Below the pieces are notes generated by a model. That model was not told the DNA's origin and did not search any database. It worked only from the letters and a program-made list of their open reading frames with translations. A stretch of DNA of 53,700 nucleotides. Source: Ruminiclostridium sp. Its GTDB lineage: Bacteria; Bacillota_A; Clostridia; Oscillospirales; Oscillospiraceae. The position numbers and the translations under genes were made by a program. Position 1 is the first letter of the stretch; each line of letters begins with the position of its first letter. Location of the stretch: NCBI GenBank assembly GCA_017521345.1, contig JAFXCU010000220.1, positions 1 to 53,700 of the forward strand. The letters run 5' to 3'. This document shows positions 1-53,700 of the stretch, piece by piece.

Positions 1-31
1 GCTTCTTTTGATATTGTCTCGACATAAAATT

Positions 32-73
32 ACCCCCTGATGTAATTATCCTACATCAGGGGGTGTTTTGTCT
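32..73. terminator. Intrinsic terminator, probably bidirectional
   Basis: A 13-bp perfect stem (32-44 with 52-64, 7-nt loop) is followed on the plus strand by a T-rich run and preceded by an A-rich run. It probably ends a plus-strand gene lying before the window. The rest of 1-298 holds no gene, only this terminator and the repeat at 145-287. Confidence 0.75.
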
Positions 74-144
74 ATTGTCCGTTTTTTATGGTTCAGTCCC
101 TTACGGTCAGGGGGATTTTTCGTGCCTGTCGGAAAGATAGAATA

Positions 145-287
145 GGCTCCCTCTGACGAGGGAGCTGTCGCGAAGCGACTGAGGGAGAGATAACGTAGCC
201 CAAAGGGTTTTGCTGACCCTATCCGGTTCGGTATCTCTCCCTCCGCCTTCGGCTTCGCCGAATCCACCTCCCTCGTCAGAGGGAGGC
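145..287. repeat. Hairpin-ended palindromic repeat, family R1, copy 1
   Basis: The ends are inverted copies of GGCTCCCTCTGACGAGGGAG, each itself a hairpin. Just inside lies a second inverted pair (GAGGGAGAGATA / TATCTCTCCCTC). A near-identical copy lies at 17487-17627. There is no coding capacity. The architecture resembles a MITE. It follows the cardiolipin synthase gene and may also work as its terminator. Confidence 0.8.
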
Positions 288-298
288 TTTTATCACGC

Positions 299-1825
299 TT
301 AAAACAATGGCGAGAACAGCCGCAGCAGGGACCGCTTCAGCCTTGCCCACAGGTTCTGGGGGGTGGCGTCCTCCAGGAAGATCTCCTGGCAGAGGGGGAT
401 GGTGTCCAGGAAGTCGTCCCGGACGGCCTCCACCGACTCCGTCCCGCAGAGCCACACGCCGTTTTCGAACTGGAGATAGAAGCTCCGGTAGTCCAGGTTG
501 CAGCTGCCCACCGAGGCGTACAGGTCGTCGGCCACCACCGTCTTGCTGTGAAGGAAGCCGGGGGTGAACTCGTAGATCCGGGCACCTGCCGACAGGAGAG
601 AGGCGTAGTTGGACTGGGTCACAGCGAAGACCGCTTTCTTGTCGGGGATGTGGGGGGTCATGAGCCGCACATCCACCCCGGACCGGGCGGCGGTGCACAG
701 GGCGGCTGTGATGGTCTCGTCCAAAATCAGGTAGGGGGTGGTGAGGTACAGGTAGTTCTTGGCCTTGGTGATCATCAGCAGGTGGAGGTCGGCGCAGACG
801 GTGTCCTCGGAGAAGGGGGTGTCGGCGTAGGGGACCACCAGGCCGCTGGGGTCCTCCAGAGGAGGCAGGGCCTTGGGGCGGAAGGCGTCGTAGTCCGACT
901 TCTCCCGATGGCCGTCGTCCCACATGGTCAAAAAGAGGACGGTCAGGCTCCACACGGCCTCGCCCCGCAGGCGGAGGGCGTTGTCCTTCCAGTAGCCGAA
1001 CCGCTCCTTCCGGGCGATGTACTCGTCGGCAATGTTCAGGCCGCTGACAAAGCCGGTCACCCCGTCGATGACGCAGAGCTTCCGGTGGTCCCGGTTGTTC
1101 TGGTGGATGGACAGGATGGGCAGGAAGGGGTGGAAGGGCCGGCAGCCGATGCCCATGGCCTCCAACTCCTCGTCGTAGTCATCGGGGAGGGTGTTGGCCG
1201 AGCCGATGCCGTCATAGATCACCCGGATCTCCACGCCTTCCCTGGCCTTTTCCTTGAGGATGGCCAGGATCTCCGACCACATGGAGCCTTCGGCGATGAT
1301 GAAGTACTCCAGGAAGATGTAGTGCCAGGCTTTGCGCAGCTCGTCCAGAAAGACCGGGAAGAAGGCCTCGCCGGAGGAGAAGTACCGGGTGTCGGTGTTG
1401 GGATAGGCGGGACACAGGGCGGATTTTTGGAGGTACCAGGCCTGCTGGGCGGCGTCGGGGCCGTACCGCAGGAAGTCCAGGTTGTCCAGGGTGGGGATCA
1501 GCTGCTCCCGGCAGGTCTCCATGGCAGCCTCCCGCTGGTACTGGGGGGTTCGGTTGCCCCCCAGGAAGATATACATGAGGCCGCCCACCACGGGGACCAG
1601 AAGGATGGGGATGATCCAGGCCATTTTATAGGCCAGTTTGTTCCGGCGGGTGGAGACATACAGGGCCACCAGGACGCTGACCACCACGCAGACCCAGTAG
1701 AAGAAGACAAAGTATTGGTTGAAGAAGTGGAGGACCGTCAGCACCAGAGCGATCTGGAGGAGGATACTGAGCACCACCCAGAAGGTTCGCTGGTGGTGGG
1801 GGGTAAAGGCGGAAAAGGGTTTCAT
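299..1825 (-). CDS. cls: Cardiolipin synthase (phospholipase D family)
   Basis: A 508-aa membrane enzyme that joins two phosphatidylglycerol molecules to cardiolipin and glycerol. Two hydrophobic segments lie near residues 15-35 and 40-58, with a third near 68-88. Two PLD catalytic motifs follow: HRKLCVIDG near residue 246 and HSKTVVADD near 425. Length and order match bacterial Cls. It is the last gene of a minus-strand run, 34 bp after the lipoprotein gene, with the R1 repeat directly downstream. Family assignment is firm. The exact phospholipid product is inferred from the family. Confidence 0.93.
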   Translation of the reverse strand: MKPFSAFTPHHQRTFWVVLSILLQIALVLTVLHFFNQYFVFFYWVCVVVSVLVALYVSTRRNKLAYKMAWIIPILLVPVVGGLMYIFLGGNRTPQYQREAAMETCREQLIPTLDNLDFLRYGPDAAQQAWYLQKSALCPAYPNTDTRYFSSGEAFFPVFLDELRKAWHYIFLEYFIIAEGSMWSEILAILKEKAREGVEIRVIYDGIGSANTLPDDYDEELEAMGIGCRPFHPFLPILSIHQNNRDHRKLCVIDGVTGFVSGLNIADEYIARKERFGYWKDNALRLRGEAVWSLTVLFLTMWDDGHREKSDYDAFRPKALPPLEDPSGLVVPYADTPFSEDTVCADLHLLMITKAKNYLYLTTPYLILDETITAALCTAARSGVDVRLMTPHIPDKKAVFAVTQSNYASLLSAGARIYEFTPGFLHSKTVVADDLYASVGSCNLDYRSFYLQFENGVWLCGTESVEAVRDDFLDTIPLCQEIFLEDATPQNLWARLKRSLLRLFSPLF

Positions 1826-1859
1826 AGGGCACCTTCTTCAAGGTAGGATAAAGGGGGGA

Positions 1860-2525
1860 TCACTGGACGGGCTGGATGTCAGCCACCTTCCACTGGCCGT
1901 CCTCCCACACCATGGGCAGGTGATACTCCACGGTGTAGGGTTCCTCGGTGACCACATCCTGGTGGTAGGCCACCGCCAGGACCGTGGCGGTCTCCCCGTC
2001 CCGGGAGAGGACCTGCTCGGCCCGGATCTCCCGGAAGGTCATGTCGTCGCCGATGCCCAGGCAGGAGGAGCAGAGGACGCCGTCGAACTCCCGGTAGCTG
2101 ACCAGGTATTCCTCGGGCATGGGGACGGAGGAGCAGAAGTAGTCTGCCCACACGGCCCGGATGTCATCCAGGGACTGGACCTGGGGGTCCACCACAGGGA
2201 ACCAGGGCAGATCGTAGCCCTCGGGGCTGGGGGTGGTGGTGTAGGGTTCCCACTCCAGCTCAAAGACGGCGCCGGGGCGCAGACCATAGAGGAAGTAGTA
2301 CTGGTCAAAGAGCTTCTCGTTGACCGACTGGAGGAGGGCCTCGTCAGAGACGGCCTCTGCCGAAGATCCTTCCTGGGTGGGAGGCTCGGCCTCTGTGCCG
2401 GTCACAGCCGAGATATGGGAGCCGCCCTCCTGGGGCTCTTCCTGGACAGACTCCTCGGAACCGCCGCAGGCGCACAGGGAGAGGGTCAAAAGCAGGGAAA
2501 GGAGAATGCATAACAGTCGCTTCAT
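1860..2525 (-). CDS. Putative lipoprotein of unknown function
   Basis: A 221-aa exported protein. It starts with a charged N-terminus, a leucine-rich signal segment and a lipobox (LCAC, Cys about residue 19), so it is probably lipid-anchored outside the cytoplasmic membrane. A Glu/Ser/Thr-rich linker (about 22-60) precedes a globular part with two cysteines (SSCLG) that I do not recognise. The C-terminal half, with alternating beta-like segments ending in DGQWKVADI, resembles small extracytoplasmic DUF domains, but no family can be named. It lies 18 bp after dnaE and 34 bp before cls, so it is probably cotranscribed. Confidence 0.8.
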   Translation of the reverse strand: MKRLLCILLSLLLTLSLCACGGSEESVQEEPQEGGSHISAVTGTEAEPPTQEGSSAEAVSDEALLQSVNEKLFDQYYFLYGLRPGAVFELEWEPYTTTPSPEGYDLPWFPVVDPQVQSLDDIRAVWADYFCSSVPMPEEYLVSYREFDGVLCSSCLGIGDDMTFREIRAEQVLSRDGETATVLAVAYHQDVVTEEPYTVEYHLPMVWEDGQWKVADIQPVQ

Positions 2526-2543
2526 GGGGAACCTTCCTTTCTG

Positions 2544-5500
2544 TTATTTCAGCACCACGTTTTCCTCTCCCAGGTAGTCTTTCAGTTCCTGGAGGAGGGC
2601 ATCGTGGAGGAGGCACCGGGCGCCCAGACGGCGCTTGGTGTCGGCGAAGTAGAGGACGGCCTGGCTCTCCCCGGGGAACATGGTGAAGAGGTTCTTCACC
2701 CGCCGCAGGAGAGGGGTGGCCTCGGTGTCAAAGCGCAGGTAGAGCTTCCCCGTGTGGACCTGAGGAGCCCGGGCGGGGGGCTGATTGGGGTCGATGGGTG
2801 CCCCGGGCACATGGTGCAGGGGGGTCACCCGGTCGCACATGAGCTGGGGGGCCTTTTCGTCCCGGACGGAGATCCGGCCCATGGCCAGGATGGGGGTGTT
2901 CACCTGGAGGTAGGACCCGCTCTCCTCCAGCACCCGGGAGAAGGCCAGCAGCTCCACGGAGCCGGTGTCGTCCTCGATGGTCACATAGGCCATGAGGGAG
3001 TTGTTCTTGGTGGTCTTGGTCTTGGAGGCAGACACCACGCCGGCCAGGGCGATCTTCTGTCCGTCCTGGAAGTGGGTGGGGCCGTCGGCCTGGGCGAAGT
3101 CCTCCAGCATGAGGCCGATGGACACGGCCCCCTGGTTCCGGGCGGTCTCCCGGTAGGCGTCCATGGGGTGGCCGGAGAGGTAGAGGCCGGTGACCTCCTT
3201 CTCCATGGTCATAAGCTCCTGGGGGGTGAACTCCGGGATGTCCCGCAGGACCAGCTCCACAGGGGTGTCGGCGGTGTCGGAGCCCATGGAGAAGAGGTCG
3301 AACTGACCTTCCAGGTTCTTCCGGCGGTTCCGGGCCAGGCTGTCCAGGTGCTGCTCGTAGGCGTCCAGCAGCTGGGCCCGCTTGAGGCCCATGGAGTCGA
3401 AGGCGCCTGCCCGGATGAGGCTCTCCAGGACCCGCTTGTTCAGGTCCTGGTCCAGGAGCCGCTGGCAGAAGTCCGGGAAGGACCGGAAGGGGCCACCCGC
3501 CTGACGCTCAGCCAGGACTGCGTTGGTGAAGCCCCGGCCCACCCCCTTCAGGGCGGCCAGACCGAAGCGGATGTCCTTGTCCGCCACGGTGAAGTGGGGA
3601 CCGGACTGGTTGATGTCAGGGGGCAGGAGCCGGATGCCCATGGCCCGGCACTCTGCAATGTATTCTGCGATCTTGCCCTGGGAGTCCAGAACGGAGGTCA
3701 GCAGAGCGGCCATGTACTCCCGAGGGTAGTGGCACTTGAACCAGGCGGTCTGATAGGCCACGATGGCGTAGCACACGGCGTGGGCTTTGTTGAAGGCGTA
3801 GTTGGCGAAATCGGTGATCTCGTCATAGATGCTCTCGGCGATCTGGGCGGGGATCCCGTTGGCCACGCAGCCGGTGATGTTTCGGTCGGGGTCTCCGTGG
3901 AGGAAGGCGGCCCGTTCCCGCTGGATGTCCTTGAGCTTCTTCTTGGACATGGCCCGGCGGACCATATCTGCCTGGCCCAGGGAGTACCCGGCCAGACGGC
4001 GGAAGATCTCGATGACCTGCTCCTGGTAGACGATGCAGCCGTAGGTGTTGGCCAGGATGGGCTCCAGGGCAGGGGTCTTGTAGGTGACGGTCTTGGGGTT
4101 GTGCTTGGAGGAAATGAACCGGGGGATGGAGTCCATGGGGCCGGGCCGGTACAGGGCGATGATAGCCGTGATATCTTCGATATCCTTGGGCTTCAGGCCC
4201 ACGCACACGCCGGTCATGCCGGCGGATTCCATCTGGAACACGCCGCAGGTCTTGCCCTCGGAGAGCATCCGGAAGGTGGCCGGGTCGTCGTCGGGGATCT
4301 GGTCCAGGCGGAAGTCCGGGGTGTGGGCCTTCACCAGCTGGACGGCGTCGTCCAGAACGGTGAGGTTCCGCAGGGCCAGAAAGTCCATTTTCAGAAGCCC
4401 CAGCTCCTCCAGGGTGGTCATGGGGTACTGGGTGACCACGGCTTCGTCGTTCTTGGCCAGGGGGACGTAGGTGTCCGCCGGGTTTCGGGTGATGACCACG
4501 CCGGCGGCGTGGGTGGAGGCGTGGCGGGGCATGCCCTCCAGCTCCTTGGCGGTGTCGATGAGCTTTTTCACCGTGGGGTCGCTCTCGTACATCTCCCGGA
4601 GGGGCTTGGACAGGTTCAGGGCGTTCTCCAGGGTGATGTGCAGGGCATTGGGCACCTGCTTGGCGATGGCGTCCACCTCGGCATAGGGGATGTTCAGGGC
4701 ACGGCCCACGTCCCGGATGGCCCCCTTGGCGGCCATGGTGCCGAAGGTGACGATCTGGGCCACATGGTCTGCCCCGTACTTCCGGTTGACATAGTCAATG
4801 ACCTCGCCCCGGCGGCGGTAGCAGAAGTCCACGTCGATATCGGGCATGGACACACGTTCCGGGTTCAGGAAGCGCTCGAAGTACAGGGAATACTTCATGG
4901 GGTCCACGTCGGTGATGTCCAGGCAGTAGGCCACCATGGAGCCTGCGGCGGAGCCGCGGCCGGGGCCCACGGGGATATCCTGGGATTTTGCGTAGCCGAT
5001 GAAGTCGGAGACGATGAGGAAGTATTCCACAAAGCCCATCCGGCGGATCATGGCCATCTCGTATTCCAGCTGGTCCAGGTATTCCTGGGAGCCGTTGGGG
5101 TAGCGCCGGGCAAAGCCCTGGCGGCAGAGGGTCTCAAAGTAGGCGTCCCCGTCGGTGAAGCCCTCGGGGAGCTTGAACTCAGGCAGGTGGTAGGTGCCGA
5201 ACTGGAAGTCCACGTTACACCGCTCAGCGATGCGGGCGGTGTTTTCTATGGCCTCGGGCCAGTCGGGGAAGAGGGCTGCCATCTCCTCTTCGCTCTTGAT
5301 GTAGAACTCTTCGGTCTCGAAGCGCATCCGGTTGGGGTCCTCCACGGTGCGGCCCATCTGGACGCACATGAGGACGTCCTGGATGGCGGCGTCCTTCCGG
5401 GTCAGGTAGTGGGCGTCGTTGGTGACCACCAGGGGGATGCCGGTCTCCTTGTGGAGCCTTAAAAGCCCCCGGGCGGCATCCTTCTGCTCCGGGATGCTGT

Positions 5501-6029
5501 GGTCCTGAAGCTCCAGATAGTAGTTGTCCGGGCCGAAGATGTCCCGCATCTCCAGGGCGTGAGCCTTGGCCCCGTCGTAGTCCCCGGCCAGAATGCGGGT
5601 GGGGACCTCGCCGGCCAGGCAGGCGGACAGGGCGATGAGACCCTCGTGGTACTCTTTCAGCAGCTCCATATCCACTCTGGGCTTGCCGTAAAAACCCTCG
5701 GTGAAGGATCGGCTCACCAGGGCGCACAGGTTCCGGTAGCCCTGGTCTTCCTTGCACAGGAGGACCAGGTGCCGGGGGCGGTCATCCAGCTCATGGACCT
5801 TGTCGAAGCGGGTCCGGGGGGCCACGTAGACCTCACAGCCGATGATGGGCTTGATGCCGGCGGCCTTGGCGGCCTTGTAGAAATCCACCGCCCCGTACAT
5901 GACCCCGTGGTCGGTGACCGCAATGGCGGTCTGGCCCAGCTCCTGGGCGCGCTGAACAAGCCCCTGGATCCGGCAGGCGCCGTCCAGCAGGCTGAACTCA
6001 GAGTGAACGTGCAGGTGGACAAATGCCAT
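2544..6029 (-). CDS. dnaE: DNA polymerase III subunit alpha (DnaE type)
   Basis: An 1161-aa replicative polymerase. The N-terminal PHP domain opens with HLHVHSEFSLLDG. The polymerase core carries the metal-binding motif PDIDVDF near residue 395 and a third aspartate in KMDFLALRNL near 546, equivalent to the E. coli DnaE catalytic triad. Helix-hairpin-helix and OB-fold regions follow (GVGRGFTNAV; IALAGVVSASKTKT). In Firmicutes DnaE works with PolC and extends primers. The start at 6029 has AGGAG 7 nt upstream. It begins 4 bp after the C_GCAxxG_C_C gene ends, so the two are probably translated from one mRNA. Length is normal for the family. Confidence 0.97.
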   Translation of the reverse strand: MAFVHLHVHSEFSLLDGACRIQGLVQRAQELGQTAIAVTDHGVMYGAVDFYKAAKAAGIKPIIGCEVYVAPRTRFDKVHELDDRPRHLVLLCKEDQGYRNLCALVSRSFTEGFYGKPRVDMELLKEYHEGLIALSACLAGEVPTRILAGDYDGAKAHALEMRDIFGPDNYYLELQDHSIPEQKDAARGLLRLHKETGIPLVVTNDAHYLTRKDAAIQDVLMCVQMGRTVEDPNRMRFETEEFYIKSEEEMAALFPDWPEAIENTARIAERCNVDFQFGTYHLPEFKLPEGFTDGDAYFETLCRQGFARRYPNGSQEYLDQLEYEMAMIRRMGFVEYFLIVSDFIGYAKSQDIPVGPGRGSAAGSMVAYCLDITDVDPMKYSLYFERFLNPERVSMPDIDVDFCYRRRGEVIDYVNRKYGADHVAQIVTFGTMAAKGAIRDVGRALNIPYAEVDAIAKQVPNALHITLENALNLSKPLREMYESDPTVKKLIDTAKELEGMPRHASTHAAGVVITRNPADTYVPLAKNDEAVVTQYPMTTLEELGLLKMDFLALRNLTVLDDAVQLVKAHTPDFRLDQIPDDDPATFRMLSEGKTCGVFQMESAGMTGVCVGLKPKDIEDITAIIALYRPGPMDSIPRFISSKHNPKTVTYKTPALEPILANTYGCIVYQEQVIEIFRRLAGYSLGQADMVRRAMSKKKLKDIQRERAAFLHGDPDRNITGCVANGIPAQIAESIYDEITDFANYAFNKAHAVCYAIVAYQTAWFKCHYPREYMAALLTSVLDSQGKIAEYIAECRAMGIRLLPPDINQSGPHFTVADKDIRFGLAALKGVGRGFTNAVLAERQAGGPFRSFPDFCQRLLDQDLNKRVLESLIRAGAFDSMGLKRAQLLDAYEQHLDSLARNRRKNLEGQFDLFSMGSDTADTPVELVLRDIPEFTPQELMTMEKEVTGLYLSGHPMDAYRETARNQGAVSIGLMLEDFAQADGPTHFQDGQKIALAGVVSASKTKTTKNNSLMAYVTIEDDTGSVELLAFSRVLEESGSYLQVNTPILAMGRISVRDEKAPQLMCDRVTPLHHVPGAPIDPNQPPARAPQVHTGKLYLRFDTEATPLLRRVKNLFTMFPGESQAVLYFADTKRRLGARCLLHDALLQELKDYLGEENVVLK

Positions 6030-6033
6030 AGGC

Positions 6034-6471
6034 TTACTCCTGTTCCTTCAGGATCTCCTCCACGATCTCCATGGCGGAGAGGATGAGGATCTCACAGCGG
6101 TTGGTGGTGCCCACGGCCTGGGCGGCAGGGCACTGGTCGGGGGTGATCTCGGTCTTCAGCAGGGGAGCGCAGCGGAGATTGCCGTACTTGGCCTCAAAGC
6201 GGGTCTGGAACTCCTTGGACAGCTTGCCGGTGCGGCGCTTGCTGGCCACGGGGTCGTTCTGGTCCACGGGGGTGGCCATGCCCAGGACCATGATGCCGCC
6301 GGAGAGAGCCCCGCAGAGCTCGCCGGTGAAGGCGCCGGCACCGAAGCCTGCGCCGATGTCAAAGCTGGCCTGCTCAGAGAGGTCGGTCACGTCCTGGAAA
6401 GAGGCCAGCAGAGACTGGCTGCAGTTGAAACCCTTCTTGTGGTAGGCAATGGCCTGTTCATAACGATTCAT
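6034..6471 (-). CDS. C_GCAxxG_C_C family protein
   Basis: A 145-aa cytoplasmic protein. It has an early cysteine (FNCSQS, about residue 16), the glycine-rich GAGFGAGAFTGELCGAL stretch around 42-58, and later cysteines (LRCAPLL, DQCPA, NRCEIL). This pattern defines the C_GCAxxG_C_C family, proposed to be redox or metal-binding proteins. No reaction is established. It lies directly upstream of dnaE, 4 bp apart, and about 200 bp downstream of whiA, with a repeat cluster between. The start at 6471 follows AAAGGAG at about 11 nt. Confidence 0.88.
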   Translation of the reverse strand: MNRYEQAIAYHKKGFNCSQSLLASFQDVTDLSEQASFDIGAGFGAGAFTGELCGALSGGIMVLGMATPVDQNDPVASKRRTGKLSKEFQTRFEAKYGNLRCAPLLKTEITPDQCPAAQAVGTTNRCEILILSAMEIVEEILKEQE

Positions 6472-6518
6472 AATAAGTGTTCTCCTTTGGAAAGATTGAT
6501 GTCAATGGGATCGCCCAC

Positions 6519-6676
6519 GGGCGGCTGATAGCCGCCCCTACATGCTTGCTCGGTCGGTATGTTATGTAGGGAACGGTCTTGACCGTTCCGACGTGGGTGC
6601 GTGGACGGGCGGAATGGTCAAGACCATTCCCTACGTGGCGGGGTGCCATCCTATGTAGGGCGGATATTATCCGCCC
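6519..6676. repeat. Compound palindromic repeat, family R3, copy 1
   Basis: Four hairpins in a row: GGGCGGC-TGATA-GCCGCCC at 6519-6537, two middle ones built on GGAACGGTC/GACCGTTCC and GGAATGGTC/GACCATTCC, and GGGCGGATA-T-TATCCGCCC at 6658-6676. They are separated by CCCTACAT and its complement. The two outer hairpins recur at 52545-52616. The last one overlaps the 3' end of whiA and supplies its stop codon (6667-6669). Confidence 0.75.
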
Positions 6677-7593
6677 GCTTCCTCTCCTTCCTCTGTCTCC
6701 ACCTTCTTGCTCAGCTCAATGAGCTTGCGCAGGCGGTGGCTCAGGGAGGACTTGGTGACAGGGGGGTGGCAGAGGGCGGCCAGCTGGGACAGGGGGAGCT
6801 CCGGGTTGGCCTCCCGCAGGGCGGCGGCCTCCTGGAGCTTAGGGGTCAGGTCCTTGAGCTTTCCGGCCTCTGTTAAGATCTGGATGGCCCGGCGCTGCTC
6901 CAGGGCGGCGTCCACGGTCTTGTCCACGTTGGCGGCCTCGCAGTTGACCCGGCGGTTCACGCCGTTGCGCAGGAGCTTTTCTGCCTTGGTGTTCATGAGC
7001 TCCATGGCGCACACCGGAGCGCCGATGGCGGTGAGGAGGTCCTCAATGGCCTCGCTCTGCTTGAAGTAGGTGATGTAGTTTGCCTTCCGGGTGACCTCCT
7101 TGGGGGCATAGTCCAGCTCCCGCAGGAGGACGGCCAGCTCCCGGCTGACGCTCCGGTGGGTGGTGGCCAGCTCCAGGTGGTAGCCCTTCAGGGGGTCGGT
7201 GACCGAGCCGCCCGCCAGGAAGGCCCCCCGCAGGAAGGCCTGGCGGCAGTGGGTCTCCTCCAGGAGCCCGAAGTTGATGTGGTGGGCGGGACCGGCGGGG
7301 TCAAAGGCGCAGGCGTCCCACAGGATCTCCAGCTTTTGGGGGTCGGTGATGGTGAAGATCTGCTTGCCCGGGGCCTGGGGGTCCCCCTTCTCGTCAAAGG
7401 TCACCCCGAAGGCCTTGTGAAAGAGGGGGTTGAGCCGCTGGGCAAAGGGGTGGGACTCGGTGACAATCTTCACCTCCAGGGGGGAGAAGCGGTTGCAGTA
7501 GAGCAGGATCCCGCAGGCCTCCGCCTGGGCGCAGCACTTGCGGGAGAGCTTGGGCCGGCAGAGCTCGGCCTTGACTTCGGCGGCAAAGGACAT
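6667..7593 (-). CDS. whiA: DNA-binding protein WhiA
   Basis: A 308-aa protein of the WhiA family (LAGLIDADG-derived N-terminal fold plus C-terminal helix-turn-helix). It is linked to sporulation in actinobacteria and to cell division and chromosome segregation in Bacillus. It begins MSFAAEVKAELC, the usual family start. The HTH lies near the C-terminus (KSSLSHRLRKLIELS). An ATG 6 nt upstream (7599) sits directly against the Shine-Dalgarno sequence, so 7593 with GGAGGG 7 nt upstream is preferred. The stop codon and last residues are encoded by a palindromic repeat. The gene lies downstream of rapZ, but yvcK, normally between them, is absent. Confidence 0.95.
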   Translation of the reverse strand: MSFAAEVKAELCRPKLSRKCCAQAEACGILLYCNRFSPLEVKIVTESHPFAQRLNPLFHKAFGVTFDEKGDPQAPGKQIFTITDPQKLEILWDACAFDPAGPAHHINFGLLEETHCRQAFLRGAFLAGGSVTDPLKGYHLELATTHRSVSRELAVLLRELDYAPKEVTRKANYITYFKQSEAIEDLLTAIGAPVCAMELMNTKAEKLLRNGVNRRVNCEAANVDKTVDAALEQRRAIQILTEAGKLKDLTPKLQEAAALREANPELPLSQLAALCHPPVTKSSLSHRLRKLIELSKKVETEEGEEAGG

Positions 7594-7610
7594 GGTCATT
7601 CCCTCCTATA

Positions 7611-7736
7611 CCTCGTAGAGTTTCGCCGCTTTGCGGCGAAATAAAGTTCAATTCGTTTTTTGCGGGGACATGCGCCTCGCAAAAAACTCTACTCGGCACG
7701 AGAGTGCCTGTTTTACAGGCGCGGGTCGTGCCGCAA
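7611..7736 (-). repeat. Three-stem structured element, copy A (minus orientation)
   Basis: Read on the minus strand it has three stems. Stem 1 is CGGCACGA/TCGTGCCG (7726-7733 with 7694-7701), enclosing GCCTG-CAGGC. Stem 2 is TTTTTTGCG/CGCAAAAAA (7678-7686 with 7656-7664), with GCGCATGTC in the loop. Stem 3 is TTTCGCCGC/GCGGCGAAA (7633-7641 with 7621-7629). It ends in CTCTACGAGG. Copies B (10055-10190) and C (28371-28497) keep the stems with different but complementary sequence. It lies directly downstream of rapZ, co-oriented with it. Confidence 0.8.
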
Positions 7737-7740
7737 AGAA

Positions 7741-7839
7741 CACTTTTGGAATGGGCCGTGGAGGCCGCGGGGATCAAACACCACCGTAAACGAATGGTGG
7801 GATCGAAGATGCTTTCTGTGTGCCTATTCCAAAAGTTAC
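7741..7839 (-). repeat. Long inverted repeat after the rapZ stop codon
   Basis: On the minus strand ACTTTTGGAATAGGC, overlapping the rapZ stop codon, is answered about 70 nt later by GCCCATTCCAAAAGT. A smaller hairpin (CACCATTCG / CGGTGGTG type) lies inside. It leads directly into structured element copy A. Copies B and C are likewise preceded by a hairpin. It may be the fourth stem of that element or the rapZ transcript end. Confidence 0.55.
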
Positions 7840-8699
7840 TTGTTGATGTCTCTGTGCTGTTCCTCCACCCGGTAGCCCTTCTGGCGGATGAAGTCGGCCA
7901 CGGCGTGGACCACAGCCACCGAGCGGTGGCGGCCGCCGGTGCAGCCGATGGCGATGGTGAGGGAGGACTTGCCCTCCTCCACATACTGGGGCAGCAGGAA
8001 GGCGAAGAGATCCTCCAGGTGCCGGAGGAATTCATGGGTCTGGCGGTAGCCAAAGAGGAAGGTCCGGACGGACTCCTCCAGGCCGGTGCACTCCTTCAGC
8101 TCGGGGATGTAGTAGGGGTTGGGCAGGAACCGGGCGTCGAAGACCAGGTCTGCGTCCCGGGGAATGCCGTGCTTGAACCCGAAGGAGGTCACAGAGATGG
8201 AGATGGACTCGTTGGGGGTCCCCATACCGAAAAGCCGCAGGAGCTCTCCCCGGAACTTGGACAGGGTCAGACCGGTGGAGTTCAGGATGTGGGTGGCCCG
8301 GTGCCGGACGGGCTCCAGGGCGATGCGCTCTAAGTGGACGGCCTCGGTGAGGGAGTAGCCCTGGCGGCAGAGGGGGTGGGAGTGCCGGGTCTCCTTGTAC
8401 CGGTTGATGATGGCCTCGTCGGAGGCCTCAATGTACAGCAGCTGATACTCCAGGTCCATTTCCTTCAGGCTGTCCAGGGTCTGGAAGAGCTCGTCAAAGG
8501 TCTGGCCCCCGCGGATGTCGGTGACCAGGGCCACCCGGCTGTATTTGCCCGTGCCTGCGCCCGCCAGACAGATGCCGGCGAAGCTGGGGATCAGGGCCAC
8601 AGGGAGGTTGTCCACGCAGTAAAAGCCCAGGTCCTCTAAAAAAGCGGCGGCAGAGGACTTGCCTGCCCCGGACATACCGGAAATGATGATGAATTCCAT
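7836..8699 (-). CDS. rapZ: RNase adapter / nucleotide-binding protein RapZ (YvcJ)
   Basis: A 287-aa P-loop protein. The Walker A motif GMSGAGKSS lies at residues 8-16, a second nucleotide-binding region near VTDIRGG, and the conserved C-terminal GCTGGRHRSV loop near 260. In E. coli RapZ controls GlmZ small-RNA decay. In Bacillus YvcJ binds and hydrolyses nucleotides and affects competence; its Clostridia role is not established. The gene is first in its transcription unit, with a good extended -10 promoter at 8750-8779. It is followed by a long inverted repeat and structured element copy A rather than yvcK. Confidence 0.95.
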   Translation of the reverse strand: MEFIIISGMSGAGKSSAAAFLEDLGFYCVDNLPVALIPSFAGICLAGAGTGKYSRVALVTDIRGGQTFDELFQTLDSLKEMDLEYQLLYIEASDEAIINRYKETRHSHPLCRQGYSLTEAVHLERIALEPVRHRATHILNSTGLTLSKFRGELLRLFGMGTPNESISISVTSFGFKHGIPRDADLVFDARFLPNPYYIPELKECTGLEESVRTFLFGYRQTHEFLRHLEDLFAFLLPQYVEEGKSSLTIAIGCTGGRHRSVAVVHAVADFIRQKGYRVEEQHRDINK

Positions 8700-8749
8700 A
8701 TGCTTTCCCCCTCTGAAACGGTATATTTCACCATTTTAAGTAAGATACT

Positions 8750-8779
8750 ATTATACCATAGGAAAAACATATCCTGCAA
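8750..8779 (-). promoter_or_regulatory. Promoter of rapZ
   Basis: Read on the minus strand: TTGCAG (8774-8779), 18-bp spacer, TATAAT (8750-8755) preceded by TGG (extended -10). The start codon lies about 50 bp downstream. Confidence 0.7.
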
Positions 8780-8793
8780 TAGCTGGGAGTAAA

Positions 8794-8829
8794 CAAAACC
8801 AGAGATGGAAGACCCATCTCTGGTTTTGT
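8794..8829. terminator. Terminator of the 119-aa lipoprotein gene
   Basis: A 15-bp perfect stem (CAAAACCAGAGATGG and its complement, loop AAGA). The T-rich flank on the minus strand follows the stop of the gene at 8837. The A/T symmetry allows bidirectional use. Confidence 0.8.
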
Positions 8830-8836
8830 CTGCTTT

Positions 8837-9196
8837 TCAGCGTGAGCTGTTTTTCGGTGTGCCGGTCATCCCGTCCAGGACCTCTTCGGTGGCCTTGCCG
8901 ATGCTCTTTCCGGCGTCCTCGGCCCCCTTCATCAGGTCCTCTCCGGCCTTTTTCAGGTCGTCTTCCGTGTGCTCGGACCGGTGGCCCTCCCGGAAGTCAT
9001 CCACCCGGCCGTCCTCATCAGCGTGGTAGGCCCCGGTGTGGGATTCAGGGACACCCCGGGCCAGGTCCTGCTGGGCCTCGGCGCTGTTCTGGCTGTTCCA
9101 GCGGTAGGCGGCGGTCCCTGCGTTCTGGGCGCCGCAGCCGGCGGCGGACAGTCCGATGGCCAGGATGAGGGCGGCCGTGATCAGGGTTCTTCTCAT
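8837..9196 (-). CDS. Small putative lipoprotein, unknown function
   Basis: A 119-aa protein. It has a signal segment (MRRTLITAALILAIGLSAAG) and lipobox Cys about residue 21, then a hydrophilic, highly charged region rich in Glu/Asp/His/Lys (DGRVDDFREGHRSEH), predicted largely helical or disordered. No recognised domain. I chose 9196 because GGAGGG lies about 5 nt upstream; the longer reading from 9262 adds 22 residues without a ribosome site. It is divergent from rubrerythrin and has its own terminator, so it is probably monocistronic. Confidence 0.75.
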   Translation of the reverse strand: MRRTLITAALILAIGLSAAGCGAQNAGTAAYRWNSQNSAEAQQDLARGVPESHTGAYHADEDGRVDDFREGHRSEHTEDDLKKAGEDLMKGAEDAGKSIGKATEEVLDGMTGTPKNSSR

Positions 9197-9437
9197 TCCG
9201 TTCCCTCCGTTGCATTTGTGATTGGGCGCACAATTCTGTGCCTGGATAGGATGCCCGCACAAAGTTTTTTAATTCGGAGAAGAAAAATCCAAAAAACCCT
9301 TGCATTTTTGTTCCATTTGTGTCAAAGTCACAGAAGAGGAATCTGTACTTGGAGTATCATAAACCCAAGCCAAGAAACTTCGAGCAGCGCACACACCGCT
9401 GCAGGAATGATAAAAGACATTTGAAAGGAGATTTACT

Positions 9438-9971
9438 ATGGAACTGAAGGGCAGCAAGACTGAAGCTAACCTGTGGGAAGCATTCGCAGGGGAAAGCCAG
9501 GCAAGAAACAAGTACACCTATTTTGCAGAGGTCGCACGTGCAGAGGGCTATGAGCAGATCGCAGCATTCTTTGAGGAGACCGCCGGCAACGAGAAGGAGC
9601 ACGCAAAGCTCTGGTTCAAGGAACTCTCCGGCATTGGCACCACCGCACAGAACCTGCTGGCAGCTGCCGAGGGCGAGCACGACGAGTGGACCGACATGTA
9701 CAAGCGCATGGCAGAAGAGGCCCGTGAAGAGGGCTTCCACCGCATCGCTGATATGTTCCACTTCGTGGGCGAGATCGAGAAGTCTCACTACGAGCGCTAC
9801 CTGAAGCTGCTGGAGAACCTGGAGGCAGAGGAAGTCTTCAAGAAGCCCGCTGTCAAGGTCTGGTACTGCCGCAACTGCGGTCACCTGGAGTATGGCGACG
9901 AGGCTCCCGCAGAGTGCCCCGTCTGCGGTTATCCCCAGGCTTACTTCGAGATCAAGGCCGAGAACTACTAA
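9438..9971 (+). CDS. rbr: Rubrerythrin
   Basis: A 177-aa peroxide-scavenging non-haem iron protein of anaerobes. The N-terminal ferritin-like domain (about 1-135) carries the diiron ligands in the ExxH-type helices (EAFAGESQARNKY; GNEKEHAKL; GEIEKSHYERYL). The C-terminal rubredoxin-like domain has the Fe(Cys)4 pair CRNCG and CPVCG. It reduces H2O2 to water using electrons from rubredoxin/NADH routes. It has AAAGGAG 9 nt before the ATG, is monocistronic and ends at a strong bidirectional terminator. Codon choice is biased, consistent with high expression. Confidence 0.97.
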   Translation: MELKGSKTEANLWEAFAGESQARNKYTYFAEVARAEGYEQIAAFFEETAGNEKEHAKLWFKELSGIGTTAQNLLAAAEGEHDEWTDMYKRMAEEAREEGFHRIADMFHFVGEIEKSHYERYLKLLENLEAEEVFKKPAVKVWYCRNCGHLEYGDEAPAECPVCGYPQAYFEIKAENY

Positions 9972-9983
9972 TCTTAATAAGCA

Positions 9984-10017
9984 TAAAAAAAGAAGCCGCT
10001 ATGCGGCTTCTTTTTTT
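9984..10017. terminator. Terminator of rubrerythrin
   Basis: Perfect stem GAAGCCGC-TAT-GCGGCTTC flanked by seven A and seven T, directly after the rubrerythrin stop. Bidirectional by symmetry. Confidence 0.9.
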
Positions 10018-10020
10018 ACT

Positions 10021-10046
10021 GTCGGAAAAGGCAAGCCTTTTCCGAC
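10021..10046 (+). repeat. Hairpin preceding structured element copy B
   Basis: Stem GTCGGAAAAGG-CAA-CCTTTTCCGAC type, immediately after the rubrerythrin terminator and 8 bp before element B. It corresponds in position to the hairpins that precede copies A and C. Confidence 0.6.
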
Positions 10047-10054
10047 AATGGGGA

Positions 10055-10190
10055 TTGCGGCCTGTTGCAGCGCACGCCTTGTGCCAAGGCGCACGTTTAC
10101 AGGCCGAGAAGTGTTTTCTGGCACGCACATGTCGCGCCAGAAAACGAACTTGACTTTATTTCGTCGCTGCGGCGACGAAACTCTACGAGG
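10055..10190 (+). repeat. Three-stem structured element, copy B
   Basis: Stem 1 is CGGCCTGT/ACAGGCCG (10058-10065 with 10099-10106), enclosing GCCTT-AAGGC. Stem 2 is GTTTTCTGGC/GCCAGAAAAC (10113-10122 with 10136-10145), with GCACATGTC in the loop. Stem 3 is TTTCGTCGC/GCGACGAAA (10159-10167 with 10172-10180, loop TGCG). It ends in CTCTACGAGG. It shares GAACTTGA before stem 3 and the loop motifs with copies A and C while stem sequences differ. It lies between convergent genes, co-oriented with rubrerythrin. Confidence 0.8.
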
Positions 10191-10399
10191 TCTTCCGGAC
10201 GTACCCGCGCGTCAGCTGGTGGCGCGCCATGGCCTGCCTGTCGATGCGGAAAACAGGATCCGCACAACCAGAGAAAGGGGTCCAGGGGAAAGAAACTCTT
10301 TCCCCTGGCATTCTTTCCCCCATTTCTCATGGGAGAAATGGGGCCCCGCCGGAGGCGAAGAACCCCGCGCGGCATGGAGAAATCACCTTGTGAAGTCGC
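10191..10399. repeat. Non-coding array of hairpins
   Basis: This stretch between element B and the symporter terminator has no convincing gene. It holds TGCGGA-TCCGCA (about 10234-10264), CCAGGGGAAAGA-TTTCCCCTGG (about 10290-10317) and CCCCATTTCTC-GAGAAATGGGG (about 10318-10344). It looks like further repeat material joined to element B. Confidence 0.6.
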
Positions 10400-10433
10400 A
10401 AAAAAAGCCGCAGCTCAACGAGCTGCGGCTTTT
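10400..10433 (-). terminator. Terminator of the dicarboxylate symporter
   Basis: On the minus strand a GC-rich 11-bp stem (AGCCGCAGCTC and complement, short loop) is followed by a T run, 21 bp after the stop codon of the symporter gene. Confidence 0.85.
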
Positions 10434-10453
10434 GGCTGTTGTATGGGGGAAGA

Positions 10454-11689
10454 TCAGGCGGCCTTCTGCTTCTTGGCTTCCCGCTTCTTTTCCCAGGCGT
10501 CCACGCACATGGTGCAGGCGGCGTCGCCGGTGATGTTGACGGTGGTGCGGCCCATGTCCAGGATGCGGTCGATGCCGGCCACCAGGGCGATGCCCTCCAG
10601 GGGCAGACCCACGGACTCCAGCACCATGGCCAGCATGATCATGCCTGCGCCGGGCACGCCTGCGGTGCCGATGGAGGCCAGGGTGGCGGTGAGGATGATG
10701 GTGATCTGCTGGGCGATGGTCAGGTCGATGCCGAAGATCTCAGCAATGAAGATGGCGCACACGCCCTGATAGATGGCGGTGCCGTCCATGTTGATGGTGG
10801 CGCCCAGAGGCAGGACGAAGGAGGAGACCTCCTTGCGGGCGCCCAGCCGCTGGGTGGCGTCCATGTTGAAGGGCAGGGTGCCCACGCTGGAGGCAGAGGA
10901 GAAGGCGAAGAGCATGGGCTCGGACATGACCTTGAAGAACTTCAGGGGGCTCAGACCGGCGAAGGCCTTCACAGACAGGGAGTAGGTGACGATCATATGG
11001 ACGATGTAGGCGGTGTATGCCACAACGATGACCTTCAGCAGGGGGAGCAGCACGTCGGGGCCGTTGGTGGCTACCACGGGGCAGATCAGGGCGAAGACGC
11101 CGATGGGGGAGAGCTTCAGGATCATCATCATGACCTTGAAGCTGACCTCAGCAAAGCTGTCCACGCAGTCCTTGGCCAGCTTGCCCTTCTCCCCGGCCAG
11201 GATGATGCCGAAGCCGAAGAACAGGGCGATGACAATGACCTGGAGCATGGTGGCGTCTGCCAGGGGCTGGAAGAAGTTAGAGGGGAAGATGTTCACGATG
11301 GTCTGCATCAGGCCGGGGGCCTCGGAGGCCTCGTAGGACAGGCCCTCGGTGGAGATCACGTAGCCTGCGCCCACCTGGAGAATGTTGGCAAAAACCAGGC
11401 CCAGGGTGACGGCGACGGCGGTGGTGCAGAGGTAGAAGGCGATGGTCTTCACGCCGATGGAGCCCACCTTGCGGACATCCTGCAGGGAGACGATGCCCTG
11501 CATGATGGACAGCAGGACCACGGGGACGACCACCATCTTGATGAGATTCAGATAAATGGTGCCGAAGGGTTTGATGTAGTCGGTTGCGATGGCAGGTGCG
11601 CCCTGGAAGGCAAGACCTGCAATGATACCCAGGACCAGACCGATGGCGATCCAGGCAGTCAGGGATAGCTTCTTTTTCTCTCCAGCCAT
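10454..11689 (-). CDS. Dicarboxylate/amino acid:cation symporter (DAACS family)
   Basis: A 411-aa inner-membrane secondary transporter of the sodium:dicarboxylate/glutamate family. The N-terminal helices (LTAWIAIGLVLGIIAG; YLNLIKMVVVPVVLLSI) are followed by the serine-rich re-entrant loop region (FAFSSASSVGTLPF) and the NMDGT motif (INMDGTAIYQG), which form the substrate and cation site. The second re-entrant loop is at SIGTAGVPGAG. It imports glutamate, aspartate or C4-dicarboxylates with Na+ or H+; the substrate cannot be read from sequence. It is monocistronic, with a terminator downstream and a divergent surface-protein operon upstream. Confidence 0.93.
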   Translation of the reverse strand: MAGEKKKLSLTAWIAIGLVLGIIAGLAFQGAPAIATDYIKPFGTIYLNLIKMVVVPVVLLSIMQGIVSLQDVRKVGSIGVKTIAFYLCTTAVAVTLGLVFANILQVGAGYVISTEGLSYEASEAPGLMQTIVNIFPSNFFQPLADATMLQVIVIALFFGFGIILAGEKGKLAKDCVDSFAEVSFKVMMMILKLSPIGVFALICPVVATNGPDVLLPLLKVIVVAYTAYIVHMIVTYSLSVKAFAGLSPLKFFKVMSEPMLFAFSSASSVGTLPFNMDATQRLGARKEVSSFVLPLGATINMDGTAIYQGVCAIFIAEIFGIDLTIAQQITIILTATLASIGTAGVPGAGMIMLAMVLESVGLPLEGIALVAGIDRILDMGRTTVNITGDAACTMCVDAWEKKREAKKQKAA

Positions 11690-11768
11690 AGGAGACCTCC
11701 TGATTCCTTGCTGTTTCAGCAGTGATTTACAAACAATTTATTTTATCACGGGGAGGAGAACAAGAAAA

Positions 11769-11795
11769 GGCGGCAAAACGATGGTTTTGCTGCCT
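11769..11795 (-). terminator. Terminator-like hairpin upstream of the symporter gene
   Basis: Minus-strand stem GGCAGCAAAAC/GTTTTGCCGCC followed by TTTTCTTG, about 80 bp before the symporter start. Either the symporter is transcribed from further upstream and attenuated here, or this ends an unrecognised antisense transcript. Confidence 0.4.
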
Positions 11796-11820
11796 AATTT
11801 CCGGGATTTCGTTTGTTGGA

Positions 11821-11903
11821 TTGCCGAAACTTGCAGGAATACCTTCGCAGGACGGGTAAAGATGCCGAAATATGCAGGATTTCAGGCGGAAAGATGCAGG
11901 AGA
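11821..11903 (+). promoter_or_regulatory. Three direct repeats upstream of the CotH operon (candidate operator)
   Basis: TTGCCGAAACTTGCAGGA (11821), ATGCCGAAATATGCAGGA (11862) and AGGCGGAAAGATGCAGGA (11884) share a GCSGAAA..TGCAGGA core, starting 41 and 22 bp apart. A weaker half-copy (CTTCGCAGGA) lies at about 11843. The spacing of about two or four helical turns suggests cooperative protein binding upstream of the -10 at 11965. Confidence 0.5.
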
Positions 11904-11961
11904 GAGCCTGGGGTTTTTCTCGGGAAAACCTGTGACTTCTCTGGTATAGCCGGGCAAAATG

Positions 11962-11970
11962 TGATACAAT
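11962..11970 (+). promoter_or_regulatory. Candidate extended -10 promoter of the CotH operon
   Basis: TGATACAAT (TG-N-TACAAT), 46 bp before the start codon. No good -35 is seen, which would fit activator dependence through the direct repeats upstream. Confidence 0.45.
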
Positions 11971-12015
11971 ATATTATCTATACTTATCTGCACCTGTGTG
12001 CGACGGGAGGATGCC

Positions 12016-14349
12016 ATGAGATATTCCATGTTCCGCAGGGTCATTCTGACCGCTGCCGCCCTGGCCCTCAGCCTGGGCCTGACCATAACCTCCGCCTCTG
12101 CCGCCGGACAGGGCCTTGCCGGTCTCACCTGGCAGGTCAGCCCTGACCATGAGACCACCGTCTCCATCCAGCAGAAGAACGGGACCAACTACCTTTTCCT
12201 GCCCTCTTCTGCCGACCTGACGGCTCTGACCCTGACCTTCCAGGGGAATGCCGCCACTGCGGCGGGAAACGCTGCCTCTGCCGAGGTCACCAGCGGACAG
12301 CCCTTTGACCTGACCGCCCTCTTCACCCAGCCCCCTGCCGACGGCTGCTGGAAGGTGACCCTCACCCGAGGGGGCGAGACTCTGAAGCTGACCGTGATGC
12401 AGTCTGCCAACATCGGTTCTGTCTATCTTACCAGTGCTGACCCGTCCAAGGATCGGGAATGGGTGGAGCAGGACAAGGACAAGAATAAGGCCAAGGGGGA
12501 GATCCTCTTCCTCCGGGCCGACGGCTCCACCGTCTATGCCGGGGACCTGAAGCAGATCAAGGGCCGGGGCAATTCCACCTGGACATATCCTAAGAAGCCC
12601 TATCAGATCAAGCTGGACGAGAAGTTTGACCTGCTGGAGGCCGGAGAGGCTCCCGAGTCCACCTGGATCCTGCTGGCCAACTACTGCGACCCTACGCTGA
12701 TCCACAATACCATTACCTTTGATTTGGCCCAGGACCTGGGCATGGCCTATACCCCCAACAGTGCGCCGGTGGACCTGTACTATGACGGGGAATACCGGGG
12801 AAACTACCTGCTGTGTGAGAAGACCGAGGTGGGAGAGGGCCGGGTGGACATCCACGACCTGGAGGGGGACATCGAAGATGCCAACCCCGATGTGGAGGAT
12901 CTGGATGACTGTGAAACCGCCCTGGGCACCACCCCCAGCGGCAATCCCTGCCAGTATGTCACCGGCCTGACCGCCCCGGAGGATCTCTCCGGCGGCTACC
13001 TGCTGGAAATGGACTTCCGGGTCCGGGCGCTGGAGGAGAAAAGCTGGTTTGCCACCAACGCCGGCTGTTACCTGGTGAGCAAGAGCCCCGAGTACCTGCC
13101 CCAGGAGGCCATGGAGTATATCAGCGGATTCTACCAGGCCTTTGAGGACGCCGTCATGAACGGCGGCACCCACCCCATCACCGGCAAGGATTACACCGAG
13201 TATGTGGACCTGGAATCCCTGGCCAAGTCCTTCCTGATGCTGGAGCTGAGCCAGGACGGGGATGCCTTCCATTCCTCCACCTTCTTCTATAAGCCCGCCG
13301 GGGAGGACAAGCTCTACGCCGGTCCCCTGTGGGATTTTGACTCCTCCTACGGCAGCTACTATAAGGACTATGCCATCACCGACGTGGTGGCAGGTGCGTC
13401 CATCCTGGGCCGAGCCCTTCAGACCATCCCTTCCTTCCAGGAGGCCCTGCGGGTCTGCAGTCAGGACCTCTACCCCATGGCGGAGATCGTCCGGGAGCAG
13501 GCCGGTCAGCAGGGGAAGATGCTCTCTGCCAGCCAGGATATGGACCACATCCTCTGGCCGGACACCACCCCCGGCAGCTACACCAAGGCCATCCTGGACC
13601 TGCAGTCCTTCCTGACCCAGCGGAACGACTGGCTCTACGAGCGGGTGGTGGGCTGGACGGCTGACATGGACCTGCCCGCTTACCTGGTGGACGTGAAGGA
13701 CACGGACTGGTTTGCCCCCAACGTGGACTATGTCCTGGAACACGGCCTCATGAACGGCGTGTCCCAGACTCGCTTCGCCCCTCAGAGCACCATGACCCGC
13801 GCCATGGCGGTCACCGTCCTCTACCGGATCGCCGGAGAGCCTGCGGTTTCCGAGGAAACGGTGTTCCAGGATGTGGCCCCCAGCCAGTGGTATGGCCCTG
13901 CCGTGTCCTGGGCAGCCGAGAAGGGCGTGGCCGAGGGCTTTGACGGGCTCTTCCGGCCCAATGACCAGATCACCCGCCAGGAGCTGGTGGCCATTCTCTA
14001 TCGCTATGAACAGTCCCTGAACCCCAGCATTGGGGACAGCTATGTGGATCTGCGCCCTGTGCCGGGTCCGGACACCATCCTGCCTCCCCCGCCGGAGATC
14101 ATTCTGCCGGAGGATCCCGAACTCACCCCCTCGTTCCCGGATCTTCTTCCCCCCGAGTGGCTCCAGGGCACCGGTAGCAGCTACACCGACCTGGACCAGA
14201 TCGCCGACTGGGCCGCTGAGGCCTTCGTCTGGGCCATTGAGAACGGCATCATCACCGGCAACAGCGACGGCACCCTGGATCCCCAGGGCAGCGCTCTCCG
14301 GTGCCAGTTCGCGGCAATGATCCAGCGTTACCACCAGACCATTATCTGA
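12016..14349 (+). CDS. CotH kinase family protein with SLH surface-anchoring domains
   Basis: A 777-aa exported protein. The signal peptide (MRYSMFRRVILTAAALALSL, about 1-30) and an immunoglobulin-like region (about 30-135) precede the CotH domain (about 140-460), with KGRGNSTWTYPKKPYQIKL and GPLWDFDSSYG. The latter DFD motif corresponds to the metal-binding aspartates of spore-coat CotH kinases. Three SLH repeats follow (WFAPNVDYVLEHGLMNG; WYGPAVSWAAEKGV; WAAEAFVWAIENGI), predicted to bind cell-wall polymer; a proline-rich linker splits the last two. The start at 12016 has GGGAGG 5 nt upstream; an in-frame GTG at 11998 lacks one. The lipoprotein gene follows 19 bp later. Substrate unknown. 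Confidence 0.9.
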   Translation: MRYSMFRRVILTAAALALSLGLTITSASAAGQGLAGLTWQVSPDHETTVSIQQKNGTNYLFLPSSADLTALTLTFQGNAATAAGNAASAEVTSGQPFDLTALFTQPPADGCWKVTLTRGGETLKLTVMQSANIGSVYLTSADPSKDREWVEQDKDKNKAKGEILFLRADGSTVYAGDLKQIKGRGNSTWTYPKKPYQIKLDEKFDLLEAGEAPESTWILLANYCDPTLIHNTITFDLAQDLGMAYTPNSAPVDLYYDGEYRGNYLLCEKTEVGEGRVDIHDLEGDIEDANPDVEDLDDCETALGTTPSGNPCQYVTGLTAPEDLSGGYLLEMDFRVRALEEKSWFATNAGCYLVSKSPEYLPQEAMEYISGFYQAFEDAVMNGGTHPITGKDYTEYVDLESLAKSFLMLELSQDGDAFHSSTFFYKPAGEDKLYAGPLWDFDSSYGSYYKDYAITDVVAGASILGRALQTIPSFQEALRVCSQDLYPMAEIVREQAGQQGKMLSASQDMDHILWPDTTPGSYTKAILDLQSFLTQRNDWLYERVVGWTADMDLPAYLVDVKDTDWFAPNVDYVLEHGLMNGVSQTRFAPQSTMTRAMAVTVLYRIAGEPAVSEETVFQDVAPSQWYGPAVSWAAEKGVAEGFDGLFRPNDQITRQELVAILYRYEQSLNPSIGDSYVDLRPVPGPDTILPPPPEIILPEDPELTPSFPDLLPPEWLQGTGSSYTDLDQIADWAAEAFVWAIENGIITGNSDGTLDPQGSALRCQFAAMIQRYHQTII

Positions 14350-14368
14350 TAGAATAAGGAGAACTTGC

Positions 14369-14887
14369 ATGAAAAAGCTTCTGACCCTGCTGGCCCTGTC
14401 TATGGCCCTGATCCTGACCCTCACCGCCTGCGGCGGTTCCGTCCAGCCCCCCCAGGAGGATGCCGCCATCCCCGTGGTGGAGGGCGACACCCTCAGCGCC
14501 GACCTGGCCAACACCTTCCTGCCCATGGCTGTGGAAGCAGAGGGTTCCTCTGCCGAGGCTCTGGCCAATGAATTCCTGGCCGCCGCCGAGCTGCCCTTCG
14601 ACGGCATGGTCATGCCCGTGGAGCCCGGCCTGCTGATGGGCTTCGGCAACGTGGAGATCACCGGCTTCTCCGAGGGCGTTATGTTCGGCCCTGCCATCAG
14701 CACCATTCCCTTCCTGGGCTACGTCTTCCAGCTGGAGGATGGCACCGACGGGGCAGAGTTCTGCCAGACCCTCCAGGAGTACTGTGACCTGCGGTGGAAC
14801 ATCTGCACCGAGGCCGAGGAAGTGGTGGCTGCCCAGGGCGGCGACTACGTCTTCTTCCTCATGTGCCCCTCCTCCCTGGAGGGCTAA
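14369..14887 (+). CDS. Putative lipoprotein, DUF4358-like
   Basis: A 172-aa protein with a clear lipoprotein signal (LTLTACGG, Cys about residue 21), so it is probably anchored outside the membrane. The mature part has an alpha/beta pattern with GYVFQLEDGTDGAEF followed by an amphipathic helix and a final GGDYVFFLMCP strand. That layout resembles DUF4358 lipoproteins, which often neighbour DHHW proteins, but the match is from memory of the family pattern and is not certain. It sits 19 bp after the CotH gene and 3 bp before the DHHW gene, so the three are very likely cotranscribed. Confidence 0.75.
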   Translation: MKKLLTLLALSMALILTLTACGGSVQPPQEDAAIPVVEGDTLSADLANTFLPMAVEAEGSSAEALANEFLAAAELPFDGMVMPVEPGLLMGFGNVEITGFSEGVMFGPAISTIPFLGYVFQLEDGTDGAEFCQTLQEYCDLRWNICTEAEEVVAAQGGDYVFFLMCPSSLEG

Positions 14888-14890
14888 GGG

Positions 14891-15811
14891 TTGCGCCGAC
14901 TTGCCCTTCTGGTCCTGGCGGGGGTGCTGACCCTCACCGGGCCTGGGGCCCAGGCCTGTTCCATGGACCTGCCCGGAGAACCGCCCCGTGAGGGGGTCTA
15001 CCTCCAGGCGGGCCATCTGGCGGAGGCCGAGCCCGCTCTGGTCCCTGCCATGACGGACTACGCCGCAAAGAAGATCCAATATATCTGGGACACCTACCTG
15101 GCCGGGACGGACTGCAAGGGGTACTTCGCCATGGTCCCCGGCAAGGAGGCCTTCCTCCGGCCCAATTCCCTGACCCATGAGGGCATGTTTGCCTGGTTCC
15201 GGCGGGAACTGCCCCAGCTGACCCACCTGGACCTATCTCCCCTGCTGGCTCTGGAGGACTACTACACCACCGACCTCCACTGGCGGCAGGAGAACCTGCT
15301 GGACATTGCCTCCTGCCTGACCCTGGCCATGGAGTCCTGGGCAGAGACCGACTACACCGTAAACACCTGGTCCGGGGACTTTTTCGGCACCTATCTGGGC
15401 CGGATGACCCCGCCCTTGCGGCCCGATACCGTGTGCTATCTCACCAGCGACACCCTGGATGCCTGCACCGTCACGGGTTACGACCTGATGGGCCGGCCCC
15501 AGAGCCAGCCCATCTATGACCTGGAACGGGCGGAGAAGGGCAAGCCCTACGACCTGTTCCTGTCCGGTTCCCAGGGCATCCAGATCATCGAAAACCCCAA
15601 GGGCCCTGCCGGGAAGGAGCTGGTCCTCTTCCGGGACTCCTTCGGCAGCCCCCTGGCCCCCCTCCTGGTGGAGGGATATGCCAAGGTCACCCTGGTGGAC
15701 CTGCGCTATGTCCTCAGCTACAGCCTGGCTGACTATGTGGACTTTGCCGACCAGGATGTCCTCTTCCTCTACAGCTCTCTTTTGCTGAACAACAGCCTGG
15801 CCCTGCGGTAA
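14891..15811 (+). CDS. DHHW family protein (SGNH/DltD-like)
   Basis: A 306-aa exported protein. It has a TTG start (no ATG is nearby; GGAGGG overlaps the end of the preceding gene) and a signal segment RLALLVLAGVLTLTGPGAQA. YTTDLHW at about residues 126-131 matches the TDxHW motif that names the family. LFRDSFGSPLAPLL near 240 matches the serine-containing block of SGNH-like DltD/AlgJ relatives. Such proteins usually work with a membrane-bound O-acyltransferase (MBOAT) in cell-surface acylation. No MBOAT gene is in the window. It is shorter than most DHHW proteins, mainly at the N-terminus. Confidence 0.82.
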   Translation: MRRLALLVLAGVLTLTGPGAQACSMDLPGEPPREGVYLQAGHLAEAEPALVPAMTDYAAKKIQYIWDTYLAGTDCKGYFAMVPGKEAFLRPNSLTHEGMFAWFRRELPQLTHLDLSPLLALEDYYTTDLHWRQENLLDIASCLTLAMESWAETDYTVNTWSGDFFGTYLGRMTPPLRPDTVCYLTSDTLDACTVTGYDLMGRPQSQPIYDLERAEKGKPYDLFLSGSQGIQIIENPKGPAGKELVLFRDSFGSPLAPLLVEGYAKVTLVDLRYVLSYSLADYVDFADQDVLFLYSSLLLNNSLALR

Positions 15812-15846
15812 GGGCCGCCTACACTATAGATAAAGGAGCCATTTCC

Positions 15847-16497
15847 ATGGATATTCGGAACATTCTTTCTCATGTTGACCACACCCTGCTGAAGGTGGAT
15901 GCCTCCTGGGACCAGATCAAGACCCTCTGTGACGAGGCCATGGAGTTCGGCTGCGCCACCGTGTGCATCCCCCCCTCCTTCGTGAAGGAGGCTGTGGACT
16001 ACACCCAGGGCTACCTGAAGATCTGCACGGTCATCGGCTTCCCCAACGGCTACAACACCCTGGCCGCCAAGCTCTTTGAGACCAAGGACGCCGTGGAGAA
16101 CGGGGCCAGCGAGATCGACATGGTCATCAACAACGGCCTGGTGAAGGCCCGGAAGTGGAAGGAGATCACCGAGGAGATCTCCGCCGTGAAGGCCGCCTGC
16201 CTGGGCCGACCCCTGAAGGTCATCATCGAGACCTGCCTCCTGTCTGATGCCGAGAAGATCAAGCTCTGCCAGGTGGTGGAGAAGGCCGGCGCCGACTTCT
16301 TAAAGACCTCCACTGGATTCTCCACCGGTGGTGCCACCCGGGAGGACGTGGCCCTCCTGCGGGAGCACCTGGCCGACCACATCAAGCTGAAAGCCTCCGG
16401 GGGCATCCGCACCCTGGAGGACGCCCAGGCCTTCCTGGACCTGGGTGCCGACCGCCTGGGTGCCTCTGCCCTGGTGGGCGAGGCCAGAAAGGCATAA
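15847..16497 (+). CDS. deoC: Deoxyribose-phosphate aldolase
   Basis: A 216-aa class I aldolase converting 2-deoxyribose-5-phosphate to glyceraldehyde-3-phosphate and acetaldehyde in deoxynucleoside breakdown. Seen: the N-terminal DHTLLKVDA block, the Schiff-base lysine in DFLKTSTGF (about residue 154), and the second conserved lysine in IKLKASGGIRT near 180. Length is typical. It lies 35 bp after the DHHW gene and 5 bp before the MBL hydrolase. A functional link to the surface genes upstream is not evident. It has AAAGGAG about 11 nt before the ATG. Confidence 0.96.
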   Translation: MDIRNILSHVDHTLLKVDASWDQIKTLCDEAMEFGCATVCIPPSFVKEAVDYTQGYLKICTVIGFPNGYNTLAAKLFETKDAVENGASEIDMVINNGLVKARKWKEITEEISAVKAACLGRPLKVIIETCLLSDAEKIKLCQVVEKAGADFLKTSTGFSTGGATREDVALLREHLADHIKLKASGGIRTLEDAQAFLDLGADRLGASALVGEARKA

Positions 16498-16502
16498 AAC
16501 CG

Positions 16503-17480
16503 ATGCACGAAATTATTCCCAACATCTACTCCATCCCCGTCCCATTGCCCAACAACCCCTTGAAGGAGCTCAACGCCTACCTCATCAAGGGTCCCGACCG
16601 TAGCCTTCTCATCGACACGGGGTTCAACCTGCCCCCCTGCCGGGAGGCCCTGCTGGCCGGCCTGGCCGAGGCGGGGGCGGACCGGTCCCGGCTGGACGTG
16701 CTGGTGACCCACATCCACACCGACCACACCGGTCTGTCCGTGGAGATGGCCGGGCCCAACGGCAAGGTGTACATCGGGGCCCTGGACTACCCCTTCACCG
16801 CCCAGGCCTTTGAGGATCAGTTCTGGGTGGAGATGGACGCCCGCTTTTTGAAGGAGGGCTTCCCGGAAGAAGAGGTGGCCATCATCACCCGGACCAACCC
16901 CGCCCGGAACCTGGGTCCCAAGCTGGACCTGGACTGCTACGTGCCCGTGGAGGAGGGGGAGGTCTTCCAGATCGGAGACTACCGGCTGGAGGTCCTGTCG
17001 GTCCCCGGCCATGCCCCCGGCCAGCTCTGCCTGTGGATGGAGCGGGTGGGCATCCTGTTCACGGCGGACCACGTCCTCTTTGACATCACCCCCAACATCT
17101 CCGTCTGGGCCAACATGGACAATATGCTGGGCCGGTATCTGGAGAGCCTCAAGCGCATCCGAACCTACCCGGTGAAACTGGCCCTGCCTGCCCACCGGCA
17201 CAGCGGGGACCTGAACACCCGCATCGACCAGCTCATCCAGCACCACCGGGACCGGGTGGCCGAGACCCTGTCCATCGTGGAGAAGTACCCCGGCATGACG
17301 GCCTACGACATCACCGGCCGCATGACCTGGGACATCCGGGCCAAGAGCTGGGAGGACTTCCCCCTGAACCAGAAGTGGTTCGCCGTGGGCGAGGCCCTGG
17401 CCCACCTGGAGCTGCTCATCCGGGAGGGTACGGTAAAGCAGATCCTCCGGGAGGACGGGATGTTTGGGTATACTACGTAA
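16503..17480 (+). CDS. MBL-fold metallo-hydrolase
   Basis: A 325-aa cytosolic metallo-beta-lactamase-fold hydrolase. Zinc-ligand motif THIHTDHTG lies near residues 75-83, with further ligands in SVPGHAPGQL (about 172) and FTADHVLFD (about 190), then a histidine in PAHRHSG (about 235). The C-terminal 80 residues resemble the winged-helix extension of LACTB2/glyoxalase-II-like members (MTAYDITGRMTW). The substrate cannot be deduced; thioesterase or glyoxalase-like activity is possible. It starts 5 bp after deoC and is the last gene of the plus-strand run, with the R1 repeat directly after its stop. Confidence 0.9.
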   Translation: MHEIIPNIYSIPVPLPNNPLKELNAYLIKGPDRSLLIDTGFNLPPCREALLAGLAEAGADRSRLDVLVTHIHTDHTGLSVEMAGPNGKVYIGALDYPFTAQAFEDQFWVEMDARFLKEGFPEEEVAIITRTNPARNLGPKLDLDCYVPVEEGEVFQIGDYRLEVLSVPGHAPGQLCLWMERVGILFTADHVLFDITPNISVWANMDNMLGRYLESLKRIRTYPVKLALPAHRHSGDLNTRIDQLIQHHRDRVAETLSIVEKYPGMTAYDITGRMTWDIRAKSWEDFPLNQKWFAVGEALAHLELLIREGTVKQILREDGMFGYTT

Positions 17481-17486
17481 TAAAAA

Positions 17487-17627
17487 GGCTCCCTCTGACG
17501 AGGGAGCTGGCACGGCGAAGCCGTGACTGAGGGAGAGATAACGTGCCCAAGAGGGTGTTGCTATCCCTGCTCGTTTCGGTATCTCTCCCTCCGCCCCTTC
17601 GGGGCACCTCCCTCGTCAGAGGGAGGC
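17487..17627. repeat. Hairpin-ended palindromic repeat, family R1, copy 2
   Basis: It has the same terminal hairpins as copy 1 (GGCTCCCTCTGACGAGGGAG and its inverse) and the same internal GAGGGAGAGATAACGT / TATCTCTCCCTCCG pair. The middle segment and small inner hairpin differ. It lies between the MBL gene and the nifU terminator. Confidence 0.8.
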
Positions 17628-17641
17628 TGAAGATGTGAAAT

Positions 17642-17675
17642 AAAAAACCACCGCTGTTTCGCAGCGGTGGTTTTT
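17642..17675. terminator. Bidirectional terminator between the MBL gene and nifU
   Basis: Stem AACCACCGCTG-TTTCG-CAGCGGTGGTT with flanking A and T runs, between convergent genes. It directly follows the nifU stop on the minus strand. Confidence 0.9.
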
Positions 17676-17677
17676 GC

Positions 17678-18092
17678 TTACATATGACATACCTCGCAGT
17701 GGTCACAGTCCGGGAACTGCTTGGTATCATAGGGAATGCTGTTCTTGTCAAAGTAGTCCTTCAGGGCAACCTTCACGGCCTCCTCGGCCAGGACGGAGCA
17801 GTGGACCTTCACGGCGGGCAGACCATCCAGGGCCTCCACCACCGCCTTGTTGGTCAGCTGCATGACCTCGCTCACGGGCTTGCCCTTGATGAGCTCGGTG
17901 GCCATGGAGCTGGATGCGATGGCGCTGCCGCAGCCGAAGGTCTCAAACTTCACGTCGGTGACCACATCGTCGTCGATCTTCAGATAGATCTTCATGATGT
18001 CGCCGCACTTGGCGTTGCCCACTTCGCCGACACCGTCGGCATTCTCAATAAAACCTACATTCCGGGGGTTGCGGAAGTGGTCCATAACCTTT

Positions 18093-18106
<14 letters not shown>
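17678..18106 (-). CDS. nifU: Iron-sulfur cluster assembly scaffold (NifU/IscU type)
   Basis: A 142-aa scaffold that assembles [2Fe-2S]/[4Fe-4S] clusters with sulfur from NifS. The three ligand cysteines are present in NAKCGD, FGCGSAIAS and VHCSVLA. The C-terminus carries an extra CDHCEVCHM cysteine cluster, common in clostridial NifU-like scaffolds. I chose the start at 18106 (MLYSEKVMDHF, AGGAG upstream); a longer reading from 18127 adds seven residues. It overlaps the nifS end by 14 bp, so the two are translationally coupled. Confidence 0.95.
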
Positions 18107-19280
<1,174 letters not shown>

Positions 19281-19300
19281 AAGGAAACCTCCTTTGAGCT

Positions 19301-19324
19301 ATTCCTAGTAATCTATTAGGTAAT
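19301..19324 (-). promoter_or_regulatory. Candidate Rrf2/IscR operator upstream of nifS
   Basis: Imperfect inverted repeat ATTCCTA-N9-TAGGTAAT, directly downstream of the nifS -10, where a bound repressor would block transcription. The Rrf2 gene is the next gene upstream. Confidence 0.55.
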
Positions 19325-19327
19325 TAG

Positions 19328-19356
19328 ATGATAGCATGAGCAGCAGATAAAGTCAA
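19328..19356 (-). promoter_or_regulatory. Promoter of nifS-nifU
   Basis: Minus strand: TTGACT (19351-19356), 17-bp spacer, TATCAT (19328-19333). Confidence 0.75.
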
Positions 19357-19391
19357 TAGGAATTTAGATAAAAATAATCCAAATTAGGGCG

Positions 19392-19423
19392 AAAAAATCC
19401 CCGCCGTCGGTCTGACGGCGGGG
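19392..19423 (-). terminator. Terminator of the Rrf2 regulator gene
   Basis: Minus-strand stem CCCCGCCGTC/GACGGCGGGG followed by ATTTTTTC, just after the stop of the regulator. It separates the regulator from nifS. Confidence 0.85.
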
Positions 19424-19434
19424 TGAGCTGCGGA

Positions 19435-19860
19435 TTACTCGGCGGGTGCGTCTTCCTCCAAGTGCTGCAGGTCTGCCAGGGAGTAGCTGTTCAGATAGTC
19501 ATAGACCACCTTGTCCAGGCCCTGCCACAGAGGGAGAGCGCGGCACTGGTCGGCCTTTTCACAGCCCTGCTTGCTGCCCTTCAGGCAGGCAACGGAGGCC
19601 AGGCTGCCCTCGGCCAGGCGAATGATCTCGCCGGCGGGGTACTCTGCCGGGGGCTTGGACAGACGGTAGCCGCCGCCCTTGCCGCGGGTGGCGTCCACCA
19701 GATCCACCCGGCTGAGAGAGGCCAGGATGTTTTCCAGATACTTGACAGAGATCTCCTGTCGTTTTGCGATGTCTTTCAGAGGGATGTAGTCGCCGGTGTT
19801 ATGGTCTGCCAGGTCCAGCATGACGCGCAATGCGTAGCGTCCTTTGGTAGAGATCATCAT
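19435..19860 (-). CDS. iscR: Rrf2 family transcriptional regulator (IscR-like)
   Basis: A 141-aa winged-helix regulator. The N-terminus MMISTKGRYALRVMLDLA is the classic Rrf2 start. The recognition region is KRQEISVKYLENILASL. Three cysteines in VACLKGSKQGCEKADQC (about 101-117) match the [2Fe-2S] ligands of IscR-type sensors, so it probably senses cluster status and controls the adjacent nifS-nifU genes. It is transcribed separately, with its own promoter and terminator. CymR-type members lack this cysteine set, which favours the IscR-like reading. Confidence 0.9.
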   Translation of the reverse strand: MMISTKGRYALRVMLDLADHNTGDYIPLKDIAKRQEISVKYLENILASLSRVDLVDATRGKGGGYRLSKPPAEYPAGEIIRLAEGSLASVACLKGSKQGCEKADQCRALPLWQGLDKVVYDYLNSYSLADLQHLEEDAPAE

Positions 19861-19911
19861 ACGTTGCGTCCTTCTTTCTTCTCATATTCCTTCTGTACAA
19901 TGGATCGATAT

Positions 19912-19932
19912 GTTTCATTTCAGCCATGAAAC
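19912..19932 (-). promoter_or_regulatory. Inverted repeat in the regulator leader
   Basis: GTTTCAT-N7-ATGAAAC lies between the candidate promoter and the start of the Rrf2 gene. Possible autoregulatory site or RNA hairpin. Confidence 0.4.
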
Positions 19933-19947
19933 CTATGGATTGAGTTG

Positions 19948-19976
19948 ATTATACACCCAAACGTCGGAAAAGTGAA
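19948..19976 (-). promoter_or_regulatory. Candidate promoter of the Rrf2 regulator
   Basis: Minus strand: TTCACT (19971-19976), 17-bp spacer, TATAAT (19948-19953). The leader to the start codon is about 85 nt. The remaining sequence to 20093 is non-coding, with nothing recognisable. Confidence 0.6.
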
Positions 19977-20093
19977 TGGCGAAATGAAAAATTTTCCTAC
20001 TTTTTGCGGAGAAATTTTTGGAATTTGCAGCTTCGACGGAAAAAAGACCGGATTCGGACGGGAAATGGGGGCTGTTTCCGGGGGCCAAAGAGG

Positions 20094-20122
20094 TTGCCCA
20101 ACGGCCCCGGCTATGCTACACT
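20094..20122 (+). promoter_or_regulatory. Promoter of the peptide-ABC/dipeptidase operon
   Basis: TTGCCC (20094-20099), 17-bp spacer, TACACT (20117-20122), 35 bp before the start codon at 20158. Confidence 0.6.
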
Positions 20123-20157
20123 AGGAACCAATGAATGACAAAAGGGGAGGAGATCCC

Positions 20158-21117
20158 ATGGAACAAAACACCCTGACCGTGCGTGGTCTGCGCACGGAAT
20201 TTCATACCCCCAAGGGGATCCTGCCTGCCGCCGACGGGGTGGACCTCGCTGTCCCTCGGGGGAAGATCGTGGGCCTGGTGGGGGAGTCCGGCTGCGGCAA
20301 GAGCGTCACCGCCCTGTCGGTGATGGGCCTGGTCCGGGAACCCGGCCGGATCGCGGAAGGGGAGATCTTCCTGGGGGACCGGGATCTGCGGAAACTCTCG
20401 GCCCGGGAGCTCCAAAAGCTCCGGGGAGACCGGATGGCCATGATTTTCCAGGACCCCATGACCTCCCTGAACCCGGTGTACACCGTGGGGCGGCAGGTCT
20501 CCGAGGCCCTGCGCCTGCATAAGAAGATGGATAAGACCCAGGCCCGGGAAAAGACCATGGAGCTCTTCCGCCAGGTGGGCATCCCAGACCCGGAGGGGCG
20601 GTTCAACGCCTACCCCCGGGAACTCTCCGGCGGTCTCCGCCAGCGGGTGATGATCGCCATGGCCATGGCCTGTGAGCCCGAGCTCCTCATTGCCGACGAG
20701 CCCACCACCGCTCTGGACGTGACCATCCAGGCCCAGATCTTAGGGCTCATGGAGGAGCTCCGCCGGGACCACGGCACGGCCATCCTTCTTATCACCCACA
20801 ACATGGGGGTGGTGGCCCAGCTGTGCGACTATGTGTATGTCATGTACGCCGGCCAGGTGGTGGAGCAGGCCGAGACCTTTGAACTCTTCCAAAATCCCCG
20901 GCACCCCTATACCCTGGGCCTGCTGAAGGCCATCCCCTCCCTGGAGGGGGAGGAGACACGGCTGTATAACATCCGGGGCTCTGTTCCTGACCTGGCCGAT
21001 CTGCCCCAGGGCTGCCGGTTCTGCCCCCGGTGCGACTGCGCCCGGGAGGACTGCGAGACGGTCGCTCCTGCTTTGGTGGAGGTATCTCCCGGCCACTGGG
21101 TGCGGTGCGTAAGATAA
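20158..21117 (+). CDS. Peptide ABC transporter ATP-binding protein (OppD/DppD type)
   Basis: A 319-aa ABC ATPase that powers oligopeptide or dipeptide import. Walker [11 protein letters not shown] lies near residue 40, signature LSGGLRQRV near 160 and Walker [13 protein letters not shown] near 180. The cysteine-rich C-terminal oligopeptide/dipeptide domain contains [10 protein letters not shown]. The start at 20158 has GGGGAGGAG 5 nt upstream; the reading from 20131 lacks a ribosome site. Its partner ATPase follows, but no permease or binding protein is in the window, so this half-transporter must pair with genes elsewhere. Confidence 0.92.
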
Positions 21118-21138
21118 CATGTGCTGTGTCGGCAGGCT

Positions 21139-21266
21139 ACAATCCCCCAGTCATGGCTGCGCCATGGCAGCCCCCTTTACACAAGGGGGCCTTGAGGATT
21201 GCACTCGCCTCAGCCTCCCTTGTGTAAAGGGAGGTGGCTCGCCGTCAGGCGAGACGGAGGGATTGT
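21139..21266. repeat. Hairpin-ended palindromic repeat, family R2, copy 1 (inside an operon)
   Basis: Inverted ends ACAATCCCCCAGTC / GACGGAGGGATTGT bracket two hairpins built on CCCCCTTTACACAAGGGGG and CTCCCTTGTGTAAAGGGAG. It lies between the two peptide-ABC ATPase genes. It creates an open upstream reading that falsely extends the second gene. Confidence 0.8.
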
Positions 21267-21298
21267 CGCTGCCCTGTGATGACAACAAAGGAGGCGTC

Positions 21299-22273
21299 AT
21301 GACGACTCAAACCATATTAGCCCAGGCCAAGGGCCTGTCCAAGACCTTCCCGGTGAAGGGCCGGAAGGACGCCGTTCTCCATGCAGTCTCTCAGGTGGAC
21401 CTGACCATCTACCAGGGGGAGACCCTGGCCCTGGTGGGAGAGTCCGGCTGCGGAAAGTCCACCCTGGGCCGTCTGCTCCTGGGTCTGCTGGAGCCCACCG
21501 AGGGCCAGGCTCTTTTTGACGGCCAGGACCTGGCAGCGCTGCCGGCCAAGGACCTGCGGGCCCTCCGGCGGCAGATGCAGATGGTCTTCCAGGACACCGC
21601 CGCCGCCCTGAACCCCCGCCTGGACATCGAGGGCATCCTGTCGGAGCCCCTGCGCATCCACGACATCTGCCCCAAGGACCAGTGGCGGGAGCGGTGCGGT
21701 CAGCTCCTGGACCAGGTGGGCCTGTCCCGGGACCTGCTGGACCGGTATCCCCATGAGATCTCCGGCGGCCAGCGCCAGCGGGTGGTCATCGCCCGGGCCC
21801 TGGCTTTGGAGCCCCGGCTGGTGGTCTGCGATGAGCCTGTGTCCGCCCTGGATGTGTCCGTCCAGGCTCAGATGCTCAACCTGCTGGCCGACCTCCAGGA
21901 GGCCAACCACCTGACCTACCTCTTTGTGTCCCACGATCTCAGCGTGGTCCGGCACATTGCCGACCGGGTGTGCGTCATGTTCCTGGGCCGGGTGTGTGAG
22001 ATCGGACCTGTGAAGGAGATCTTCCAAAATCCCCGGCACCCCTACACGAAGTTCCTGCTGGACTCTGTCCCCCGGCCCGACCCCATCCTCCGGGACCAGA
22101 AAAAGACCGTCCTGTCCGGGGAGATCCCCAGCCCGGTGGACCCGCCCTCGGGCTGCCGGTTCCGGACCCGGTGCCCCTATGCCCAGGAGATCTGCGCCCG
22201 GGAAGTCCCGACCATGAGACCTATGGGGGAGGGCCAGGCGGCCTGCCATTTCCCCTTGCCGGAAGGAGTGTGA
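21299..22273 (+). CDS. Peptide ABC transporter ATP-binding protein (OppF/DppF type)
   Basis: A 324-aa ABC ATPase and partner of the preceding OppD-type protein. Walker [11 protein letters not shown] lies near residue 46, signature ISGGQRQRV near 157 and Walker B LVVCDEPVSALD near 177. The C-terminal GCRFRTRCPYAQ domain is typical. The start at 21299 is set by AAAGGAGG 4 nt upstream; a reading from 21119 would run through the R2 repeat and is rejected. It is separated from its partner by that repeat (181 bp gap), unusual for such a pair. The dipeptidase gene starts 3 bp after its stop. Confidence 0.92.
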   Translation: MTTQTILAQAKGLSKTFPVKGRKDAVLHAVSQVDLTIYQGETLALVGESGCGKSTLGRLLLGLLEPTEGQALFDGQDLAALPAKDLRALRRQMQMVFQDTAAALNPRLDIEGILSEPLRIHDICPKDQWRERCGQLLDQVGLSRDLLDRYPHEISGGQRQRVVIARALALEPRLVVCDEPVSALDVSVQAQMLNLLADLQEANHLTYLFVSHDLSVVRHIADRVCVMFLGRVCEIGPVKEIFQNPRHPYTKFLLDSVPRPDPILRDQKKTVLSGEIPSPVDPPSGCRFRTRCPYAQEICAREVPTMRPMGEGQAACHFPLPEGV

Positions 22274-22276
22274 CCC

Positions 22277-23218
22277 ATGCCCTTTGCAGACCTGCACTGT
22301 GACACCATTGCCTGGATGAAGCATGAGCGCCGGGCGGGAAAGACCATGGACCTGCGGGATACCTATATGATGCACGTGAACCTGGAAAAGCTCCGGGCCA
22401 GCGGCTACTATTTACAGAATTTTGCCCTCTTCGTCAACCTGAACGAGGTGGCCGACCCCTGGGGAGCCGTCCTCTCTCTGGCGGAGCTGTACGTCAGCCA
22501 GACCGAGAAGAACCGGGACTGGGTGACCCCCTGCCATACCTTTGCTGACATGGAACAGGCCCGGCAGGAGGGAAAGCTCGCCGCTGTCCTCACCGTAGAG
22601 GAGGGAGGCGTGTGCAGGGGAGACCTGAACAATCTCCGGACCCTCCATCGGCTGGGGGTGCGGATGCTCACCCTCACCTGGAACCACGAGAACGAGATCG
22701 GATTCCCCAACGGCTCGGACCAGGGACTGAAACCCTTCGGTTATGAGTTCCTGGCGGAAATGGAGAAGCTGGGGGTCATTGCCGACGTGTCCCATCTCAG
22801 CGACCAGGGGTTCTGGGATGTGTGCGCCGCGGCGAAGAAGCCCTTCGTGGCCAGCCACTCCAGCTGCCGGGCCCTGTGGCCCCACCGGCGGAACCTGACC
22901 GACCAGCAGATCAAGGCCCTGGCCGACCACGGCGGCATCGCCGGGGTGAACTTCTATTCTGATTTTCTGGCTGACAGCCCCACCACCCGCACGGCCGATA
23001 TCGTCCGCCACATGAAGCATATGCGGAAGGTGGGCGGCCTGGAGGTGGTGGCCTTGGGCTCCGACTTCGACGGCATCGACTGTCCCCTGGAGATGGTGGA
23101 TGCCTCGGGCATGGGCCAGCTCATTCAGGAGATGGAACACCAGGGCTTCACCCAGCGGGAGATCGAGGCCATCACCTGGAAGAATGTGTGGGAATTTTAC
23201 CGCAACGGATTAAAATAA
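22277..23218 (+). CDS. Membrane dipeptidase (peptidase family M19)
   Basis: A 313-aa zinc dipeptidase of the renal-dipeptidase family. The first metal motif DLHCDTI lies at residues 5-11. The bridging glutamate is in TVEEGG (about 113). Histidines are in ISDVSHLSD-like ADVSHLSDQGF (about 172) and ASHSSCRALWPHRRNL (about 193), and the C-terminal GSDFDG near 259. No signal peptide, so probably cytosolic. It would cleave dipeptides, plausibly those brought in by the transporter whose ATPases are encoded just upstream (3 bp gap). Confidence 0.94.
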   Translation: MPFADLHCDTIAWMKHERRAGKTMDLRDTYMMHVNLEKLRASGYYLQNFALFVNLNEVADPWGAVLSLAELYVSQTEKNRDWVTPCHTFADMEQARQEGKLAAVLTVEEGGVCRGDLNNLRTLHRLGVRMLTLTWNHENEIGFPNGSDQGLKPFGYEFLAEMEKLGVIADVSHLSDQGFWDVCAAAKKPFVASHSSCRALWPHRRNLTDQQIKALADHGGIAGVNFYSDFLADSPTTRTADIVRHMKHMRKVGGLEVVALGSDFDGIDCPLEMVDASGMGQLIQEMEHQGFTQREIEAITWKNVWEFYRNGLK

Positions 23219-23230
23219 GGAGAGAATACC

Positions 23231-25201
23231 ATGTCTTTTACCTATGAACCCCTGCTTCAGCCCCTGCAGCTGAACAGTAAACTGACCATCAAGAACCGTT
23301 ACTGCGTGGGTCCCCTGACCCTGCCCTCCCTCCACGGACCCCACGGGGAGTTCTCCCCCAACGGCCTGGCCTACTTTGAGGAGCGGGCCAAGGGCGGCTT
23401 CGGCCTCATCTACACCGGGGCCTTCCACCCGGATGTGCTGGTGGACCCCGTCCACCCCCTGGACTCCAAGCAGCCCATGAAGGCACCCAAGGCATTCAAG
23501 CGGTCTGCCGTGGAACTGCTGGAGCGGCTGGATGCCTACGGGGCCAAGATGATCCCCCAGGTGTCCATGGGCTACGGCCGGAACGCCGTGGGCTGCTATG
23601 GCCCCTCCGAGATCCCCTACTACCATGACCCCTCCATCACCACCCCGGCTCTCACCAAGGACCAGATCAAGCAGAAGATCGACCAGATGATCCAGACGGC
23701 CGTTTTTCTGAAGTCCTGCGGCTTCCCCGGCATCGAGGTCCACGCCATGCACTGGGGCTACCTGCTGGACCAGTTCGCCATGAGCTACATGAACCACCGC
23801 ACCGATGAGTACGGCGGGGAGCTGGAGAACCGCCTCCGCTGCGCCCGGGAGATCGTGGAGGGCGTGAAGGCGGCCTGCGGCGCTGACTTCGCCGTGTCCA
23901 TGCGCCTGGCCCTGAAGGCCTACATCAAGGGCTACAACACCCCCTCCCTCCACGGGGAGGAGGAAGTGGGCCGCACCCTGGAAGAGGGCGTTGAGATGGC
24001 CCGCCGCCTGGAGGCCTACGGCTATGACTTCCTCAGCGTGGACTTTGGCCAGTACGACTCCTTCTACTATGCCGCACCCCCCTGCTACACCCGGAAGGGT
24101 GAGATCATCGACCTGGCAGCAGAGGCCAAGAAGGCCGTGAACATCCCCATCCTCTGCGGCGGCCGTATGAACGCACCCGACCTGGCCGCCCAGGCGGTGG
24201 CCGAGGGCAAGATCGACGGCGTGGTCCTGGGCCGTCCCTCCCTGGCTGACCCTGCCTACGTTCAGAAGCTGGAGATGGGCACCCCCGAGGACATCCGCCC
24301 CTGCATCGGCTGCAACCAGGGCTGCATCGGCGCCCTGAAGATCGGCCGCCGGGCGGGCTGTGCGGTCAATGCCCAGGCAGGCCGGGAGGAGACCTTCGGT
24401 CTGACTGCCGCCCCCAAGGCCAAGGAGGTCCTGGTAGTGGGCGGCGGCGTGGCCGGTATGGAGGCCGCCCGTGTGGCTGCCATCCGTGGCCACAAGGTCA
24501 CCCTCTGTGAGGCCGGTCAGGCCCTGGGCGGCAGCCTGCTCCCCGCCGGTGCCCACGACTTCAAGGAGGACATGAACCTGCTGAACACCTGGTACCAGGG
24601 GCAGCTTTCCAAGCTGGGCGTTACCGTGGAGGTAAACACCAAGCTGGATGCCGAGGCTATCAAGGCCAGAAAGCCCCAGGCGGTGGTCCTGGCCCTGGGT
24701 GCCGACCCTGTGGTTCCCAAGGTCCCCGGCATCGACAGCCCCAAGGTGGTGGACTGCGTCACCGCCCTGAACCAGAAGCCTGCCATGGGCCAGAACGTGG
24801 TGGTGGTGGGCGGCGGCCTGGTGGGCTGTGAGACCGCCGTGGGCTATGCCCGGGAGGGCAAGACCGTCACCCTGGTGGAGGCCCTGCCCAAGATCCTCTC
24901 TGCCGGGATCCCCGTCCCCGAGAGCCACGACCAGATGCTCCGGGACCTGCTGGATGAGGGCAAGGTCACCGTGAAGACCTCCTGCCCTCTGGAGGCGGTC
25001 ACCGACACCGGCATCGTGGCCGGCGGCGAGACCATCCCTGCCGACTCTGTGGTCCTGGCGGTGGGATTCCGCCCCAGAGCATCCCTGGCCGCTGGTCTGT
25101 ACGGTGCCGGGATGGAGATCTACCAGGTGGGCGACGGTGCCCGGGTGGGCAGCGTCATGACCGCCGTGGCCGACGGCTACACCATCGGCAGAAAAATTTA
25201 A
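23231..25201 (+). CDS. NADH:flavin oxidoreductase (old yellow enzyme family, FMN/FAD/4Fe-4S)
   Basis: A 656-aa enzyme of the 2,4-dienoyl-CoA reductase/enoate reductase/BaiCD-BaiH group. The N-terminal TIM barrel (1-350) binds FMN (HAMHWGYLLDQFAMSYMNHR contains the catalytic-loop region). A four-cysteine [4Fe-4S] motif CIGCNQGC plus later C lies near 357-376. Two Rossmann folds follow, VLVVGGGVAGMEAA (about 400) and VVVVGGGLVGCETA (about 521), for FAD and NAD(P)H. It probably reduces an activated C=C bond; the substrate is unknown. It sits 12 bp after the dipeptidase gene and ends the run. A bile-acid role cannot be claimed without other bai genes. Confidence 0.92.
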   Translation: MSFTYEPLLQPLQLNSKLTIKNRYCVGPLTLPSLHGPHGEFSPNGLAYFEERAKGGFGLIYTGAFHPDVLVDPVHPLDSKQPMKAPKAFKRSAVELLERLDAYGAKMIPQVSMGYGRNAVGCYGPSEIPYYHDPSITTPALTKDQIKQKIDQMIQTAVFLKSCGFPGIEVHAMHWGYLLDQFAMSYMNHRTDEYGGELENRLRCAREIVEGVKAACGADFAVSMRLALKAYIKGYNTPSLHGEEEVGRTLEEGVEMARRLEAYGYDFLSVDFGQYDSFYYAAPPCYTRKGEIIDLAAEAKKAVNIPILCGGRMNAPDLAAQAVAEGKIDGVVLGRPSLADPAYVQKLEMGTPEDIRPCIGCNQGCIGALKIGRRAGCAVNAQAGREETFGLTAAPKAKEVLVVGGGVAGMEAARVAAIRGHKVTLCEAGQALGGSLLPAGAHDFKEDMNLLNTWYQGQLSKLGVTVEVNTKLDAEAIKARKPQAVVLALGADPVVPKVPGIDSPKVVDCVTALNQKPAMGQNVVVVGGGLVGCETAVGYAREGKTVTLVEALPKILSAGIPVPESHDQMLRDLLDEGKVTVKTSCPLEAVTDTGIVAGGETIPADSVVLAVGFRPRASLAAGLYGAGMEIYQVGDGARVGSVMTAVADGYTIGRKI

Positions 25202-25211
25202 TAGGATCCTG

Positions 25212-25239
25212 TGTGGGGGCGGCATCAGCCGCCCCCACA
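25212..25239. repeat. GC-rich hairpin, possibly the transcript end of the flavoprotein gene (R3-like)
   Basis: TGTGGGGGCGGC-ATCA-GCCGCCCCCACA, a 12-bp perfect stem 10 bp after the stop codon. No T run follows. It resembles the outer hairpins of family R3. Confidence 0.6.
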
Positions 25240-25303
25240 GATACCATATATAGAGGGGAGACGGGACTTTGCCGCAACAGTGTAAAAAAGTTGTAAAACT
25301 GTC

Positions 25304-25332
25304 TTGACAAGTTGTCCGTCCCCTCGTATAAT
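25304..25332 (+). promoter_or_regulatory. Consensus promoter of the lysine-riboswitch operon
   Basis: Perfect TTGACA (25304-25309), 17-bp spacer and perfect TATAAT (25327-25332). Transcription would start just before the riboswitch at 25341. Confidence 0.9.
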
Positions 25333-25340
25333 GTACGACA

Positions 25341-25503
25341 ATGATAGAGGCGCGGTGCGCATCAGTACCCTCCATTCCCGGCAGGAACACCGGGAGGGGA
25401 AAGGGCTCACCGCCGAAGGGTTCTCCGGGTGCCTGACCGGGGGATGCCTGGGCCGTCAGAGAACATCTGCCGGACTGCCATTGGACCAATGGAGCGCTAT
25501 CAT
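25341..25503 (+). ncRNA. Lysine riboswitch (L box) aptamer
   Basis: The P1 stem is ATGATAG (25341-25347) with CTATCAT (25497-25503). Conserved core pieces appear in order: GATAGAGGCGC, ATCAGTA, GGGGAAAGG, CGCCGAAG, GGGATGCCTGG, ACTGCCATTGG and GGAGCGCTATC. Order, spacing and length match the lysine riboswitch. It binds lysine and, with the terminator at 25541-25580, should switch off the downstream ABC transporter genes when lysine is plentiful. Confidence 0.9.
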
Positions 25504-25540
25504 GGTGAATGGGGAAGCAGTCTGTCCCCTGCGTATGCAA

Positions 25541-25580
25541 TGCCATGAGTCCTCCTGAGGATTTATGGCAATTTTATTTT
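25541..25580 (+). terminator. Riboswitch-controlled terminator
   Basis: Stem GCCATGAGTCCT-CCTG-AGGATTTATGGC followed by AATTTTATTTT, 38 nt after the lysine aptamer and 44 nt before the start codon of the binding-protein gene. This is the expected expression platform. Confidence 0.85.
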
Positions 25581-25623
25581 GGGCAAAGCCCCACAAAATC
25601 AAAATGAAAAGAGGAAACCAACC

Positions 25624-26517
25624 ATGAAGAAGATTCTTGCTCTGACTCTGGCACTGGCTCTGTCCCTGGGCCTGTGCGCTTGCGGCGGCGGCGAAGAGCC
25701 CGCTCCCGAGACCGAAGGCACCGAAGTTACCGAGCCCGCTGAAGGCGGCGAAGTGGCCAGTGGCGTGGAAGACGGCGTTCTGACCGTTGCTATGGAGTGC
25801 AACTACGCTCCCTACAACTGGACCCAGCCCGACGACTCCAACGGCGCAGTGCCCATCAAGGACACCGACGGCGAGTATGCCAACGGCTACGACGTTATGA
25901 TGGCTAAGAAGCTCTGCGAAGCCAACGGCTGGGAGCTGGAGATCGTCCGTCTGGACTGGGACTCCCTGGTTCCCGCTGTCCAGGCTGGCACCGTTGACTG
26001 CGTCATCGCTGGTCAGTCCATGACCGCTGAGCGCGCTGAGATGGTTGACTTCGCTGGTCCCTACCTGTACGCTTCCATCGTCTGCCTGACCAAGGCTGAC
26101 AGCGAGCTGGCAAACGCAGCTGGCATCTCCGAGCTGTCCGGCACCTGCACCAGCCAGATCGGCACCATCTGGTACGATACCTGCCTGCCCCAGATCGAGG
26201 GCGCAAACATCCAGTCCGCTGCTGAGTCCGCTCCCGCCATGCTGATGGCTCTGGAGACCGGCACCGTTGACTTTGTCTGCACCGATATGCCCACTGCACA
26301 GGGCGCTGTGGTCGTCTACCCCGACATGGTCATCCTGGACTTCTCCGCTTCTGAGGACGGCTTCGAGGTCTCCGACGAGGACATCAACATCGGCATCTCC
26401 GTCATGAAGGGCAACACCGTTCTGAAGGAAGCTCTGGACGCAGTTCTGTCCACCATGACCGCTGACGACTTCAACGCTCTGATGGCAGAGGCTACCGCTG
26501 TTCAGCCCATCGAGTAA
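25624..26517 (+). CDS. Amino-acid ABC transporter substrate-binding lipoprotein (probably lysine)
   Basis: A 297-aa solute-binding protein of SBP family 3. Lipoprotein signal MKKILALTLALALSLGLCAC has its Cys at about residue 20. An acidic Glu/Thr-rich linker (about 24-45) precedes the bilobed domain, which starts LTVAMECNYAPYNW. NGYDVMMAKKLCEANGWELE and VDCVIAGQSMTAERAEMVDFAGPYL are family hallmarks. It captures a polar amino acid at the cell surface; lysine is inferred from the riboswitch upstream. Codons favour GCT and GTT more than the neighbours, a sign of high expression. The start at 25624 is chosen because the signal peptide begins there. Confidence 0.93.
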   Translation: MKKILALTLALALSLGLCACGGGEEPAPETEGTEVTEPAEGGEVASGVEDGVLTVAMECNYAPYNWTQPDDSNGAVPIKDTDGEYANGYDVMMAKKLCEANGWELEIVRLDWDSLVPAVQAGTVDCVIAGQSMTAERAEMVDFAGPYLYASIVCLTKADSELANAAGISELSGTCTSQIGTIWYDTCLPQIEGANIQSAAESAPAMLMALETGTVDFVCTDMPTAQGAVVVYPDMVILDFSASEDGFEVSDEDINIGISVMKGNTVLKEALDAVLSTMTADDFNALMAEATAVQPIE

Positions 26518-26608
26518 TTCACAATCCAAGCCATAACGGACAGGCGAGGGGGATTAGCCTCTCGCCTTGTCCTCTGTTTGACTACTGAAAGAAGGGAGAC
26601 CTTTCCCC

Positions 26609-27556
26609 ATGGATAAGCTGACCCAGTTGGGTTCTGACGTGGTTACCCTGTGGGGTAAATACCACGACATGTACCTGGACGGTATCGCCAACACCCTCAT
26701 TCTGGCTGTGGTGGCCACCGCCATCGGTTGCCTCATCGGCTTTGTCTGCGGCATCCTCCAGACCATCCCCTATACCAAGAGCGACTCTGTGTTCAAGCGC
26801 TTCTTCCTGAAACTCATCCGGGTCCTGGTCCGTGTTTACGTGGAAGTCTTCCGCGGCACCCCCATGATCCTCCAGGCCGTGTTCATCTTCTTCGGCCTGC
26901 CCTACTTCACCGACAACGCCATGCAGTTCACCAATATGTGGACGGTCTCTATTTTGGTCGTCTCCATCAACACCGGTGCTTACATGGCGGAGTCCGTCCG
27001 CGGCGGCATCATCTCCGTGGACCCCGGCCAGACCGAGGGCGCCAAGGCCATCGGCATGAACCACTTCCAGACCATGCTGTATGTCATCCTGCCCCAGGCT
27101 CTGCGCAACATCCTGCCCCAGATCGGCAACAACTTCATCATCAACATCAAGGATACCTCCGTGATGTTCATCATCGGCTTCACCGAGTTTTTCGCTGCCC
27201 ATAAGGCCGTTGTCGGTGCATCCTACCGCTACTTCCCCTCTGCTGCCATCGAGATGATCGGCTACCTGACCATGACCCTGCTGGCCTCCTTCATCCTCCG
27301 CTACATTGAGAAGAAGATGGACGGCTCCAGCAGCTACGACCTGGCCCAGGCCGACGCCCTGACCATGGCCGGCGGCACCTACAACCACCCCAACCGGGGC
27401 ACTCCCTTTGACGAGCGGAACCCCGAGGGTGTCAAGAGCATGCTCCGTGAGGAGCTCCGCCGTCAGGCTGAGATGGAAGAGGCCCGGCAGAAGGGCCGCC
27501 AGGTGGAAGCCCACCAGGGCCGACACCAGTCCACCACAGACACGAGAGGAGAGTGA
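26609..27556 (+). CDS. Amino-acid ABC transporter permease (probably lysine)
   Basis: A 315-aa membrane protein of the HisM/GlnP family. About five hydrophobic segments are seen, with the conserved Q/E-rich coupling block [21 protein letters not shown] near residues 145-165 (EAA motif contacting the ATPase) and [17 protein letters not shown] near 85. The last 70 residues form a long hydrophilic, charged tail rich in Glu, Arg and Gln, longer than usual for the family. It lies 91 bp after the binding-protein gene and ends 5 bp before the ATPase start. Substrate is inferred from the operon riboswitch. Confidence 0.92.
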
Positions 27557-27561
27557 GACCC

Positions 27562-28305
27562 ATGCTGAACAAAGAGATCCTGCAGGTGAACCACCTCTCC
27601 AAGTCCTTCGGCACTCACCAGGTCCTCAAGGATATCGACTTCACCGTGAAGAAGGGCGACGTGACCTCCATCATCGGCGCCTCCGGCTCCGGTAAGTCCA
27701 CCCTGCTCCGCTGCATCAATCTGCTGGAGACCCCCACCAGCGGTGAGATCTTCTTCCAGGGGGAGGACATCCGCCACCGGAAGGGCGGCGCCTCCGCCTA
27801 CCGTGCCAAGGTGGGCATGGTCTTCCAGTCCTTCAACCTCTTCAACAACATGACCGTCCTGGAAAACTGCGTGGTTGGCCAGACCAAGGTCCTGAAGAAG
27901 AGCAAGAAGGAGGCCGAAGAGACCGCCATGAAGTACCTGACCAAGGTTGGTATGGCCCCCTACATCAACGCCAAGCCCCGCCAGATCTCCGGCGGTCAGA
28001 AGCAGCGTGTGGCCATCGCCCGTGCCCTGGCCATGAACCCCGATGTGCTCCTCTTCGACGAGCCCACCTCTGCCCTGGACCCCGAAATGGTCGGCGAAGT
28101 TCTGTCCGTTATGCGTGACCTGGCTGCCGACGGCCTGACCATGCTGGTGGTCACCCACGAGATGGCCTTCGCCCGTGACGTCTCCAACCGTGTGGTCTTC
28201 ATGCGTGACGGCGTCATCTGGGAGGATGCCTCTCCCGAGGAACTCTTCTCCAACCCCCAGAGAGAAGAGACCAAGGAGTTCCTGTCCCGATTCATGGAAC
28301 GATAA
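27562..28305 (+). CDS. Amino-acid ABC transporter ATP-binding protein (probably lysine)
   Basis: A 247-aa ATPase of the GlnQ/HisP family. Walker [11 protein letters not shown] lies near residue 36, the Q loop in [11 protein letters not shown] near 91, signature ISGGQKQRV near 145 and Walker [12 protein letters not shown] near 166, then the H-loop THEMAF. It drives the permease encoded just upstream. I chose ATG 27562 over an in-frame GTG at 27553 because GAGGAG is better placed for it. It is the last gene of the operon, followed by a strong terminator and structured element copy C. Confidence 0.95.
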
Positions 28306-28317
28306 ACAAGACTTTTC

Positions 28318-28359
28318 AAATAAAGGGAGTGGAGCCGATGGCTTCACTCCCTTTATTTA
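28318..28359. terminator. Terminator of the lysine ABC operon
   Basis: Stem AAATAAAGGGAGTGGAGCC with GGCTTCACTCCCTTTATTT, loop GAT. Flanking ACTTTT and AAAAGT can extend it. It lies 13 bp after the stop codon and leads into structured element copy C. Confidence 0.88.
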
Positions 28360-28370
28360 AAAAGTGGGAG

Positions 28371-28497
28371 TTGCGGCCCGACCCGCGCCTGCGAAGCAGG
28401 CACTCTCGGGCCGAGAAGAGAAAAATCTCCGGCGCATGTCCGGAGATTTTTCGGATCGGACTTGATTCCGGTTCTGCGGAACCGGAACTCTGCGAGG
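28371..28497 (+). repeat. Three-stem structured element, copy C
   Basis: Stem 1 is CGGCCCGA/TCGGGCCG (28374-28381 with 28406-28413), enclosing GCCTGC-GAA-GCAGGC. Stem 2 is AAAAATCTCCGG/CCGGAGATTTTT (28421-28432 with 28440-28451), loop CGCATGT. Stem 3 is TTCCGGTTC/GAACCGGAA (28466-28474 with 28479-28487, loop TGCG). It ends in CTCTGCGAGG. Compared with copies A and B every stem has changed on both sides. It is co-oriented with the ABC operon upstream. Confidence 0.82.
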
Positions 28498-28501
28498 CAA
28501 G

Positions 28502-28537
28502 AAAAGGCCCGAAGCCAGTTGGCTTCGGGCCTTTCAT
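28502..28537 (-). terminator. Terminator of the SLH 5'-nucleotidase gene
   Basis: Minus-strand stem AGGCCCGAAGCC/GGCTTCGGGCCT followed by TTTC, 12 bp after the stop codon. Confidence 0.85.
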
Positions 28538-28548
28538 CATATCAGGGA

Positions 28549-30702
28549 TCACTGGATCGTATATCGCATAAGGACGGTGGCGGTCTGGGCACGGGTGGCG
28601 GTGTCCTGGGGACGGATGGTGTTGTCGGGATAGCCCGCCAGAAGGCCCTGGTGGATGGCCCAGTTCATGGGGAGAAGAGCGTACTCGCTGATCTGGTCCC
28701 GATCCGGGCAGCCGGCCAGGTTGTCCCCGTTGGGATCCAGATCCTTTTCCCCTTCATAGTCGGCGAAGCGGTAGAAGAAGGCAGCCATCTGCTCCCGGGT
28801 CAGGGGTTTGTCAGGGGCGAAGGTGTCGCTGGTGACACCGGTGGTGATGCCGGTCTCGGCCGCCCACAGGACGGCGTCGGTGTACCAGGTGTCATCGTCC
28901 ACGTCCCGGAAGGGGTTGTCCTCAGTGACAGCGGGTTCTCCGGCCATCCGGTACAGGGTGGTGACCAGCATGGCTCGGGTCAGGTCGGTGTTGGGCAGGA
29001 ATTTGCCGTCTGCGCCCTGCATCAGGCCGGTGAGGGTGGTATAGATGACGGGGTTGATGAACCAGTCCCCGGCCAGCACGTCGCTGTAGGAGATGGTCCG
29101 GATGCAGCTGTCGGTCTGGCCGTAGTCAGCGGCGGTGATGATCCCGCCCAGCCCGGCGGTGATGTAGTCCATGACCACCTCGTCCAGAGGGATCCCCAGG
29201 TCATAGCCGATGGGAGAGGCGGCAAAGCGGTAGTAGGTGTCTCCGCCGGCGGCCATATAGTCGTTGGTGGCAATGGTGTAGTATTCGTCCGGGTCAAAGA
29301 GCTGGCTGCCTACGGTGTGGATGGTCACCCGGTTGACGGCGTCGGGCTGGGGGTAGGTGGCGCCGGGATAGAGGCCACTGGTGGCAAAGGGGGCCCCGGT
29401 GTTGATGGTAAAGGTGATGCCCGAGACCTGGGGGAAGCAGGGGACGGCCTGGGGCGCATAGCAGGTGGAGGCTTCCAGGGCTTCCAGCAGGTCAGCGCCG
29501 GTGATCTGAATGATGTACAGGGTGTTGCCATAGGGAAGGACAGCGCTGATGTCCTTCTTGGTCACATCGCCGGGGGCGATGGTGGCCCGGATGCCGCCGC
29601 TGTTGATCACGGCTGCATCCACGGGTTCCCCCAGAAGGCCTGCCTGCCAGACCATGGCATCGCCGATGAGGTTGCCCAGGTTGGTTTCCTGGCTGCGGAT
29701 ATCGTCCTTTTCGCCGTTGAGGGTCACTTCGCTCTGGGCGAACACAGTGCTGTAATCGGCGTCGATCTCAGCCTTGATCTCTGCGGCACGGGCGGCCACC
29801 ACGTCGTCAGACAGGACCTGGGCCAGGGCCTCGATGGAGAGGTTGATGGCGCTGATGTCGCCCTGGGGAGAGATCTCCACGATACCCACATTTGCCATCT
29901 TGGTGCCGGTGGAGGTCAGGATAGCGTTCTCTATGGTCTCGCTGCCTGTGATCTCCCGAATCTCAGAGATGGTGTGGTGGGAGTGACCGTCCAGGAAGAG
30001 GTCAATGCCCTCCACATGCTCCAGCAGGTCGCTGGACCGGTTTGGCTTGGAGGGGGGATCCACACCCAGGTGGCCGATGCAGACGATCAGGTCACAGCCC
30101 TGGGCGGTGAGAGTGTCCACCTGGTCCTGGGCGCAGGCGTACAGCTCTTCCCGGGCCAGGAAGGTGAGGCCCTGGATCCTGGAGGGGTGGGCAGAGGAGG
30201 CGGTCTCGGGGGTGGTCAGGCCAAAGACGCCGATGCGGTGGTTGGCGGTGTCGATGACTGCGTTGGAAGGGGTGATGGGCTGGCCCTCATAAAAGACGTT
30301 GGCAGCCAGGGTGGTAAACTGTGCCGTTTCCAGAAGGGAAGTCAGGGGCTCATAGCCGTAGTCGAACTCGTGGTTGCCCAGGGCGACCAGGTCGTATCCG
30401 GCCAGATCCATGAGCTCCACCGCCGTGGCACCCTGGGAAAGGTTCACATAGGGGTCGCCCTGGCTGAAGTCACCGGCGTCCATCAGGTAGACGTCGGCCC
30501 CGGTGGACTGGTACCACTGCTTCAGGGCGGACACAGCGGCGTAGCCGTCGTTGCTGCCGTGGACGTCGTTGGTGTGAAGAATGAAGGTGTATCCCGTCAG
30601 GTCATCGGGGTTTTCCGCCCCGATCTCAGCGGCTCCTGCGGGAACGGACAGGGAAAAGGCCATCACCAGAGACAGGAGCAGAGCAAACAATCGTTTCGTC
30701 AT
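28549..30702 (-). CDS. SLH-anchored 5'-nucleotidase / metallophosphoesterase
   Basis: A 717-aa surface protein. The signal peptide (about 1-25, ending AGAAE) is followed by a metallophosphoesterase domain with ILHTNDVHGSNDG (about 41), DAGDFSQGDPY (about 76) and GNHEFDYG (about 109). The 5'-nucleotidase C-terminal domain (about 325-500) contains NSGGIRATI. Three SLH repeats follow (WFINPVIYTTLTGLMQG; WYTDAVLWAAETGI; PMNWAIHQGLLAG), expected to bind cell-wall polymer. It would dephosphorylate extracellular nucleotides or UDP-sugars. The purine permease and hpt genes lie next upstream, suggesting nucleotide scavenging, though it has its own promoter. RBS AAGGAGG upstream. Confidence 0.93.
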   Translation of the reverse strand: MTKRLFALLLSLVMAFSLSVPAGAAEIGAENPDDLTGYTFILHTNDVHGSNDGYAAVSALKQWYQSTGADVYLMDAGDFSQGDPYVNLSQGATAVELMDLAGYDLVALGNHEFDYGYEPLTSLLETAQFTTLAANVFYEGQPITPSNAVIDTANHRIGVFGLTTPETASSAHPSRIQGLTFLAREELYACAQDQVDTLTAQGCDLIVCIGHLGVDPPSKPNRSSDLLEHVEGIDLFLDGHSHHTISEIREITGSETIENAILTSTGTKMANVGIVEISPQGDISAINLSIEALAQVLSDDVVAARAAEIKAEIDADYSTVFAQSEVTLNGEKDDIRSQETNLGNLIGDAMVWQAGLLGEPVDAAVINSGGIRATIAPGDVTKKDISAVLPYGNTLYIIQITGADLLEALEASTCYAPQAVPCFPQVSGITFTINTGAPFATSGLYPGATYPQPDAVNRVTIHTVGSQLFDPDEYYTIATNDYMAAGGDTYYRFAASPIGYDLGIPLDEVVMDYITAGLGGIITAADYGQTDSCIRTISYSDVLAGDWFINPVIYTTLTGLMQGADGKFLPNTDLTRAMLVTTLYRMAGEPAVTEDNPFRDVDDDTWYTDAVLWAAETGITTGVTSDTFAPDKPLTREQMAAFFYRFADYEGEKDLDPNGDNLAGCPDRDQISEYALLPMNWAIHQGLLAGYPDNTIRPQDTATRAQTATVLMRYTIQ

Positions 30703-30736
30703 ACGAAACCCTCCTTTTCATTGATTTGATAGGAAT

Positions 30737-30765
30737 AGTATACCACAGGGGACAACCGGCCGCAA
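30737..30765 (-). promoter_or_regulatory. Promoter of the SLH 5'-nucleotidase gene
   Basis: Minus strand: TTGCGG (30760-30765), 17-bp spacer, TGG-TATACT extended -10 (30737-30742). Confidence 0.65.
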
Positions 30766-30800
30766 GAAAAAACCGCCCGGCTGTATTTCAGCCGGGCGGA
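30766..30800 (-). terminator. Terminator of hpt-purine permease operon
   Basis: Minus-strand stem CCGCCCGGCTG/CAGCCGGGCGG followed by TTTTTTC, 12 bp after the permease stop. It abuts the promoter of the next gene. Confidence 0.88.
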
Positions 30801-30811
30801 ACCATTTGGGA

Positions 30812-32176
30812 TCACAGGAAAATGTACTTCAGGACGAAGAGGACGGCCAGAACGTACATGAGGGGAGCCACGTCCTTGGCCTTGCCGGTGGCGGTCTTCA
30901 GGACCACGTAGGAGATGACACCCAGGCAGATGCCCTCGGAGATGGAGTAGAACAGGGGCATAGCCAGGATGGCCAGGTAGGCGGGGATGGTGTCGGTGAG
31001 GTTCTTGTCGGAGAACTTCAGCTCGGTGATGCCCTCGAACATCAGGAAGCCCACGAAGATCAGGGCGGGGGCGGTGGCGAAGGAGGGGATGGAGGTGAAC
31101 AGGGGGGAGAACAGGGTGGCGCACAGGAAGAGAACGCCGGTGGTCATGGCGGTCAGACCGGTGCGGCCGCCCACGGCCACGCCTGCGGAGGATTCCACGA
31201 AGGTGGTGGTGGTGGAGGTGCCCAGCACAGCGCCTGCAGAGGTGGCCACAGCGTCGGCCATCAGAGCGGGCTTGATCCGGGGCAGATGACCCTCCTCGTC
31301 CAGCATGTCGGCCTTGGTGGCCACGCCGATGAGGGTGCCCAGGGTGTCGAAGAGGTCCACGAACAGGAAGGCGAAGATGACCACGATGAAGTTAAAGATG
31401 CCCACACCGTCAAAGTCGATGTTAAAGCACTGGCCGAAGGTGTTGCCCAGGGCGGAGAAGTCCATGCTGATGATGGCAGCGGGGATCAGGCTGTAGAAGC
31501 CGGCCTCGGGGGTGGGGACGTAGATGCCCACCAGCTGGCAGAGGATGCCCAGGACCCAGGTGATGACGATGCCCAGGAGGATGGCGCCCTTCATGCCGCG
31601 GATGTGGAGGATGGCGGTGATGAGCAGGCCGATAACGGCCAGCAGGGCGCAGATGCCGTGGGTGGAGAAGTTCTCGGTGAAGCTGGTGATGGTCACCAGG
31701 GTGGAGGCGTCCACCGCCAGACCGGCGTTCTGGAGGCCGATGAAGGCGATGAACAGGCCGATGCCCACGGAGACGCCCCGCTTCAGGGGCAGGGGGATGG
31801 CGTTGAAGATGGCCTCACGGACGTTGGTCAGGGACAGAACAATGAAGATGAGACCCTCGATAAAGACGGCGAACAGGGCCACCTGCCAGGAGATGCCCAT
31901 GCCCAGGACCACGGTGTAGGTTAGGTATGCGTTCAGACCCATACCGGCAGACAGGGCGAAGGGCAGGTTGGCGGCCAGGGCCATGATGGCCGTGCCCAGG
32001 AAGGAGGCCAGACAGGTGGCGATGAGGACGGCGTTGGGGTCCATGCCGGCCTCCCCCAGGATGGAGGGGTTCACGGCCAGGATATAGGCCATGGTCATGA
32101 AGGTGGCAAGACCGGCGGTGAGCTCGGTCTTCACATTGGTGTTGTTTTCCTTCAGATGGAAGAGTCGTTCCAGCAT
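30812..32176 (-). CDS. NCS2 family purine permease (guanine/hypoxanthine type)
   Basis: A 454-aa, roughly 14-helix transporter of the AzgA-like branch of NCS2 (TAGLATFMTMAYILAVNPSIL at the start; NLPFALSAGMGLNAY; FVDLFDTLGTLIGVATKADML; ESSAGVAVGGRTGLTAM). These are landmark motifs of PbuG/PbuO and YicO proteins, which import guanine, hypoxanthine or adenine with protons. It begins 3 bp after hpt, so imported base and salvage enzyme are made together. The exact base cannot be told from sequence. Confidence 0.93.
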   Translation of the reverse strand: MLERLFHLKENNTNVKTELTAGLATFMTMAYILAVNPSILGEAGMDPNAVLIATCLASFLGTAIMALAANLPFALSAGMGLNAYLTYTVVLGMGISWQVALFAVFIEGLIFIVLSLTNVREAIFNAIPLPLKRGVSVGIGLFIAFIGLQNAGLAVDASTLVTITSFTENFSTHGICALLAVIGLLITAILHIRGMKGAILLGIVITWVLGILCQLVGIYVPTPEAGFYSLIPAAIISMDFSALGNTFGQCFNIDFDGVGIFNFIVVIFAFLFVDLFDTLGTLIGVATKADMLDEEGHLPRIKPALMADAVATSAGAVLGTSTTTTFVESSAGVAVGGRTGLTAMTTGVLFLCATLFSPLFTSIPSFATAPALIFVGFLMFEGITELKFSDKNLTDTIPAYLAILAMPLFYSISEGICLGVISYVVLKTATGKAKDVAPLMYVLAVLFVLKYIFL

Positions 32177-32179
32177 ATG

Positions 32180-32740
32180 TTATTCTCCTCCTTCGTCGTA
32201 TTCTGCGATGTAGGGCAGGTTCCGGTAGTATTCCCCGCAGTCCAGACCATATCCAATGACAAAGTGGTCGGGGATGGTGAAGAGGGAGACGTCTGCCTTG
32301 AAGTCTACCTTCCGGCGGGAGGGCGTATCCAGGAGGGTGACCACCTTCAGGGACAGGGGGTTCCGGGTCTTGAGCAGGTTCACCACGTCGTTGAGGGTGC
32401 GGCCGGTGTCGATGATGTCCTCCACGATGATCACGTGGTACTTGCTCACGTCCTGGTCCAGGTCCATGGTGATCTTCACCGCGCCGGTGGAGACCGTGCC
32501 GCTGTAGTAGCTCTTGGCGCACATGAAGCCGATCTCACAGGGGACGGTGACGGCCCGGCTCAGGTCGGCCAGGAAGACGTAGGCACCTTTCAGGATGCTC
32601 ACCAGCAGGATGGGGTTGCCGTCATAGGAGTCGCTGATGTCCTTGCCGGCCTTCCGGATGGCTTCCTGGATCTCCTCCTGGGTGAAGAGGACCCGTTTGA
32701 TCCGACGCTGGAAGGTCTCCAGCTGCTTTTCTTTGTCCAT
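32180..32740 (-). CDS. hpt: Hypoxanthine phosphoribosyltransferase
   Basis: A 186-aa enzyme converting hypoxanthine (and usually guanine) plus PRPP to IMP/GMP. The PRPP-binding loop VIIVEDIIDTGRTLNDV lies near residues 99-115. The active-site flexible loop (AKSYYSGT near 75-82) and the C-terminal DHFVIGYGLDCGEYYRNL block fit HPRT. It is the first gene of the salvage operon, with a good promoter at 32782-32810 and the purine permease 3 bp downstream. The start at 32740 has GAGAGGAG upstream. Confidence 0.96.
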   Translation of the reverse strand: MDKEKQLETFQRRIKRVLFTQEEIQEAIRKAGKDISDSYDGNPILLVSILKGAYVFLADLSRAVTVPCEIGFMCAKSYYSGTVSTGAVKITMDLDQDVSKYHVIIVEDIIDTGRTLNDVVNLLKTRNPLSLKVVTLLDTPSRRKVDFKADVSLFTIPDHFVIGYGLDCGEYYRNLPYIAEYDEGGE

Positions 32741-32781
32741 GTTGGTCTGCTCCTCTCTTTTTTGTGTGGGAAAGTATTCAT

Positions 32782-32810
32782 ATTATATGACAGAAAAAGT
32801 GGAAAGACAA
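32782..32810 (-). promoter_or_regulatory. Promoter of hpt-purine permease
   Basis: Minus strand: TTGTCT (32805-32810), 17-bp spacer, TATAAT (32782-32787). No purine riboswitch is seen in the 40-nt leader. Confidence 0.75.
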
Positions 32811-32813
32811 GAG

Positions 32814-32847
32814 AAAAAGGCTCGTTCTGCCGAAAACAGAACGAGCC
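32814..32847 (-). terminator. Terminator of the sulfatase/195-aa gene pair
   Basis: Minus-strand stem GGCTCGTTCTG/CAGAACGAGCC followed by TTTTTC, 8 bp after the stop of the 195-aa gene. Confidence 0.88.
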
Positions 32848-32855
32848 GAAAAAAG

Positions 32856-33443
32856 TTAGGGGTTGCTGAAATAGAAGCCGTACTTGTCGTACTCGTACTC
32901 CAGGGCCTCGCTCATGCGCAGGGCCATATACAGGGAGCGGGCGAACTTCTGGCGGGGGTCCAGGCTGATCTGGTGCATCCGGTAGGAGCCCAGGCCCATC
33001 TTTCTCCACACGCCGTCGGCGTCGGGCTTCTTGGCGTGGATGAAGGCGTCGGTGGGGAGGAAGTACACACCCTTGATGGCATACTGGCCCTCAGCGTCCT
33101 TGTTGTAGACGATGATGGCGGCGTAGTCGAAGTCCAGGCAGTCGAACTCGTTGGCCTCGGTCTCGTCGAACTCTGCCTTCATGGCGGGCAGATAGAAGGG
33201 ACGGATGATGGCGGTCTGGTCCTTCATGTGGCGGAGCTTCTTGTCCATGGGGGCGGAGCTCTCAGCGAAGGGGACACCGTCGGTGCGCACCAGCTTGGCG
33301 GCGATCCGGGGCAGACCCTTCTCGTCGGCCTCGGCCATGGCGAAGGAGACCTGATAATCGGTCTTGAAGGGGGTGTACAGGTTCAGGATGGCGGTGGCCT
33401 TCTCGGCCAGGTCCACACGGTGGATGTTGTTCTTGGGGTCCAT
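32856..33443 (-). CDS. Conserved-looking protein of unknown function
   Basis: A 195-aa, soluble protein without signal peptide or membrane segment. I do not recognise the family. It is rich in aromatic and charged residues, with alternating strand- and helix-like stretches (FKTDYQVSFAMAEADEK; DFDYAAIIVYNKD; QKFARSLYMALRMSEALEYE). There are no obvious catalytic motifs and only one cysteine (FDCLDFD). Strong AAGGAGG before the ATG and normal codon use support a real gene. It follows the LtaS-like sulfatase by 36 bp and ends at a shared terminator, so it may be cotranscribed with it. Confidence 0.78.
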   Translation of the reverse strand: MDPKNNIHRVDLAEKATAILNLYTPFKTDYQVSFAMAEADEKGLPRIAAKLVRTDGVPFAESSAPMDKKLRHMKDQTAIIRPFYLPAMKAEFDETEANEFDCLDFDYAAIIVYNKDAEGQYAIKGVYFLPTDAFIHAKKPDADGVWRKMGLGSYRMHQISLDPRQKFARSLYMALRMSEALEYEYDKYGFYFSNP

Positions 33444-33479
33444 AGTGGGGGTCCTCCTTCTATAGAAATGGTGGTTGGT

Positions 33480-35297
33480 TTACTGTGGGTACGCCAGGCT
33501 CCGCTCCAGGGCGGTGTAGCTGTCCAGCAGGGGCTGGGCATCGGCAGGGACTTCGTAGCTGGGGGTACCGGTCTCATCGGCGAAGAATCTGCCCCGGTTC
33601 AGGAGCATCCGGCTGGCGATGTTCTCCTCCAGCCAGGTGAAGTATTGGTTCAGGGGAAGTCCCGTCCGCTGCAGGACGTGGAGCCCCAGGAAGGTGCAGC
33701 TCTCGGTTCGGTCCGGGAGGGCTTCCTCCTCGTAGTTGGTCCAGATAAGATAGTCGGTGGAGAGGATCTCTGCCAGGGTCTCAGCCTCCCACTGGGAGGA
33801 GTCCGTGTCGGGGCTGATCCCCAGACAGGTGTAGATATCCTCCCCGTCGGCAAGGTTCATGGAGGGCAGGTGATCCCCCACAAAGACCAGCATCACCGGG
33901 CGTGGGCACTGGGAGAAATAGTCGGTGAGCATCCCCAGGGAGGCGTCGGCGTGGTTCAAGCCCATCACCAGGCTGTCCAGATAGGTCAGGTCCTCCTGGC
34001 TCAAGAGGTCGCACTGGGCGGGAAAGCCCGAGGGTTCCCCGTACTTCTCCGGGTAATAGGACTGGTGGTTCTCCATGGAGAGACCGTAGATAAAGCAGGG
34101 GGCGCCGGGATCCCGGGCCTCGTACCGGGCGATGATCTCCCGGGCGAAGGATTCGTCCGAGGCGTAGTTCCCAGAGCGTTCTGGCTCCACCCAAAAGTCA
34201 TCGATAAAGCAGACCTCATCAAAGCCGATGGCGGGGTAGATGGTCTCCCGGTCGTAGAGTTCTGCCGTGTGGGCGTGGAGGGACAGGGTGGAATACCCCG
34301 CCTTCTCCAGGAGGCGGACGGTGGTGGGCAGGGTCTCGTAGACCGCCGGGTCCAGGGTGGAGAGGGTGTCGCCCTCCATAAGGTGGGAGGAGGTCAGGGT
34401 GGTGAACATTTCCATTTCCACCCAGCCGGTGCCCCCGCCGTAGTTGTTGGACAGGAAGCGGCCGTTGGTGCAGGTCTGGGACAGCGCATGGAAGACCGGC
34501 AGGGGGTCGGTCTCAAAGGTCAGACCTGGCAGGTGGGTCACGTCGAAGAAGGCCTCGGAGGTGATAAAGATGATGTCCGGACTGGTTTCCAGGGAGACCG
34601 GAGGCCGTTCCTGGGCGGCGTCCGCCCGGAAGTAGTCGGCAAGACCGACCGAGTCCAGGCTGGCCAGGGTGTTTTCCGTGTGGATGCGCTGGCACCAGGC
34701 GGTGTAGAGACCCAGGCACACGCCGGCCTGGTCGTTGCGTTCCATCTGGTCGTAACAGCCCTCGTCCAGCTTCACGGCGGCGGTTTGGAGCCCGCCGGGA
34801 GAGAAGGCGGAGATCAGCAGGACCATGGAAAGGCTCCCCAGGACCATGCCCAGAGGGGCGGGAAGACGCCAGGTTCCCAGACAGAGAAAGATCACCAGCA
34901 TGACCACCACGGCAAGGGCGGCAATGACGGCCGTGGCCGTGGGGATGAGCTGATCGGCGGCGTACCCGGCCACATCCCCCAGGTTCCCCATGAGGGAGAA
35001 ATCGCTGAGCTGGATGGGAGCACCGTTGATGTTCAGTTTGCACCGGCTGGCGTAGGCAAAGACCAGGCAGACCAGGGACTGGGGCAGGCAGGCCCAGAAC
35101 AGCCGGCGGAAAAACCCGTAGAGAGTGAAGCTGACGCTGGAGAAGAGGACCCAGAAGAGCCCCACGGCCTGGGGATGGGCAATCATCCAGGGCAGGGGTG
35201 CGGCCAGGTCATCCAGCCAGATGGCCTGGGTGGCCCACAGGACCACCAGGGGGGCCAGCAGCAGACCCAGAAGAGTAAAGATGGATTGTCGCTTCAT
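33480..35297 (-). CDS. LTA synthase family protein (sulfatase fold)
   Basis: A 605-aa membrane enzyme. Five hydrophobic segments lie in the first 200 residues, followed by an extracellular sulfatase-type domain. PDIIFITSEAFFDVTH (about 245) supplies the usual metal-binding E. The GGGTGWVEMEMFTTL block (about 290), with TG/T where LtaS has its catalytic threonine, and VFVGDHLPSM (about 470) supply the rest. The family makes glycerol-phosphate polymers from phosphatidylglycerol; some members are phosphoethanolamine transferases, so the product is uncertain. The start at 35297 (MKRQSIF) has AAAGGA upstream; a reading from 35324 adds nine residues. Confidence 0.88.
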   Translation of the reverse strand: MKRQSIFTLLGLLLAPLVVLWATQAIWLDDLAAPLPWMIAHPQAVGLFWVLFSSVSFTLYGFFRRLFWACLPQSLVCLVFAYASRCKLNINGAPIQLSDFSLMGNLGDVAGYAADQLIPTATAVIAALAVVVMLVIFLCLGTWRLPAPLGMVLGSLSMVLLISAFSPGGLQTAAVKLDEGCYDQMERNDQAGVCLGLYTAWCQRIHTENTLASLDSVGLADYFRADAAQERPPVSLETSPDIIFITSEAFFDVTHLPGLTFETDPLPVFHALSQTCTNGRFLSNNYGGGTGWVEMEMFTTLTSSHLMEGDTLSTLDPAVYETLPTTVRLLEKAGYSTLSLHAHTAELYDRETIYPAIGFDEVCFIDDFWVEPERSGNYASDESFAREIIARYEARDPGAPCFIYGLSMENHQSYYPEKYGEPSGFPAQCDLLSQEDLTYLDSLVMGLNHADASLGMLTDYFSQCPRPVMLVFVGDHLPSMNLADGEDIYTCLGISPDTDSSQWEAETLAEILSTDYLIWTNYEEEALPDRTESCTFLGLHVLQRTGLPLNQYFTWLEENIASRMLLNRGRFFADETGTPSYEVPADAQPLLDSYTALERSLAYPQ

Positions 35298-35329
35298 AAA
35301 TCGATCCTTTGCATAACATATCACGCTAC

Positions 35330-35358
35330 ATTATACTCCAAAAAACCGGGATACGCAA
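35330..35358 (-). promoter_or_regulatory. Promoter of the LTA-synthase-like gene
   Basis: Minus strand: TTGCGT (35353-35358), 17-bp spacer, TATAAT (35330-35335). Confidence 0.65.
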
Positions 35359-35364
35359 TGGCGC

Positions 35365-35393
35365 TTGCGTCTCAGAAGAAAATATGGTACAGT
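35365..35393 (+). promoter_or_regulatory. Candidate promoter of the carbon-nitrogen hydrolase gene
   Basis: TTGCGT (35365-35370), 17-bp spacer, TACAGT (35388-35393). Divergent from the sulfatase promoter. Confidence 0.5.
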
Positions 35394-35428
35394 CAACCCA
35401 AAGAAACGCCCCAGAAAGGAGCTTTGCT

Positions 35429-36250
35429 ATGTTTAAGTTAGGTTTGTGTCAGATGAGGGTCACCGCCGACAAGGCGGAAAACCTCCGCCACGCCGGGGAG
35501 CTGATCCGCCAGGCCGCCGCCCAGGGGGCCAACGTGGTCACCCTCCCTGAGATGTTCAACTGCCCCTATGAGAACGCCTGCTTCCCGATTTACGGAGAGC
35601 CCGCCGGGGGAGAATCCTGGCAGTTCCTGTCCGGCATCGCCAAGGAGCTGGGCATCTACCTCATTGGCGGCTCCGTTCCCGAGCTGGAGGATGGGAAGAT
35701 CTACAACACCAGCTACATCTTCTCCCCTGAGGGCAAGGAGCTGGCCCGCCACCGAAAGGTCCACCTCTTCGACATCGACGTGCCCGGGGGCCAGCGGTTC
35801 ATGGAGTCCGACACCCTTACCGCCGGCGATTCCGTCACCGTCATCGACACCGAGTACGGCAAGATCGCCGTGGCCATCTGCTTTGACATCCGCTTCTCTG
35901 ACTTCTTCCGGGTCATGGGTGACATGGGGGCGGAGCTCATCGTCATCCCCGCCGCCTTCAACATGACCACCGGGCCCATCCACTGGGATCTGGCCTTCCG
36001 GATGCGTGCTCTGGACCAGCAGTGCTTCATCGCCGGCTGCTCCCCCGCCCGGGACACCGAGGCCTCCTACGTGGCCTATGGCCACTCCCTGGTGGTGAAC
36101 CCCTGGGGTGAGATCATCGACCAGCTGGACGAGAAGGAAGGGGTCCACGTGGTGGACATCGACCTGAACGACCTGGCCAAGTACCGGGGACAGATCCCCA
36201 TCCTGGCCGGCCGCCGCACCGACCTGTACCGCACCGAAAAGCTGAAGTGA
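35429..36250 (+). CDS. Carbon-nitrogen hydrolase (nitrilase superfamily, omega-amidase-like)
   Basis: A 273-aa cytosolic amidase. The catalytic triad is visible: Glu in LPEMFNCPYEN (about residue 42), Lys in RHRKVHLFDIDVPGG (about 109) and Cys in VAICFDIRFSDFFR (about 151). This arrangement and DIRF match the omega-amidase/Nit2 branch, which hydrolyses alpha-ketoglutaramate and related compounds. The start at 35429 follows AAAGGAG by 7 nt; an upstream TTG reading at 35309 is not supported. Monocistronic, ending at a strong terminator 1 bp after the stop. Confidence 0.93.
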   Translation: MFKLGLCQMRVTADKAENLRHAGELIRQAAAQGANVVTLPEMFNCPYENACFPIYGEPAGGESWQFLSGIAKELGIYLIGGSVPELEDGKIYNTSYIFSPEGKELARHRKVHLFDIDVPGGQRFMESDTLTAGDSVTVIDTEYGKIAVAICFDIRFSDFFRVMGDMGAELIVIPAAFNMTTGPIHWDLAFRMRALDQQCFIAGCSPARDTEASYVAYGHSLVVNPWGEIIDQLDEKEGVHVVDIDLNDLAKYRGQIPILAGRRTDLYRTEKLK

Positions 36251-36282
36251 AAAAGAGAGGACGCCGATGCGTCCTCTCTTTT
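36251..36282. terminator. Terminator of the carbon-nitrogen hydrolase gene
   Basis: Stem AAAAGAGAGGACGC-CGAT-GCGTCCTCTCTTTT. Its sequence is nearly repeated at 37836-37867. Confidence 0.9.
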
Positions 36283-36298
36283 CGTTTGTCGGAGTGGT

Positions 36299-36315
36299 GG
36301 CGAAACTTTACGGGG
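36299..36315 (+). repeat. Possible remnant of the structured element tail
   Basis: GGCGAAACTTTACGGGG resembles the stem-3 half and tail of the structured element (GGCGAAACTCTACGAGG in copy A). The rest of the element is absent. Confidence 0.3.
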
Positions 36316-36330
36316 TCTTTTCTTTCTCAA

Positions 36331-37518
36331 TTAGCGGGATTTGATTCGTAAGGCGGCCAGCCCGGCGGCGGCCACCAGAAGGCCCAGGACCATGAGACCG
36401 GTACCTGCGGTGGGACCGATGTCCCCCAGCCATCCCACCAGGGGACTGGCCGGGATCATCAGCAGACTGTAGGCCATGGCGTCCACGCTGACCAGGGTGG
36501 CACGCTGGTCGCTGGGGAAGAGTCCGTTCAGCCGGTTCTGGAGATGGAGCCGCCAGACCTCCATGGCGCCGGCTGCCGTCATGGCACCCAGAACGGCCGG
36601 GACCATGGGAGCACCTCCGGCAGTCATGGTGCCCAGGCCCACCGTCAGAGCAGAGAGGGCAAAGAGGGGGCGAAGACCTTTTGGCCGGACACGGCGGCCC
36701 AGGGCAGCTCCGGCCATCCGGGCCAGACTGATGGCCATGATGGGCAGGCCCAGCCACATGGGAGAGAGGCCTCGGTCGTTTAGCGTCTGCTGGAGAAACA
36801 TGAGAGTCAGAAAGCCGGGCAGGTCCACCAGGGCCCCGGCCCCCATGAGAAGAGCCGACCGGGGAGAGGCCCGGAGGAAGCTGGCAGCCTGGGTCACGTG
36901 AACCCGGAAACGGTTTCCCAGGTCCCGGAAGGGGTGTTCCTGGCGGCTGGCCTGGGTTTTGGTGACCACGGGCTCTGTCAGGGACCAGGCGGTGAGGGCC
37001 CGGACCAGACAGACGGCAGCATCCAGGAGATAAAAGCCCACGTAGCTCAGCACTCCGGCCAGGAGACTGGCGGCGTTGCTGAGGATGCTGCCCAGGTTCT
37101 GGACTTGGGCGTATCGGGCGTTCACAGGGATGTAGTCCTCCTGCCGCCCTGCCTGGAGAAGGCTGTCATAAAGGAGGGCCTCGTCACTGCCGGAAATCAG
37201 GCTGCAGGCCAGGGCGGAAAAGGCCATAGACAGGCAGACCCCGAAAAAGGTGGCGCTGAAGGCCATGAGCAGGGCGCTGATCAGGCCGCACAGTCCTGCC
37301 GCAGCCAGAGACCGGCGGCGACCCATGAGATCGGCGGCCATGCCGGAGGGGATCTCTGCCAGGAGGCTCACCAGATGGAAGACCCCCTCTGCCAGACCCA
37401 CCTGCCACAGGGGGAACCCCCGGGCGGTGAGCAGCACCACCCACACCGCATCGGGGATGCGCAGGCAGGAGAAGAGGCCGAAGGCGTAAAATTTCTGTAA
37501 TTGTCGTTGAATGTTCAT
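36331..37518 (-). CDS. MFS transporter, probable exporter behind an attenuator-like leader
   Basis: A 395-aa transporter with about 12 hydrophobic helices. The MFS loop motif between helices 2 and 3 is clear (GMAADLMGRRRS, about residue 60); a second related loop is GAALGRRVRPKGLR, about 255. The N-terminus KFYAFGLFSCLRIPDAVWVVLL is that of a distinct Firmicutes MFS group with unknown substrates. It has a 345-bp upstream region containing a 15-codon leader peptide, a strong intrinsic terminator and competing stems. That arrangement is typical of genes induced by ribosome-targeting drugs, so drug export is a reasonable but unproven guess. Confidence 0.87.
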   Translation of the reverse strand: MNIQRQLQKFYAFGLFSCLRIPDAVWVVLLTARGFPLWQVGLAEGVFHLVSLLAEIPSGMAADLMGRRRSLAAAGLCGLISALLMAFSATFFGVCLSMAFSALACSLISGSDEALLYDSLLQAGRQEDYIPVNARYAQVQNLGSILSNAASLLAGVLSYVGFYLLDAAVCLVRALTAWSLTEPVVTKTQASRQEHPFRDLGNRFRVHVTQAASFLRASPRSALLMGAGALVDLPGFLTLMFLQQTLNDRGLSPMWLGLPIMAISLARMAGAALGRRVRPKGLRPLFALSALTVGLGTMTAGGAPMVPAVLGAMTAAGAMEVWRLHLQNRLNGLFPSDQRATLVSVDAMAYSLLMIPASPLVGWLGDIGPTAGTGLMVLGLLVAAAGLAALRIKSR

Positions 37519-37553
37519 GCTACCGTCCTTTGATTACCAGGGGTAAAAGGGCG

Positions 37554-37583
37554 CAAAAAATCCGCGCAGCCAAAGGCGCGCGG
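37554..37583 (-). terminator. Leader terminator (attenuator) before the MFS gene
   Basis: Minus-strand stem CCGCGCGCC-TTT-GGCTGCGCGG (one bulged base) followed by ATTTTTTG, 36 bp before the MFS start codon and after the leader peptide gene. An intrinsic terminator here would stop most transcripts before the MFS gene. Flanking segments 37541-37553 and 37596-37610 can also pair, enclosing it. Confidence 0.75.
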
Positions 37584-37660
37584 CACAAATCTGCTCGCCC
37601 ACCTTTACCCGAATGTTTTGTGTGTACCTAAAAAAGGGCGCAATAACCCCTTGGACGGCA

Positions 37661-37708
37661 TTAGGGGTTTCCTTTGGACAGATAGGTCAGTCCCAGCACC
37701 CAGCGCAT
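37661..37708 (-). CDS. 15-residue leader peptide upstream of the MFS gene
   Basis: Reads MRWVLGLTYLSKGNP with ATG at 37708 and TAA at 37661-37663. AAAGGAG (37718-37724) lies 9 nt upstream, a fully normal ribosome site. Its last codons and stop lie in one arm of a 7-bp hairpin (AACCCCT/AGGGGTT, 37663-37669 with 37645-37651), so a stalled ribosome would change folding of the RNA ahead of the terminator at 37554-37583. It is too short for homology to be meaningful. The reading is inference from layout. Confidence 0.65.
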   Translation of the reverse strand: MRWVLGLTYLSKGNP

Positions 37709-37750
37709 GCAGGTACACTCCTTTCGGGAAAGATGGTAGTCAACGAAGAC

Positions 37751-37756
37751 AGTATA
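37751..37756 (-). promoter_or_regulatory. Candidate -10 of the MFS leader transcript
   Basis: Minus strand TG-C-TATACT (extended -10) about 43 bp before the leader peptide. The -35 is weak. Confidence 0.45.
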
Positions 37757-37835
37757 GCACAGGGGGGCGACCTTTGAGAAGCCCCCTTGTACTAGAATGT
37801 CAAAAAACCTCGTGGGGGTTTCGCAATCCCCACGA

Positions 37836-37867
37836 AAAGAGAGGACGCATTGGCGTCCTCTTTTTAT
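37836..37867 (-). terminator. Terminator of the M56 peptidase gene
   Basis: Minus-strand stem GAGGACGCCAATGCGTCCTC type with T run, overlapping the end of the M56 gene. Nearly the same stem as 36251-36282. A separate hairpin CGTGGGG-CCCCACG lies at 37811-37834. Confidence 0.8.
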
Positions 37868-39525
37868 GGCTGGGTTATCACGGAGACGTATGCCCAATCG
37901 GATAGATAGTAGCCCAGACCTGTGGGCAGGGGGCTGGGCAGGAAGGCCATATCCAGCTGAACCACCCGGTTCTCCTTGGTCAGGAAGAAAATCACCCGCC
38001 CGGACTGGGTGAAGGACCAGCAGGCGTCGTGGTCCACGATGCCCTGGGCCCGGAGGGTCTCCTTGTTTGCCGGGTCCCGGTAGACCAGTTCCAGCTCCGG
38101 GTAGGCGGACTGGAGAGCATCCAGGGAGTCACCAATGGTGATCCCCCGGTGGGTGGTGCAACCGGGCTGGATGGTGGACAGGGAACCGATGACCATGGGG
38201 GTCTCAGCCTGTCCCGTCCGGACGGCCTGGGTCCGCAGGTCGGTGAGGGTGGTCACCCGAAAAAACCCCCGGTAGGTCCAGGTCTCGCCGGTGAGCCAGG
38301 CTTTGGCCAGGTCCTCATTGACGATAGGCTGGCGGGAGATGGCCCATTGGACGTAGGGGCTGCCCGCCGTCCAATCCTCCTCATAATACCCCAAGCTGAT
38401 GGTCCAGGGCTGGTGGGGGATGGTGCCGTCGGCCAGGGGAAGGCGGACCTGAAGGGAGAATTCATCTTCCCGGGCATAGAGGGCTCTCAGCTCTTCGGCA
38501 GAGGCAGTGGTGAGGTATCCGCCCTGTTCCTGAGCTACCCAGGGGTCCTTTGGCTGGACTTGCTGGCCTTGGTTCGGCCCCAGAGCCAGAGCCCAGGCGG
38601 CCGCCGCCAGAATGAGGGCCAGGGTCAGGAAAAGGGTCCGGCGGGTAAGGGGCTTGTGGCCCAGCACGGACAGGAGCCGTTCCTTGATGTCCTTTTTGTC
38701 CTGGGCCAGGGCGGTGGTCAGCCGGGGGGCGTGGTGATGCTCTGCTGCCAGGGACAAAAGGGTGTAGCTGTAGGCCTTTCGCTCCGGGCCAGACATTCCC
38801 CGGACCGCCCGTTCATCACAGGCCAGCTCGCAGGCCCGATCCAGCTCCCGGCACAGAAGATGCACCAGGGGATTGAACCAGTGGAGGGCCCGGGCCAGAA
38901 CGGCCAGCCACTTGGTCAGAATGTCCCACCGGTGGTAGTGGGCCAGCTCGTGGCGGAGAATGTGGGAGAGGGTCTCCTCCTGCCCGGCGTAGCTGGCCTC
39001 CGGCAGGAGAATGACCGGCCGGAAAAGTCCCGTCAGCATGGGGGTGGCCAGGCCCGGACAGCACCACAGGTCGGGGGCGTGCCGAGGGCAGAGGGTAGCG
39101 AGGACCGCCTGATCCTCCGGCTGGGGCGGAAGACGGGTCCGGCGGACCCGAAGGAGGAACCGCCCATAGCCAACCAGCTGCCAGCCCAGGAAGAAAAGGG
39201 CTCCTGCCAGCCATAGCTGTGGAAGAAGGGCAGGCCGGTCCACACCGGCATCCGGCAGAGCCGGGGTATCCAGGGCGGACAAGGGTTCCGAGGGCAGGGG
39301 CTGGACCTCCTGGGAAACCACCGTGGGCATCTCCGGCAGGAGGGGCGGAAGGGCTCCCGGCAGGCTCATGGGGAGAAGCAGGCGCAGGAGGACCAGCAGC
39401 CACAGAGCATAGGCCCCGGCTCTGGGGAGCCGCCTCTTCAGGAGGCGGGTGGCCACCCACACGGTCAGCCCCAGCAGGGTCCCGGCCAGAGAGAGCTGGA
39501 CCAGGGTGCCCAGAAATGTTGCCAT
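37864..39525 (-). CDS. M56 family metallopeptidase (BlaR1/MecR1-like antirepressor family)
   Basis: A 553-aa membrane protein. Hydrophobic helices lie near 5-25, 37-55 and 105-120. The zinc-protease motif HELAHYHRWD lies near residues 190-199, with LACDERAV near 235. A further helix near 300-318 is followed by about 235 extracellular residues. The extracellular part lacks the SxxK/penicillin-binding layout of BlaR1, so the signal is not obviously a beta-lactam. M56 proteins normally cleave a BlaI-type repressor encoded next door; no such gene is in the window. Promoter at 39570-39598. Confidence 0.87.
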   Translation of the reverse strand: MATFLGTLVQLSLAGTLLGLTVWVATRLLKRRLPRAGAYALWLLVLLRLLLPMSLPGALPPLLPEMPTVVSQEVQPLPSEPLSALDTPALPDAGVDRPALLPQLWLAGALFFLGWQLVGYGRFLLRVRRTRLPPQPEDQAVLATLCPRHAPDLWCCPGLATPMLTGLFRPVILLPEASYAGQEETLSHILRHELAHYHRWDILTKWLAVLARALHWFNPLVHLLCRELDRACELACDERAVRGMSGPERKAYSYTLLSLAAEHHHAPRLTTALAQDKKDIKERLLSVLGHKPLTRRTLFLTLALILAAAAWALALGPNQGQQVQPKDPWVAQEQGGYLTTASAEELRALYAREDEFSLQVRLPLADGTIPHQPWTISLGYYEEDWTAGSPYVQWAISRQPIVNEDLAKAWLTGETWTYRGFFRVTTLTDLRTQAVRTGQAETPMVIGSLSTIQPGCTTHRGITIGDSLDALQSAYPELELVYRDPANKETLRAQGIVDHDACWSFTQSGRVIFFLTKENRVVQLDMAFLPSPLPTGLGYYLSDWAYVSVITQP

Positions 39526-39569
39526 GTCCTCACCGCCTTTCTGAAAAGTCTAACGAAGTAGTCTCTATA

Positions 39570-39598
39570 AGTGTAGACTGCCGGAGGAAATTTGTCAA
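39570..39598 (-). promoter_or_regulatory. Promoter of the M56 gene
   Basis: Minus strand: TTGACA (39593-39598), 17-bp spacer, TACACT (39570-39575). The -10 overlaps GTGTAGACTG (39571-39580), repeated at 39630-39639 over the divergent -10, so one regulator may bind both. Confidence 0.75.
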
Positions 39599-39609
39599 GG
39601 CAAAAGGGC

Positions 39610-39638
39610 TTGCAAGGGGGGGATTCCGGGTGTAGACT
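39610..39638 (+). promoter_or_regulatory. Promoter of the EamA transporter gene
   Basis: TTGCAA (39610-39615), 17-bp spacer, TAGACT (39633-39638), 36 bp before the start codon, with AAAGGAG between. Confidence 0.6.
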
Positions 39639-39674
39639 GGGGCCAGAACGTTTGATGCAAAGGAGTGGACAGCC

Positions 39675-40610
39675 ATGAAGGAACTGGGCACCACCCGCCG
39701 GGCGGGGTATACCATGGCCATCAGCGGCGGGGTCCTGTGGGCCATCGGCGGAGCCGTGGGCCAGCACCTCTTCCGTACCAACACCATCACCACCAACTGG
39801 CTCATCCCCATCCGCCTGCTCATTGCCGGGGTGATCTTTTTGCTCCTGGCCAGGGTCATGGGGGAGGAGGTCACCGCTGTGTGGAAGTCCAAAAAGGACT
39901 TGCCCCGGCTGGCCCTCTATGCGGTGTTGGGGGTGGCGGCCTCCCAGTACACCTTCTACGCCTGTATTGAATATGCCAACGTGGCCTTCTCCACCGTCAT
40001 GTGCTACACCTGCTCGGTGATCATCCTGGTCTGGTGCATCCTCCGAGAGCGGCGGAAACCGAAGTTTTATGAGGTAGCCGCCGTCCTCTGCGTGGTGGTG
40101 GGGGTCTTCGCCTGCGCCACCCATTTTGACCTGTCCTGTCTCAGCGTGGCCCCCATCGCCCTGGTGATGGGCCTGGCCTGCGGGGTGACGGCGGCCATCA
40201 ATACTCTGCTGCCGGTGGACCTGACCGCCCGCCACGGTCTCATGTCCGTCATGGGCTGGGGCATGCTCCTGGGCGGGGCGGTGGCCGCCCTTCTCTTCCG
40301 CCCCTGGACCATCCAGGCCCGGGTGGACGGAGCTCTCATTGGGGGCATGGCGGTCATCATTCTGGGCGGTACCATCCTGGCCTTCACCTTCTATATGCGG
40401 GGCATCCGCTTGGTGGGGCCCATTGCGGGCAACGTCCTGTCGGCAGCCGAGCCGGTGGCGGCGGTCATCATCTCCGTCCTGGTCCTGGGGGTGGCCTTTA
40501 CGGCCTATGACTTCCTGGGCTTCCTGCTGATTTTGATGACGGTCCCCCTCATCGCTGTGGGACAGAATAGAGAGGAAAAAGCATCCTTCCAAGACGAAAA
40601 AAGGGCGTGA
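39675..40610 (+). CDS. EamA/DMT family transporter
   Basis: A 311-aa membrane protein of about ten helices in two EamA repeats (GGVLWAIGGAVGQHLF... near 15; SVAPIALVMGLACGVTAAIN near 160; NVLSAAEPVAAVIISVLVLG near 258). The paired glutamate/proline motif AEPVAA in the second repeat is characteristic. DMT members export or import metabolites, amino acids or drugs; no substrate can be named. It is divergent from the M56 gene and may share a regulatory region with it. Its stop codon lies inside the terminator stem shared with the convergent DUF3021 gene. Confidence 0.9.
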   Translation: MKELGTTRRAGYTMAISGGVLWAIGGAVGQHLFRTNTITTNWLIPIRLLIAGVIFLLLARVMGEEVTAVWKSKKDLPRLALYAVLGVAASQYTFYACIEYANVAFSTVMCYTCSVIILVWCILRERRKPKFYEVAAVLCVVVGVFACATHFDLSCLSVAPIALVMGLACGVTAAINTLLPVDLTARHGLMSVMGWGMLLGGAVAALLFRPWTIQARVDGALIGGMAVIILGGTILAFTFYMRGIRLVGPIAGNVLSAAEPVAAVIISVLVLGVAFTAYDFLGFLLILMTVPLIAVGQNREEKASFQDEKRA

Positions 40611-40627
40611 CTTTTGTCACGCCCTTT
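40600..40627. terminator. Shared terminator of convergent EamA and DUF3021 genes
   Basis: Stem AAAGGGCGTGAC-TTTT-GTCACGCCCTTT. The TGA of the plus-strand gene (40608-40610) and the TGA of the minus-strand gene (40617-40619) both fall within it. Confidence 0.85.
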
Positions 40628-41057
40628 CTTGCTGTTGTCTTTGCTGCAGCTGTTCATTGAGTTTTGCGGTATCTTTTTTGGTGATGGAATAAATGACCGC
40701 CCAGATCGCCAGATAGCCCAGCACAAAAATAACGGAGAAGATCAGGATCGGGGTCATGCCCTGTTCCAGCCAGTCATTGAGCAGATACACGGCCAGATAG
40801 CTAAGATACAACACGCCTCCATGGATCAGAATGGCTGCCATCAGGGGCAGACGCTCCATTTGGTAAAGGACATTCATGCCGCCAGCAACAAAGGCGAGGG
40901 CGGACAGGGACACGATCCCAAGGCAGACCTCATTGACCGTCAGGGTCTCGATCCCGGTCTGACGATGCAGTGCCAGATAAAGAACCACCAGGACCATGGG
41001 ACCGATCCAGCAGGCGGCAAAGCCCCGGCGGAAAAAATCCAAAACGATTTGTTTCAT
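40617..41057 (-). CDS. DUF3021 family membrane protein
   Basis: A 146-aa protein with four predicted helices (GFAACWIGPMVLVVLYLAL; IVSLSALAFVAGGMNVLY; AAILIHGGVLYLSYLAVYLL; PILIFSVIFVLGYLAIWAV) and a short charged Gln/Arg-rich tail. Size and helix layout match DUF3021, a family encoded beside LytTR regulators, where the membrane protein is thought to restrain the regulator. It overlaps the LytTR gene by 4 bp, so the two are translationally coupled. It is the last gene of an ABC transporter operon. Confidence 0.88.
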   Translation of the reverse strand: MKQIVLDFFRRGFAACWIGPMVLVVLYLALHRQTGIETLTVNEVCLGIVSLSALAFVAGGMNVLYQMERLPLMAAILIHGGVLYLSYLAVYLLNDWLEQGMTPILIFSVIFVLGYLAIWAVIYSITKKDTAKLNEQLQQRQQQERA

Positions 41058-41497
41058 ATCCCTTCATACCTCCTTCGGATCTCTGCAAAGCAGCGCCGGG
41101 AGACGTACTCCCGATAGCCGCATTGAAACACCGCATCCACACTGCCGCTGAAGGCCGCATCAAACCGAAGAATGCGATGCTCATTGGCAAGGGAAGATTT
41201 GTTGATACGGATAAAATAGGAGGGCAGAATGGCCTCCAGATCACGCAGCCTGTCCTGGATGCGGTAGTGCTTGCCGTTGGTGTCAATGGCGGTCACCTTT
41301 CGGTCGAGAATGGTGATGCATTCGATGTCCTGAAATGCCAGCTTTCGCAGCTCGTCCTCCCGGTGACCCATCACCCACTCCCCGCCGGAATAGCTGTAGA
41401 CCAGATTCTCGATCTGCTCTGTCAGAGAGGAGGGGGCGTGAACGATGGCTATGACTTCTTCCTCTGCGTCTTTATTGATGATGAGCTTGTATTTCAT
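41054..41497 (-). CDS. LytTR family DNA-binding regulator
   Basis: A 147-aa protein. A short N-terminal segment (about 1-45) precedes a LytTR DNA-binding domain (about 45-147) with AFQDIECITILDRKVTAIDT, YRIQDRLRDLEAILPSYFIRINKSSLAN and RFDAAFSGSVDAVFQCG. There is no receiver domain, so it is not a classical response regulator. Such stand-alone LytTR proteins pair with DUF3021-type membrane inhibitors and usually autoregulate their operon through direct repeats. It lies 12 bp after the ABC-2 permease gene. Confidence 0.92.
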   Translation of the reverse strand: MKYKLIINKDAEEEVIAIVHAPSSLTEQIENLVYSYSGGEWVMGHREDELRKLAFQDIECITILDRKVTAIDTNGKHYRIQDRLRDLEAILPSYFIRINKSSLANEHRILRFDAAFSGSVDAVFQCGYREYVSRRCFAEIRRRYEGI

Positions 41498-41509
41498 GGC
41501 CTCAGATCC

Positions 41510-42241
41510 TTACTGTCGTTTCATTTGCCTGAGAAAGCAGAACACAGCCGCTGCGGTGGTACACAGGCTGTACAGAACCACAGGCAGGATGTGTGCGGCT
41601 GCTGCCTCATAATTGCCGCTGCATAACGCTTTTTCCAGTTCTGCTGCGTGGACAAAGGGCAGCAGATGGGCGATCCGTTCAAAGGTCCCTCCTACGAGGG
41701 TGAGATCGAACCACACCCCGGAGAGCCAGGCAGAGAGGTTGGTGAGCAGGGCGCCGCAGATCCCGCCCACCTGCTTTACCCCGAAGAGGCTGCCGCACAG
41801 CAGGCCCAGTGCAATGTTGAACACCGTCATGGGCAGGATTCCAAGAATGGCATAGAGCACATGCATGCTGACCGTCAGACCCAAGGGAATGGCAAACAGA
41901 TAGCAGATTAACGTCTGCCCTATGGCCAGGGGAAGGAGGGGGAGCAGATACCCCAGGATAAAGTCAAGGCTGGTCAGGGGTGTGGTGTACAGCCTTTGCA
42001 GGAGAGAACTCTCACGGTCCTTGGCGATCAGGGTTGCGGAAAACAGGGTCATAAAGGACAGACCGAACACTGTGATGCCCGGCGTCAACGTGTTGATTTC
42101 AAACAGGGGCACCGGAATATTGGTCTGCAAGGTGTGCAGAAGGATCAGCAGAACCAAAGGAAACCCCAGGCCGAAGACCAGGTTGATGGGGTCCCGCAGG
42201 ATCTCTTTGGCGCATCGTTTGGCAAAGGGCAGCATTCTCAT
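41510..42241 (-). CDS. ABC-2 type transporter permease
   Basis: A 243-aa membrane protein with six hydrophobic segments (LVFGLGFPLVLLILLHTL; FGLSFMTLFSATLIA; DFILGYLLPLLPLAIGQTLICYLF; MHVLYAILGILPMTVFNIALGLLCG; ICGALLTNLSAWLSGVWF; HILPVVLYSLCTTAAAVFCFL). It begins with the usual RCAKEILRDP cytoplasmic helix. It overlaps the ATPase gene by 4 bp. Together they form an exporter, possibly for a drug, peptide or lipid; the cargo is unknown. Confidence 0.92.
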   Translation of the reverse strand: MRMLPFAKRCAKEILRDPINLVFGLGFPLVLLILLHTLQTNIPVPLFEINTLTPGITVFGLSFMTLFSATLIAKDRESSLLQRLYTTPLTSLDFILGYLLPLLPLAIGQTLICYLFAIPLGLTVSMHVLYAILGILPMTVFNIALGLLCGSLFGVKQVGGICGALLTNLSAWLSGVWFDLTLVGGTFERIAHLLPFVHAAELEKALCSGNYEAAAAHILPVVLYSLCTTAAAVFCFLRQMKRQ

Positions 42242-42966
42242 ACGTCCGCCTCCTTTACGGTGGTGACGAAGGCGGCTTCAAAAGTTCGGGTGTTCGTTCG
42301 CTCCCGCCATTCCTCCGGGGTCCCGACTCCAAGAAGACGGCCGTTTTTCATGATGCCGATGCGGTCGGAAAGGGCCTCTGCTTCTTCCATGTAATGGGTG
42401 GTGAGGATCATGGTCACGCGGCCCTTCAAGGCGCCAATGGCATCCCAGAGTTCGTGTCTGGCCATGACATCTAGACCAAGGGTGGGTTCGTCCAGAAAGA
42501 GGATTTTTGGGTCGCTGATCAGTGCCATGGCGATGCTGACCCTGCGCTGCCAGCCGCCGGACAGCTTCCCGGCCTTCCGATGAAGAAGGTTTTCCAGGGA
42601 AAACTGCCCGGAAAGGGAACGAATCTTTTCTTGGGTTTTTTCTTTGGAAAACCTGTGGATACCGCAGATCAGCGCCAGATTTTCCTCCACAGAGAGGTTG
42701 GGCGCTATGGCGGTCTCCTGGGGAGACACCCCGATTCGCTTCTTCACTTGTTCCGGTTCCGTGGTGATGCTGTACCCGCCCACCAGGGCATCCCCGCTGG
42801 TGGGCTTTGTCAGGCAGGAGAGCATTTTGATGGCGGTGGTCTTTCCTGTGCCGTTGACTCCCAGCAGGGAAAAGAGCTCTCCCTGGGGAATATCCAACGT
42901 CAGGTTGTCCACGGCGGTTAAATTTTTATACTGCTTGCAAAGGGCTGTGGTTTTAATTGCCTGCAT
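42238..42966 (-). CDS. ABC-2 type transporter ATP-binding protein
   Basis: A 242-aa ABC ATPase of the exporter (CcmA-like) group. Walker A GVNGTGKTTA lies near residue 38, Q loop SPQETAIAP near 85, signature LSGGWQRRV near 135 and Walker B ILFLDEPTLGLD near 154, then THYMEEAE with the H-loop histidine. First gene of the operon ATPase-permease-LytTR-DUF3021. The leader region carries a -10 and imperfect direct repeats that may bind the LytTR protein encoded downstream. Confidence 0.95.
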   Translation of the reverse strand: MQAIKTTALCKQYKNLTAVDNLTLDIPQGELFSLLGVNGTGKTTAIKMLSCLTKPTSGDALVGGYSITTEPEQVKKRIGVSPQETAIAPNLSVEENLALICGIHRFSKEKTQEKIRSLSGQFSLENLLHRKAGKLSGGWQRRVSIAMALISDPKILFLDEPTLGLDVMARHELWDAIGALKGRVTMILTTHYMEEAEALSDRIGIMKNGRLLGVGTPEEWRERTNTRTFEAAFVTTVKEADV

Positions 42967-43028
42967 AGATGGTGTCCTCCATTTTTCTTTGTGAGGACCA
43001 TCATAGCAAACAAACTGGGGGATGGGGC

Positions 43029-43065
43029 GGTTTTTGTCTGTTCGGTCGGTTTGGCTGTCTCATCG
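43029..43065 (-). promoter_or_regulatory. Candidate LytTR operator upstream of the ABC operon
   Basis: On the minus strand GACAGCCAAACCG and AACAGACAAAAACCG form imperfect direct repeats about 17 bp apart. They lie upstream of a TATGAT -10 that lacks a good -35. The spacing is shorter than the usual LytTR period of about 21 bp, so this is tentative. Confidence 0.35.
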
Positions 43066-43100
43066 GTCAGGACGGGGAAAGAGACACCTGCATAGAAGAA

Positions 43101-43129
43101 GAGCGAAGTTCAAAACCTGAACTTCGCTC
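43101..43129. terminator. Terminator after mnmE
   Basis: Perfect stem GAGCGAAGTTCA with TGAACTTCGCTC, 7 bp after the mnmE stop. T-rich sequence is present on both sides; the plus-strand side is stronger. Confidence 0.8.
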
Positions 43130-43136
43130 ATATTTT

Positions 43137-44507
43137 TTATTTTCCTACGCAGAACCGCTGGAAGATGCGGCCGGTGATGTCCTCCCGGACGGTGGTGCCG
43201 GTGACCTCTCCCAGGGCCTCCAGGGCTGCCTCCACATCGGTGAGAAGGAGGTCGGGGGGGACTCCCATCTCCAGCCCCTCCTGGGCCCGGAGCAGGTTTT
43301 CCCGGGTGCGGTTCACCGCCTCCACCTGGCGGGCATTGGTGAGGAGGGCTTCCCCTTCCCCGCCGGACCCGGTGGGGAAGAACTTGGCCACCATGGGGCC
43401 CAGGGCCTCCAGCCCGGCGTTGTTCTTGGCGCTCACCTGGCAGAGGTTGGGGAAGTCTGCCTCCAGGGCTGCCAGGTCCAGAACGGGGGGCAGGTCGGAC
43501 TTGTTCACGATGCAGATGCAGGCGGGGGCCTCCCGGGCCAGGTCGATGGCCTCCCGGTCCTCCTGGGTCAGGGCCTCGGCCCCGTCCAGCACCAAGAGGA
43601 CCAGACGGGCCTCTTCGGCGGCGGCACGGCTTCGCTGGACCCCCAGCCGCTCGGCCTCGTCGCCCGTCTCCCGGAGACCGGCGGTGTCGGTGAGGTTCAG
43701 CAGGACCCCGCCCACACTGGCCTTGGCCTCGATGGTGTCCCGGGTGGTGCCGGGGATCTGGGTGACGATGGCCCGGTCATAGCCCACCAGGGCGTTGAGC
43801 AGGGAGGACTTGCCCACATTGGGGCGGCCCAGAATGGTGGTGGGGACGCCGGTGGTGAGCTGACGGCCCCGGTCGTAAGTAGCCAGCAGGGCGGCGGTGG
43901 CGGACAGGCCCTCCTCCAGGGCGGTGCGGATGGTCTCCTCCCGGAAGGGGTCGATGTCCTCGTCGGGGTAGTCCAGCACGGCGTGGAAGTGGGCGGACAC
44001 ATCCACCAGCCCGTCGTAGATCTGGGCGATTTTTCGGGATAAGGTGCCCTCCAGTCGGCCGGCGGCCTGACGGGCGGCGGCAGGGGTCTCGGCATCGATC
44101 AGGTCGATGACCGCCTCGGCCTGGGTCAGGTCCAGCTTGCCGTTGAGAAAGGCCCGCTTGGTGAACTCACCGGCCAGGGCCTGGCGGGCGCCGGCGGCGA
44201 AGAGGGCCTCCAGGGCCAGGGACAGGACCATGGGGGAGCCGTGGCACTGGAGCTCGGCGGTCTCCTCCCCGGTGTAACTGTGGGGGGCACGGCTGACAAA
44301 GGCCAGGCCGTTGTCGATGACCCGGCCCTCCTTGTCCAGGATGGAGCCGTAGAGAAGCTGCCGGTCGGGGGCCTCGTCCAGGGCAATTTTGCGGGCCGGA
44401 CGGAAGACCCTTGCAGCCGTCCTTGCAGCGTTGGGGCCGGACAGGCGCAGGATGCCCACGCCGCCCGCTCCGGGAGCGGTGGCCACAGCGGCGATCAGGT
44501 CTGACAT
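43137..44507 (-). CDS. mnmE: tRNA modification GTPase MnmE
   Basis: A 456-aa GTPase that, with MnmG, makes the cmnm5 group on uridine 34 of tRNAs. The N-terminal folate-binding domain (1-120) is followed by a helical domain and an inserted G domain. G1 is GRPNVGKSS (about 225), G2 the GTTRDT segment (about 250), G3 DTAG (about 270) and G4 NKSDL (about 335). The C-terminus FCVGK matches the conserved CIGK-type catalytic cysteine motif. Length is normal. mnmG is not adjacent. AAAGGAGGG precedes the start at 44507. Confidence 0.97.
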   Translation of the reverse strand: MSDLIAAVATAPGAGGVGILRLSGPNAARTAARVFRPARKIALDEAPDRQLLYGSILDKEGRVIDNGLAFVSRAPHSYTGEETAELQCHGSPMVLSLALEALFAAGARQALAGEFTKRAFLNGKLDLTQAEAVIDLIDAETPAAARQAAGRLEGTLSRKIAQIYDGLVDVSAHFHAVLDYPDEDIDPFREETIRTALEEGLSATAALLATYDRGRQLTTGVPTTILGRPNVGKSSLLNALVGYDRAIVTQIPGTTRDTIEAKASVGGVLLNLTDTAGLRETGDEAERLGVQRSRAAAEEARLVLLVLDGAEALTQEDREAIDLAREAPACICIVNKSDLPPVLDLAALEADFPNLCQVSAKNNAGLEALGPMVAKFFPTGSGGEGEALLTNARQVEAVNRTRENLLRAQEGLEMGVPPDLLLTDVEAALEALGEVTGTTVREDITGRIFQRFCVGK

Positions 44508-44654
44508 GGGGGAGCCCTCCTTTTTTGGGGTGAAATTTTGGCAAATCCACCGGAATTATTTTCCTTGACATGCAAGTTCGGCAGTCTTTGGACTTTTCCA
44601 CGGGGCGTACACCCTTTGGGGAAAAACCGGTGGAAAAAGTGGAAAACCTTTGGA

Positions 44655-44683
44655 ATTGTTCACTTTGCATTTGACAGCGTCAA
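44655..44683 (-). promoter_or_regulatory. Candidate promoter of mnmE
   Basis: Minus strand: TTGACG (44678-44683), 17-bp spacer, AACAAT (44655-44660). It lies in a 290-bp gene-free, relatively AT-rich region (44508-44797) with repeated TTTTCCAC words. I see no gene or named element there. Confidence 0.4.
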
Positions 44684-44797
44684 GGGATTCATGGCCAACT
44701 TCCTGCAAAAATGGGGAAATTGGGCCTTTGGCAGAACGCACAAAGGGGATTTGGTATGTAAAAATTGCCGAAAAGTTTCAGGCTGGAAACAAATGGG

Positions 44798-45493
44798 TTA
44801 CAGGGTCCCATCCAGGATCTCCACCACCTGACCCAGGTGGGAAATGTGGAAATCCACCCGGAGATCCTCCGGCAGGGCGTGGCCTCTGGGGTCATACCAG
44901 CAGCAGGGGATGCCCACGTTGTTGGCCCCCCGGATGTCGCTGGTGAGGGAATCCCCCACCATGAGGACCCGGCCCTTGTCCACAGGCCCCATGGCCTGGA
45001 AGACCGGGGCGAAGAAGGCGGGGTCGGGCTTTTCCGCCCCCACCACCTCGGAGATAAAGATCCCATCCAGCAGCTGGGCCAGGCCGGACCGGGCCAGCTT
45101 GATGTCCTGGGCCACTTTTGTGCCGTTGGTGACGGCGTACTGCTTCACCCGTCCTCGGAGGGAGGCGATCAGGGCGCAGGAGTCATCCTGGGGGGTGGCG
45201 TTTTCCCCCAGACGGATCTGGTAGAAGTCGCTCACTGCCTGGGGGTCCTCAAAGCAGATCCCTTCCATCTGGAAGAACTCCCGGAACCGGCCGGGGAGCA
45301 GCTCCGCCTTGGTGATCTCTCCCCGCTCCAGCCGTTTCCAGTAGGAGGCGTTGAGCTTGGAGTACCGGGCCACCCGGTCCTCAGGGCAGGGCCCCAGGCC
45401 GAAGTGGGCAAAGGCGTCCTGGAGAGACTTGCGCTCTGCGGAGGGAAAGTCCAGCAGGGTGCCGTCCACATCCCATAAAATCACATCAAACAT
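44798..45493 (-). CDS. HAD family hydrolase (YjjG-like)
   Basis: A 231-aa phosphatase of the HAD superfamily. Motif I is DVILWDVDGTLLDF (residues 3-16, nucleophile Asp). Motif II threonine is in YAVTNGTK (about 111), motif III lysine in GAEKPDP (about 155), and motif IV MVGDSLTSDIRGANNVG (about 178). Order and cap size match the YjjG/YfnB subgroup, nucleotide or sugar phosphatases. It starts 10 bp after spoIID and is the last gene of the deacetylase-spoIID-HAD run. Substrate unknown. Confidence 0.93.
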   Translation of the reverse strand: MFDVILWDVDGTLLDFPSAERKSLQDAFAHFGLGPCPEDRVARYSKLNASYWKRLERGEITKAELLPGRFREFFQMEGICFEDPQAVSDFYQIRLGENATPQDDSCALIASLRGRVKQYAVTNGTKVAQDIKLARSGLAQLLDGIFISEVVGAEKPDPAFFAPVFQAMGPVDKGRVLMVGDSLTSDIRGANNVGIPCCWYDPRGHALPEDLRVDFHISHLGQVVEILDGTL

Positions 45494-45503
45494 GGTAAAC
45501 TCC

Positions 45504-46463
45504 TCATTCGTAGGACTCCACCGTGATCCCGGTGTAGTAGTGCTGTAAAATTTCTGTATAGGTCTTGCCGTCGGCGGCCATGGCGTTGGCTCCGTACTGG
45601 CTCATGCCCACCCCGTGGCCGAAGCCTGTCACAAAGAAGGTGACGGAATCCGGGGTGCACTCCACCGTAAAGGAGGCCGAGCGGAGACCGAAGATGGTCC
45701 GGGCCTGGTGGCCGGTGACGGTGATCCCGCCCAGGTCGACGGTGGACACGCTGCCCCCCTCGGTGCAGACGGCGTTGGTGAACCAAGCCGCGGGCTCTCC
45801 TTCCAGAAGGGCCTCCGGCTGGGCAGACAGAATGCGGTCTTTGCACTCCTGGGCGGTATAGGTCACCTCACTGTGGTAGTTGGGGACCTCCTCCCCCTCG
45901 GGGGAGGGCACACTTTTCAGGTAAGGGACGTTTCCGCCCCAGACCGCCACGGAATCCTGGGTGGTGTTGGCCGAGGAGGAGTGGTAGAGGGCGGAGATGA
46001 GACCTCCCTCATAGAGGGCCACTTCCTGGTTGGTCTCGGCCACCGCCTGGGTGATCTTGTTGGTGTAGGTCTGGGCGTTGTCCCCCCAGTTGGTCTGGGC
46101 GGCCTCCCGGGAGATCCAGGCCTGACAGCAGGTGTGGTCGGTGCACAGGTCGGCCTCCGGGTGGTTGGCCGCCTGACCGGCTTTGTTGAGAGAATATGTA
46201 CGGGCGGCCACGGCCTGGGCCTTCAGGGCCTCCGGCTCAAAGGAGGCGGGCATCTCGGCGGCCACCACACCCCACAGGTACTGGTTCAGATCCATCTCCT
46301 GGGTCTGGCCGTCCACCAGGATGGTGAGGACCTTGCCGCTGTCGGGGAGGGTCAGGACCTCCGGGGTCTCCGGCTCCTGCCCGGCCCGCTCCTGGCGGAA
46401 GCCCATGGGGATGAGGAAGAGGACCAGGCCCAAAATCAGGGCCGCGGCAACGATCTTTTTCAA
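45504..46463 (-). CDS. spoIID: SpoIID/LytB domain protein (stage II sporulation protein D)
   Basis: A 319-aa membrane-anchored lytic transglycosylase-type protein acting on septal peptidoglycan during engulfment. One N-terminal helix (KKIVAAALILGLVLFLIPMG) is followed by the SpoIID domain starting LNQYLWGVVAAEMPASFEPEALKAQ-like sequence (about 58-82), and the C-terminal GFGHGVGMSQYGANAMA motif near 285. The start is TTG at 46463, supported by AAAGGAG 8 nt upstream and the signal-anchor beginning there; a longer reading to 46865 overlaps the deacetylase gene. Presence indicates a spore former. Confidence 0.93.
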   Translation of the reverse strand: MKKIVAAALILGLVLFLIPMGFRQERAGQEPETPEVLTLPDSGKVLTILVDGQTQEMDLNQYLWGVVAAEMPASFEPEALKAQAVAARTYSLNKAGQAANHPEADLCTDHTCCQAWISREAAQTNWGDNAQTYTNKITQAVAETNQEVALYEGGLISALYHSSSANTTQDSVAVWGGNVPYLKSVPSPEGEEVPNYHSEVTYTAQECKDRILSAQPEALLEGEPAAWFTNAVCTEGGSVSTVDLGGITVTGHQARTIFGLRSASFTVECTPDSVTFFVTGFGHGVGMSQYGANAMAADGKTYTEILQHYYTGITVESYE

Positions 46464-46477
46464 AGTGCCAACTCCTT

Positions 46478-47206
46478 TCAGGGGTATAAAGCCAGATAGA
46501 CCTGGCCATGTTCGGGGACGATGCCACGGAGGAAGAAGAGCTCCTCCAGGGTGACGAAGCGGAACCCCTCGGCCATGAGGGCATCCACGCACTGGAGGGC
46601 GGCCTCCACCGAGGTGGGGAAGATATCGTGCATGAGGATCACAGACCCGTCCCGGGTCTGGTCCAGAACGGTTTGGAGGATGCGGATGGGGGTTTTGTCC
46701 TGCCAGTCCAGGGTGTCCACGTCCCAGCAGATGATGGGGGCATTGGCCCATCGGGTCAGGTTCTCGTCCACAAAGCCGTAGGGCGGGCGGACCATGAACT
46801 CCACCGGGCCCAGCAGACCGGTGAGAACATCCCGGCAGCGATCCAGCTGATCCTGGGTCTCCCATTGGGACAGACCGTCCAGCTGGACGTGGTCCCAGGT
46901 GTGGATGCCGATCTGGTGGCCGGCCTCCGCCATGGCCAGGACGGTGTCGGTCTGGGCCTCCACCTGGCTGCCGATGAGGAAGAAGGTGGCCTTCACCCCT
47001 CGCTGGGCCAGACCCTCCAGGAGGGCATCGGTGGTCCCTGGCCAGGGGCCGTCGTCAAAGGTCAGGGCCACATAGCCACCTTGGCTCTGAGGGGCAGAGA
47101 CGGCCACGGAGGCCTCTCTTTGGGGCGCAAAGGCGGCCAGCAGGGCCAGCAAAAGGGCCATCCCCCACAAAAACCACAGCAGGGCCTGCTTCTGTTTTTT
47201 ATCCAT
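46478..47206 (-). CDS. Polysaccharide deacetylase family protein
   Basis: A 242-aa protein with an N-terminal membrane anchor (ALLWFLWGMALLLALLAAFA) and an extracellular NodB-type domain. TFDDGPW (about 51) carries the catalytic Asp and metal Asp, GIHTWDHV (about 110) stands in the HxxxH zinc position, RPPYGF near 147 and ILMHDIF near 200. It would deacetylate peptidoglycan or a surface glycan. Its place just upstream of spoIID (14 bp) suggests a sporulation-time role, like PdaA or PdaB, but this is inference. ATG 47206 is chosen since AAGGAGG abuts the alternative 47212. Confidence 0.92.
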   Translation of the reverse strand: MDKKQKQALLWFLWGMALLLALLAAFAPQREASVAVSAPQSQGGYVALTFDDGPWPGTTDALLEGLAQRGVKATFFLIGSQVEAQTDTVLAMAEAGHQIGIHTWDHVQLDGLSQWETQDQLDRCRDVLTGLLGPVEFMVRPPYGFVDENLTRWANAPIICWDVDTLDWQDKTPIRILQTVLDQTRDGSVILMHDIFPTSVEAALQCVDALMAEGFRFVTLEELFFLRGIVPEHGQVYLALYP

Positions 47207-47277
47207 GGGCATCCTCCTTCCAAGGGGACATACCTACAGTATGCCTGGATGGGGGGAGGAATACCCCGGCAGAATTT

Positions 47278-47742
47278 TCAAATCAGGGCGATGATACCGC
47301 AGGCGGCCGCCGTCACCAGGACACCGGCGATGAGGACGCCCACCAGAATGGCCGGCAGGGCGTGCTGCATCCGGATGCCCAGGAGGGAGGCCACCAGGGC
47401 CCCCGTCCAGGCACCGGTGCCGGGGAGGGGGACAGCCACCAGGAGGATGAGGCCAAGGAGACGGTATTTTCGGACCGCGCGGCCCTTGAGATGGGCTTTG
47501 GTCACGATTTTTGTGATTTTATCGTCCCACCAGGGGTACTTCCGCAGCCAGCGGAAGATCTGGCGGATGAAGAGGATGATGGCGGGCACCGGGATCATGT
47601 TGCCGATGACCGACACCAGGTAGGTCAGCTCCACCGGCAGACCCAGGGCCAGACCGAAGGGGATGGCCCCCCGAAGTTCCAGCACGGGGGTCATGGCCAC
47701 GCCCATGGTGGCGGCGCACTGTAAGAGAAGGGATTCTTCCAA
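47278..47742 (-). CDS. Small multi-drug export protein family (COG2426) membrane protein
   Basis: A 154-aa membrane protein with four or five hydrophobic stretches. TPVLELRGAIPFGLALGLPV (about 18-37) and the GTGAWTGALVASLLGI segment (about 106-121) are family signatures. It resembles COG2426 (DUF2418-like, SNARE-associated/DedA-like fold), annotated as small multidrug export on thin evidence. TTG start at 47742 with AAAGGAG 6 nt upstream. It lies about 70 bp upstream of the deacetylase gene, perhaps in the same transcript. Confidence 0.85.
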   Translation of the reverse strand: MEESLLLQCAATMGVAMTPVLELRGAIPFGLALGLPVELTYLVSVIGNMIPVPAIILFIRQIFRWLRKYPWWDDKITKIVTKAHLKGRAVRKYRLLGLILLVAVPLPGTGAWTGALVASLLGIRMQHALPAILVGVLIAGVLVTAAACGIIALI

Positions 47743-47767
47743 GGTGTTCTCCTTTGGGGAAATAAAG

Positions 47768-47801
47768 AATAAACCTGCCGATTTGGGTCGGCAGGTTTAT
47801 T
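47768..47801 (-). terminator. Terminator between the two-component system and the COG2426 gene
   Basis: Stem AATAAACCTGCCGA with TCGGCAGGTTTATT, followed on the minus strand by TTTATTTC. It lies downstream of the repeat after the kinase gene. Confidence 0.8.
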
Positions 47802-47865
47802 ATATCAGAGGAGAGGGGAAGTTTCCACCGTATTTTCGGAGGAACGAATCTGAAGGGGAACGTAC

Positions 47866-48038
47866 AGCCTGAGGATCCCTTGTGTAATGGCCCAGGCCAG
47901 CCTCTCTTGGCCTTCGGCCAATTCACCTCCAGGGAGCTGGCAGCGCAGAGCGCTGACTGAGGGATTGTGCTTTGTCGGTAGGCTTACAACCCCTCCGTCT
48001 CGCCTTTGGCGAGCCACCTCCCCTTGCACAGGGGAGGC
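47866..48038. repeat. Hairpin-ended palindromic repeat, family R2, copy 2
   Basis: It contains GGGAGCTGGCAGCGC...GACTGAGGGATTGT and, inverted, ACAACCCCTCCGTC...CACCTCCCCTTGCACAGGGGAGG. The left end is degenerate. It fills the gap between the kinase stop (48056) and the terminator. No gene is present. Confidence 0.7.
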
Positions 48039-48055
48039 AGAGGTTGGTGTAACCC

Positions 48056-50134
48056 TTACGGAATTTTCGGGAAAGTCAGGGTGGCCTTGAACAGGTCCCC
48101 GTCGATGGCGATGTCAAAGGTGCCGTACTGGAGCTGAGTCAGGCTCTTGGCGATGGAGAGACCTAAGCCGCTGCCCTCGGTGTGGCGGGAGGAATCCCCC
48201 CGCACAAACCGCTCCATGAGCTCCTCGGCGGAGATGTTCAGAGGGTTCTCGGAGATATTCCGGAAGGTGATGGCCACCTTGTCGGCCTCCTCGGTGCAGG
48301 TCAGGTAGACCCGGGTGCCAGGGAGGGCGTATTTATAGATGTTGCTCAGCAGGTTTTCAAAGATCCGCCACAGGAGCCGCCCGTCGGCGGAGATGGCGGG
48401 GTTGCCCGGGGCGGGGGTGAGCATCAGTTGGAGGGCCTTGCTCTGGAGCTTCTCCTGGTACTCTCCGGCGCTCTGGGTCAGCAGGACGTTTACGTCGGTC
48501 CGCTGGAAGTTCACGGTGGTGGTCCCTGTGGTGGCCTTGGCGGCCTCCACCAGGTCCTCGGTGAGCTTCTTCAGCTTGGCGGACTGGCGGTCCAGGACCT
48601 CCAGATACTCCCGGGCCTCCTGGGTGGGCATCTCCTGCTTTTTCAGCAGATCCACGTAGTTCACGATGGAGGTCAGGGGGGTCTTGATGTCGTGGGAGAC
48701 GTTGGTGATGAGCTCGGTCTTCATCCGCTCGGACTTCATCTGGTCCTCCACGGCGGCCTGGATGGCCGAGCGCATGGAGTTCAGCTGTTCCCCGTGGGAC
48801 TTGAAGTCACCGTGGAGCTTTTCCAGGGGGACCTGATAGTCCAGGTTGCCCTGGCCCAGCTGCCAGGCTCCGTGCTGGAGCTCCCGCATTTCCAGGACGA
48901 CAAAGACCACCAGAAGACCTTCCAGGATCTTCACTATGAGCCACAGGAGAAGACCAACTTCAAAGCCTCCCTCCCACATGGCAATGATGGTGAAGACTTC
49001 CACGATGCACAGACCCACAAAGCCCAGACCGGCCTTCCAGAAGAGGGGGAGCTTGCCTGCCAGATCGGAGAGGCCGCGGCCTGCCTTGCGGCCCACGGGC
49101 TTGACCTTCCCCCAGCACCAGCGGAGGGGACGGCCCAGCTTCCGGATCAGCACACACTCAAACAGGGCCTTGGCCTTGATGCGCCGGACCAGGGAGAGGT
49201 ACATGGCCAGACCCACGGCGGCGGCTGCCAGGGTGAGCAGGAGGAAGAGGGCGAAGATGAGGGTCTCTCCGATGAGGATGTTCTCGTACATGATGGCCAG
49301 GCCCAGCATGGCGGCGCCGAAGCCCAGGGCCAGCAGGAGTACCAGGGGCAGATGGGTGTCCAGCTTGTTCAGAGCGATCCCGTCATAATCCTCCACCCGT
49401 CCGGCGGACCAGGTCAGGAAGAGGAGGGAGAGGATGGCGCCGATGGCGCCGGCCACCAGGGCAATGAGGTAGAGGTCCTTGGTGGCGTGGAGGTTGGCGG
49501 TCTCGTGGAGTTGGTGATAGACACGGCTGCCATGGTCCTGGATGAGAGGGGAGCGGATAAAGCCGGTGAAGACCAGGTCTTCGGAGTAGCTGTCTTCCGA
49601 ATAGGTGGCACGGAGATAGAAGACCCCGTTTCCTGCGTCGTCATATTCGTCCCAGACGGAGGTCACGACACCATCGCCGTAGGTCTCTTCCAGTTCCAGA
49701 ACGGCTTCGCGGCGCTCATGCAGGCGGTCGAAGGATTTTTCAATGGTCTTCTCCTCGCCGTAATAGGTCACAGTATCCCGGTACTCATACCGCTCGCAGT
49801 AGTCCCCCAGCTCGCTGCTGGCCTCGATGGTCTTGCCCTGAGGGTCCTTGATGGTAAAGAAGAAGTTGGGATCTCCCATGAGCTCCTCCAGAGGATAGGC
49901 GGAGGGGTTGGGGCCCATGCGTTCGTTGACGTAAATGTCTGTGAGCTGGTGGGTCAGCTCCATGGCCAGGTTTTCTTCCTTGTTTTCCAGGGAGGACTCC
50001 TGGCCGCTTTGATAGGCCCCGTCCCAGACCAGCCTCTGGACCGGCTGGTTGGTCACCAGGACCGAGGTGATGGACAGGACAAAGAGGATGCAGGCCACGG
50101 CTTTGGCCCAGGGTTTGGTTTGGATGCGTCTCAT
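48056..50134 (-). CDS. Sensor histidine kinase with multi-helix membrane domain
   Basis: A 692-aa kinase. An N-terminal helix (about 10-28) and an extracellular region (about 30-215) precede a block of about five membrane helices between 218 and 415 (GAIGAILSLLFL; LPLVLLLALGFGAAMLGLAI; FALFLLLTLAAAAVGLAMYL; GFVGLCIVEVFTIIAMWEG; LLLWLIVKILEGLLVVFVVL). HisKA has the phospho-acceptor in TNVSHDIKTPLTS, about residue 478, and HATPase is at the C-terminus (LWRIFENLLSNIYKYA; GSGLGLSIAKSL). The signal is unknown. It overlaps the response regulator gene by 4 bp. Confidence 0.95.
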   Translation of the reverse strand: MRRIQTKPWAKAVACILFVLSITSVLVTNQPVQRLVWDGAYQSGQESSLENKEENLAMELTHQLTDIYVNERMGPNPSAYPLEELMGDPNFFFTIKDPQGKTIEASSELGDYCERYEYRDTVTYYGEEKTIEKSFDRLHERREAVLELEETYGDGVVTSVWDEYDDAGNGVFYLRATYSEDSYSEDLVFTGFIRSPLIQDHGSRVYHQLHETANLHATKDLYLIALVAGAIGAILSLLFLTWSAGRVEDYDGIALNKLDTHLPLVLLLALGFGAAMLGLAIMYENILIGETLIFALFLLLTLAAAAVGLAMYLSLVRRIKAKALFECVLIRKLGRPLRWCWGKVKPVGRKAGRGLSDLAGKLPLFWKAGLGFVGLCIVEVFTIIAMWEGGFEVGLLLWLIVKILEGLLVVFVVLEMRELQHGAWQLGQGNLDYQVPLEKLHGDFKSHGEQLNSMRSAIQAAVEDQMKSERMKTELITNVSHDIKTPLTSIVNYVDLLKKQEMPTQEAREYLEVLDRQSAKLKKLTEDLVEAAKATTGTTTVNFQRTDVNVLLTQSAGEYQEKLQSKALQLMLTPAPGNPAISADGRLLWRIFENLLSNIYKYALPGTRVYLTCTEEADKVAITFRNISENPLNISAEELMERFVRGDSSRHTEGSGLGLSIAKSLTQLQYGTFDIAIDGDLFKATLTFPKIP

Positions 50135-50826
50135 AGTTTCCCTCCTTCCATTTTGTACCCCTGCCCCCAGACGACCTTGATGTAGCGGGGGTCCGAGGGG
50201 TTGATCTCAAGCTTTTCCCGGAGGTGGCGGATGTGGACGGCTACGGCGTTTTCCACCCCGTAGGGTTCCTCTCCCCACACGGCCCGGTAGATCCGCTTGG
50301 GGGAGAAGACCGTGCCCGGGTTCTGCATGAGAAGTTTGAGGATCTCAAACTCCCGGGGGGTCAGGCTCACCGGGTCCCCGTCCAGGGTGACCGCCTTGGT
50401 CCGGTCGTCCAGGGAGATGCCCCCGATGGTCAGGGCGGTGGGCTTCACCGTGCCGCCTCCCAGCTGGAGGTATCGCCGCAGCTGGGACTTCACCCGGGCC
50501 AGGACCTCCACGGGGTTGAAGGGCTTGGTGATGTAGTCGTCCGCCCCGGCGTTGAGGCCCAGGATCTTGTCGGTGTCCTCACTTTTGGCGGTGAGGAGGA
50601 TCACCGGCACGTTGGACTGTTCCCGCAGCTTGGTCATGGCGGTGATGCCGTCCATGTTGGGCATCATGATGTCCAAGAGGACCAGGTGGATGTCCTGGGT
50701 CTCCAGGACCCGCAGGGCCTCCTTGCCGTCGTAGGCGGGGAAGACCTGGTAGCCCCCGGTGGTCAGGTAGATGGTCAGGGCGGAGACGATGTCTTTTTCG
50801 TCGTCGCAAACCAGGATGTTATACAT
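50131..50826 (-). CDS. OmpR/PhoB family response regulator
   Basis: A 231-aa regulator. The receiver domain has the acidic pair in VCDDEKDI (about 8-9), the phosphorylated Asp in LVLLDIMMPNMDG (about 52) and Lys in LLTAKSED (about 103). A winged-helix DNA-binding domain (about 130-230) ends RHLREKLEINPSDPRYIKVVWGQGYKM. The start at 50826 is set by AGGAGG 7 nt upstream. It is first in the operon with its kinase. A CTTAAG-N5-CTTAAT direct repeat upstream of the promoter fits autoregulation. Confidence 0.97.
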   Translation of the reverse strand: MYNILVCDDEKDIVSALTIYLTTGGYQVFPAYDGKEALRVLETQDIHLVLLDIMMPNMDGITAMTKLREQSNVPVILLTAKSEDTDKILGLNAGADDYITKPFNPVEVLARVKSQLRRYLQLGGGTVKPTALTIGGISLDDRTKAVTLDGDPVSLTPREFEILKLLMQNPGTVFSPKRIYRAVWGEEPYGVENAVAVHIRHLREKLEINPSDPRYIKVVWGQGYKMEGGKL

Positions 50827-50845
50827 ATCGTCACCTCCTGTCATT

Positions 50846-50874
50846 ATGATATCGGAAGGGGGATTAAGAAACAA
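50846..50874 (-). promoter_or_regulatory. Promoter of the two-component operon
   Basis: Minus strand: TTGTTT (50869-50874), 17-bp spacer, TATCAT (50846-50851). Confidence 0.65.
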
Positions 50875-50884
50875 TGAGGGGAAA

Positions 50885-50902
50885 GATTAAGTTTTTCTTA
50901 AG
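50885..50902 (-). promoter_or_regulatory. Candidate response-regulator binding site
   Basis: On the minus strand CTTAAG-AAAAA-CTTAAT is a direct repeat with the 11-bp period typical of OmpR/PhoB-family sites, 11 bp upstream of the -35. A third CTTAATC lies at 50862-50868. Confidence 0.5.
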
Positions 50903-50907
50903 AATGA

Positions 50908-50931
50908 CAACAGCCCCCGGTTGGGGGCTGT
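50908..50931 (-). terminator. Possible terminator after the aminotransferase region
   Basis: Stem ACAGCCCCC-AACC-GGGGGCTGT, followed on the minus strand by TGTCATT. The T tract is weak. Confidence 0.5.
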
Positions 50932-51035
50932 GCAGGGGCCCCTCATCAGTCACCTGCGGGGGCGGATGAGAGGATTTTTGGTGCGTCGGCAGATATCCTG
51001 GCAGACAGGATCATAACGTTGTATGCCAACGGAGA

Positions 51036-51197
51036 GCCTCCCTTGTGCAAAGGGAGGTGCCGAGCGAATGCGAGGCGGAGGGATTGTCCTGGGAAGCGTT
51101 ACGAATTCGTATTTGCTTTCGGTAGAAACGGACCGTTCTTCCGCACAATCCCTCAGTCACGGCTGCGCCGTGCCAGCTCCCTTTGCACAAGGGAGCC
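51036..51197. repeat. Hairpin-ended palindromic repeat, family R2, copy 3
   Basis: Terminal hairpins GCCTCCCTTGTGCAAAGGGAGG and CTCCCTTTGCACAAGGGAGCC enclose GGCGGAGGGATTGTC and CACAATCCCTCAGTCACGG. It is the most complete copy of the family, 25 bp from the stop of the aminotransferase gene. The rest of 50932-51222 is non-coding with nothing else recognised. Confidence 0.8.
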
Positions 51198-51222
51198 TTT
51201 CCTGATTCTGTAACAAATCCTG

Positions 51223-52416
51223 TTACACCCCATACTCCTCCGCCAGCTTCTTGAACTTCACCAGAGCCCGCTGGATCTGCTCGGTGGGCACGCAGTAGGA
51301 GATGCGCACATGGCCGGGGCAGCCGAAGCTGTCGCCGGGGACCAGCACCAGGTCATACTTCTTGGCCCGTTCGCAGAAGGCCTTGGCGTCAGGCTCCAGG
51401 GTGCGGGGGAAGAGGTAGAAGGCGCCGTCGGGCTGGGCGCAGGTGTAGCCCATCTCCCGGAGGGCATCCAGGAGGATGTCCCGGTTGCGCTTGTAGATGG
51501 AGATGTCTGCGGTCTGACCGGCGCAGCGAGCGGCCACCAACTGGAAGAGGGTGGGGGCGCAGACATAGCCCAGGGCGCGGCCTGCACCGGCAATGGCGGC
51601 GTAGACCAGACCGAAGTCCTCCACCTCGGAAGGCACCAGCACGTAGCCGATGCGCTGACCGGGCAGGGACAGGGACTTACTATAGGAGTAGCACACCAGG
51701 GTGTTGGCGTAGTAGCTGGGCACCCAGGGCAGGGGCTCCTGAGCGTAGACGATCTCCCGGTAGGGCTTGTCGGAGATCAGGTAGATGGTGTGGCCGTACT
51801 CTCTGGACTTTTCCTCCAGGACCTGGGCCAGCTTCTGGATGGTGGCCTGGGAGTAGACCACGCCGGTGGGGTTGTTGGGGGTGTTGATGAGGACGGCCTT
51901 GGTGTTGGGGTTCAGAGCGGCCTCGAAGGCGGCAAAGTCGATCTGGAAATCTTCAATGTCGGCGGGGACGGCCACCAGCTTGCCCCCGGCGGACTCCACA
52001 AAGACCTTGTATTCCGGGAAGTAGGGGGCGAAGGCGATGAACTCATCCCCCTCGCAGCCCATGGCGGACAGGCAGCAGCACAGGGCGGCGGCAGCGCCCA
52101 CGGTGAGGTAGAGGTTATCCTTGCCGTAGCTGGTGCCGTAGCTGGCGTTCAACTGGTCGGCCAGGGTCTGGCGCACGTCGGGTGCACCTTGGGCGGGGGT
52201 GTAGCCGTGGAGGACCACGGGGTCCACCTCATCCACCAGCTGGCGGATGGCGTCAGCCACGGAATCGGGAGCGGGTACGCTGGGGTTACCGATGGAGAAG
52301 TCGTCCACGTTTTCGGGGCCCACGATGGCGGCCCGGGCCTGGGCAAAGGCGAAGGCCTCGCGGATCTCGGAGCGGGCGGTGCCAAGGCCCACCATGCGGT
52401 CGGATAATCTTGCCAT
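51223..52416 (-). CDS. Pyridoxal phosphate-dependent aminotransferase (class I/II)
   Basis: A 397-aa aminotransferase of the AspC-like fold. PLP phosphate contacts come from the GAAAALCCCL region (about 105), substrate and PLP residues from NTPNNPTGVVY (about 172) and SDKPYREI (about 213). The Schiff-base lysine is in CYSYSKSLSLPGQRIGY (about 240), and the substrate-carboxylate arginine in HVRISYC (about 372). The donor cannot be decided; aspartate, alanine or aromatic are all possible. Monocistronic, with a strong promoter. Confidence 0.94.
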   Translation of the reverse strand: MARLSDRMVGLGTARSEIREAFAFAQARAAIVGPENVDDFSIGNPSVPAPDSVADAIRQLVDEVDPVVLHGYTPAQGAPDVRQTLADQLNASYGTSYGKDNLYLTVGAAAALCCCLSAMGCEGDEFIAFAPYFPEYKVFVESAGGKLVAVPADIEDFQIDFAAFEAALNPNTKAVLINTPNNPTGVVYSQATIQKLAQVLEEKSREYGHTIYLISDKPYREIVYAQEPLPWVPSYYANTLVCYSYSKSLSLPGQRIGYVLVPSEVEDFGLVYAAIAGAGRALGYVCAPTLFQLVAARCAGQTADISIYKRNRDILLDALREMGYTCAQPDGAFYLFPRTLEPDAKAFCERAKKYDLVLVPGDSFGCPGHVRISYCVPTEQIQRALVKFKKLAEEYGV

Positions 52417-52454
52417 ATGTATGTCCTCCGTTTCGGGGTAAAATTCTGGGACTC

Positions 52455-52483
52455 ATTATAACATAATTCTCATGGGAGGACAA
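52455..52483 (-). promoter_or_regulatory. Promoter of the aminotransferase gene
   Basis: Minus strand: TTGTCC (52478-52483), 17-bp spacer, TATAAT (52455-52460). Confidence 0.75.
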
Positions 52484-52492
52484 TGGGGGAGG

Positions 52493-52616
52493 GGAATGCA
52501 GGGATGGTTCCCTGCATTCCATATCGCAGGCTGCGTTCGCCCGCGGGCGGCTGATAGCCGCCCCTACATTTGGGTACCATCCGGACGGGCGATGTAGGGG
52601 CGGATAGTATCCGCCC
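52493..52616. repeat. Compound palindromic repeat, family R3, copy 2
   Basis: Hairpin GGAATGCAGGGA-TCCCTGCATTCC at 52493-52520, then GGGCGGC-TGATA-GCCGCCCCTACAT and its inverse ATGTAGGGGCGGATA...TATCCGCCC (52545-52616). It has the same outer hairpins as 6519-6676 but lacks the two middle ones. It lies between the divergent aminotransferase and clpB promoters. Confidence 0.75.
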
Positions 52617-52664
52617 GCCCTGCCTTGCAGGTCACCGCTGCGTTGCCGTAGAGAAAACCCGAAA

Positions 52665-52691
52665 TTAGCACTTGACAAACGAGAGTGCTAA
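52665..52691 (+). promoter_or_regulatory. CIRCE operator (HrcA binding site)
   Basis: TTAGCACTT-N9-GAGTGCTAA, one mismatch from the consensus inverted repeat. It overlaps the -35 of the clpB promoter, so HrcA should repress clpB until heat stress. Confidence 0.92.
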
Positions 52692-52701
52692 CGTTTACAA
52701 T
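52672..52701 (+). promoter_or_regulatory. Promoter of clpB
   Basis: TTGACA (52672-52677), 18-bp spacer, TACAAT (52696-52701), embedded in the CIRCE element. Confidence 0.8.
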
Positions 52702-52707
52702 TTAGAC

Positions 52708-53008
52708 ACACATTTAGCAAGTTTTGTTCATAAACTTTCGCTATGATGTCCCCAGTGAATCGGAGATGACCGGGAAGAAAATCAGCACTCGCAGGCTGTG
52801 AGTGAAAATCCCCTCGACCCGGCTTCCCCGAGGATACCCCAACGAACTACCTCCTCTTCTTTGATTTTACTCTCTTCTTAACTCCTCTCTTTTCTCTATC
52901 CTTTCTAAGGAACCCCCTGGTGAGGGCGTCGGGACTGACCCGGCGCCCTTTCCTACCGGGGAGAGGAGTCCAGCTACCTATATTATCTTCCGAAAGGAGT
53001 GTCCCCTT
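52708..53008 (+). ncRNA. Long structured 5' leader of clpB
   Basis: About 300 nt without a gene. CCGGG-CCCGG can enclose a CACTC-GAGTG hairpin (about 52770-52822). CCTCG-CGAGG forms an alternative hairpin over the same CCCGG. A 60-nt pyrimidine-rich tract follows (about 52848-52906), then a 10-bp GC hairpin (52924-52933 with 52939-52948). ACTCCTCTC in the tract (52881-52889) can pair with GAGAGGAGT (52961-52969), or its first six bases with AGGAGT of the clpB ribosome site (52995-53000). Function is inferred, not known. Confidence 0.5.
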
Positions 53009-53700
53009 ATGAACGCAGAAAAGCTGACTCAGAAATCCGCAGAAGCCATCCGAACCTCCCAGGCCCTGGCCCAGGAGTACGGCAACCCCCAGATCGAACA
53101 GATTCACCTCCTGTGCGCCCTGCTGGCCGACGAGGCCGGGCTCATTCCCCAGCTCCTGGCGGGCATGGGGATCACCCTGCCCTCCTTCCTGGCCGCCGCC
53201 AAGGACCTGCTGGACCGCCAGCCCAAGGTGACCACCAGCGGACGGGAGGCCGGAAAGGTCTATATTTCCAACGACACCGACAAGGCCCTGAACCGGGCCG
53301 AGCAGGTGGCCGGGGAGATGAAGGACGAATTCATCTCCGTGGAGCACCTCTTCCTGGGTCTGCTGGACACGGCAGACCGCGGCCTGGGCAAGATCTTCTC
53401 TGACTACCGCATCACCCGGGAGGGTGCCCTTCAGGCTTTGACCTCTGTCCGGGGCAACCAGCGGGTCACCTCGGATAACCCCGAGGAGACCTACGACGCC
53501 CTGAAAAAGTACGGCTCCGACCTGGTGGAGCGGGCCCGGCAGAACAAGCTGGACCCGGTCATCGGCCGGGACGACGAGATCCGCAACGTCATCCGCATCC
53601 TCTCCCGCAAGACCAAGAACAACCCCTGCCTCATCGGTGAACCGGGCGTGGGCAAAACGGCCATCGCCGAGGGACTGGCACAGCGCATCGTGCGTGGTGA
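53009..53700 (+). CDS. clpB: ATP-dependent chaperone ClpB (5' part, cut by window end)
   Basis: The first 230 residues of a Hsp100 disaggregase that works with DnaK. The N-terminal Clp repeat domain (about 1-145; [32 protein letters not shown]) precedes the first AAA+ module, with [20 protein letters not shown] and Walker [10 protein letters not shown] near residue 210, where it lies in other ClpB proteins. The start at 53009 follows AAAGGAG by 9 nt. The reading frame is open to the window edge. Upstream CIRCE predicts HrcA control. ClpC is excluded by the start sequence and spacing, though only the N-terminal part is visible. Confidence 0.93.

What the first reader, a model, noticed from the sequence alone, without database searches (positions are those of the whole stretch)
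28371..28497. Dispersed three-stem element with compensatory changes in all stems (copies at 7611, 10055 and 28371)
Three copies share loops and linkers: TTGCGGC at the start, GCRCATGTC in loop 2, GAACTTGA-like before stem 3, CTCTRCGAGG at the end. Their stems differ and yet stay perfectly paired. Stem 1: CGGCACGA/TCGTGCCG, CGGCCTGT/ACAGGCCG, CGGCCCGA/TCGGGCCG. Stem 2: TTTTTTGCG, GTTTTCTGGC and AAAAATCTCCGG with exact complements. Stem 3: TTTCGCCGC, TTTCGTCGC and TTCCGGTTC with exact complements. Such covariation points to selection on structure, as an RNA or as a foldable single-stranded mobile DNA. All three are co-oriented with the gene upstream and follow it directly, each preceded by another hairpin. 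I do not recognise it as a named family.
Basis: partly seen in the sequence, partly recalled or inferred. Interest (0 to 1): 0.8.

Follow-up and report, generated by a model that had tools for sequence, protein, structure and literature searches.

The report
Terminator-hopping mini-transposon with hairpin core
The three look-alike hairpin elements are old copies of a small, very common jumping DNA of gut bacteria that lands in gene-end hairpins, often duplicating the whole hairpin, and whose own folded core stays base-paired from copy to copy for a reason still unknown.

Summary
Three copies (7611-7736 -, 10055-10190 +, 28371-28497 +) share loops while stems differ and stay paired; each also has a 5' 'stem 0'. 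The family is mobile: matched in 108 of 200 genomes sampled from the family of Flavonifractor sp. An10, with 12-81 matches in each of five genomes. Copies with intact ends are mostly 202-215 bp, bounded by CAGnnTGTCGAAAAAG inverted repeats; 25 of 42 such copies lie between two copies of one locus-specific terminator hairpin. An orthologous empty site has one terminator. Four complete IS1182-family insertion sequences have the same ends and hairpin duplication. So it is best read as a non-autonomous IS1182-type element (MITE), end-decayed in the window. The core is not explained by that: 31 of 36 pairs covary, the loop is fixed, and mismatch asymmetry points to the complementary strand as the folded one. 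But G.U pairs are nearly absent, orthologs swap whole stems, some pairs break uncompensated, and hairpins duplicated at insertion show compensated changes as often as broken ones, so template switching may make part of the covariation. Whether the core is under selection is unsettled: it diverges less than its flank in 6 of 9 ortholog pairs, more in 3. Function open.

The parts
28371..28497 (+). copy c3, core: stem 1 28374-28381/28406-28413, inner hairpin 28387-28392/28396-28401, stem 2 28420-28432/28440-28452 with loop CGCATGT 28433-28439, stem 3 28466-28474/28479-28487, tail CTCTGCGAGG 28488-28497
   Evidence: element also at the site in L311 (G002) and L312 (G005); absent in L313, which matches the window on both sides (long hairpin instead), and in L314-L317, L320, L321, matched by the upstream gene only
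28311..28365 (+). stem 0 of c3, a long hairpin five bases after the stop codon of the upstream ABC-transporter ATPase gene, where a terminator would be expected
   Evidence: one C.A mismatch in the window that is C-G in L082 (by eye)
10055..10190 (+). copy c2, core
   Evidence: ortholog L014
10020..10047 (+). stem 0 of c2 with a degenerate 5' inverted repeat (TGTCGGAAAAGG; TGTCGAAAAAGG in ortholog L014)
9985..10019 (+). terminator-like hairpin of the rubrerythrin gene directly before c2
   Evidence: sequence; gene named
7611..7736 (-). copy c1, core; ends 11 bases before the whiA start codon (7599)
   Evidence: like element in L297 (G447), truncated in L296/L060 (G002), no element in L304 (G005), L298, L303, L306
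7742..7836 (-). stem 0 of c1, with about 65 bases in its loop, starting at the rapZ stop codon
6667..7599 (-). whiA-like gene downstream of c1 (context)
   Evidence: TIGR00647, 187.9 bits
7836..8699 (-). rapZ-like gene upstream of c1 (context)
   Evidence: NF003828, 327.1 bits
9438..9971 (+). rubrerythrin gene upstream of c2 (context)
   Evidence: NF045767, 233.2 bits
27562..28305 (+). ABC transporter ATPase gene upstream of c3 (context)
   Evidence: PF00005 135.5 bits; the best NCBIfam matches (amino-acid transporters) are below their cut-offs

Best explanation
A non-autonomous, IS1182-type miniature transposable element. Step 1 (inferred): an IS1182-family DDE transposase acting in trans recognises the inverted repeats CAGnnTGTCGAAAAAG ... 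CTTTTTCGACAnnCTG. Step 2 (products shown, chemistry inferred): it joins the element to the two feet of a transcription-terminator hairpin, one on each strand; gap filling then duplicates the whole hairpin, mostly in direct orientation, so the upstream gene keeps a terminator. Copies that begin right at a stop codon without a duplicated hairpin may come from the hairpin-replacing mode described for IS1272, or from later loss (inferred). Step 3 (shown): most copies examined lack recognisable ends yet keep the hairpin core; the window copies are of this kind. Step 4 (open): the core (stems 1-3, loop CRCATGT, tail CTCTRCGAGG) is held by selection on a fold of the complementary strand, by palindrome repair through template switching, or by both; I favour both, with template switching renewing stems and selection holding loop and tail.
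For: Of 197 copies with enough flank (21 of 218 dropped near contig ends), a locus-specific flanking repeat is found in 25 of 42 with both inverted repeats (up to 2 mismatches each), 9 of 41 with one, 2 of 114 with none; mismatched flank pairs 1 of 600; of the 25, 20 direct, 3 inverted, 2 tied. Empty site: An10 locus L165 has stop-hairpin-element-hairpin; orthologous L190 and L194, matching on both sides, have one terminator. Window loci: c3 site without element in L313, which matches on both sides; c1 site clean between rapZ and whiA in L304, L298, L303, L306. Autonomous relatives: L210/L291 (1568 bp), L287 (1522), L288 (1496), L214 (1571) have the same ends and 30-36 bp duplicated hairpins; transposases score 340.7 (L210) and 371.4 (L214), 385 (L287) and 384.6 (L288) bits against NF033551, cut-off 270. 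Bias: 26 of 32 An10 matches have a co-oriented gene upstream, 1 of 32 lies between divergent genes. Literature: IS1272 (IS1182 family) inserts into terminator hairpins; whole-hairpin duplication appears there only as a model pathway (PMC4923244, PMC5678879; passages).
Against: IS1182 transposases over cut-off occur in only 19 of 200 family genomes; 13 of those 19 are among the 108 carrying the element, against 54% overall, so no clear association. Of the five genomes, PF13751 matches only G003 and G004; An82 (G001) has a copy with a 32-bp identical hairpin pair (L004, only the 5' repeat recognised) but no such transposase. 17 of 42 copies with both ends show no flanking repeat. Of 12 IS1182 loci examined, only 3 have both these ends and the hairpin pair. 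Only the ends, not the core, resemble the insertion sequences. No movement was observed, and the window's own copies have neither clear repeats nor duplication.
Confidence: 0.82

Rival explanations
1. The core is a mobile structured RNA encoded on the complementary strand: 5'-CCTCGYAGAG, stem 3, stem 2 with loop ACATGYG, stem 1, ending in stem 0 as terminator; IS1182 ends only carry it about. It could be true together with the best explanation.
For: After redundancy reduction (154 of 218 copies) stems 1-3 have 103 A.C against 51 G.U, p 3e-5, i.e. G.U on the complement. The third pair from the stem-2 loop is A.C 158, A-T 37, C-G 11 of 218, i.e. U.G, U-A, G-C on the complement. Loop ends change together: C..T 203, T..C 11 of 218, with no C..C or T..T, i.e. 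A.G to G.A on the complement. End-decayed copies keep stems (stem 3 98.8% Watson-Crick). Core against 3' flank divergence over all nine ortholog pairs with both flanks matched: 140/1126 against 107/445.
Against: The divergence result is mixed: lower in the core in 6 of 9 pairs, higher in 3 (L027/L085, L079/L275, L058/L235); my first count of 28/761 against 37/296 used only 6 of the 9. The A.C lean is not significant in stem 0 (82:64) or stem 3 alone (14:7). No promoter was looked for; hairpins lie on both sides of the core. G.U is rare on either strand. Single-stranded DNA would give the same asymmetry.
Confidence: 0.27
2. Stems are kept perfect and exchanged by DNA template switching or gene conversion at palindromes; the stems themselves have no function.
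For: In 28 of 49 candidate flank pairs that could be matched, hairpins duplicated at insertion show 4 compensated, 4 broken and 0 G.U changes in 328 pairs, with 2 inverted and 9 otherwise changed loops. Orthologs differ in whole stems (L058/L235/L245; c3 against L122) or by several compensated changes (L263/L276). G.U 10 of 2882 cells. Mechanism known: PMC8794818 (passages).
Against: Does not explain the fixed loop and tail or the strand asymmetry. Duplicated terminators are themselves likely under selection, so they are not a neutral control.
Confidence: 0.35
3. It is a cis-acting 3' UTR or terminator-type RNA of the upstream gene (given strand).
For: 26 of 32 An10 matches have a co-oriented gene upstream; stem 0 stands where a terminator would be expected.
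Against: The strand asymmetry points the other way; a terminator or stem 0 lies before the core; c1 sits in front of whiA; some relatives keep the genes without the element.
Confidence: 0.1
4. It is an IS200/IS605- or REP/RAYT-type single-strand element moved by a Y1 transposase.
For: Hairpins with a conserved mismatch and loop resemble such ends in general form (recalled); Y1 matches exist in 4 of 5 genomes, in G001 and G004 only partial.
Against: Inverted repeats and long target duplications do not fit Y1 chemistry (established knowledge); G005 has 56 matches of the element and no Y1 match.
Confidence: 0.04
5. It is a retroelement or group IIC intron relic moved by a reverse transcriptase that targets terminators.
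For: Terminator targeting and long, variable target duplications.
Against: No RVT_1 match in G002, G004 and G005, which have 75, 12 and 56 matches of the element; inverted repeats shared with IS1182 elements; no Rfam intron match in the window.
Confidence: 0.02

Closest known systems
IS1182 family insertion sequences (transposase NCBIfam NF033551; IS1272 is the studied member)
   Same: Same inverted-repeat ends and duplication of a terminator-like hairpin as complete IS1182 elements L210/L291, L287, L288, L214; L210 and L214 also have a left subterminal hairpin like stem 0. IS1272 also lands in terminator hairpins.
   Different: No transposase; the covarying core was not seen in those insertion sequences. 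IS1272 is reported to delete or replace the hairpin without target duplication, whereas here the hairpin is duplicated.
Bacterial MITEs
   Same: Short, inverted repeats, target duplication, many copies, mostly between genes.
   Different: The target duplication is a whole hairpin (mostly about 20-35 bp, locus-specific); internal stems covary strongly while loop and tail are fixed.
REP/REPIN and BOX-type intergenic repeats
   Same: Dispersed intergenic hairpins.
   Different: Inverted repeats and target duplications tie this family to IS1182, not to a RAYT; length and multi-stem layout differ (comparison recalled).
Mobile structured RNAs such as HEARO / omega RNAs
   Same: Dispersed structured units tied to a transposon family (recalled).
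   Different: No Rfam match; a TnpB/IscB link was not searched for.

Membership tests
IS1182-type MITE | Terminal inverted repeats shared with an autonomous IS1182 element | tested here: met
   CAGnnTGTCGAAAA-type repeats (up to 2 mismatches) at both ends of 42 of 197 copies and of L210/L291, L287, L288, L214
IS1182-type MITE | Target duplication of the kind made by the autonomous element | tested here: met
   25 of 42 copies with both ends; four insertion sequences with 30-36 bp hairpin pairs
IS1182-type MITE | Empty orthologous site with a single target | tested here: met
   L190, L194 against L165; c3 site L313, c1 site L304, L298, L303, L306 without element
IS1182-type MITE | Mobilised by an IS1182 transposase | not testable with these tools
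   needs a transposition assay
IS1182-type MITE | Transposase present where copies look young | tested here: inconclusive
   An10 yes; An82 none found despite an identical hairpin pair
Structured non-coding RNA | Covariation beyond shuffled and slid controls | tested here: met
   no tree-aware test was run
Structured non-coding RNA | G.U pairs tolerated on the transcribed strand | tested here: inconclusive
   rare on both strands; complement favoured 103:51
Structured non-coding RNA | Expression | not testable with these tools
   no RNA-seq at hand
Known Rfam family | Match above gathering score | tested here: not met
   only a lysine riboswitch elsewhere in the window
IS200/IS605 or REP/RAYT | Y1 transposase in every carrier genome | tested here: not met
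   none in G005, 56 matches of the element; the assembly may be incomplete

The most novel reading that the evidence does not exclude
A transposon-borne structured RNA (or single-stranded DNA) encoded on the complementary strand has been spread through gut Oscillospiraceae by IS1182 ends and keeps folding at each site after the ends die: a bacterial dispersed-RNA family that uses terminators as safe landing sites.
Probability: 0.22. Interest if true: 0.85.

Novelty: new variant of a known kind. Interest (0 to 1): 0.62.

Why it matters
It gives many natural examples of the whole-hairpin-duplication outcome that the IS1272 authors drew only as a model pathway, in abundant gut bacteria. It is also a warning case: covariation among dispersed palindromes may arise by template switching, so covariation statistics alone need not prove an RNA. 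And it leaves a testable puzzle: why loop and tail stay fixed in copies whose ends are gone.

Tried and rejected
Own-genome search and download were not possible. Rfam at lax threshold on the c3 region gave only matches below gathering score to unrelated families. Reverse transcriptase and Y1 transposase as movers were searched and disfavoured. A naive ORF caller and a first trained one misjudged strands in An10 loci; only the retrained one is used there; window gene calls are. RNAfold-based classes of stem changes in ortholog pairs did not follow the model structure and are not used. The core-against-flank count left out three of the nine ortholog pairs with both flanks matched (L058/L235, L067/L097, L148/L150); one search repeats it with all nine and is the one to trust. 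The pattern hits in Sulfuricella (L021) and Aminobacter (L066) got no model match and are taken as chance. A pairing between the GAGAAG linker and the CTCT tail was considered by eye; the tail does not follow the linker's changes. Association of IS1182 transposase with the element over 200 genomes was not clear (13 of 19 against 108 of 200). Two viral contigs matched the pattern and were not studied. Paper searches; no listed title or abstract start names this element. Beyond listings only passages of PMC5678879, PMC4923244, PMC10969869 and PMC8794818 were seen.

Full report
OBSERVATION. The three copies are real. A covariance model from them (R1) finds no further strong copy in the window. 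R1 gave 97 matches at E<=0.01 over the window and these 80 loci. Whole genomes reached through five loci held 16, 75, 81, 12 and 56 matches. A second model (R2, from 89 copies) matched 108 of 200 genomes of the family of Flavonifractor sp. An10 and 34 of 245 genomes drawn from its order (only the best 16 or 13 candidates per genome were scored, so counts are lower bounds). The window is closest to genome G002 (MAG Ruminiclostridium sp. RGIG3085): matching stretches are mostly 93-96% identical, with one of 89% and one of 82%.

ANATOMY. A hairpin, stem 0, stands 5' of the core (a strong hairpin found upstream of 209 of 218 copies). In copies with intact ends stem 0 begins with CAGnnTGTCGAAAAAG and the 3' end carries CTTTTTCGACAnnCTG. 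Conserved core parts on 89 copies: the loop CRCATGT closed by G-C, a G in the linker before stem 2, AACTCTRCGAGG at the end.

INSERTION. In An10 many copies stand between two copies of one terminator hairpin that differs from locus to locus. Tested over 197 copies with flanks long enough (21 of 218 dropped): 25 of 42 with both inverted repeats, 9 of 41 with one and 2 of 114 with none have such a repeat; mismatched flank pairs 1 of 600. An earlier test with other settings found 26 of 117, mismatched pairs 1 of 400. Of the 25, twenty are direct, three inverted and two tied; among the inverted ones only L164 is a plain loop inversion. The 25 run 202-215 bp from end to end in 21 cases and 235-279 in four. 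At the L165 locus, relatives L190 and L194, with matching sequence on both sides, have a single terminator. Of 32 An10 matches (two weak ones included) 26 have a co-oriented gene upstream, 5 lie reversed at the end of the downstream gene, 1 is between divergent genes.

PARTNER. An IS1182-family insertion sequence in An10 (L210/L291) has the same ends, a similar left subterminal hairpin and a 36-bp hairpin pair around it. Its transposase scores 340.7 bits against NF033551, cut-off 270. Of 12 IS1182 loci that were examined (L284-L295; L291 is the An10 one), 5 have these ends on both sides (L285, L287, L288, L289, L291) and 3 of them the hairpin pair (L287, L288, L291); L214 of G004 is a fourth case. 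The other seven do not show such an element, apart from a loose motif pair in L292 without duplication. IS1272, the studied member of the family, inserts into terminator hairpins but deletes them in part or replaces them (passages of PMC4923244 and PMC5678879); [quoted passage not shown] That ISfinder lists direct repeats of 0-60 bp for this family is recalled, not looked up.

A SECOND PASSENGER. An10 also holds another hairpin-rich element with the same left end, in three loci read by eye between like hairpins (L153 about 4420-4640, L165 about 2226-2430, L159 from 13969). Different cores therefore seem to share one set of ends.

THE WINDOW COPIES. By the automatic test all three lack both ends. 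c2 has a degenerate 5' repeat that is intact in its ortholog L014. The c3 site carries the element in L311 (G002) and L312 (G005). L313, which matches the window on both sides, has a long hairpin and no element; L314-L317, L320 and L321, matched only by the upstream gene, have a simple terminator and no element; L318 and L319 gave no sequence there. The c1 site, between rapZ and whiA, carries a like element in L297, a truncated one in L296, other variants in L299, L300 and L305, a remnant in L302, and is clean in L304, L298, L303, L306; L301 is unclear and L307-L309 are uninformative. Repeated insertion or repeated loss both fit.

WHY THE CORE VARIES SO. Covariation is strong, but the manner is odd. 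Of 2882 cells 2679 are Watson-Crick, 10 G.U, 153 A.C (67 of them in one conserved column) and 40 other; of 649 doubly changed Watson-Crick cells, 338 are flips such as C-G to G-C, 246 transitions and 65 other changes. Stems of 58 terminators in An10 loci and the window have 18 G.U and 13 A.C in 841 pairs. Orthologous copies can differ in whole stems while sharing a rare 3' end (L058, L235, L245) or differ by several compensated changes (L263/L276), and can also break pairs (c2/L014) (read by eye). In 28 of 49 candidate flank pairs that could be matched, hairpins that began identical at insertion show 4 compensated, 4 broken and 0 G.U changes over 328 pairs; their loops are the same in 17, inverted in 2, otherwise changed in 9. 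Template switching in DNA replication is known to make such changes (PMC8794818, passages). So covariation alone does not show selection for an RNA here.

IS THE CORE STILL UNDER SELECTION? For: loop and tail are fixed while stems turn over (the 218-copy set was picked partly by these motifs, the 89-copy set by the model). Copies with both ends gone keep stem 3 at 98.8% and stem 2 at 96.6% Watson-Crick, against 98.7% and 98.2% in copies with both ends (copies were also picked for at least 8 Watson-Crick pairs in stem 2, which flatters stem 2). Mixed: over all nine ortholog pairs with both flanks matched, the core has 140 changes in 1126 sites and the 50 bases after it 107 in 445, but the core is the slower part in six pairs and the faster in three.

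WHICH STRAND FOLDS. Non-Watson-Crick pairs lean to A.C over G.U (103 to 51 in stems 1-3 of 154 representatives), the conserved mismatch of stem 2 is a wobble on the complement, and the first and last loop bases change together, C..T 203 against T..C 11 of 218 with no C..C or T..T. All three point to the complementary strand as the folded one. In stem 0 the lean is not significant (82 to 64), nor in stem 3 alone (14 to 7), and copies are related, so the p value is a guide only.

WHAT REMAINS OPEN. Whether that strand acts as RNA or as single-stranded DNA, and what binds the loop. Promoters were not searched for. Co-occurrence with IS1182 transposases is loose (13 of 19 transposase genomes against 108 of 200 in all), which fits bursts followed by loss but does not prove it.

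Noticed in passing
L153 4420-4640, L165 2226-2430, L159 from 13969: A second hairpin-rich element family with the same left inverted repeat, standing between like terminator hairpins; in L153 the two hairpins differ by a compensated change and a new loop (by eye).
   Followed up: partly
L156 17804-17993 (-) and L077 2731-2906 (+): A small hairpin-rich insert of about 50 bases sits inside the stem-2 loop of two copies, in opposite orientations.
   Followed up: no
L300 and L305 (rapZ-whiA site): Copies whose stem-2 loop CRCATGT is gone, the stem closing on GGA instead; in L300 the tail reads AAGTCTGCGACG, in L305 it is lost: natural loop-loss variants.
   Followed up: no
window 36283-36315: Possible 3' remnant (GGCGAAACTTTACGGGG) between two genes; model match only E 0.57.
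   Followed up: no
L064 6238-6472: Two copies overlap tail to tail, as if one had inserted into the 3' hairpin of the other.
   Followed up: no
L223 732-774: A bare pair of inverted repeats around one short hairpin, with no core: a minimal element or a remnant.
   Followed up: no
window 25337-25507: Lysine riboswitch, 95.4 bits.
   Followed up: no
3' ends in L031, L029, L073: In these copies the 3' inverted repeat reads TTTTTTGACA or GTTTTTGACA, which could serve as an outward -35 box for the neighbouring gene.
   Followed up: no
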